Part shown: piece after piece, positions 1-35,892 of the stretch
Numbering within the stretch: the first letter of the stretch is position 1
Layout of the letters: each line of letters opens with the position of its first letter
Assembly (NCBI GenBank): GCA_020057185.1
Contig: JAGVGK010000025.1
Coordinates: 1 to 35,892, forward strand
DNA length: 35,892 nt
DNA from: Minisyncoccota bacterium
GTDB taxonomy: Bacteria > Patescibacteriota > Minisyncoccia > Phycocordibacterales > JACOZG01
Direction: 5' to 3'
The notes under the pieces: model-generated
What the model saw: only the letters and a program-made list of their open reading frames with translations
The model's database searches: none
Told to the model about the DNA's origin: nothing
Made by a program: the position numbers and the translations under genes

Positions 1-61
1 AGACTACGCCGAGTCTAATCAAGCGCCAAATGGTTAAAATATGTTTCAAACAAAAGCTAAT

Positions 62-436
62 TTAAAATGGGAAACAACACGAAAGGTTACTTAACTCAAT
101 AATAATAATTATCGATAAAATGAAAACGAGAGCTTGGCGAGGAAAATGAAACTTTATGTCATCAGCGACTAGACCCGAATGCATGTAGAGTTCAAAATGT
201 TCGGTAATTCGACCAAAAAGAGACCAGACTAAAGCCACGAACAATAGCGATCGAAAAAGGAAAGGGGTGAAATTGCTAAGACCGTTTGCTCCTGCAAGAC
301 CTGGAGCAGCTTGAATCAACCAATAGAGTTCAGAGATAAAAACATAAATTGATACGACAATAATTGGTATTTTTCTCGCCGGATTAACTACTTCGCGCAT
401 AGAATTGTAAATTGTAACACAAAGATTACTGTCCAC
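62..436 (-). CDS. hypothetical multi-pass membrane protein
   Basis: ORF with several hydrophobic segments; no recognised family. Confidence 0.5.
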   Translation of the reverse strand: MDSNLCVTIYNSMREVVNPARKIPIIVVSIYVFISELYWLIQAAPGLAGANGLSNFTPFLFRSLLFVALVWSLFGRITEHFELYMHSGLVADDIKFHFPRQALVFILSIIIIIELSNLSCCFPF

Positions 437-491
437 ACCCTAACCAAGTAGTAGCGATAGCAGTTACTTGGTACAAGTATAAATTCTAGGT

Positions 492-512
492 GCGGGAAGC
501 GTTGCTTCCCGC
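492..512. repeat. perfect hairpin GCGGGAAGC-GTT-GCTTCCCGC
   Basis: 9-bp perfect stem with triloop read directly; lies 3' of the trmD tail remnant. Confidence 0.75.
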
Positions 513-532
513 CAATGCTCGTTATTTTTGCA

Positions 533-593
533 CTCAACGCGCGCGATAACTATCAATCTTCGCGTGGTGACCGGAGAGGAGGATTTTGGGGAC
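533..593 (-). pseudogene. trmD 3'-end remnant (encodes VPKILLSGHHAKIDSYRAR*)
   Basis: minus strand translates to a near-identical copy of the TrmD C-terminus (VPKILLSGHHAKIDTYRSR*); 26-nt perfect identity 568-593 vs 1825-1850. Confidence 0.85.
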
Positions 594-640
594 ACGGGCA
601 TTGCAAATTGGAATAATGATGGGATTAAATGTTATCATAA

Positions 641-1702
641 TTATTCAGCAATCAAATTTTTGATAATTTTTATCATCACCTCTTTTTCATTCGGATCGCT
701 TTTGGCAACCAGAAGAGCAAGAGCAGTCAAAGCGTTATCACTAATTTTCTTTTCTCCGTTTGGGCGATAAAGATAATCAGATTTATCAAGGAAGTAGACA
801 AAGAGAAAAGCTCCGGAGCGCTTGTTCCCGTCGGAAAACGGATGATCTTTGATAATTAAGTAAAGAATGTGTGACGCTCTGTCTTCAATGGTCGGATATA
901 ACTCTTTACCCCCGAATGTTTGATAAAGGCTTTTAATAATACTTACGAAACTGCCATCTCTTTCTTGACCGAACAGATCGCTAGCTTCACCTTTGGTCAT
1001 CAATTCTTTCTTCAATTCGGCAATTATTCTCAAGGTATTTTCATAAGTCAAAGCAAATTTTGATTTTACGCCTCTGGTTTCTTTTATTTTGCCTTTGTCG
1101 TATTCGTCAAGAATAGTCAAGGTTTTGGCATATGATGCGAGTAAGTGTAAAAGTTCGCCCTCTTGTCCAGCCAATAATTCTTTTTTAGATTTTTTTTGTA
1201 AAAAACTGATTGCGGTTTGTAATTCTTTGAATTTTTCGCGGGCTTCTAGAAGGCGCTTCTCGTTTACGGCGTAGCCTTTGACCAAATAGTTTTTTAATAT
1301 ATTGGTTGCCCAAATCCTAAACTTTGTCGCTTGTTTAGAATTTACCCGGTAGCCGACGGAAATAATCACATCAAGATTATAATGATCAACTTTATATATT
1401 TTTCCGTCAGTTGCAGTTGTTGCAAAATTTGCAACAACTGATTTCTTGTTTAATTCATCTTTCTCAAAAATATTCTTTATATGCCTAGAAATAACCGACT
1501 TATTTCTGCCAAAAAGCATTGATACTTGGTCTAACGAAAGCCAGATGGTTTCCTTTTCCAAATGTACTTTTAAATCCACTTCCTTTCCCGTGGTTTTGTA
1601 GATAACTATCTCTCCTCTTTTTATGCTGCCTGCGTTGCCAATTTTTATCATATAATTATTTTTCACTTTCCCGTCAACTTGTCTGCACAAACAATATATC
1701 AA
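641..1702 (-). CDS. RhuM-like N-terminal domain fused to Fic/DOC domain protein
   Basis: Fic motif HPFSDGNKRSG; N-terminal RhuM-type sequence (WLSLDQVSMLFGRNKSVISRHIKNIF...VDHYNLDVIISVGYRVNSKQATKFRIWA). A likely start is an internal Met (MIKIGN...). Confidence 0.85.
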   Translation of the reverse strand: MIYCLCRQVDGKVKNNYMIKIGNAGSIKRGEIVIYKTTGKEVDLKVHLEKETIWLSLDQVSMLFGRNKSVISRHIKNIFEKDELNKKSVVANFATTATDGKIYKVDHYNLDVIISVGYRVNSKQATKFRIWATNILKNYLVKGYAVNEKRLLEAREKFKELQTAISFLQKKSKKELLAGQEGELLHLLASYAKTLTILDEYDKGKIKETRGVKSKFALTYENTLRIIAELKKELMTKGEASDLFGQERDGSFVSIIKSLYQTFGGKELYPTIEDRASHILYLIIKDHPFSDGNKRSGAFLFVYFLDKSDYLYRPNGEKKISDNALTALALLVAKSDPNEKEVMIKIIKNLIAE

Positions 1703-1760
1703 ATCCAGCTTGAAAAAACTAGGTGCGCTGTGGTTCTAGTTTTCCAGCAACTTTAAAACT

Positions 1761-1777
1761 GGGAGGAAATTCCTCCC
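1761..1777 (-). terminator. trmD terminator-like hairpin GGGAGGAA-A-TTCCTCCC
   Basis: 8-bp stem followed by AGTTTT on minus strand, just downstream of the trmD stop. Confidence 0.55.
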
Positions 1778-1790
1778 GAGAATGTTCGTT

Positions 1791-2456
1791 TTAGCGGGAA
1801 CGGTAAGTGTCAATTTTCGCGTGATGACCGGAGAGGAGGATTTTGGGGACGCGGTAACGGCGACCATTGGCGGTGATGACTTCCGGGCGAGTGTAACATT
1901 CATGACTCGCGACGCGCCTCTCTTCGACTGATTGATCGTCGCCGAGAACGCCAGGCAGACGGCGTGTCACGGCATCGAGAATAATTAGTGCCGGCAGTTC
2001 GCCACCGGTCACGGTGTAATTACCAATCGAAATTTCTTTTACCTCGGCTCGAAGAGACGGGTCGGCTTTAAGCACTTTTTTGACCCGCGCATCGATGCCT
2101 TCATACCGTCCGGCGATGAGAACAAGCGGCGTCCCCTGCTTCGCCCATCGTTCGGCAATTTGGTTGGTAAATTCTTTGCCACCGGGTGAGAGAATTATGA
2201 TGCGAGGTTTGGACTTACCTAACTTACCACGCCCAACCGCGCTAAGCGCGGCGCGAATCACTGGCTCGGCGCGGATCACCATGCCCGGCCCACCGCCGTA
2301 TGGCCGATCATCAATGCGATAACGATTACCGCCGTATTTTTTCAAATCGTGAATGGAGACCCGAATCTTACCCGCGCGAAGTGCGCGGGCGACAATTGAC
2401 TCGGCAAGATACGGTTGCACGAGTTTAGGAAACAGGGTGATGATGTGGAAATTCAA
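1791..2456 (-). CDS. trmD: tRNA (guanine-N1)-methyltransferase
   Basis: TrmD motifs: MNFHIITLFPKLVQPYL, DDRPYGGGPGMV, GRYEGIDARV, SIGNYTVTGGELPALIILDAVTRRLPGVLG. Confidence 0.97.
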   Translation of the reverse strand: MNFHIITLFPKLVQPYLAESIVARALRAGKIRVSIHDLKKYGGNRYRIDDRPYGGGPGMVIRAEPVIRAALSAVGRGKLGKSKPRIIILSPGGKEFTNQIAERWAKQGTPLVLIAGRYEGIDARVKKVLKADPSLRAEVKEISIGNYTVTGGELPALIILDAVTRRLPGVLGDDQSVEERRVASHECYTRPEVITANGRRYRVPKILLSGHHAKIDTYRSR

Positions 2457-2467
2457 TCGAGAAAAGT

Positions 2468-2815
2468 TTACTCTTCTTTCAAATCGGCCATCGCTTCGTC
2501 AACGGAAGCCGCCGCGCTTTTCGTTGGTTGACTGTCCATCGATGAAACCGGTCTCGAACTTCCCTCTGGTTCATTAATTTTTAGATTAACGCGAGCATTA
2601 TTCTTCATCCCCACCACGCGGAGCAAAGTGCGAATCGCTTTGGCAGTATTCCCCTGTCGACCAATAATTTTCCCCATATCTTCTGGATGCACATCAAGCG
2701 AGAGCAAAACGCCCATCTCATCAACTTTGCGACTCACCTTAACTTCTTCGGGATGATCAATCAACGCCTTCACAACATAAGCTAGAAATTCCTGATCCAT
2801 GTAACTTTCAGCCAT
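2468..2815 (-). CDS. khpA: KH-domain RNA-binding protein (KhpA/YlqC family)
   Basis: KH core GKIIGRQGNTAKAIRTLLR; position between rpsP and trmD. Confidence 0.9.
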   Translation of the reverse strand: MAESYMDQEFLAYVVKALIDHPEEVKVSRKVDEMGVLLSLDVHPEDMGKIIGRQGNTAKAIRTLLRVVGMKNNARVNLKINEPEGSSRPVSSMDSQPTKSAAASVDEAMADLKEE

Positions 2816-2839
2816 AAAATAATCTTAAAATCTTAACTG

Positions 2840-3193
2840 TTAAACAGGCAGTGGTTCGACTGGAACTGCCGACTCAATAATAACAGGTTTTTCAGCTTTC
2901 GTCTCTTCAACTTTCACCTTGGGCTTTCGCTTGGGCAAGACATTAATCTTGGTCTTAGAGAGAATCTTGGCATCGACGAGCAAGTTGTGAACGGTGCCGG
3001 ACGCTTGCGTACCAACGGACAACCAATATTTAATTCGATCCACTTTTAACACCGGCTTGCCCCGACGCGGATCATAAGAACCAACTGTTTCCAGCGTCCG
3101 ACCGCTTTTCGTCCCCCGGCGACTATCCACCACCACGACCCGAAAGACCGTCTCATGTTTCCGTCCCACCCGTTGTAACCTGATCATTAACAT
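2840..3193 (-). CDS. rpsP: 30S ribosomal protein bS16
   Basis: MIRLQRVGRKHETVFRVVVVDSRRGTKSGRTLETVGSYDPR. Confidence 0.95.
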   Translation of the reverse strand: MLMIRLQRVGRKHETVFRVVVVDSRRGTKSGRTLETVGSYDPRRGKPVLKVDRIKYWLSVGTQASGTVHNLLVDAKILSKTKINVLPKRKPKVKVEETKAEKPVIIESAVPVEPLPV

Positions 3194-3239
3194 TACCTAG
3201 ACCTTAGCATATCTCAAATAAAAATGCTAGAGTGACGAG

Positions 3240-5201
3240 GTGAAAGAAAAATATATTGAGGGGATGATTCGGATTTCGGGTAAAGGAGTGGGATATGTCA
3301 GCGTGGATCCGAAAGCGCCGAGCATCGAAATTGATTCCGTTAAGCTCAAAACCGCCCTCCACGGCGATCGGGTTCGCGTGCTGATTCTGCCGGAAGCGAT
3401 CGCCCCTAAAAATGGCATTGAGCAAAATCAAGCCGGCGAGGTCGTCGAGATTCTGGAACGGAAAAAGTTAGAATTCGTCGGCACTTTAGAAGATGGCGAC
3501 GGTCTCTACTATTTGGTACCGGATGATAAAAGGGTCTACAAAGACATTTTAATCAGTCCGGATAAACTCAAGGGTGGAAAAGTTGGTGATAAAGTTTTGG
3601 CGCAAATTATTAAATGGGACGATCCGAAAAAAGATCCCCTCGGCGAAGTGATTGAGGTAATTGGACAACCGGGCGCGCACGAGACTGAAATGTTAGCGAT
3701 CGTACTCGATCGCGGTTTCAAATCAATTTTCCCCGATGCCGTCGAAGCCGAAGCCCGAGCACTCAAGCAAGCCGAGACCACGAGCTTGCCCCCGCCTGAC
3801 GGACGGGCAGGCATCGAAGCTAAACTCCGTCGCGATTTCCGCGACATTCTCACTTTTACCGTTGATCCGATTGATGCTAAAGATTTTGATGATGCACTTT
3901 CTTTCCGCCCACTTCCTGATGGGAATTATGAGGTGGGAATTCACATTGCCGATGTCTCGCACTATGTCCGACCGGGCACGGCGCTTGATACTGAAGCCCG
4001 TAAAAGGGCCACTTCCATCTATCTCGTTGATCGAACCATTCCGATGCTGCCCGAAACACTCTCGAATGATTTGTGTAGTTTGAAGGCGGATGAAGACAAG
4101 CTAACTTTCTCCACCATCGTCACGATGTCACTGACTGGCGAGATTTTGAAAACTGATTTCGATAAAACAATTATCCGTTCCGCCAAACGCTTTACTTATG
4201 AAGAAGGACAGGCGGTACTTGATAGTAAAGAAGGACCTTTTGCTCCCGCCCTTCTAACGCTCAACAAGCTTGCCTATGCCTTGCGCGCGAAAAAGATTGC
4301 CGACGGTGCCATCTCGTTCGAGAATGAAGAAATTAAATTTGAACTCGATCCGACCGGCAAGCCTATTCGGGTGTACAAAAAAATGCGTACTGATATTCAC
4401 CTCTTAATCGAAGATTTTATGTTGCTGGCTAATCGGAAAGTGGCGGAATATGTTTCGAAACTTGTGCATGATGAACCGGGGCAATTCGTCTATCGCGTCC
4501 ATGATGTACCAGATCGTGATCGGCTGGAGACGCTCGCCACTTTCGTCCGCCCGCTTGGTTATCGTTTACCAATGACGAAAGAGGGGGTCACCGGTCAAGC
4601 GATTAATATTTTTCTCAAATCTGTCGCCGGCACGCCGGAAGAAAGCATGGTCCGCACGGCGACAATGCGGGCAATGGCCAAGGCAATTTATGACATGAAA
4701 AATATCGGTCATTATGGTCTTGCCTTTCCTTATTACACTCACTTCACTTCGCCAATTCGCCGTTATCCCGATCTCATGGTTCATCGCCTGCTTGATCTCT
4801 ACCGACAAGGTCAGCAACCATCAGCCGAGATGTTGGCGGATTACCGCCGACTCGCCGCGCATTGCTCGATGCGCGAAGTAGAAGCGCAAGATGCCGAGCG
4901 CGATTCGATTCGGTATAAACAAATCGAATTTATGGGCACGAAGGTGGGGCAAACTTTCACCGGCGTGATTTCGGGTCTCGCCAAGTGGGGAATTTTTATT
5001 CAAGAGAAAGAAACTCTCGCCGAAGGCATGGTGCGTTTGGCGACAATGAAAGACGACTTTTATATTTTCGATGAGAAGAATTATGCCATGGTCGGCAAAA
5101 ACACCGGCAAGAAATATCGTCTCGGCGATCCCGTCCGCGTCAAAGTGATTCGCACCGACCTCCCCGCCCGCTTCATTGACTTCGAGTTTGTGCAGGACTA
5201 A
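3240..5201 (+). CDS. rnr: ribonuclease R (GTG start)
   Basis: RNB motifs (TVDPIDAKDFDDALS, YEVGIHIADVSHYV, HFTSPIRRYPDLMVHR) and C-terminal S1-like domain. Confidence 0.96.
   Translation: MKEKYIEGMIRISGKGVGYVSVDPKAPSIEIDSVKLKTALHGDRVRVLILPEAIAPKNGIEQNQAGEVVEILERKKLEFVGTLEDGDGLYYLVPDDKRVYKDILISPDKLKGGKVGDKVLAQIIKWDDPKKDPLGEVIEVIGQPGAHETEMLAIVLDRGFKSIFPDAVEAEARALKQAETTSLPPPDGRAGIEAKLRRDFRDILTFTVDPIDAKDFDDALSFRPLPDGNYEVGIHIADVSHYVRPGTALDTEARKRATSIYLVDRTIPMLPETLSNDLCSLKADEDKLTFSTIVTMSLTGEILKTDFDKTIIRSAKRFTYEEGQAVLDSKEGPFAPALLTLNKLAYALRAKKIADGAISFENEEIKFELDPTGKPIRVYKKMRTDIHLLIEDFMLLANRKVAEYVSKLVHDEPGQFVYRVHDVPDRDRLETLATFVRPLGYRLPMTKEGVTGQAINIFLKSVAGTPEESMVRTATMRAMAKAIYDMKNIGHYGLAFPYYTHFTSPIRRYPDLMVHRLLDLYRQGQQPSAEMLADYRRLAAHCSMREVEAQDAERDSIRYKQIEFMGTKVGQTFTGVISGLAKWGIFIQEKETLAEGMVRLATMKDDFYIFDEKNYAMVGKNTGKKYRLGDPVRVKVIRTDLPARFIDFEFVQD
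3794..3812. repeat. palindrome GCCTGACGGACGGGCAGGC inside rnr
   Basis: GCCTG...CAGGC stem; encodes PPPDGRAG between conserved RNase R blocks. Confidence 0.6.
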
Positions 5202-5218
5202 CTATCTGACACCAACTA

Positions 5219-5258
5219 ATTATTCCATCCTTACACGATCGTGAGGAGTTGGTATAAT
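5219..5258. repeat. 40-bp tripartite dyad, copy 1
   Basis: ATTATTCC-atcctta-CACGATCGTG-aggagtt-GGTATAAT, in the convergent rnr/smc gap. Confidence 0.8.
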
Positions 5259-5284
5259 GGTAGATATAAAATTATTTTCTCAAA

Positions 5285-7513
5285 TTATTGTTTCGCATAC
5301 TCCACCGCTTGGTCGAGTTTGATGGAAAGGAGGCGAGAGATGCCGTCCGAGCCCATCGTCACGCCGTAGATGACACCGGCGTGGGACATCGTCTCGCGGT
5401 TATGGGTAATGAGAATCAGTTGCGAGTGTTGGGCGAGCGTCTCCACCATCTCGCCATAACGGCGCGAGTTGGCTTCGTCGAGCGCCGCGTCGGTCTCGTC
5501 GAGAATCAGGAAGGGCGGCGGATTGACTTGCGACATTGCGAAGAGAAGCGCGATCGAAGTCAACGCCCGCTCGCCACCCGAGAGCATCTCGAGACCCTTG
5601 ATGCGCTTGCGTGGCAAGGTGACGGACACTTCCACACCACGGATTTCTTCTTGATCACTATCTTCATCAGCTTCTTTATTATTATCTCCAGCTAAAGTGT
5701 CCTCTTCATCCCCCCTTGATCGCCGATCAATTGTGAGCAAGAGAGACGCCGTTCCGCCGTCAAAAAGGATGGCGAAAAATTCTTGAAATTGCTGGCTAAT
5801 TTTTTCGAGACCTTGATCAAATTCCACCGCACACTTTTGTTTCAAATCAATTAAAACTAGCTGGAGCGAAGCGATACTCCTGACCAAATCCTCCGTTTCT
5901 CGAGCCAAGAAAGCGTCTCGTTCGCTCACCTGCTGATGCTCGGTCGCCACCTCGCGATTCTCTACCCCCATATCTTCCAATTGAATTTTCAGTCGTTCGA
6001 TTTGACGGCGATTGGCTTCTTGTTTTTCACGATCAGCCATCTCTCCCGCCGGCACGAGCTCGGCAAAGCGGAGTAGTTCACGATCCGTGAGCAGGACCGC
6101 CTCGTCAAGTTCAATCTGGAAGCGCGCTTCGTCGCGCGCTAGAGTTTCTTCGCGCGCCGCGAACGCGGCGCGCTCGGTCTGACATTCCGCTTGCTTAAGT
6201 TTCAGTTCAAAAATTTCCCGTTCGGCGCCTTGCCTAGTTTCCCGCTCTTGCTCCCAAACATTCCGCGCCGTTTTGCGTTCCGCTTCCAGTTTAACAAATT
6301 CATCTGCCAATGCCGTTAATTTCTGATTAAGTTTTTCCCGTTCGGATTTCAATTTTTCCAACGCTTCGTTCCGCTCTCGCGATTGATTGACATCGCTGTT
6401 GCCACCCAAAGCTTTCAATCGTTGCCCCAATTCGGCGACTTTAACCAAGACGGCGCGGAGTTGCCCCAGATCATCAAGCGCCCCGGCGCCGGCAAGAGTA
6501 GCTTCCAGTTCGTTCGCTAAAATTGCCACCTCTGATTTGGCTACCATCTCTTCGCCCTTCGATTGAGAGACACTTTCCCACGCTTCCACTTGCCCCTCCA
6601 ATCGCCCCACGGTGCGGTTAATCTCGTTGCGTTCTTCGGCTAACCGCCTTAAGTGGTCATCAAGACCGCGAAGTTTATCCGCCAACGGCGAATCAGTGTG
6701 CGCCGAACCTTTTTCCTGCGCGAGCGCTTCGAGCCGAGCGGTAATTCCGGCTAATTTTATTCGTGGTCCAGCGCTAACTTTTTCTACCACCTGTCTTTCA
6801 TTGATTAAATATCGTTTCTCAGCGGAAAAATATTCGAGACACCGACGCTTGAGTTCGGCGCGCAACGATTGCGATCGTTCGATCTTCTCCATCTCCTTCT
6901 TGAGAAACCGGAGGTGGGGCGCAATTTCTCGACGCAAGAGCTCGACTTCGCGAAGATTGATTTGCGTCTTTTCTAATTTCCGTTCGCTTTCTAAAATTTG
7001 CGACTGATAAATCTTCAAACCCAAGGCGTCTTCAATCATTTGCCGTCGCTCCACCCCATTAGCGCTTAAAATTCGATCTGCTTCGCCTTGACTCATAATG
7101 TGATAACCAGAAGCGCCGATCGAGACCGCGTTGAGCAAGGTTGTGATATCGCGAAGCCGAACCGGCGAACCGTTAATCGTGTAAACATTCGTCCCGTCGC
7201 GATGCACTTCCCGACCAATCGTCACTTCATCATAATCGAGAGGAAATTTGTGATCGTGATTGTCGAACGAAACACTCACGCCGGCGCGATTGGCTCGACC
7301 AGTCCCACTGCCATTCCAAATAAAATCTTCGCCACGTCGTCCGCGAAGCGATTTGAGAGACTGTTCGCCCAGCACCCACCGACACGCTTCGGCAATATTG
7401 GACTTGCCCGAACCGTTCGGACCGACCACTGCCGTAATTGGCGCTTCGAACAGCAGTTTCGTCTTCTTGGCAAAAGATTTGAAACCGGTCAGTTCGAGGG
7501 CCGTCAATCGCAT
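5285..7513 (-). CDS. SMC-like ATPase (short, apparently hinge-less)
   Basis: Walker A GPNGSGKSN, signature LSGGERALTSIALLFA, Walker B FLILDETDAALDEAN; 742 aa, coiled-coil middle. Confidence 0.9.
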   Translation of the reverse strand: MRLTALELTGFKSFAKKTKLLFEAPITAVVGPNGSGKSNIAEACRWVLGEQSLKSLRGRRGEDFIWNGSGTGRANRAGVSVSFDNHDHKFPLDYDEVTIGREVHRDGTNVYTINGSPVRLRDITTLLNAVSIGASGYHIMSQGEADRILSANGVERRQMIEDALGLKIYQSQILESERKLEKTQINLREVELLRREIAPHLRFLKKEMEKIERSQSLRAELKRRCLEYFSAEKRYLINERQVVEKVSAGPRIKLAGITARLEALAQEKGSAHTDSPLADKLRGLDDHLRRLAEERNEINRTVGRLEGQVEAWESVSQSKGEEMVAKSEVAILANELEATLAGAGALDDLGQLRAVLVKVAELGQRLKALGGNSDVNQSRERNEALEKLKSEREKLNQKLTALADEFVKLEAERKTARNVWEQERETRQGAEREIFELKLKQAECQTERAAFAAREETLARDEARFQIELDEAVLLTDRELLRFAELVPAGEMADREKQEANRRQIERLKIQLEDMGVENREVATEHQQVSERDAFLARETEDLVRSIASLQLVLIDLKQKCAVEFDQGLEKISQQFQEFFAILFDGGTASLLLTIDRRSRGDEEDTLAGDNNKEADEDSDQEEIRGVEVSVTLPRKRIKGLEMLSGGERALTSIALLFAMSQVNPPPFLILDETDAALDEANSRRYGEMVETLAQHSQLILITHNRETMSHAGVIYGVTMGSDGISRLLSIKLDQAVEYAKQ
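6121..6173. repeat. two adjacent GC-rich hairpins inside the SMC-like gene
   Basis: AGCGCGC-TTCGTC-GCGCGCT (6121-6140) and GCGCGCCGC-GAAC-GCGGCGCGC (6152-6173), both perfect stems. Confidence 0.6.
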
Positions 7514-7520
7514 ATTAATT

Positions 7521-8222
7521 TTATTCCGTCCAGCCGCGCTGTTTCAAGCCGGCGCGGGCGGCGACTTGTTCGGCTTCTTGTTTGGAGTGACCACTGCCCG
7601 TCGCCACTAATTCTTTGCCCAGATAAAGACCGACGGTGAAAGTTTTATCATGGTCGGGACCAGCTTCCCGCAACACTTCATACAACGGGGTCAGATCAAC
7701 TTTCGCTTGCGCCTGCTCTTGGAAATAACTCTTCGCATCTTGGGAACGCCGTTCGGCAATGACCGCTTCGGTCCGCGGGATTAAATATTTTCCAATAAAA
7801 GCTTTCGCCGTTTCAAACCCCTGATCAAGATACAGCGCCCCAATCAAGGACTCGAAAGTGTTGGCGAGAATCGCTTGGCGCGCGCGATCGCTATCCTTGG
7901 CTTCGCCCCGTGACAAGAGCAAATAATCGTTCATCCCGAGATCCAACGCGACTGAAGCAATCGTCACGGTGTTGACGAGCGCGGCGCGATAAGTGGTCAA
8001 GTCACCTTCCGTTTTATCCGGATAACGATGATAGAGATAATCCGTCGTCGCGAGTTCGAGCACCGCGTCGCCGAGGAATTCTAGCCGTTCATTGTGACCA
8101 ATATCAGATCGTGCGCTTTCATTGAGATAAGAACGATGAGTAAAAGCTTGTTCGAGTAATTTCGGATTACGGAAAGTAATGCCGATGGCCGTTTCGAAAA
8201 TATGGAAATCCGGTCGAGACAT
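7521..8222 (-). CDS. rnc: ribonuclease III
   Basis: NERLEFLGDAVLEL signature; C-terminal dsRBD (GSGHSKQEAEQVAARAGL). Confidence 0.96.
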   Translation of the reverse strand: MSRPDFHIFETAIGITFRNPKLLEQAFTHRSYLNESARSDIGHNERLEFLGDAVLELATTDYLYHRYPDKTEGDLTTYRAALVNTVTIASVALDLGMNDYLLLSRGEAKDSDRARQAILANTFESLIGALYLDQGFETAKAFIGKYLIPRTEAVIAERRSQDAKSYFQEQAQAKVDLTPLYEVLREAGPDHDKTFTVGLYLGKELVATGSGHSKQEAEQVAARAGLKQRGWTE

Positions 8223-8228
8223 AAATTA

Positions 8229-9134
8229 TTAATTATTAGAAAGACGATTAAGGGCGCGAGTCACAATCGGCATAATATCATCATACATTTTTAGTTGCAT
8301 CACCGACTCGAGCGGGAACCACCGCGCGTCGTCGAGACCTTGATTTTTATTTAAATGGAGTTGAGAGCGATCTTTAGCTTCAGCGAGATAATAGTTGACT
8401 CGTTTTCTGATCTTGCCTTTCTCTGGATCGCTCGCCACATATTCATTATCGCCCAGCGCTTCTTTAATCGTCAAATCGAGCGAGATTTCTTCCTTCACCT
8501 CGCGCTCGGTCCCCGCTTCAACCGTTTCGCCCTTTTCAATATGTCCTTTCGACAGCGTCCAGTAGCCGAAAATGTCGTGGACAAAAGCTAATTCATATCG
8601 ACCGTCGTCGAGCCGAGTATAAACGACCGCACCGCCTAAATTCTCAATCGGCATATCTTCATAACGGATATCTTTGGCGCGGCGTTTCTTAGCGGGAATA
8701 TCATCTTTCCCCGGCTCGCCCATCTCTTTATAAACCGTGCCGAGCACGCCATTCACAAACTTCCCACTATTTTCGCCACCGTAAGTCTTGGCCAATTCAA
8801 TCGCTTCGTTAATCGCCACGCGCGCCGGCACTTCGTGCCGATCAGCGAAAAGCAATTCCCACAAACCAACCCGAAGCACATTGCGATCAATAATCGCGAT
8901 CTTCTCAATCGGCCACTCGGGCGCCGCCTTCTCGATGATGTGATCCAGTTTCGCTCGCTCGGCAATTACTTGATGTACAAGTTGATGGACAAAAATTTGA
9001 TCGTCGAGACCGGGCGCAAATTCATTGATATTCCGTTTGGCAATCTGGTCAATCACTTCTTTTTGCTGTCCATTGAAATCCCACTCAAAGAGTGATTGCA
9101 CCGCAACGCTTCTTGACAAATGCCTATTGGCCAT
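8229..9134 (-). CDS. NusB domain fused to C-terminal Nudix hydrolase domain
   Basis: N-term NusB (SRSVAVQSLFEWDFN...RVAINEAIELAKTYGGENSGKFVNGVLG); C-term Nudix box GHIEKGETVEAGTEREVKEEI. Confidence 0.9.
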   Translation of the reverse strand: MANRHLSRSVAVQSLFEWDFNGQQKEVIDQIAKRNINEFAPGLDDQIFVHQLVHQVIAERAKLDHIIEKAAPEWPIEKIAIIDRNVLRVGLWELLFADRHEVPARVAINEAIELAKTYGGENSGKFVNGVLGTVYKEMGEPGKDDIPAKKRRAKDIRYEDMPIENLGGAVVYTRLDDGRYELAFVHDIFGYWTLSKGHIEKGETVEAGTEREVKEEISLDLTIKEALGDNEYVASDPEKGKIRKRVNYYLAEAKDRSQLHLNKNQGLDDARWFPLESVMQLKMYDDIMPIVTRALNRLSNN

Positions 9135-9183
9135 TGATAAATTAAATCCGCCATCGCGGATAAATAAAAAGACCGAACGAGAG

Positions 9184-9417
9184 CTAGCCCTTTTTCTGCT
9201 CGAGCTCTTTCTCCTTACGCTTCTTCTCTTTCTTGGTCAAACGAGCGAGGACATTAATTACCTCGCGATCGCGGTAGAAGCCACAGTTGCCACACGCGAC
9301 ATGACAGCGCTTCATTTGGGCACACTTCTGGCACGGCGCGAGTCGCGGCGCGACGAGCGCGTGATGCGACCGGCGATTGCCGGTATGCGCCCGCGTATGT
9401 CTCATTCGTACAACCAT
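9184..9417 (-). CDS. rpmF: 50S ribosomal protein bL32
   Basis: [16 protein letters not shown]...[28 protein letters not shown], CxxC pairs. Confidence 0.85.
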
Positions 9418-9470
9418 AACTATATCCTAGCACCCTTCTTGTCCGCGAGCAAATTTTTTAAAATTGTGAA

Positions 9471-10550
9471 TTAGTCGTGAGCTGGTAGAACAATCTTAAA
9501 CGGCAAATCGCCGGAATCACAAGTTTGAGTGCCCGCTAGACAAACTTGGATTTTATAATTTCCAATCATAGCCACTGTGCCTGAATCCCATTCTGTTCCA
9601 CCGGGCAAAACATTTCCGACAATCCAGTTATATAAACCGCCAGAAACATTTCGGACAATAGTTTCTCCTTGAGTTGGAGAGCAAGGACCACCATCACTAC
9701 AACTTTGGAACTTTAACATCACATCAACCCTCGAATTATTGGTCGTGTTCCATCGTATAGGAAGATTAGCGCCTCGAGTCCATTCTTCCCCGCCGTTTGG
9801 TGAAAGAACCGTGACAGAAGTGGGACGTGAAATAAAAGAGGAAAGAATGGTCTTGAAGAAATTCTCTTCTTGGCTTGGAATAATTACGCCTGGAACATTA
9901 AGATATTTTTGATAATCTGCGTTAATGGGTTTAAACTCAGAGATAAAAGATCGGGACACGAACAAAGTCTTGTTTGTAGATAATGGGAAATAATAAGCGA
10001 AGTTTCCACATCCCTCTGCGCCACTTGTAATTCGATAACCGTGCAAAGAACCGATGTCGAATTGATCAATGAAACCAGGTGAAGTTTGTAATGCGCTACC
10101 TTGGAAAAACTGCTCTACCAAATCACCGCGATTTGCTCGCATTGTGTCCTTAAGACTAGTACCAAATACTTTCAGCGAAACATTAAAGTCTGTAATTTTA
10201 TCGAGTGGTTGACCATCGCCTCTAAAATCACATGGATTAGGATGACGATAAGCAACAGAGTGAGTTAAGAAAACACTTTCTTCCTGTGGAGTAAGTGAGG
10301 CGGAGAGAAGAGATGGATATTGAAATTGAAACGAATTACCAAGATAAGTTTTTAGATTCCCATTGTTATTGACGGGGGCTTGCCCTTGCAACATCGATAG
10401 TTGTTGTTGGAGCAGTTGAACCAAAGATTGGAGCAAGTGAATAAGCGTGGCGATTTGATCTGGTTGCGATGTTTGAGTTTGAGCACTAACAAAAACTGGA
10501 CTTATAATAAACGACATCACCAACAAACCAACAACAATATATTTTTTCAT
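9471..10550 (-). CDS. secreted protein with signal peptide and Kre9/KNH-like Ig-type C-terminal domain
   Basis: N-terminal signal peptide MKKYIVVGLLVMSFIISPVFVSAQ; VLSPNGGEEWTRGANLPIRWNT...YNWIVGNVL. Confidence 0.6.
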   Translation of the reverse strand: MKKYIVVGLLVMSFIISPVFVSAQTQTSQPDQIATLIHLLQSLVQLLQQQLSMLQGQAPVNNNGNLKTYLGNSFQFQYPSLLSASLTPQEESVFLTHSVAYRHPNPCDFRGDGQPLDKITDFNVSLKVFGTSLKDTMRANRGDLVEQFFQGSALQTSPGFIDQFDIGSLHGYRITSGAEGCGNFAYYFPLSTNKTLFVSRSFISEFKPINADYQKYLNVPGVIIPSQEENFFKTILSSFISRPTSVTVLSPNGGEEWTRGANLPIRWNTTNNSRVDVMLKFQSCSDGGPCSPTQGETIVRNVSGGLYNWIVGNVLPGGTEWDSGTVAMIGNYKIQVCLAGTQTCDSGDLPFKIVLPAHD

Positions 10551-10624
10551 ATCTGCGAAGTGTACCAGTTAAGTAAAAAAAAAAAATGAACAAAGTTATC
10601 CACAGGTCAAGATTTATAAACCTT

Positions 10625-10664
10625 CCTATACCACATCCGCACGATCGTAGAGTTATGGATAGGA
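10625..10664. repeat. 40-bp tripartite dyad, copy 2 (divergent)
   Basis: CCTATACC-acatccg-CACGATCGTA-gagttat-GGATAGGA, between rnhB and the secreted-protein gene. Confidence 0.7.
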
Positions 10665-10674
10665 GAGTTTAAAA

Positions 10675-11343
10675 TTAATGTTTTGGGCAAAAATTTTTAA
10701 GAAACGAGCGGCGATGGAGGGGCGAGAGGCCGTGACGGTGGAGAGCGCGATAGTGCGCTCGCGTACCGTAACCTTTGTGAATTTCAAAACCGTAATGGGG
10801 GGAAATTTTAGCCAAACGAATCATTTTTCGATCGCGAGTCACTTTAGCCACAATCGAAGCCAGCATAATCAGCGGGATTTTTTCGTCACCACGAATAATC
10901 GTTTTTTGATTTTTATAAATTTTCGGTGCGTGGAGACTGCCATCGAGTAAGATCCGGCAACGCTCTGGTTCCAAATTAAGCCGATCCAAACAACGCTTAA
11001 TTCCAATTTTCACCGCCCTCACAATCCCCTGCCGATCAATAATTTTTTCACCGACTAACGACACGGCAAATTTCAACTCGCCATTTTTCTGTTTCTGCTT
11101 CAACCACACGAACCACTGCTCGCGTTTTTTCGCCGACAACTTTTTCGAATCCCGCAATCCGCCAGCTGGCGGACCAAAGCCAAGGTCGAACCTTTCAGTG
11201 CCAAGGTTCGACCTTAAATCACTGTCAAGGCGGTGCCTTGACATGAGAGCGACCGCGGCGACACTAACCGGTCCCGCCAATGGCCCCCGTCCCGCTTCGT
11301 CAATGCCAATCACATATTTAATCGTTTTTGTTTTCTTCCTCAT
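10675..11343 (-). CDS. rnhB: ribonuclease HII, with internal insertion
   Basis: VIGIDEAGRGPLAGPVSVAAV, LRDSKKLSAKKRE, LLDGS, SIVAKVTRDRKM. Confidence 0.95.
   Translation of the reverse strand: MRKKTKTIKYVIGIDEAGRGPLAGPVSVAAVALMSRHRLDSDLRSNLGTERFDLGFGPPAGGLRDSKKLSAKKREQWFVWLKQKQKNGELKFAVSLVGEKIIDRQGIVRAVKIGIKRCLDRLNLEPERCRILLDGSLHAPKIYKNQKTIIRGDEKIPLIMLASIVAKVTRDRKMIRLAKISPHYGFEIHKGYGTRAHYRALHRHGLSPLHRRSFLKNFCPKH
11159..11243. repeat. three tandem palindromes inside rnhB
   Basis: CCGCCAGCTGGCGG (11159-11172); AAGGTCGAACCTT-8nt-AAGGTTCGACCTT (11182-11215); TGTCAAGGC-GGT-GCCTTGACA (11223-11243). Confidence 0.85.
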
Positions 11344-11363
11344 CCTTAATAGTTTAACAAAAA

Positions 11364-11391
11364 ACCGGGGACACAGCGTGTGTTCCCCGGT
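11364..11391 (-). terminator. rho-independent terminator
   Basis: ACCGGGGAACACA...TGTGTCCCCGGTTTTTT on minus strand, downstream of the 11403 gene. Confidence 0.75.
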
Positions 11392-11402
11392 ATCCTCTTG
11401 TT

Positions 11403-11822
11403 TTAAGACAAACCCAATTCGACCAACACCTCGCTAAGTGGTCTAACCTCTGTCTGGTCTTTTGGCCAACCATCGACCGCTTTTTGAGTTTGATCGTGCG
11501 ACTTCTGGTGTTTCGTCATGCAAGCCAACCGTTGGGTGCATGTCTCATGGCTCAAAATAAAATACGGTGGATAAGGTTTCCCATCTGGGTGAGGATTGCG
11601 CTTGACATCATCCTCTCGCCCTTCTCTCAAAAATAAAGCATGAATCGCCAACGGACCCAAAATCGGGTTTGTCTCTGATAAATTTCCCCCAAAACATCTT
11701 TTGGGAGCCATGACATAACTGAGGAAACTATCTTGCTTTTTTCGAGGAGCCTGAACTTTTTTCTCCGCCACTTTCACAGTTTGGTCTGATCCTTTTGATT
11801 TCGATTCCTTTTTGTCGCTCAT
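11403..11822 (-). CDS. hypothetical protein
   Basis: ORF with its own terminator; no recognised family. Confidence 0.55.
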   Translation of the reverse strand: MSDKKESKSKGSDQTVKVAEKKVQAPRKKQDSFLSYVMAPKRCFGGNLSETNPILGPLAIHALFLREGREDDVKRNPHPDGKPYPPYFILSHETCTQRLACMTKHQKSHDQTQKAVDGWPKDQTEVRPLSEVLVELGLS

Positions 11823-11935
11823 GTCTAACCCCCATGACTATTTATCACCACTGTTCAATGTCCAAAACGCTACTCAAAATCTAATCCTAACAACGACCGC
11901 TGTCAAGCGACACGCTATGCTATAATCCGAGAATC

Positions 11936-14900
11936 ATGAGTTTCGTTCATCTTCATAATCACAGCAATTACTCGCTTTTGGACGGGCTATCTAAGATTGA
12001 TGGAATGGTAGCTAAAGCCAAACGGCTTGGGATGCCAGCGCTAGCACTGACGGACCATGGTAATCTCTACGGCGCGATTGAATTTTATAAAGCCTGCAAA
12101 GCCAACGACATCAAACCGATCATTGGGGTGGAAGCCTACATCGCCAACCGCAGTCGGCACGACAAAGAACCAAACATCGACAATAAACGCTATCATCTTA
12201 CTTTGCTCGCTAAGAATAAAACTGGTTATCAAAATTTAATTAAACTGGTCACCGCCGCGAACCTCGAAGGTTATTATTACAAACCGCGAATGGACAAGGA
12301 ACTGCTGGCTCAACATCACGACGGAATTATTTGCCTCTCGGGTTGTATGGCCAGCGAACTCGGCCGGGCGCTTCAACATAATGATTCGACTCGCGCCGAA
12401 GTAATTATTCGCGACCATCAAGAAATTTTCGGCGCGGAAAATTATTTCTTGGAGATCATGCATCATCCGAAAATTGAAACCCAAATCGCAATCAAACTAG
12501 CCACAATTGAACTGGCGAAAAAGTTTAAAATCCCGCTAGTCGCCACTCACGATTCTCATTACCTTGAATCGGACGACGCCAAAGCTCACGATACTCTGGT
12601 TGCCATTCAGCAAAATAATTTTGACGATAACAAACGGTTCTCCGCGGTCGGCGAAGATTTTTCTTTCATTGATCAAACGGAGGCCTCCAAACTTTTTGCC
12701 GATACCCCCGAAGCGCTAGCCAACACTCTGCGGATCGCCGACCTCTGTTCGCTGGAATTGGAACTGGGCCAATGGGTTTTCCCGCATTATCCGCTCCCGA
12801 TTGGTCAGAGCTATGATCAGTTGCTCACCCACCAAGCTCAAGAACGATTAATCCCCTACTTAGTTGATCGATCAAATTATGCAGAAGAAGCTAAACTGCG
12901 ACTTGAATATGAACTTAATATTATTATCAAAAAGGGTTATTCGCCTTACTTCCTCGTGGTCTCGGACATCATCAATCACGCTCGCGCTCAAGGAATTTTT
13001 ACCAACACTCGGGGCTCCGCCGCCGGTTCTTTCGTCTCTTATCTGCTCGGAATTACAGGCGTTGATCCGTTGGTTTACAAATTACCTTTCGAGCGTTTCT
13101 TAAATCCGGATCGGCCGTCACCACCGGATATTGATATGGACTTCGCCGACAAACGCCGAGATGAAGTAATCAGTTATGTTAAACAAAAATACGGCGAGGA
13201 CAAAGTGGCGCAGATCGGGACTTTCGGTTCGATGATGGCGCGCGGGGCGGTGCGCGATGTCGCCAGGGCGCTCGGCTTCCCTTACGCGGTCGGTGATCGA
13301 ATTTCTAATTTAATTCCTTTGGGTTCGCAAGGTTTCCCCATGACCATTGCCCGGGCGCTCGAGCTCACACCGGAACTCAAAGAAGCTTACGCGCGCGAAC
13401 CAGACACCAAACAAATTATTGACCTCGCCGAGAAGATCGAGGGCGGACCGCGGCATATCTCCGTTCACGCAGCCGGCGTGGTGATTGCGCCGACCGCGCT
13501 CACCGATTATGTGCCCGTGCAACTTGATCCCAAGGGCGGAAAAATTATCACTCAATATGATATGTACGCGGTCGAAGATACCGGTTTGCTTAAATTAGAC
13601 TTTCTGGGAATTCGTAATCTTTCTATTCTGGAAGATTCGATTCGGTTGGTGAAAAAAATTCATGGTTTAGTAATTCAAATTGATGAAATTCCGCTAGATG
13701 ACAAAAAAACTTTCACCCTTTTAGCTAAGGGCGAAACAAGCGGACTCTTCCAATTAAACGGGAGTGGTATGACCAAGTGTCTCAAGGAACTTCGGCCAAC
13801 CACGATTCATGACATCAACGTGATGGTCGCTCTCTACCGGCCCGGACCGATGGATAACATCAACGAGTACATCGCTCGCAAGCACGGGCAAAAGCCGGTT
13901 AAATTCTTCCATCCCAAAATGAAAAGCTTTCTGGAGACGACTTACGGCGTGCTGGTTTATCAGGATGACCTCTTGATGACGGCGATCGAGGTCGCCGGTT
14001 ATTCGTGGGGTGAAGTGGATAAATTTCGAAAAGCGGTCGGTAAAAAAATTCCGAAAGAGATGGCCAAACAACATCTCCTCTTCGTTGATGGTTGTATCAA
14101 AAATAGTGGAATGAAAAAAGATAAAGCCGAAGAACTTTGGGATTTGTTTGAGCCTTTTGCCGGTTACGGTTTCAATAAAGCGCACGCCGCGAGTTATGGG
14201 AAAGTGGCTTATCAAACCGCTTATATGAAAGCGAATTATCCGGCCGAATATATGACCGCCGTGCTCTCGGCGGAATCGGGCGACATGGAAACCATCGCCG
14301 AAGCCATTATCGAATGTGGGCGTATGGGTTTGCCAGTTTTACCGCCCGATATTAATGAAAGTTTTGGCGATTTCACGGTGTTGAGTGACAAAATTCGTTT
14401 TGGTCTTTATACTATAAAAAATCTTGGCACAGAAATTGCTGAAGTAATTGTGACCGAACGGAAAAAGAAAGGCCCTTTTATCTCTCTCCCTAATTTCCTC
14501 GAACGAATTACTCACCGCAACTTAAATAAAAAATCGCTAGAAGCCCTGATCCAAGCCGGTGCGTTCGATTCATTGGGAATTGATCGAGCAACAATTTTGG
14601 CTAATCTCGATCGCTTGCTCGCTTACAATCGTGATGTCGGCGTCGATCGCCAAAATCAGGGTTCGCTCTTTACCTTGATGGCCGATACTTCCAGTGTGCC
14701 GAGTTTGAAACTTGATCCGGCTCCGCCGGCAACACTTCAAGAAAAACTAGCTTGGGAAAAAGAACTGCTCGGTCTCTATGTCTCCGGTCATCCACTCGAA
14801 CCGTATCGCGCGAAATTCACGGAAGCAAACAGTATTAAAAATCTCAAACAGAAAAAAGAAAACACTGCCGTCGTCGTCGGCGGTTTGATTGAAGAAGTTC

Positions 14901-15109
14901 GGCCAGTCATGACCAAACGCGGTGACCGAATGGCTTTTTTCAAGCTCGCCGATTTCACCGACCGAATTGAAGTCGTCGCCTTCAGCCGGCAATATGAACA
15001 ATACAAAGAACTGCTCGTCGCCGAAAAGTGCATCGCGATCCGCGGGCAACTTTCACTAAGAAACGGTGAGGCCAGCATCGTCCTTGAGAGCGCGAAGGAA
15101 TTAGTGTAG
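11936..15109 (+). CDS. dnaE: DNA polymerase III alpha subunit
   Basis: PHP start FVHLHNHSNYSLLDG; PDIDMDFADKRRDEVI; polymerase core and OB domain. Confidence 0.97.
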   Translation: MSFVHLHNHSNYSLLDGLSKIDGMVAKAKRLGMPALALTDHGNLYGAIEFYKACKANDIKPIIGVEAYIANRSRHDKEPNIDNKRYHLTLLAKNKTGYQNLIKLVTAANLEGYYYKPRMDKELLAQHHDGIICLSGCMASELGRALQHNDSTRAEVIIRDHQEIFGAENYFLEIMHHPKIETQIAIKLATIELAKKFKIPLVATHDSHYLESDDAKAHDTLVAIQQNNFDDNKRFSAVGEDFSFIDQTEASKLFADTPEALANTLRIADLCSLELELGQWVFPHYPLPIGQSYDQLLTHQAQERLIPYLVDRSNYAEEAKLRLEYELNIIIKKGYSPYFLVVSDIINHARAQGIFTNTRGSAAGSFVSYLLGITGVDPLVYKLPFERFLNPDRPSPPDIDMDFADKRRDEVISYVKQKYGEDKVAQIGTFGSMMARGAVRDVARALGFPYAVGDRISNLIPLGSQGFPMTIARALELTPELKEAYAREPDTKQIIDLAEKIEGGPRHISVHAAGVVIAPTALTDYVPVQLDPKGGKIITQYDMYAVEDTGLLKLDFLGIRNLSILEDSIRLVKKIHGLVIQIDEIPLDDKKTFTLLAKGETSGLFQLNGSGMTKCLKELRPTTIHDINVMVALYRPGPMDNINEYIARKHGQKPVKFFHPKMKSFLETTYGVLVYQDDLLMTAIEVAGYSWGEVDKFRKAVGKKIPKEMAKQHLLFVDGCIKNSGMKKDKAEELWDLFEPFAGYGFNKAHAASYGKVAYQTAYMKANYPAEYMTAVLSAESGDMETIAEAIIECGRMGLPVLPPDINESFGDFTVLSDKIRFGLYTIKNLGTEIAEVIVTERKKKGPFISLPNFLERITHRNLNKKSLEALIQAGAFDSLGIDRATILANLDRLLAYNRDVGVDRQNQGSLFTLMADTSSVPSLKLDPAPPATLQEKLAWEKELLGLYVSGHPLEPYRAKFTEANSIKNLKQKKENTAVVVGGLIEEVRPVMTKRGDRMAFFKLADFTDRIEVVAFSRQYEQYKELLVAEKCIAIRGQLSLRNGEASIVLESAKELV

Positions 15110-15119
15110 AATATTTTCA

Positions 15120-16343
15120 ATGGAAGAACGAGACCACAAGAAACTAGGACCACAGTTGGGTTTATTTTATATCGACCCAATCGTCGGAAAAGGTTTGCCG
15201 ATGTTTTTACCAAAGGGCGCAATTATCAAGCGCTTGTTAGAGCAATATATCATTGAGGAAGAAACCAGGCGCGGTTACCAACATGTCCATACGCCAGATA
15301 TTGCCCGATTAGAACTTTATAAGAAATCCGGCCACTACCCGCATTATCAAGATTCAATGTACGCGCCGATTGAGATTGACGATGAGCAATACATGCTTCG
15401 GCCGATGACCTGCCCGCACCACTTTCAACTCTATCTCTCCGAACCACACAGTTATCGTGACTTGCCAATGCGCATTGCCGAACTGGCTCAACTCTATCGT
15501 TATGAACAATCCGGCGAACTGATGGGCTTGCAACGCCTGCGAACTTTCTGTTTAGCTGACGCGCATATTATTTGCGCCTCCGAGGAACAGGCGATCGAAG
15601 AAATCGACCACGCTCTTGATTTGATTGAGGACATCACTAAAGTTTTCGGACTATCTTTAGGCGAAGACTACCGTTATCGACTTTCCCTCGGCGATCGCAA
15701 CAACAGCGAAAAGTATTTCAAGAATGATCTCGCGTGGGAAAAAGGCGAAAACTTGCTTCGCGAGTTAATGAAAAAACGCGGACGAAAATTTGAAGAAGCG
15801 CCGAATGAAGCCGCTTTCTACGGCCCCAAAATTGATATTCAAATGAAAAATACTAATGGCAAAGAAGACACTGCCTTTACCGTCCAATATGATTTCGGTA
15901 TGCCGGAGCGCTTTGATCTTTCTTATACGAATCAAGACGGCGTGAAGCAAAGAGCTTTCGTGGTTCATCGTTCTTCCATTGGCGCAATCGAACGACTAAT
16001 GGCTTTCCTCATCGAGCACTATGCCGGCGCTTTCCCGCTCTGGCTGGCACCAGTGCAAGTCCTTATTTTACCGATTAGTGATACACATAATGATTATGCG
16101 AAACAAATATTTGACGAATTAAAACGAATGGGAATCCGGACAGAAATAAATTTGGATAACGAAACTTTGGGCAAAAAAATCCGCGCTGGCAAAACTCAAA
16201 AAATTCCTTATCTTGTGGTCATCGGTGACAAAGAAGTTTCCAGCCAAACCCTCACGGCCGAAGGCCGCACCGAAAAACTCGAGGGTCTCACTGTCGCCGA
16301 TTTCATTACTCGTCTGCAAACTGAGATTAAAGAGAAGAAATAA
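15120..16343 (+). CDS. thrS: threonyl-tRNA synthetase, catalytic plus anticodon-binding domains only
   Basis: DHKKLGPQLGLFYIDPIVGKGLPMFLPKG, MTCPHHFQLY, class II motifs, HGTP anticodon-binding domain; 407 aa. Confidence 0.95.
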   Translation: MEERDHKKLGPQLGLFYIDPIVGKGLPMFLPKGAIIKRLLEQYIIEEETRRGYQHVHTPDIARLELYKKSGHYPHYQDSMYAPIEIDDEQYMLRPMTCPHHFQLYLSEPHSYRDLPMRIAELAQLYRYEQSGELMGLQRLRTFCLADAHIICASEEQAIEEIDHALDLIEDITKVFGLSLGEDYRYRLSLGDRNNSEKYFKNDLAWEKGENLLRELMKKRGRKFEEAPNEAAFYGPKIDIQMKNTNGKEDTAFTVQYDFGMPERFDLSYTNQDGVKQRAFVVHRSSIGAIERLMAFLIEHYAGAFPLWLAPVQVLILPISDTHNDYAKQIFDELKRMGIRTEINLDNETLGKKIRAGKTQKIPYLVVIGDKEVSSQTLTAEGRTEKLEGLTVADFITRLQTEIKEKK

Positions 16344-16397
16344 AAAAAGACCACCCACGGTTCGGTCTTTCGACTCGTAACCTCCTGTGTGGGTGGT
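16344..16397 (-). terminator. gyrB terminator
   Basis: ACCACCCAC/GTGGGTGGT stem followed by TTTTTTT on minus strand. Confidence 0.65.
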
Positions 16398-16463
16398 GGC
16401 CTGTACGCTAGGCGCGGAAAGCAACGCTTCGGTCAGGTATTTGGCATGATATACCTTTACTAT

Positions 16464-18503
16464 TTAGATGTCAAGCGTCGCGAGTTTAGCATGTGTTTGG
16501 ATGAAGATTTTGCGGGGTTCGACTTCGTCGCCCATGAGGGTGGTGAAAATGTGATCGGCGGCGGACGCTTCGTTCACCGTCACCTGCCGAAGCACGCGCT
16601 TTTCCGGATCCATCGTCGTCTCCCATAGTTCTTCGGGATTCATTTCACCGAGACCTTTGTAACGTTGAATACTAATTTTGCCTTTCTTCGTCACTGTTTC
16701 GGTTTCTCCTTCTCCTTCTTCTTTTTCTTCCCCGCCAGATTCGAGAAGACCACTGCCTCCAAGCTGTTTAACCACCTTGTCCCGTTCGTCATCCGAATAA
16801 GCGTAGTGGAGCATTTTGCCCTGCTTTAATTTATAGAGTGGCGGTTGGGCAATATAGAGATAACCGCCAGCAATGATCGGTTGAAGATAACGATAAAAAA
16901 GCGTGAGGAGAAGTGTCCGAATATGCGCCCCGTCTACATCGGCATCGGTGGCAATAATAATTTTGTGATAACGAAGCTTATCAATCGCCAAAGTATCGCC
17001 AATGGAAGTGCCAAGCGCAATGATTAGCGATTTAATTTCTTTAAACGCCAGAATTTTATCAAGCCGAGTTTTTTCCACATTCAAAATTTTACCTTTAAGC
17101 GGTAAAATGGCTTGGGTTTGCCGGTCCCGACCTTGTTTGCTCGAACCGCCGGCCGAGTCCCCCTCGACAATAAAAAGTTCGGCGTCTTCCGCTTTCCTCG
17201 TTTGACAATCCGCGAGTTTGCCAGGCAAAGTCATCCCCTCAAGCGCGCCTTTGCGCAAGACACTATCCTTCGCCGCCTTTGCCGCTTTGCGAGCCTCCAG
17301 CGCGAGCAGAACTTTGCCGAGAATTAGTTTGGCTTCATCAGGATTCTCTTCTAAATATTGCGCGAGGGCCTCGCTGAAAACTGTCTCGACTGCCCCGCGC
17401 ACTTCCACATTGCCGAGCTTTGCCTTCGTCTGACCTTCGAATTGCGGATTCTTGAGTTTGACCGAAATCACCGCCACAATTCCCTCGCGCACATCATCGC
17501 CAGTCAAGCTGTCGTCATTCTCTTTAATAAAATTATTCTTCTTACCATAAGAATTGAGCTCGCGCGTCAACGCCGTTCGAAAACCAGTCAAGTGCGTTCC
17601 GCCTTCCGGCGTAATCGTGTTGTTGGTATAACTCACCTCGCGCGGGGTGATGTCATCAATATATTGGAAAGCCACTTCCACATTGACCCCGTTTGATTCC
17701 TTCTCGACATAAAAAACGGACTTGTGAATCGGCTTCTCATTCTGGGTGTGGAAACGGACAAAGGATTGAAGCCCGCCTTCGAAATAGAAAGTCTGCGACG
17801 GTGCAATTAGATCGAGTTCGGTCAGATAGAGCGTCGAATTTTCAAAAATTTTTTGATCTAAATTACGCGCATCAATCGTTCGGATTCGAAGTTTCTTAAC
17901 TAGATAGGCCTGACCGCGAAGATGATTAACCACTCGCTCCCAATCATAAACCAATTCGGAAAAAACTTGGGCATCGGGCTTGAACATCACCACCGTACCG
18001 TGGAGATTCGACGAAGCAATTTTTTTCACCAATGCTTTCCTTACTCCCCGCGCGTATTCTTGGAAATATTGTCCACCGTCTCGATAAACCCAGACGCGCG
18101 TCCACTCCGAGAGCGCGTTCACCACCGACGCGCCGACGCCGTGCAAACCGCCGGCGATATTATAACCCTCACCTTCGAACTTTCCGCCGGCGTGAAGGGT
18201 CGTCATCACCGTCTCGAGCGCCGAGACTTTAGTCTTCTTGTGTATTGAGACGGGGATACCGGCGCCGTTATCGGTAACGCGTACCACACCGTCAGGTAAG
18301 AGCGCCACTTCAATCTCGTCGCAGGCGCCGTTCATCGCCTCATCACGCGAGTTATCAAAAATTTCCACCAACAAATGATGGAGTCCGTCCGCACCTGTCG
18401 AACCAATATACATGCCCGGGCGCTTCCGCACCGGCTCCAGTCCTTCGAGAACTAGAATGTCATCCGCGTCATATTTCCGTTGTTTCTTAACCTCTTTTGG
18501 CAT
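16464..18503 (-). CDS. gyrB: DNA gyrase / topoisomerase IV subunit B
   Basis: RKRPGMYIGSTG, GGLHGVGASVVNALS, EGDSAGGSSKQGRDR, TDADVDGAHIRTLLLT. Confidence 0.96.
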   Translation of the reverse strand: MPKEVKKQRKYDADDILVLEGLEPVRKRPGMYIGSTGADGLHHLLVEIFDNSRDEAMNGACDEIEVALLPDGVVRVTDNGAGIPVSIHKKTKVSALETVMTTLHAGGKFEGEGYNIAGGLHGVGASVVNALSEWTRVWVYRDGGQYFQEYARGVRKALVKKIASSNLHGTVVMFKPDAQVFSELVYDWERVVNHLRGQAYLVKKLRIRTIDARNLDQKIFENSTLYLTELDLIAPSQTFYFEGGLQSFVRFHTQNEKPIHKSVFYVEKESNGVNVEVAFQYIDDITPREVSYTNNTITPEGGTHLTGFRTALTRELNSYGKKNNFIKENDDSLTGDDVREGIVAVISVKLKNPQFEGQTKAKLGNVEVRGAVETVFSEALAQYLEENPDEAKLILGKVLLALEARKAAKAAKDSVLRKGALEGMTLPGKLADCQTRKAEDAELFIVEGDSAGGSSKQGRDRQTQAILPLKGKILNVEKTRLDKILAFKEIKSLIIALGTSIGDTLAIDKLRYHKIIIATDADVDGAHIRTLLLTLFYRYLQPIIAGGYLYIAQPPLYKLKQGKMLHYAYSDDERDKVVKQLGGSGLLESGGEEKEEGEGETETVTKKGKISIQRYKGLGEMNPEELWETTMDPEKRVLRQVTVNEASAADHIFTTLMGDEVEPRKIFIQTHAKLATLDI

Positions 18504-18637
18504 TGTTTATGATGTCTAATTCTACCATTTTTCCACCCCTCCATACACTTGACAACAAAACTCGAATATGCTAGCCTAAAGGCGGATGGTTGGCGCGGCT
18601 GACCAATTTTGAACAACAAGAAATAGGAGATAACTGC

Positions 18638-18949
18638 ATGAGATCCGAGAGAAAAACGAAGCAAATCACAAATCAACAGGAGAGAATGTCGAACCTTGTT
18701 GATCTGAAGTCTGAAGATCCCATCGAAGCAGTCATCAGGGCATTGGACCTTTGTGCCCCAATTCAAGAATGTCTCAAGCTCTTGACTTATCGGGAGCGCG
18801 AGACCATCAGACTACGCTTTGGTATCGAGGATGGTTACACTCATACCGGCGAAGAGATTGGCAAGCTACTTGGAGTGACTCGCGAAAGAGTCAGGCAACT
18901 AGAGGCGAAGGCTATCAGAAAACTGTGGGGTTTCCTTGCTTCTCGTTGA
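18638..18949 (+). CDS. stand-alone sigma-70 region 4-like HTH protein
   Basis: [48 protein letters not shown] is sigma-70 region 4; SD AGGAG before ATG at 18638; TTGACA-17-TAGCCT promoter upstream. Confidence 0.85.
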
Positions 18950-18982
18950 GACTTACTGAACCACGAATGCACGTCCGAAACC

Positions 18983-19028
18983 ACGCCACTGCGCCACTCT
19001 CACGAGTTGCCGGTGGCGTTTTTTTATT
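18983..19028 (+). terminator. terminator of the sigma-4 gene
   Basis: ACGCCAC...GTGGCGT followed by T7. Confidence 0.75.
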
Positions 19029-19047
19029 TTTCAAAAACAAAAAAGCA

Positions 19048-19087
19048 AATATACCATAACGCCACGATCGTGTAATTACGGTATAAT
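19048..19087. repeat. 40-bp tripartite dyad, copy 3
   Basis: AATATACC-ataacgc-CACGATCGTG-taattac-GGTATAAT. Confidence 0.85.
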
Positions 19088-19105
19088 TTAGTTAAACCAA
19101 ATTAT

Positions 19106-19687
19106 TCAAGATTCGAGTTGGAAATGTAATTTTAATTCTGCTTCGTTGGTCGGATTTAATAATTCGCCGTAACGGACAAAAGGGCGAAGTTCGAAAAATT
19201 CGACAATAAAATCAATTTGATCGCGACAAGGGTAAGGGTAAACAAAAACTGATTTCTGCCATTCATAAAAACCAAGTTCGCGAAGTTTGAGTCGAAGAGC
19301 ATCTCGACCGCGACGCTTCTTCTCTGGCACATCAAAAAACACTAGGTGCCATCGCCCGTCCCAACGAGTTGGTTTAGAAATGGTGAGATTATCAATATTG
19401 GCTTGAATAACTCTTCTCTGCCCCGCTTCGGTTAAAACAATTTTAATGGAACCATCTTGATGTTCCCGATATTCTATCAACCGACCATATTTAAATTCGT
19501 TCAAAACACGATACAGATACTGGCGATCAATTTTCTTCCATTCTCTAGCCATAGAACGAATAATAAAACTCTGTTTACTAACCGATCGTGTCATACTTAA
19601 AGTTATTCCCGCTTCTAAAAGCAATAAAATTTTCTGCTTACGCGGACTACGCCAAACCTGTGTTCCTTTAGTTTTAATTCTAGCCAT
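19106..19687 (-). CDS. PaaX-like HTH protein with Cas2-like ferredoxin-fold C-terminal domain
   Basis: N-terminal winged-HTH-like; C-terminal RWDGRWHLVFFDVPEKKRRGRDALRLKLRELGFYEWQKSVFVYPYPC typical of PaaX/Cas2-like domain; start trimmed to ATG at 19687. Confidence 0.8.
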   Translation of the reverse strand: MARIKTKGTQVWRSPRKQKILLLLEAGITLSMTRSVSKQSFIIRSMAREWKKIDRQYLYRVLNEFKYGRLIEYREHQDGSIKIVLTEAGQRRVIQANIDNLTISKPTRWDGRWHLVFFDVPEKKRRGRDALRLKLRELGFYEWQKSVFVYPYPCRDQIDFIVEFFELRPFVRYGELLNPTNEAELKLHFQLES

Positions 19688-19694
19688 AAAGCTA

Positions 19695-19734
19695 ATTATA
19701 CTATAACGCCACGATCGTGTAAGTACCGTATAAT
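19695..19734. repeat. 40-bp tripartite dyad, copy 4, overlapping the PaaX-like gene promoter
   Basis: ATTATACT-ataacgc-CACGATCGTG-taagtac-CGTATAAT; minus-strand TATAAT (19700-19695) ends 7 nt before the ATG. Confidence 0.85.
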
Positions 19735-19743
19735 CTAAAAACA

Positions 19744-19777
19744 CAAATAAAAGCCCCGGGCGAGTGGCGCGGGGCTT
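19744..19777 (-). terminator. terminator of the 19776 gene
   Basis: AAGCCCCG...CGGGGCTTTTATTT on minus strand. Confidence 0.65.
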
Positions 19778-20372
19778 AAACGATCATAAGGACAACAACA
19801 TCATCGGGTCCGAAAGACTCGGTCAACTTCCGAGAACGCGAGCTTAAACGATCGTCAAGAAGATAAAGACCGCGAACCCGTTCAAACATATTCTCGTCAC
19901 GATAGGTCGTGCCGGGAAACCAAATGTTACGGTTTTTGTTGCCCCTTAACCACTCCAACCAAGAGATAGGTAAATATCTGGGATGTCGCCGGGCCCAATC
20001 AAGGATACAAGCATTGGCCGCGTGCCGATCTCTAATCCATTTAATTAGCTTCCTGACGAGGACTCGTTTACCGCTCTCTTGAATCTCCGACTGATAGAGT
20101 TCAAATTCAGTCGGGTTCCAAACCCATGGTTTTAAACTTCGATTATGTCTACATTTTTCTAAACCATGAACTGAACAGGGATCAAGGTCTGTTTTGATTA
20201 TCAGATCAATCTCTACAATTTCCCTAATTCCCTCCAACGCTTCACGGACTAAGCACAGGAAACACGGATCGAGCAAGCGCGCGGCGTGTTCAGTGGTAAA
20301 GCCGGCTCTTTCCATGGCTCGCTGTAGTTGCAAGAGATATTCAAGTTCGAGTTTTAGTTTATCATCGCTCAT
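19776..20372 (-). CDS. hypothetical protein
   Basis: ORF with strong SD (AAAGGAGG, spacer, ATG) and own terminator. Confidence 0.6.
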   Translation of the reverse strand: MSDDKLKLELEYLLQLQRAMERAGFTTEHAARLLDPCFLCLVREALEGIREIVEIDLIIKTDLDPCSVHGLEKCRHNRSLKPWVWNPTEFELYQSEIQESGKRVLVRKLIKWIRDRHAANACILDWARRHPRYLPISWLEWLRGNKNRNIWFPGTTYRDENMFERVRGLYLLDDRLSSRSRKLTESFGPDDVVVLMIV

Positions 20373-20479
20373 CCGATCCTCCTTTCTTGTTTGTTTTGTA
20401 AATGTTCTGTTTGTTCAAAAGCTAAACCAACCCTAGCAAATTACTTCCTAAATGGCAATTTTATGTTTACAATAGAGGG

Positions 20480-21625
20480 ATGGTTGAATATGTGATCTCA
20501 CTTGACGAAGAGAAGCGCTTATTGGCGAAATTAGCCCAACGCGGAGACACCGAGGCCGAACGCCTTCGGCGCTTCCTTAATTTGCCCGACCTCTCGCGCG
20601 CGCCCGACAGTCCCCTTCACGCGATTGTCGAGCAAGTGAAGAATTTGCCTCTCTTCAAAAACTTCGACCTGATCACCATTCCCGAAATTGTTTCCGCCAA
20701 AATTAGTTTCGATTTATTTAATTTCGCTCCGGATCATCCGGCGCGCAGTCATTCCGATACTTACTATCTTGATGAAGAAAATATTTTGCGGACTCACGAC
20801 ACAGTGATGTGGTATTACTATCTCAATCATCCCGAAATTAAGAAAAAAATTGTTGCCCAAGAATCACTCGGCGTCCTCTGCTACGGTAAAGTTTATCGCA
20901 AAGACGAAATTGATCGTCGCCATTTGAATGTCTTTCATCAGATGGGCGGATTATATTTAGTCCCCGATTCGCACCCCACTCTAACGATTGACGATTTGAA
21001 GAAAGTGCTGATCGATATTACTCAAAATCTTTTCGGCTCAAAAATTAATCTTCGTTTCAACCCCGACACCTTCCCCTACACTGATCCGAGTTTGGAAGTG
21101 GAAGTGAATCCGCCAGCCGGCGGAAATAAACAATGGATTGAAATTTTGGGTGGCGGACTGCCAAGAAAAGAAGTGCTGGCGAACTTCGGTGTCCATGGTT
21201 ATCACGGCTGGGCGTTCGGCTTCGGCCTCGAACGGCTCGCGATTTTGAGTCTGGATTTGCCGGACATTCGACTGCTCTGGTCAGCCGATCCGCGAGTGAA
21301 GAAACAATTGAAATTGGGCCACCAATATCAAGCGGTTTCTAAATATCCGCCAATCACGCGCGATATCTCGTTCATCGTGCCTAACTCGTTCATCCCGAAT
21401 AATTATTTTGATTTAATTCGTGATCTCGGTGGTGATTTAGTCGAGGAAGTGACGCTCTTAGATAAATACGAGAACGCCACCAAGTTCGGCGCGGAAAAAA
21501 TAAGTTATACCTATCGAATTATTTACCGCCATCTCGATCGAACTCTGACTAACGAAGAAATCAACAGCTTGGACGAAAAAATCCGCGCCCGCACCGCGAG
21601 CGACTTCTTGGCCGTTCTCCGTTGA
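20480..21625 (+). CDS. pheS: single-chain phenylalanyl-tRNA synthetase (alpha catalytic core plus C-terminal FDX-ACB domain)
   Basis: class II core (FHQMGGLYLV, WIEILGGG, GWAFGFGLERLAIL) followed by YPPITRDISFIVP...YRIIYRHLDRTLTNEEINSLDEKIR. Confidence 0.88.
   Translation: MVEYVISLDEEKRLLAKLAQRGDTEAERLRRFLNLPDLSRAPDSPLHAIVEQVKNLPLFKNFDLITIPEIVSAKISFDLFNFAPDHPARSHSDTYYLDEENILRTHDTVMWYYYLNHPEIKKKIVAQESLGVLCYGKVYRKDEIDRRHLNVFHQMGGLYLVPDSHPTLTIDDLKKVLIDITQNLFGSKINLRFNPDTFPYTDPSLEVEVNPPAGGNKQWIEILGGGLPRKEVLANFGVHGYHGWAFGFGLERLAILSLDLPDIRLLWSADPRVKKQLKLGHQYQAVSKYPPITRDISFIVPNSFIPNNYFDLIRDLGGDLVEEVTLLDKYENATKFGAEKISYTYRIIYRHLDRTLTNEEINSLDEKIRARTASDFLAVLR
21109..21124. repeat. hairpin TCCGCC-AGCC-GGCGGA inside pheS
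   Basis: perfect 6-bp stem; encodes PPAGG, as the palindrome in rnhB does. Confidence 0.55.
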
Positions 21626-21698
21626 AGCCAGCGGTCGGGCTTGAACCGACGACCTACGGTTTACAAAACCGTTGCTCTACCAACTGAGCTACGCTGGC
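21626..21698 (-). tRNA. tRNA-Thr (anticodon UGU), no encoded CCA
   Basis: cloverleaf GCCAGCG.AGCTCAGTTGGTAGAGC.ACGGT TTTGTAA ACCGT.GGTTCAAGCC.CGCTGGC. Confidence 0.93.
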
Positions 21699-21716
21699 AC
21701 ATCTACATTCTATAAC

Positions 21717-21798
21717 ATAAATCACAAAATCGTTGCGTTACCACTAAGTCCCGACGCTTCGGTCGGGAGGCCGACTAATACGTCGGCCCTACGCTGGC
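21717..21798 (-). pseudogene. tRNA-Thr-like 5' remnant interrupted by twin hairpins
   Basis: GCCAGCGTAG-[44-nt twin hairpin]-CTTAGTGGTAACGCAACGATTTTGTGATTT aligns to the 5' half of the adjacent tRNA-Thr. Confidence 0.7.
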
Positions 21799-21808
21799 GA
21801 GTTTCTAA

Positions 21809-22210
21809 CTAACGAATATCCGCCCGACGAACCATCTCCTCTTTATAATCTTTAATTTGCTCGAGAAAAAAGGAGACTGAACCGCGATGGCGATCACTGG
21901 GTGTCTGCCCGCGACCGCGAACCGCGTCAATAAGTAAGGCGAAACGTTTTTCGATTCGAGTTAAAACCATGCGTCCCAATGACGCGAGCGTGTGCAAAGC
22001 CACCAAAAAGCGAATGGACAAATATTTAACGATGTAACGAACCGCCGTAATCAAGCTGTGAGCGGTGGTGGTAATGACCGGTTCTAGAATCTCACTCGTC
22101 GATCGAGAAGCAACAGAGAGATTGGTCAGGCGTTGACCTTCAATAATAATTAAACCAAGCATCGCGAGCGAGCTACCGACAATTAGAATAATAGAAATTA
22201 TAAATAACAT
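21809..22210 (-). CDS. hypothetical protein with N-terminal membrane segment
   Basis: hydrophobic N-terminus; no recognised family. Confidence 0.5.
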   Translation of the reverse strand: MLFIISIILIVGSSLAMLGLIIIEGQRLTNLSVASRSTSEILEPVITTTAHSLITAVRYIVKYLSIRFLVALHTLASLGRMVLTRIEKRFALLIDAVRGRGQTPSDRHRGSVSFFLEQIKDYKEEMVRRADIR

Positions 22211-22216
22211 AAAATT

Positions 22217-22678
22217 TTAAACATCTGCCCGCGCATCGAGACGATGCCACGCGCCAATCTCGATGCGTTCACCGAACTTCTGAATCGCGCTCTTGATTAA
22301 ATCGGCAACAGTTTGATTAGGATCTTTGACAAATGGTTGAGCCAGAAGTTCGGTGACATCCTGCGGTCCCATGGCCGCAACATGCATTGCTAAATCATCG
22401 GCGAGTAAACGGAAATCTTTATTCTTGGCGACAAAATCCGTTTCGGATTGAAGCTCGAGTAAGGCGCCAAGCGTACCGGTGGAATGAACATAAGCGCTCA
22501 CCGCACCCGCCCCCAGCGTCCGCGACGCCTTCTTGCCAGCGATCTGTTCACCCGCCGCCTTCAGCCAGTCGATCGCCTTATCTTCATCCCCCGCCACCGC
22601 CTCGAGCGCTCGTTTGCATTCAGCAATCGAGATGCCCGTTCGATCACGAAGTGATTTAATTTGTTTGGCGGAAATCAT
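22217..22678 (-). CDS. tsf: elongation factor Ts (short form)
   Basis: IKSLRDRTGISIAECKRAL...SETDFVAKN; next to rpsB. Confidence 0.93.
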   Translation of the reverse strand: MISAKQIKSLRDRTGISIAECKRALEAVAGDEDKAIDWLKAAGEQIAGKKASRTLGAGAVSAYVHSTGTLGALLELQSETDFVAKNKDFRLLADDLAMHVAAMGPQDVTELLAQPFVKDPNQTVADLIKSAIQKFGERIEIGAWHRLDARADV

Positions 22679-23400
22679 AGAGGTAATACTGGCGCTGGTG
22701 TCTCAGCGAGTACTTTGCCTGATTCATAAGCCACAGCTAAAGCTTCAACAAAATATTCAATACTCGACACACTATTGTCATTACCCACAATTGGATAATC
22801 AACTAAATTTAAGTTGCAATCGGTGCTCGAGACACTCACGACTGGCACGCCGACTCGGCGCGCTTCGGCAACCGCGATTTCTTCGGCGTCAGAATCGATG
22901 ACAAAAACGGCGCCAGGCAGTTTGGTTAGAGACACGAGACTAGCAAAATATCGTTCCAAATCTTGGATCTCCTTATCCAATTTCGCGCGTTCTCGTTTGG
23001 TGTAAATTTTGAAACCGCCACTAGCGCTCTCGCTCTTCAACGCCTCAAGCCGATCAATCCGCCGACGGATCTCGGTAAAATTCGTGAGCGTTCCACCGAT
23101 CCACCGCGTAGTAACATAAGGCATACCAATTCGGCGCGCCACCCGCTCCACCGCCGACGACGCTTCGGGCTTCGTCCCCACCAGTAATAATTGCTTCCCG
23201 CTCTGGCCAATTTCTTTAAGGAAATCTTTCGCTTTCTCTAACGCCAAAATCGTCTGATCGAGATCAATAATCGTCGCTTTATTTTTAAAACCGTAAATAT
23301 ACGGCTTCACCGACGAGTGTCGGCGCGACCGCGAGTAACCATAATGCGCCCCGCGCGCAAAAAGCTCTTCAATCTCCGGCGATTCAACCTTATTTATCAT
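22675..23400 (-). CDS. rpsB: 30S ribosomal protein uS2
   Basis: [39 protein letters not shown]; start trimmed to ATG at 23400, overlapping the prfA stop. Confidence 0.95.
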
Positions 23401-24386
23401 ACTGAAGAGTATAGCAGAGGACCAGCTGTTTGCAAAGCGGTGATAATCGGTTCGATGTCGCCGGCGAAAATGCGGTCGAGGTTGTGCCAAGATTGTTTCA
23501 AGCGATGGTCGGTGACGCGATCTTGGATAATATTATAAGTCCTGATCTTCTCCGAACGATCGGCGGTGCCAATTTGATTACGCCGTTCGAGCGCCGCCGA
23601 TCCTGCCACCGCCGTGTCGTGAATTGTCGCCAGTTTATTGCGCAAAATTAGCATCGCTTTATCTCGATTACGGCTCTGGCTTCGTTCACTCGTGCACCGC
23701 ACTACCATCCCCGACGGTTTGTGCGTCACTCGCACCGCCGTCTCCACTTTGTTAACATTTTGCCCACCGGCACCACCGGAACGGCTGAAAGTCACTTCAA
23801 TATCGCTCGGGTTGATTTCAAAAATGGCGGTTTGACGAAGGGGAATAACCGCGACCGACGCGGTGGAAGTGTGAACTCGCCCGAGTTTCTCGGTCGCCGG
23901 CACGCGTTGGATCCGATGCACGCCACTTTCGTAATGCAACGCCAGCTCGGCACCCGCGCCGGATATTTCAAAAGTCGCTTCGCGATAACCACCAAGTTCA
24001 GACGCTGATTCCGCAAGCCGAGTGAACGACCACCCGCGAATCGCCGCATAGTGTTCATACATTGAAGCTAGCTTCGCTGCGAACAAAGCTGATTCTTCAC
24101 CGCCGGCGCCGGCGCGAATCTCTAGTATCAAATTGACTTTATCAGATTGATCAACATCACTAACAGAATTTTTCGAATTCGCCTCGCTGGCAATAATTTG
24201 CTCGGCTTGCCGATAGAGTTCAGTTTCTTGCTCGGCTAATTCGCGAATTTCTTGCCGAGCAAGCTCGGTCATTTCGCTATCACTCGTCGCGAGACGCTCG
24301 AGTTCAGCCATTCGTTCGCGAAGCCGTCCGGCTGCCAACGCCAGATAAGCCGTCTTAGGATTGTCCCGAAAGATCGCCCACTCCAT
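23397..24386 (-). CDS. prfA: peptide chain release factor 1
   Basis: [41 protein letters not shown]. Confidence 0.92.
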
Positions 24387-24651
24387 GTGAAATTTTAGCG
24401 TTCGATTTAACTCGCGGTTTTTTAGGTTTCTTAGTGGCGCTAATTTCCGTACTCTTCACACGCCGTTTCTTAAACTTCTCTACTCGGCCGGCGGTATCGA
24501 GAATTTTATCTTGACCCGAGAAAAAAGGATGGCAAACACTGCAAATTTCGATGTGTAATTTCGGCAAAGTTGAACCGACGGTAAAAGCCGCGCCACAGGA
24601 ACAAGTGACCGCCGCCGCGTCGTGATAAATTGGGTGAATATCAGTTTTCAT
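24355..24651 (-). CDS. rpmE: 50S ribosomal protein bL31
   Basis: [28 protein letters not shown]...[27 protein letters not shown]. Confidence 0.94.
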
Positions 24652-24675
24652 CAGAGTTATGACTGTAGCAAAAAA

Positions 24676-26025
24676 TTAATTATTTTGCAACGGGTCAATC
24701 ATATTCAACTGGATGTTTGACGCCTTCGCCAACACTTGTGTCCCGTAAGAACAACTCGCTCCGCCGGTGCCATAATATTTGCAAGCGGCGGCGATTTCGG
24801 CCGTATATCGACCGCTACTCGCGCCCAAATCTGAGAGATAGAGCGCCGTCGCCATAATCGCCTGCTCCGGATTCCACGGATCGACTTTATCACCCGTCAA
24901 ACCCACCAATTGACCAATTCGGTTTTTAAATAATTCCCAAGTGGACGGAATAAACTGTGACGGCCCCATCGCTCCGCCATAACCGCGATTCGGAACATAG
25001 CGCGCGCCGGGCGGACAAGAAACCGGTGTTAATTTCCAATCACGACCCAATCGACTAGTAATACTTTGGAAAGGCACGGTGTCCCGCGGGGCCTTCATCA
25101 CTTTCTCAAACGGCGTGCCGGTGTTCTTGCCCACACCATCGCCCGTCTCCAAGCTAGAGAGAATACACGAACCTTGATTCTCGCCCAAATTAGATTCCTG
25201 GGTCAAAATGGCTAAAATTAACGCGGGACGAACACCGGTCTTTTGCGATGCTTTAGTGGCATAATCAAGAGCTTTACCAAACGGAATCGCGGCGGTATCG
25301 CGGAGCGCGAAGAGTGCCACCCGAATTTGGGCCGCCTTCCTTTGCCGTTCTGTCAGAACATTTTTATAATTAGTTTCCTTATTTTTAGTAATCGAGAGCA
25401 ATTGTTTTTTCTCAACTTCTTTCTTTTCAATCAACCGTTTCTCAGTTTCGATCCCCTGCCTAGCATCAATCTCGGCCTGTTGCTTATCTTCCAACACCAC
25501 CTTCGCCGATTCGGTATTGGCTTTCGTTGTTCGCATTTCGGTAAAAGCTTGGTGAATTGAATCCTCGAGATATTGGTAAGAATCGGCCTCATTAAACAAG
25601 TTGGCTAGAGTATCTTTTTCAAACAGTAATTCCACAATCGTGTTTTCTTCGGCGTTGCGTCGTTTCCGTAATAATTCGGCGAGCGAGACCTTGATCGTGG
25701 CAATCTTACCCGTCAGTTCGGTGATCGTTCCAGACTTTTGTTTGATGTCCCCACCCAAGCGTACAATTTCCAATTGATGCTGTTTGATCACCAATTTCGC
25801 CCGGCTAATTTGACCATTCAAAATATCCACATCGCGTTTAAGCGAGGCGCCTTGCTGTTGGGTAATCTGCAGAAGTTTTGTTTGAGCCGCAATCTGTTGT
25901 TCAACCAATTTGAGTTCGCTTTCCAACGCCACCTTACGGCTAGCCACTTGATCGGTGGTTTGGGCAAAAGTTAAGGTCGCAACGAGCGACACCGTAACCA
26001 CAATAAAACTAAACCACCGCTTCAT
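24676..26025 (-). CDS. secreted coiled-coil peptidoglycan hydrolase with lytic transglycosylase domain
   Basis: signal peptide MKRWFSFIVVTVSLVATLTFAQ; coiled coil; AILTQESNLGENQG...GYGGAMGPSQFIPSTWELF. Confidence 0.82.
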   Translation of the reverse strand: MKRWFSFIVVTVSLVATLTFAQTTDQVASRKVALESELKLVEQQIAAQTKLLQITQQQGASLKRDVDILNGQISRAKLVIKQHQLEIVRLGGDIKQKSGTITELTGKIATIKVSLAELLRKRRNAEENTIVELLFEKDTLANLFNEADSYQYLEDSIHQAFTEMRTTKANTESAKVVLEDKQQAEIDARQGIETEKRLIEKKEVEKKQLLSITKNKETNYKNVLTERQRKAAQIRVALFALRDTAAIPFGKALDYATKASQKTGVRPALILAILTQESNLGENQGSCILSSLETGDGVGKNTGTPFEKVMKAPRDTVPFQSITSRLGRDWKLTPVSCPPGARYVPNRGYGGAMGPSQFIPSTWELFKNRIGQLVGLTGDKVDPWNPEQAIMATALYLSDLGASSGRYTAEIAAACKYYGTGGASCSYGTQVLAKASNIQLNMIDPLQNN

Positions 26026-26659
26026 CTTTTCCATCCTCGCCCACCACCGGCTCCTTACCACGCTTTTCCACTTCAATCGCCGAGAGATCAATCGGAGCTT
26101 CCTCCACTTCTTCCTTGACCACCGCGATCCCAGCCACCACTTCCTCTGATTTGTGAGTCGTTGTCACGCCCGTCGGCAAAATTAAATCTTTGACGAGAAT
26201 CTGACTCTCGAGCGTCGTGAGAGAAGTGACATCAACGGTGATCCCGTGTGGCAAATCTTTTGGCAAGGCTTCGATTTCCAATTCATGAAGTACCTTAAGT
26301 AATGTCCCGCCGAGTTCCTTCACCGCCGGTGCGAGACCGGTGTATTCGATTGGAATTTTAATTTTAAGTACCACATCCTGCTCAACGACATAAAGATCGG
26401 CATGAACTAATTCACTATTAACGGGGTGATACACCACTTCGTGGACTAACACACTTTTCTTCCCCGCGGGAGTAGCGAGAGTAATAATTGAGGATTCGCC
26501 AGCTAATTTGAAAACTTTTTTGAAATCCGCCATCGACACAAAAAGCGACTGCGCCTTGTCTTTATGGCCATAGACCACGACCGGTAAACGCCCGGCTCGG
26601 CGCTCGGCTTTCAACTCCTTGCCAAAAATTGTCCGCGGTTCCGCTTGTAAACTAAACAT
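26009..26659 (-). CDS. rplY: 50S ribosomal protein bL25 (Ctc family)
   Basis: LQAEPRTIFGKELKAERRAGRLPVVVYGHKDKAQSLFV; start trimmed to ATG at 26659. Confidence 0.9.
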   Translation of the reverse strand: MFSLQAEPRTIFGKELKAERRAGRLPVVVYGHKDKAQSLFVSMADFKKVFKLAGESSIITLATPAGKKSVLVHEVVYHPVNSELVHADLYVVEQDVVLKIKIPIEYTGLAPAVKELGGTLLKVLHELEIEALPKDLPHGITVDVTSLTTLESQILVKDLILPTGVTTTHKSEEVVAGIAVVKEEVEEAPIDLSAIEVEKRGKEPVVGEDGKDEAVV

Positions 26660-26708
26660 CCCTCTATTATGCACAGATTTAAAAAAAAGAAAAGGCGCGA
26701 GACTAAAC

Positions 26709-26781
26709 AACCCCACCCCAACCCTCCCCAAAGGGAAGGGCGAAAAACCACCTCCCCCTTCGGGGGAGGTTAGGAGGGGGT
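26709..26781. repeat. nested CT/GA-rich inverted repeats
   Basis: ACCTCCCCC-TTC-GGGGGAGGT perfect hairpin (26750-26770) within larger complementary CCCAACCCTCC/GGAGGGGG arms. Confidence 0.65.
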
Positions 26782-26804
26782 AAAAAAAGAGACGGGAAGA
26801 AATT

Positions 26805-27671
26805 CTACAAACTATTGAACAATTTTAATTTCTTCTCCACCACCGCTTGGATCGCCTGCACCGCCGATTTCAGAATTTTATACGGCACGATTTCGTCCGG
26901 ATTCTCTTGCAACGCCAATCTTAGCGCGTCACGATACGCCACTCTAATCTCGGTGTTGATGTGGATAATCGCAATACCAGCGGCAATCGCTCGGCGAATG
27001 TCGTCATCAGTATTACCCGACGCACCGTGAAGAACAAGCGGAACGCCGGCTGATTCGCGAAGCAGTTTAATTCGATCAATATCCAGCGCCGGATCGGGTT
27101 GGCTCTTAAACATGCCGTGGATATTACCCACCGCGGGGGCGAAGAGATCCACTCCGGTCTCCGTCACGAAACGGCGCGCTTCGTCCGGTTTGACCAGATC
27201 ATCCGCGCCTAAACCGACGCCTTCCGGCACGGCGTCTAAGAGTTTAGACGAAGTGCCAATAAACCCTAGCTCACCCTCAACAATTATTTCTGATCTAGTC
27301 GAGCGCGCGTATTCGACACACTTTTTCGTCTCGGTGATATTCTCCTCGATCGACAATTTACTGCCGTCGAAAATCACGGCGTCAAAACCGGCATCAATCG
27401 CCTCTTTCACTCGATCGAAAGAATAAGTGTGATCAGCGTTGAGAAAAATCGGGGACTCGGATTCTTCGCGCACACTGGCGACCATCGCCGCGACTTGCCG
27501 GACACCAATGAAGTCGCGTTCACCCTCGGAGACGCCAATAATCACGGGTACTGCGAGTTCGCGCGCAGCGCGGACAATACCCCAAAACCCTTCGATATTC
27601 GAAATATTAAAATGCCCAATCGCCACCTTTCTTTCCTCCGCTTCGGCAATACATTCCCGCAAAGTTTTCAT
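26805..27671 (-). CDS. fba: class II fructose-bisphosphate aldolase
   Basis: IGHFNISN, LNADHTYSFD, VLHGASGNTDDDIRRAIAAGIAIIHINTEIR. Confidence 0.92.
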   Translation of the reverse strand: MKTLRECIAEAEERKVAIGHFNISNIEGFWGIVRAARELAVPVIIGVSEGERDFIGVRQVAAMVASVREESESPIFLNADHTYSFDRVKEAIDAGFDAVIFDGSKLSIEENITETKKCVEYARSTRSEIIVEGELGFIGTSSKLLDAVPEGVGLGADDLVKPDEARRFVTETGVDLFAPAVGNIHGMFKSQPDPALDIDRIKLLRESAGVPLVLHGASGNTDDDIRRAIAAGIAIIHINTEIRVAYRDALRLALQENPDEIVPYKILKSAVQAIQAVVEKKLKLFNSL

Positions 27672-27718
27672 ACCTAACTATTGTAGCACAACTTAAATTA
27701 GCTTGGTATAATAATCGG

Positions 27719-28723
27719 ATGGAAAATCAAGGAAGCGAACAGTTTGATTTCGTGGGAATAGGAGATATTGTGACCGATGCTTTTATTCGGCTGAAAAATG
27801 CAGAATTACATTGCGATATCAACCACGAACACTGCGAAATTTGCATAGACTTCGGCGCTAAGATTCCCTACGAATCGGTCACCACCGTGCCGGCGGTTGG
27901 TAATAGTCCTAATGCCACGGTCGCGGCGGCGCGCCTCGGTTTGAGAACCGCGCTCGTGACTGATCTCGGCGATGATTATCACGGGAAAGAAGCCCTCACC
28001 ACCCTAACTAACGAAAAAGTTGATATTCGATTTGTAAAACAACACGCCGGTCAGAAAACTAATTATCATTATGTCTTGTGGTACCAAGATGACCGCACTA
28101 TTTTGATCAAGCATGAAAAATACCAGTATGTTTTACCAGAAATAGGAAAACCTAAATGGATTTATTTGAGTTCGCTCGGTGAACACTCGCTCGCTTACCA
28201 TGAATTAATCGAAAAATATTTACAGGCAAATCCGGAAGTGAAACTCGCCTTCCAACCCGGTACTTTCCAAATTAGTTTGGGGCCGGAAAAATTAAAGGGA
28301 ATTTATGCCCGCACGGAAGTTTTTTTCTGCAACACCGATGAAGCGCGCGCAATTCTTAAAACAAAGAGCGAGACAATTCTAGAACTCTTGAACGGAATTC
28401 GCGCGCTTGGTCCAAAAATCGCTGTGATTACCGATGGCGTGATCGGCGCTTACGCTTCGGACGGGATCCAATCATGGTTCATGCCACCTTATCCCGACCC
28501 CGCTCCGCCCCTGGAACGTACCGGCGCCGGCGACGCTTTCTCCGCCACGCTCACGACCGCTCTCGCTTTAGGAAAAACTTTACCCGAAGCTCTTCGTTGG
28601 GGGCCAATTAATTCCATGTCCGTTGTGCAGAAAGTTGGCGCCCAAGCTGGTCTCCTCACGCGCGAAGCGCTTGAGCAATATCTCGCTCAAGCGCCCGATG
28701 ACTACCAGCCGAAAACTATTTAA
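27719..28723 (+). CDS. PfkB-family carbohydrate kinase
   Basis: ribokinase fold; C-terminal RTGAGDAFSATLTTALALG signature. Confidence 0.9.
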   Translation: MENQGSEQFDFVGIGDIVTDAFIRLKNAELHCDINHEHCEICIDFGAKIPYESVTTVPAVGNSPNATVAAARLGLRTALVTDLGDDYHGKEALTTLTNEKVDIRFVKQHAGQKTNYHYVLWYQDDRTILIKHEKYQYVLPEIGKPKWIYLSSLGEHSLAYHELIEKYLQANPEVKLAFQPGTFQISLGPEKLKGIYARTEVFFCNTDEARAILKTKSETILELLNGIRALGPKIAVITDGVIGAYASDGIQSWFMPPYPDPAPPLERTGAGDAFSATLTTALALGKTLPEALRWGPINSMSVVQKVGAQAGLLTREALEQYLAQAPDDYQPKTI

Positions 28724-28951
28724 TTAGTTCCCCGACATCGCCATCCCGCCCTTGTCACACTTCTTGCACATAGACTTGTGATTAATTATTTCTACAATTG
28801 CCGAGAGACCAACCACGATATAAATTATTTTTGTTAATGTCGAACCATCGCCGGTGATATTACTAATCCCCCAATCAAAGAGAGCAATCGCAAGCCAATT
28901 CAACCCACCAATAATCAACAAGATAAACGCGATCGAATGTAATCCTTTCAT
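28724..28951 (-). CDS. DUF378 family small membrane protein
   Basis: MKGLHSIAFILLIIGGLNWLAIALF...IIYIVVGLSAI. Confidence 0.8.
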   Translation of the reverse strand: MKGLHSIAFILLIIGGLNWLAIALFDWGISNITGDGSTLTKIIYIVVGLSAIVEIINHKSMCKKCDKGGMAMSGN

Positions 28952-29020
28952 ATTAATAAAATTTAGCTAATAATGTCGGCAATTCCGACCCCCGTAGTAT
29001 ATCACAACCTTGTCAAATAC

Positions 29021-30013
29021 TTATCCCCTTCTCTTTATCACCCGCTTGACCGCTGCGATAATCCCCTCCACGCCCAAACCGTAATGTTCGATCAGCTCGG
29101 CGGGGGTCCCTGATTGACCAAATTGATCACGGACGCCAACCAACTCCATCGGCACTGGATAATTAACCGCGAGAAGTTCGGCGACCGCCCCGGCCAAACC
29201 CCCCGCCTGCTGATGTTCTTCCACCGTCACCACCGCCCCGGCCCGTTTCGCTTCGGCGAGAATCGTTTTCTGATCGAGCGGTTTAATCGTGTGGCAATTA
29301 ATCACCGTCACCATAATTTTTTCTCGCGCGAGGAGCCGAGCGGCGACGAGCGCGTGGTAAACGAGCGACCCGCAAACAATGATCGCCACCGTCGGCTTTT
29401 CGGGCGTGATCAAAATATTAGCTTGACCAATCACAAACGGCGATTCCTCGGTCGTGATAACGGGCGTCTTCTCACGCGCGAGACGAAGGTAGACCGGCCC
29501 TTCATATTTGGCGATCGCTAGCGTCGCTCGCTTAGCCTCAAGTGCATCGGCCGGTGCAATCACGGTCATTCTTGGGATTACCCGCATAATGGCGATATCT
29601 TCAATTGCTTGATGCGTCCCCCCGTCGGGTCCAACCGAGACACCGGCATGCGAACCAATAATTTTCACATTCCGATTGTTGTAACAAACCGTGGTCCGAA
29701 TCTGCTCCCAATTCCGGCCCGGACTAAACATCGCGTAAGAAGAAAGAAACGGGATTTTCCCCATCGCCGCCAAGCCAGAAGCGACCGCCGCTAGATTCTG
29801 CTCGGCAACACCAACCTCCACGAAGCGTTTGGGAAACTTGGCACGAAAGAGATGCATTTGCGTTGATTCGGTTAAATCGGCACACAAGCCCACCACCCGC
29901 TCATCTTGCTCGGCCGCCAACACCAGCCCCTCGCCGAAACCCCGCCGAATCGGCACCTGCTCGACATTCAGATCAAAGATTTTGGGATTAAGTTTTTGCG
30001 CGGGGTTGAGCAT
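29021..30013 (-). CDS. transketolase, C-terminal subunit
   Basis: ALVLAAEQDERVVGLCADLTES, GVSVGPDGGTHQAIEDIAIMR, VTVEEHQQAGGLAGAVAE. Confidence 0.93.
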   Translation of the reverse strand: MLNPAQKLNPKIFDLNVEQVPIRRGFGEGLVLAAEQDERVVGLCADLTESTQMHLFRAKFPKRFVEVGVAEQNLAAVASGLAAMGKIPFLSSYAMFSPGRNWEQIRTTVCYNNRNVKIIGSHAGVSVGPDGGTHQAIEDIAIMRVIPRMTVIAPADALEAKRATLAIAKYEGPVYLRLAREKTPVITTEESPFVIGQANILITPEKPTVAIIVCGSLVYHALVAARLLAREKIMVTVINCHTIKPLDQKTILAEAKRAGAVVTVEEHQQAGGLAGAVAELLAVNYPVPMELVGVRDQFGQSGTPAELIEHYGLGVEGIIAAVKRVIKRRG

Positions 30014-30062
30014 AATTATTTTATAATTCTACCACATTAAGCTATTTTCCATAACATTTAAA

Positions 30063-30542
30063 TCAAAAATAAGTCAAAATTAAATATAAAATAAGTACAA
30101 TTAAACTAGCGATAAGGACTTTTCTTGCATAGGAGCTTTTTGTATTAAGTTGAGTTGTCTGCCATTTGCCGACAGGGTTCTTTAATCTAAATCGAACAGA
30201 AAAAATTACGAAGGACAAACCGAGACAGATAATAGATATTAATTGGACCCAAAGAATTAATTTTCCATAATTTACATGATCGATAGATCCTAAAAACAAA
30301 AAACTACCACATAAAGAAAGAATACTAAGAAATATTATACCTACCAGTAAATAATCGAATTTCGTGTAAAATTCCTGACCACCAGCCCCTATTACGAAGG
30401 GGGCAAAATCTTTAGATAATTCCTTTTCTCTTTCTTTTGTCAGTCCTCGCGGTCTATAATTTTTATTAAAGATTGTTTGTTTAAGAGTTACAATTATTAT
30501 TCCCAACATCATTGCTATGCCGATAAATATAAAAATTATCAT
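30063..30542 (-). CDS. hypothetical membrane protein
   Basis: multiple hydrophobic helices; AT-rich. Confidence 0.5.
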   Translation of the reverse strand: MIIFIFIGIAMMLGIIIVTLKQTIFNKNYRPRGLTKEREKELSKDFAPFVIGAGGQEFYTKFDYLLVGIIFLSILSLCGSFLFLGSIDHVNYGKLILWVQLISIICLGLSFVIFSVRFRLKNPVGKWQTTQLNTKSSYARKVLIASLIVLILYLILTYF

Positions 30543-30605
30543 GAGTCTAGTTTAACATAACTTAAACCTCTGATCCAAAACTTATCAATTTGGCCCATCA
30601 ATTAT

Positions 30606-30621
30606 TCATGTTCGCTTTGGA
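30606..30621. repeat. 16-bp direct repeat, distal copy (tktN 3'-end remnant)
   Basis: TCATGTTCGCTTTGGA identical to 31278-31293; minus-strand frame reads ..YIQSEHE*. Confidence 0.8.
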
Positions 30622-30640
30622 TATAATTTGACCACATTAG

Positions 30641-30931
30641 TTATTTCCTAACAGTTAACTCCAGGCCTAGACCATATGTCACTTTGTTTAGAAATGATAG
30701 TGAGGGATTGACTCGTCCGGATTCAAAACGGGCTAAAGCGGGTTGAGCGACACCAATTTTCTTTGCTAAGGCTTTTTGAGTAAGCTTTCTTTGGATCCGA
30801 GCGCTGATTAAAGCATCAATAATTTTGAATTCAAATTCTAAATCATTATAAGCCTTTCTGAACCCGGAATTCTTCATCCACTTGTCATGCAAATCACGAA
30901 ACGACTTTAGTTTTATTTTTGGTTTTTTCAT
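30641..30931 (-). CDS. XRE-family HTH antitoxin (HigA-like)
   Basis: RKLTQKALAKKIGVAQPALARFESGRVNPSLSFL. Confidence 0.85.
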   Translation of the reverse strand: MKKPKIKLKSFRDLHDKWMKNSGFRKAYNDLEFEFKIIDALISARIQRKLTQKALAKKIGVAQPALARFESGRVNPSLSFLNKVTYGLGLELTVRK

Positions 30932-30953
30932 ACTAGCGAGTATAACATATATG

Positions 30954-31268
30954 TTATTGAAAATGCAAGAAGTTTAACCTCTGCCGAGCGGTGGATAAAT
31001 CTTTAAGCTTCAACTCCTGAGATTTTTTGTGAATTGCGTAGAGAAGAATAATTTGGCTTTCAAAAAATGTATAGAAAATTCTTATACTCTCAAGGCTTCT
31101 AATTCTTAATTCGTACAAATCTTTCTCTAGCCTTTTACTGTCAGGCATCATCAGTTGATATGTTCTTTGGGACAGTAACTGAATACTTCTATCTACTCTA
31201 GCCCTTGTTGTTTTATCCAGAGAATTAAGAAACCGCTCGATATCTCTATGATAGTATTTTACTTCCAT
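30954..31268 (-). CDS. RelE/HigB-like toxin (phage Gp49-like)
   Basis: KRLEKDLYELRIRSLESIRIFYTFFESQIILLYAIHKKSQELKLKDLSTARQR; precedes the antitoxin. Confidence 0.82.
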   Translation of the reverse strand: MEVKYYHRDIERFLNSLDKTTRARVDRSIQLLSQRTYQLMMPDSKRLEKDLYELRIRSLESIRIFYTFFESQIILLYAIHKKSQELKLKDLSTARQRLNFLHFQ

Positions 31269-31273
31269 AATTT

Positions 31274-32140
31274 TTACTCATGTTCGCTTTGGACACGACC
31301 CCAGAGGGTGCGGAGTTCTTTGATTGCTTGATCACCTTCGACTTTAGTCGGCGTTTTGCCATGCCACTCGTATCGGTGTTCGAACATTCCAACGCCCTTG
31401 CCGGGAATAGTGTGCGCGATAATCACCGTCGGCTTGCCAAAAACCGCTTTCGCTCGACCGACTGCGTCATTTATTTCTTCAAAATTGTGTCCATCAATCT
31501 CAATTACTTGCCAATTGAACGCTCGCCATTTATCAGCCAACGGCTCGAGCGGCATAATGTCTTCGGTGAAGCCATCAATTTGAATGTTGTTGCGATCCAC
31601 GATGGCAATGAGGTTGCGGAGACCTTCCCGCCCCGCGAGCAACATCGCCTCCCAAGTATTCCCGGCATCGAGCTCGCCGTCGGACATCAAACAATAAATA
31701 AATTTGGTGGAGGCCTCGCCGTGATCCATCTTTTCGGCGAGCGCCATCCCCACGGCTTGCGACAGACCCTCGCCGAGCGGCCCGGAACTCGTTTCCAACA
31801 TCGGCAACCACTCGCGATGGGGATGACCCTGCAAACGCGAACCAAACTTACGCAAAGTTTTCAATTCTTCAATGGGAAAATAACCAGCATGCGCCATCGT
31901 AGCGTAGAGCACCGGACAAATGTGACCGTTAGAAAGTATCAAACGATCGCGATCCGGCCACTTCGGATCGCGTGGATCGTGCTTCAAGAGATGGAAGTAG
32001 AGCGCGGTGAAAATATCCGCCATCCCGAGTGGCCCGGCCGTGTGACCGGAACCAGCAACGACAAGCATCTCGATAATTGACCGACGAATGTCATTCGCTT
32101 TCTTTTCTAAAAATTTAATTTTATCGTCGTGTAAGTGCAT
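31274..32140 (-). CDS. transketolase, N-terminal subunit
   Basis: GHTAGPLGMADIFTALYF, DRLILSNGHICPVLYA, LPMLETSSGPLGEGLSQAVGMA, MSDGELDAGNTWEAML. Confidence 0.94.
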   Translation of the reverse strand: MHLHDDKIKFLEKKANDIRRSIIEMLVVAGSGHTAGPLGMADIFTALYFHLLKHDPRDPKWPDRDRLILSNGHICPVLYATMAHAGYFPIEELKTLRKFGSRLQGHPHREWLPMLETSSGPLGEGLSQAVGMALAEKMDHGEASTKFIYCLMSDGELDAGNTWEAMLLAGREGLRNLIAIVDRNNIQIDGFTEDIMPLEPLADKWRAFNWQVIEIDGHNFEEINDAVGRAKAVFGKPTVIIAHTIPGKGVGMFEHRYEWHGKTPTKVEGDQAIKELRTLWGRVQSEHE

Positions 32141-32163
32141 AAGTAGCTTTTAGGTTTTAGCTG

Positions 32164-32805
32164 TTAGCTTTTAGGAAGAAGGGATTGGAGAGATTGGAGA
32201 GAAATAATCGGGTTGGGGGTTTGCCAAATGGCCGAGCCGATAATTAAGTTATCCACCCCGGCCTCGAGCGCCAACTTTGCTGTCTCCAGATTCACGCCAC
32301 CATCAAGTTGGATTATAACATTCGGCGCGAGTGAGCGTAAGTGCTTAACTTTCTCCAGCACGCGCGCATCGAAAGGATGACCTTGTTCGCCAATCTCGGC
32401 AATCGACATTAGGTGAACCAAGTTAATTTTCGGAAGATAAGGCACCAACGCTTCGATCGAGGTGGGCAAAAGAAATGCTACCCCAATTTTCACAACCGAT
32501 AACGAAAACGCCTCAAGAATTTCACTAAAATGATCTGTTGCTTCATGGTGAATAATTATTCGATCGACAACTTCCGCCCAATCACGGACAATTTCCTCCG
32601 GTTTTTCCACCATTAGATGTACTTCGATTTTAGCTTTCCCCTCAAGAAATCGGAGATCTTCAATTGCATTCCAACTTTTAGCCGGCGTAAAATAACCATC
32701 AGTGACATCGAGATGCACCCAGTCCGTGTAACCTTCGAGAATCTTGAGCTGACGCTCGACTTCACTGTAAGTCTGACCAATCACTGCCGGGATAATCTGC
32801 GCCAT
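32164..32805 (-). CDS. rpe: ribulose-phosphate 3-epimerase
   Basis: WVHLDVTDGYFTPAKSW, VHLMVEKPEE, IQLDGGVNLETA, GSAIWQT. Confidence 0.92.
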   Translation of the reverse strand: MAQIIPAVIGQTYSEVERQLKILEGYTDWVHLDVTDGYFTPAKSWNAIEDLRFLEGKAKIEVHLMVEKPEEIVRDWAEVVDRIIIHHEATDHFSEILEAFSLSVVKIGVAFLLPTSIEALVPYLPKINLVHLMSIAEIGEQGHPFDARVLEKVKHLRSLAPNVIIQLDGGVNLETAKLALEAGVDNLIIGSAIWQTPNPIISLQSLQSLLPKS

Positions 32806-32807
32806 AA

Positions 32808-33275
32808 TTAAAATTCTGGATCAGGTCTTAATTTATAATCGAGTTTAGCAATTCGACGAATATGTCGATCGTCGCCAGAAAATGGCGTCTCCAGCCAGAG
32901 TTTGATAATTTCCTTAGCGCGGTCAAGATCAACCAGTCGAGCGCCGAGAGACAGAATATTGGCATTGTTGTGTTCGCGTGAGAGTTTAATTACTTCACTT
33001 GGACCGCCATAAAAGACCGCCGCCCGAACATGTTTGAACCGATTAGCGCACATCGCTTCGCCTTGACCCGAACCGCCAAAAATAATTCCTCGATGATTCT
33101 CTGGATCAGACGCCACCATTTTAGCGACGATATCAACAAAATCCGGATAGTCATCCGTCGGCTCGAGTTTGAACGCCCCTTCATCATTTGTCTCGTGTCC
33201 CAAAGACCGCAAATAAACCTTAATTTTCTCTTTCATCTCAAACCCCGCATGATCCGCGCCCAAAAAGATTTTCAT
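32808..33275 (-). CDS. rpiB: ribose-5-phosphate isomerase B
   Basis: MKIFLGADHAGFEMKEKIK, DYPDF, GIIFGGSGQGEAMCANRFKHVRA, SREHNNANILSLGAR. Confidence 0.94.
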   Translation of the reverse strand: MKIFLGADHAGFEMKEKIKVYLRSLGHETNDEGAFKLEPTDDYPDFVDIVAKMVASDPENHRGIIFGGSGQGEAMCANRFKHVRAAVFYGGPSEVIKLSREHNNANILSLGARLVDLDRAKEIIKLWLETPFSGDDRHIRRIAKLDYKLRPDPEF

Positions 33276-33321
33276 CCCGTTAGAGGCAGGTCGCGGTTAA
33301 ACGACCGCGGCCTCTAACGGG
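33276..33321. repeat. 46-nt compound hairpin abutting the rpiB start codon
   Basis: CCCGTTAGAGGC...GCCTCTAACGGG 12-bp stem with an inner GC-rich hairpin. Confidence 0.85.
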
Positions 33322-33398
33322 ATTCATTCCCAAGAGGCAAAGATTGATCAACCTACCTGCCGATAAATTATTTTTGATAATTTTAATAATTTTTAATT

Positions 33399-33659
33399 TC
33401 ATACTCCAATTTTTAACCAACATTTAAGTCGATTTTTGAGATAACGCTTACCCATACCAGACTTTAAATATTTCTCTCTAGCTCGAGCATCCCCTTCGCT
33501 CAATCCCGCTTCATAGTATATCAGAACGAATGGGCCTCGATTTCTAGTGTAAGTAGATTTTCCGGATTGATGCTCTGCTAAACGTCTCCGTAAATCTTTA
33601 GTCGAACCAGTATATAACTTATTATTTTTCTCACTTCTTAATACATAGGTGTAAAACAT
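33399..33659 (-). CDS. GIY-YIG single-domain endonuclease
   Basis: FYTYVLRSEKNNKLYTGSTKDLRRRLAEHQSGKSTYTRNRGPFVLIYYE. Confidence 0.92.
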   Translation of the reverse strand: MFYTYVLRSEKNNKLYTGSTKDLRRRLAEHQSGKSTYTRNRGPFVLIYYEAGLSEGDARAREKYLKSGMGKRYLKNRLKCWLKIGV

Positions 33660-33665
33660 TTTATT

Positions 33666-33971
33666 TTATTGCTTTTCTCCCTTAAGAATAATTTTCTGAT
33701 CAAAACCTCCCCGCGCCTCGCGTTTCTTCCTTCGCGATTCTTCCACTCCTTTATATTCGGGAAGTTTTTTGAGTGCTTCAACCACCTCTACAACATCAGC
33801 CAACTCTTCCAGATCACCATCTTCATCAAACTCTTTAACCTCCTCTCCTAGCTTCTTGATAAGTTCAACTTTATATTCTTCAGGAGAAGCTACTCTTTTC
33901 TCATAGCTAATTCCCTTTTGGTCAAGGATTTGAGGAATCTTGTCTCTAACTAATTTGTTATAACTTGGCAT
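33666..33971 (-). CDS. MazG/phosphoribosyl-ATP pyrophosphohydrolase-like house-cleaning protein
   Basis: YNKLVRDKIPQIL...LIKKLGEEVKEF...LEELADVVEVVEAL; start trimmed to MPSYNKL. Confidence 0.8.
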   Translation of the reverse strand: MPSYNKLVRDKIPQILDQKGISYEKRVASPEEYKVELIKKLGEEVKEFDEDGDLEELADVVEVVEALKKLPEYKGVEESRRKKREARGGFDQKIILKGEKQ

Positions 33972-33981
33972 TTTTTTTAAC

Positions 33982-35001
33982 TTAAGCTGACCCAGTTTTA
34001 ATAACATGTTGGACTAATGTGTGTGTATACCCCATCTCGTTATCGTACCAAGCTAGAACTTTAACCAGATTGCCCCCGGCCACACGGGTCATTTCTAAAT
34101 CAGCAATGGAGGCGTAAGAATCGCCGATAATATCGGAAGATACAAGTGGTTCATCGGATGTTTTGAAAATTCCTTTCCACCGTGGTTCTTGAGCGGCCTT
34201 GCGTAAAATATTATTCACTTCTTCTTTGCTGGTCATCTTTTTAGTTACAAAAGTTAGGTCAACATAAGAACCGACAAGGGTTGGAACCCGAACCGAAATG
34301 CCATCAAAGAACGGCACCCCTTTAACCGCCTGCGTGACTGATGTGGCGGCGCCAGTTGAGGAGGGGACAAGATTATGGGCGGCGGCACGACCTTCCCGCC
34401 AATCTTTTTTATTTGGTCCATCCACCAGAGACTGACTGGCGGTATAGCTATGAACAGTATCCAAAAGAGCTTTTTCGATATCAAGCGTCTCTTCAATAAT
34501 AGCCACAATCGGACTCGCGGCGTTCGTGGTGCAAGAACCATTCGAAGTAATTTGGCAATGTTCGAGCTCGACTTCATTAATCCCCATCAACACGGTCGCG
34601 CCGACGATCCCGGGCACGGGATCGCCCTTCACCGGCGCCGAGACGACCACCTTCCGCGCGCCAGCGTCAAGATGCGCTTTCGCTTTATCATAACTGGTGA
34701 AAAAACCGGTCGACTCCACCACCACATCAATTTGCAAATCGTGCCACGGTAAATGTGCCGGCTCCTTCTCCTGACACACGCGAATCTCGTGACCATTCAC
34801 CACCAACATTTTCTCCTTCACCGTCACCGGATGCGCGTAGCACCCGTAAGCGCTGTCATAACGAAGAAGATAAGCGAGATTCTCCAAGTCGCCAAGATCA
34901 TTGACCGCCACTACTTCCAACTCCGGTCGTTCAATTGCAATTTTCAAAAACGCCCGCCCAATTCTTCCTAACCCATTAATTCCTACGCGTATTTTTTTCA
35001 T
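33982..35001 (-). CDS. gapA: glyceraldehyde-3-phosphate dehydrogenase, type I
   Basis: MKKIRVGINGLGRIGRAFLK, SNGSCTTNAASPIV, WYDNEMGYTHTLV; start trimmed to ATG at 35001. Confidence 0.96.
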   Translation of the reverse strand: MKKIRVGINGLGRIGRAFLKIAIERPELEVVAVNDLGDLENLAYLLRYDSAYGCYAHPVTVKEKMLVVNGHEIRVCQEKEPAHLPWHDLQIDVVVESTGFFTSYDKAKAHLDAGARKVVVSAPVKGDPVPGIVGATVLMGINEVELEHCQITSNGSCTTNAASPIVAIIEETLDIEKALLDTVHSYTASQSLVDGPNKKDWREGRAAAHNLVPSSTGAATSVTQAVKGVPFFDGISVRVPTLVGSYVDLTFVTKKMTSKEEVNNILRKAAQEPRWKGIFKTSDEPLVSSDIIGDSYASIADLEMTRVAGGNLVKVLAWYDNEMGYTHTLVQHVIKTGSA

Positions 35002-35049
35002 AGTGTTTATATTATAGTCGATTACGCGTTTAGATACAAAGAGCCCCCG

Positions 35050-35456
35050 CTCAGCCAATGGCCAAGCGAGGGGTGTTAAGACACAATTTTATTTTATCAA
35101 GACAAGAATAAAGTGTGTCTAGGGCCTTTATTACTTCTGGATTTGCCGCTGTTATTCGGCTTATCCTGGGTTGGCCATCCCAATTTGGCCCGGCCTTTTT
35201 ATCTCCTTTCTGTGACTAGCAATTATTGCTAGCCATTGTCACGGCAGTGACCGCCGATGTGGGGTCACGCGCCGGCGTTGCGACCGTCAATCATTACAAA
35301 AAAGGTTTGGGCTTCCATCGGACGCCCACGTGCGGTGCCAGTTTTCATGGGATTCTCCCTGTAAACGATCTGCTCAAGATGGTTGCGGGCTAACGCTCGC
35401 GTCATTCCACCATCTCAAGTCTGCGTCCAGTATACACGAATCAGTTTTCTTGTCAA
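35050..35456 (-). ncRNA. candidate structured transcript, possibly carrying a 27-aa ORF (35265-35348)
   Basis: minus-strand TTGACA-16-TATACT promoter (35456-35429), several hairpins, GGGAG before ATG of MKTGTARGRPMEAQTFFVMIDGRNAGA*, terminator-like hairpin near 35043-35072. Confidence 0.35.
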
Positions 35457-35525
35457 GCTTTTTCCCAAATTGTCATCGGGATAAGTCAAAAAATGGCTTA
35501 TTTTATGGCTTTTTTAGATAGGGAT

Positions 35526-35562
35526 AAAAAAGACCCGAGCGTTCCGTAGGAAACGCCCGGGC
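35526..35562 (-). terminator. rho-independent terminator
   Basis: minus strand CCCGGGCGTTTCCTACGGAACGCTCGGGTCTTTTTT. Confidence 0.75.
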
Positions 35563-35847
35563 ATCAAGCATGAAAACCTTCGTTTATTCCGTTTTGGTCT
35601 CCTTTTATTATGCCTTTTTCCAACAAAAGAAAACACAGAAACGAACTACGGATTGTGCGAAAGACCAAACACTACGGAGGGAAACCACTCATTTCTCTCA
35701 TTTTCGTCTCCTTACAATGAGAAAAAAACCTGACTTACATCCGACTGCCAAATTCAGTTTACTACTTCCAAATTAGTCGTCAATAGGAAAAAGCCTAAGT
35801 TCCAGAATTAATTGCAACACTTGATTTAGCCATTAAGCTATTCAAGT

Positions 35848-35892
35848 ATGAACAAAAAGAAAAACCACAAGGGTGGCAAGCCCCTTTCGCTC
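35848..35892 (+). CDS. possible start of a CDS truncated by the window edge (MNKKKNHKGGKPLSL...)
   Basis: open ATG frame to the window end; too short to identify. Confidence 0.25.
   Translation, partial: MNKKKNHKGGKPLSL

What the first reader, a model, noticed from the sequence alone, without database searches (positions are those of the whole stretch)
19048..19734. PaaX/Cas2-like gene bracketed by two near-identical 40-bp tripartite palindromes, one of which is its own promoter
Both copies follow ATTATACC-N7-CACGATCGTG-N7-GGTATAAT and agree at about 36 of 40 positions. The copy at 19695-19734 supplies a minus-strand TATAAT ending 7 nt before the ATG at 19687, so a protein bound to the central palindrome would block transcription. 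The second copy lies just past the 3' end of the gene. PaaX family proteins are DNA-binding regulators whose C-terminal domain resembles Cas2. The layout suggests either an autoregulated regulator or a small mobile unit with terminal palindromes and a Cas2-like protein. No CRISPR array or other cas gene is visible.
Basis: partly seen in the sequence, partly recalled or inferred. Interest (0 to 1): 0.88.

Follow-up and report, generated by a model that had tools for sequence, protein, structure and literature searches.

The report
Cas2-like genes bracketed by paired palindromes
In these tiny Patescibacteria genomes, a small Cas2-like protein gene sits between two matching 40-letter DNA palindromes, the gene-plus-palindrome unit recurs across the phylum and is scattered through each genome together with lone palindromes, and this looks like a new kind of self-spreading DNA element built on a protein fold known from CRISPR.

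Summary
The window's PaaX_M/Cas2-like gene (19106-19687, minus) is bracketed by two 40-bp palindromes (36/40 identical). Its genome (Patescibacteria; nearest named relatives Ca. Vogelbacteria) holds eight such genes; all seven complete ones are bracketed and the eighth is cut by a contig end. Each gene has its own palindrome family, and I identified 28 lone palindromes of these families (plus one without a gene) elsewhere in the genome, often in mosaic arrays. Class-wide, 56 of 62 homologues are bracketed against 15 of 400 in mismatched controls. Palindrome similarity tracks protein similarity; DNA just outside does not. Copy number is 0-19 within one genus. One element (L156) fills a site that is ~40-50 bp in several sister species, while related ~690-bp units, matching palindrome to palindrome, sit elsewhere. 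A wHTH-lacking 123-aa Cas2-like version is bracketed too. Best reading: a REP/RAYT-like selfish palindrome system whose protein is Cas2-like, not a Y1 transposase; the upstream palindrome is also the gene's promoter-operator. Binding, cutting and movement are inferred. The main rival is an autoregulator with paired operators and a scattered regulon. I found no earlier description in the paper library searched.

The parts
19695..19734 (-). upstream 40-bp tripartite palindrome (U), family F1; promoter-operator of the gene and one end of the element
   Evidence: 36/40 identical to the downstream copy; CM hit 32.3 bits
19710..19719 (.). central palindrome CACGATCGTG of the upstream copy, in the spacer between -35-like and -10-like hexamers
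19718..19723 (-). -35-like hexamer CTTACA
   Evidence: promoter scan, 10/12 with the -10; consensus match only
19695..19700 (-). -10-like hexamer TATAAT, formed by the palindrome's outer arm, 7 nt before the ATG (a leaderless mRNA is likely)
19106..19687 (-). 193-aa short PaaX/Cas2-like protein: N-terminal helical/winged-helix part and central Cas2-like domain with Asp119
   Evidence: PF20803 E=1.7e-21; AF2 pLDDT 89.8; Foldseek best hits E. coli PaaX 8a39 and Cas2 structures
19048..19087 (-). downstream 40-bp palindrome (D), family F1; other end of the element
   Evidence: CM hit 39 bits; 18 nt past the stop codon
19063..19072 (.). central palindrome CACGATCGTG of the downstream copy
5219..5258 (.). 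lone F1 palindrome between two convergent genes (RNB-domain gene 3240-5201 + and SMC/RecN-type gene 5285-7513 -)
   Evidence: 30/40 to F1; flanks
10625..10664 (.). lone palindrome of family F4, whose gene is on another contig (C23)
   Evidence: 37/40 to F4

Best explanation
The window holds one member of a large family of small (about 0.45-0.79 kb) selfish DNA elements of Patescibacteria. Each consists of one gene for a short PaaX/Cas2-like protein between two near-identical palindromes, and each seeds lone cognate palindromes around the genome. Proposed mechanism: a protein dimer binds the tripartite palindrome, touching the conserved 8-bp core and the family-specific outer arms. At the upstream copy this blocks the promoter built into the palindrome (autoregulation). 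At paired or lone palindromes it nicks or cuts, or remodels DNA extruded as a hairpin, so that palindrome-ended DNA is copied to or captured at new, mostly 3'-intergenic, sites. SHOWN: pairing, family specificity, dispersal, mosaic arrays, presence/absence between species, concerted change of both palindromes at an orthologous locus, and sufficiency of a Cas2-like domain without a recognisable wHTH for the bracketed architecture. INFERRED: DNA binding, cleavage, the catalytic role of Asp119, and movement caused by this protein rather than by host repair or another transposase.
For: (1) All 7 complete PaaX_M genes of the genome are bracketed, each by its own palindrome pair; the 8th (L001) starts 24 nt after its upstream palindrome and is cut by the contig end. 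(2) Class-wide 56/62 bracketed vs 15/400 null; phylum sample: 16/21 short proteins bracketed; of 8 long (>=241 aa) ones a single non-palindromic match just at threshold. (3) Lone palindromes of all 8 gene families, 28 counted, in mosaic arrays; an F5-F2 pair with a related spacer at four loci. (4) L156's site is ~40-50 bp in several sister genomes, where its flanking genes adjoin, while related units matching query 720-1418, i.e. palindrome to palindrome, sit elsewhere. (5) The window locus itself: gyrB-pheS are 71 bp apart in G001, which has neither gene nor palindromes by these searches. (6) Palindrome similarity tracks protein identity, rho 0.44 vs 0.04 for DNA outside, Mantel 0/999. (7) At the orthologous pheS locus both palindromes carry ACGATCGT in G000 but CCGATCGG in G002. 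(8) A 123-aa Cas2-like version without recognisable wHTH is bracketed by GCCATGGC/GCTATAGC palindromes in ~470-bp elements. (9) Cas2 Asp119 is kept in 127 of 128 homologues but replaced in the two actinobacterial PaaX regulators looked at.
Against: No clean target-site duplication or excision product was seen; 40-53-bp direct repeats beside L124 and L110 are not shared by relatives at the same locus. Several elements are orthologous across species and their pairs co-evolve, so they are long-lived and may have a host function. Asp119 is also kept in the unbracketed single-copy paralogue, so it does not mark mobility. Y1_Tnp (RAYT-like) genes occur in all five element-bearing genomes tested and are absent from the element-free G001, so action of a Y1 transposase in trans is not excluded, although the Y1 genes checked lack PaaX-type palindromes and about half carry short palindromes of their own. 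No biochemical evidence exists.
Confidence: 0.55

Rival explanations
1. Ordinary regulator family: each short PaaX-like protein is an autorepressor with one operator over its promoter and a second behind the gene (looping, insulation or a transcription roadblock); lone palindromes are its regulon or chromosome-organising sites. Gene spread is by duplication and ordinary recombination.
For: The upstream palindrome contains a promoter with the core between -35 and -10; -10-like hexamers are enriched on the gene side of upstream copies (22/47 vs 7/47 on the other side and 12/47 in downstream copies). Both sites co-evolve with the protein. PaaX is a transcription-regulator family.
Against: None of the roughly classified lone sites lay between divergent genes; several lie between convergent genes or just behind 3' ends. 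Mosaic arrays of different families with related spacers look like dispersed DNA, not a regulon. Similarity between related units at different loci stops near the palindromes. A version without recognisable wHTH is still bracketed.
Confidence: 0.25
2. The palindromes are moved in trans by the Y1 (RAYT-like) transposases of the same genomes; the Cas2-like protein is a passenger or repressor living on these repeats.
For: Y1_Tnp genes occur in the five element-bearing genomes tested (3-8 each) and not in G001.
Against: No PaaX-type palindrome flanks any of 20 Y1 loci except one lone site about 1.1 kb away. About half of the Y1 genes show short palindromes of different sequence on both sides. Each Cas2-like family has its own palindrome, which fits the Cas2-like protein as the specificity factor.
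Confidence: 0.12
3. A Cas2/VapD-like toxin or defence nuclease whose palindromes are recognition sites on DNA or on its own mRNA (hairpins), i.e. an addiction or immunity module rather than a mobile element.
For: Cas2-family members include nucleases and the VapD toxin; Asp119 conserved; several palindromes are perfect 40-bp hairpins.
Against: G.T exceeds A.C only mildly among unmatched positions (97:72), giving little sign of RNA hairpins; pairing drops at 5-7 nt from the centre, as expected of a tripartite DNA site and not of a continuous RNA stem. No antitoxin partner recurs at the loci read; not tested systematically.
Confidence: 0.08

Closest known systems
REP sequences and RAYT/TnpA-REP (REPtrons, BIMEs; PMC2817692, PMC8266576)
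   Same: Single ORF flanked by two palindromes, cognate lone palindromes dispersed between genes, mosaic arrays, palindrome and protein co-evolve, palindromes abundant where the gene is present
   Different: Protein is PaaX/Cas2-like with no Y1/HUH match; palindromes are ~40-bp tripartite with an 8-bp core; RAYT-like genes coexist separately in the same genomes; many families at low copy number
PaaX (phenylacetate regulator; E. coli structure 8a39)
   Same: Best structural match (Foldseek E 6.6e-4); shared PaaX_M domain; operator-like promoter palindrome
   Different: 193 aa, no PF07848 or C-terminal PaaX domain match; beside gyrB/pheS and not paa genes; keeps the Cas2 Asp, which two canonical actinobacterial PaaX have lost
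Cas2 (CRISPR adaptation) and VapD
   Same: Ferredoxin-like Cas2 fold, the invariant Asp and the Q-x-S-V motif
   Different: No Cas1 beside it, and no Cas1 at all in four element-rich genomes tested; fused to a winged-helix-like N-terminus in most members; bracketed by palindromes
IS200/IS605 insertion sequences and MITEs
   Same: Sub-1-kb unit, one gene, palindromic ends, non-autonomous lone ends
   Different: No Y1 transposase match, no target-site signature found, ends are whole palindromes and not terminal inverted repeats

Membership tests
REP/RAYT system | ORF encodes a Y1/HUH tyrosine transposase | tested here: not met
   Pfam scan finds only PaaX_M and Cas2; Y1_Tnp genes are separate loci
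REP/RAYT system | ORF flanked by two cognate palindromes | tested here: met
REP/RAYT system | dispersed cognate palindromes, mosaic composites, abundance tied to the gene | tested here: met
REP/RAYT system | movement catalysed by the encoded protein | not testable with these tools
   needs biochemistry or evolution experiments
Canonical PaaX regulator | N-terminal PF07848, central PF20803 and C-terminal PaaX domain, about 300 aa | tested here: not met
   193 aa, only PF20803 matched over its cut-off
Canonical PaaX regulator | linked to phenylacetate genes | tested here: not met
   neighbours are gyrB, a sigma70_r4 ORF and pheS
Canonical PaaX regulator | autorepression at a palindromic operator | tested here: inconclusive
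   promoter layout fits; binding untested
CRISPR Cas2 | Cas2 fold and Asp | tested here: met
   TIGR01573 25.6 bits just over cut-off, PF09827 just under it; structure
CRISPR Cas2 | works with Cas1 at a CRISPR locus | tested here: not met
   no PF01867 in four of five element-bearing genomes tested; the single G000 hit is on another contig (C30)
Classical insertion sequence | known transposase | tested here: not met
Classical insertion sequence | target-site duplication | tested here: inconclusive
   direct repeats at two loci are not shared by relatives at the same locus

The most novel reading that the evidence does not exclude
A Cas2-like protein alone, without Cas1 or a known transposase, is the mobility enzyme of a phylum-wide class of palindrome-ended elements, and so shows how a Cas2-type protein can live as the DNA-recognising part of a selfish element outside CRISPR.
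Probability: 0.4. Interest if true: 0.95.

Novelty: categorically new. Interest (0 to 1): 0.86.

Why it matters
A paired-palindrome element family with an unrelated protein would mean that the REP/RAYT way of life evolved more than once, and would give Cas2-fold proteins a new role outside CRISPR. It would also name a major dispersed-repeat family in Patescibacteria, one of the largest and least studied bacterial groups, whose small genomes can carry up to 19 of these genes. The 123-aa version is small enough for straightforward biochemistry, and the many families with private palindromes give a ready-made specificity code.

Tried and rejected
Exact consensus search in the window: no perfect match. 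RNA-hairpin reading: G.T excess mild, spacer unpaired. Target-site duplications: long direct repeats at L110/L124/L154 looked promising but relatives with the same neighbouring genes lack them at L110 and L124. Cas1-Cas2 partnership: no Cas1 in four element-rich genomes. Known RNA family: only a tRNA in the window. PDB sequence search with the single protein: none. Plasmids: only 21-25% of the query matched, in large actinobacterial PaaX. IMG/VR: one relative (L238) with one ACGGCCGT-core palindrome downstream and none seen upstream. The strict set of 47 pairs was selected on U/D likeness, so its 47/47 identical cores is partly by construction; in the unselected 72 it is 47, some centres there being mis-picked. 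The structure model R1 was trained on palindromes from gene-bearing genomes, which favours those genomes.

Full report
WHAT IS THERE. The minus-strand gene at 19106-19687 encodes 193 aa with the PaaX_M (Cas2-like) domain, E=1.7e-21. AlphaFold2 gives a confident model (pLDDT 89.8) whose best Foldseek match is E. coli PaaX 8a39, followed by Cas2 structures. Two 40-bp tripartite palindromes, 36/40 identical, bracket it. The upstream one holds a full promoter (CTTACA-17-TATAAT) with the central palindrome in the spacer; the -10 ends 7 nt before the ATG, so a leaderless mRNA is likely (inference).

EVERY COMPLETE SUCH GENE IN THE GENOME IS BRACKETED. PF20803 finds seven genes in G000 (783 kb), all bracketed, each by its own pair: F1 C3, F3 C34, F4 C23, F5 C5, F6 and F7 C29, F8 C16. 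An eighth gene (F2) begins 24 nt after its palindrome at the end of contig C2. Cores are mostly ACGRYCGT; outer arms are private to each family.

ACROSS THE PHYLUM. The family is in 167 of 286 genomes of the class, up to 13 copies, and in 79 of 240 sampled across the phylum. In one genus 59 of 60 genomes have it, with 0-19 copies. In a class-wide set, 56 of 62 genes have an upstream/downstream pair with >=26/40 identity against 15 of 400 mismatched controls; with 129 genes, 63 reach >=30/40 against 3 of 600. In the phylum sample, 16 of 21 short proteins are bracketed; of the 8 long ones (>=241 aa) only one non-palindromic match reaches the threshold. In the genus with many copies, one largely single-copy, unbracketed PaaX at a conserved place serves as an internal control; it differs at positions 118, 144 and 154. 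Median element length is 678 bp, range 613-786. Observed cores are ACGATCGT, ACGGCCGT, CCGATCGG, GCTATAGC, GCGATCGC, GCATATGC, GCCATGGC. Many palindromes are perfect over 40 bp.

LONE PALINDROMES. In G000 I count 28 lone copies assignable to the eight gene families plus one family without a gene. Different families lie side by side; F5 followed by F2 with a related spacer occurs at four loci, once with F7 as a third member. Of sites with both neighbours called, none lay between divergent genes; they lie between convergent genes or in tandem intergenic stretches, often close behind a 3' end (rough gene calling). The palindrome model finds hits in 12 of 14 relatives with the gene and 4 of 27 without it by the P0001 search. 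Two reservations apply: the model was trained on gene-bearing genomes, and some gene-negative genomes may hold divergent homologues.

EVIDENCE OF MOVEMENT OR DISPERSAL. The element in L156 separates an upstream gene from thrS; in several sister species these are only ~40-50 bp apart, while related units (74-78% identical) matching query 720-1418, i.e. palindrome to palindrome, sit at other places. G364 has a different element at that same site (L171). At the window's own locus gyrB and pheS are 71 bp apart in G001, which has no family member by the protein search and no palindromes, but 1.98 kb apart here; G002 has the orthologous element beside pheS. There both palindromes carry CCGATCGG where the window's two carry ACGATCGT, so the pair changes in concert. 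Over 47 elements palindrome similarity follows protein identity (rho 0.44, 0 of 999 permutations) and the 40 bp outside do not (rho 0.04).

THE CAS2-LIKE DOMAIN IS THE COMMON PART. A subfamily of ~123-aa proteins with the Cas2-like domain and no recognisable winged helix is also bracketed, with GCCATGGC, ACCATGGT or GCTATAGC cores in ~450-490-bp units. W109, D119, R128, Q144 and F189 are invariant in a 70-sequence alignment. D119, the Cas2 Asp, is replaced in two actinobacterial PaaX proteins but kept in the unbracketed paralogue, so catalysis is only a hypothesis.

MECHANISM. Most likely a dimer binds core plus arms, represses its own promoter at the upstream copy, and acts on palindrome-ended DNA to spread it. 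Pairing by distance from the centre (8-bp core, weakly paired positions 5-7, paired arms at 8-18) suits protein-DNA recognition better than a continuous RNA stem. The chemistry of movement is unknown, and no target-site signature was found.

COMPARISON WITH THE KNOWN. The architecture matches what PMC2817692 describes for REPs and RAYTs (ORF flanked by two REPs, co-evolution, abundance tied to the gene, BIMEs), but the protein is unrelated by the searches done. RAYT-like Y1_Tnp genes coexist in the five element-bearing genomes tested and are absent from G001; about half of those checked have short palindromes of their own, and none has PaaX-type ones beside it except one lone site about 1.1 kb away. 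It therefore works like, but is not a member of, the REP/RAYT family; and Y1 action in trans stays a rival. Cas1 is absent from four of five element-bearing genomes tested. Eight searches of the open-access paper library turned up no description of palindrome-bracketed PaaX/Cas2 genes; most subscription papers and preprints were not covered.

Noticed in passing
G000 Y1_Tnp loci (L322-L329); G002, G016, G029, G372 (L330-L341): A second, separate palindrome system: RAYT-like Y1 transposases (mostly 209-256 aa), about half with short palindromes on both sides such as GTTGAACACTCGGTGTTCAAC; present wherever the Cas2-like elements were tested, absent from G001.
   Followed up: partly
L110 (53 bp) and L124 (40 bp): Exact direct repeats copying the 3' end of the neighbouring gene flank these elements on both sides; relatives with the same neighbouring genes lack them. 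Origin unexplained.
   Followed up: partly
G000:C45, C40, C8, C16 (L211-L214): Recurrent F5-F2 palindrome composite with a related spacer, in three of the four preceded by a similar TTTTTCATTGCCAAAAAACG stretch behind a terminator-like stem.
   Followed up: partly
genus g43, e.g. L103, L106, L109, L142: Largely single-copy, unbracketed PaaX paralogue at a conserved place with diagnostic changes (L118, K144, Y/F154); upstream GCGACCAC/GCGACCGC-containing sequence may be its operator. Looks domesticated or ancestral.
   Followed up: partly
window 18590-18949 and 19776-20372: A sigma70 region-4 ORF and a 198-aa ORF without Pfam match also lie in the gyrB-pheS gap that is only 71 bp in G001.
   Followed up: no
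L238 (IMGVR_UViG_3300031949_000100): A 38.6-kb viral contig carries a relative of the protein with one ACGGCCGT-core palindrome just downstream.
   Followed up: partly
G000:C30:30399-30740 and G001:C7:209033-209455: Cas1-like fragments (PF01867); the G001 one contains stop codons.
   Followed up: no
L305, L315, L117: Family members with in-frame stop codons, two of them (L305, L315) still bracketed: decaying copies.
   Followed up: no
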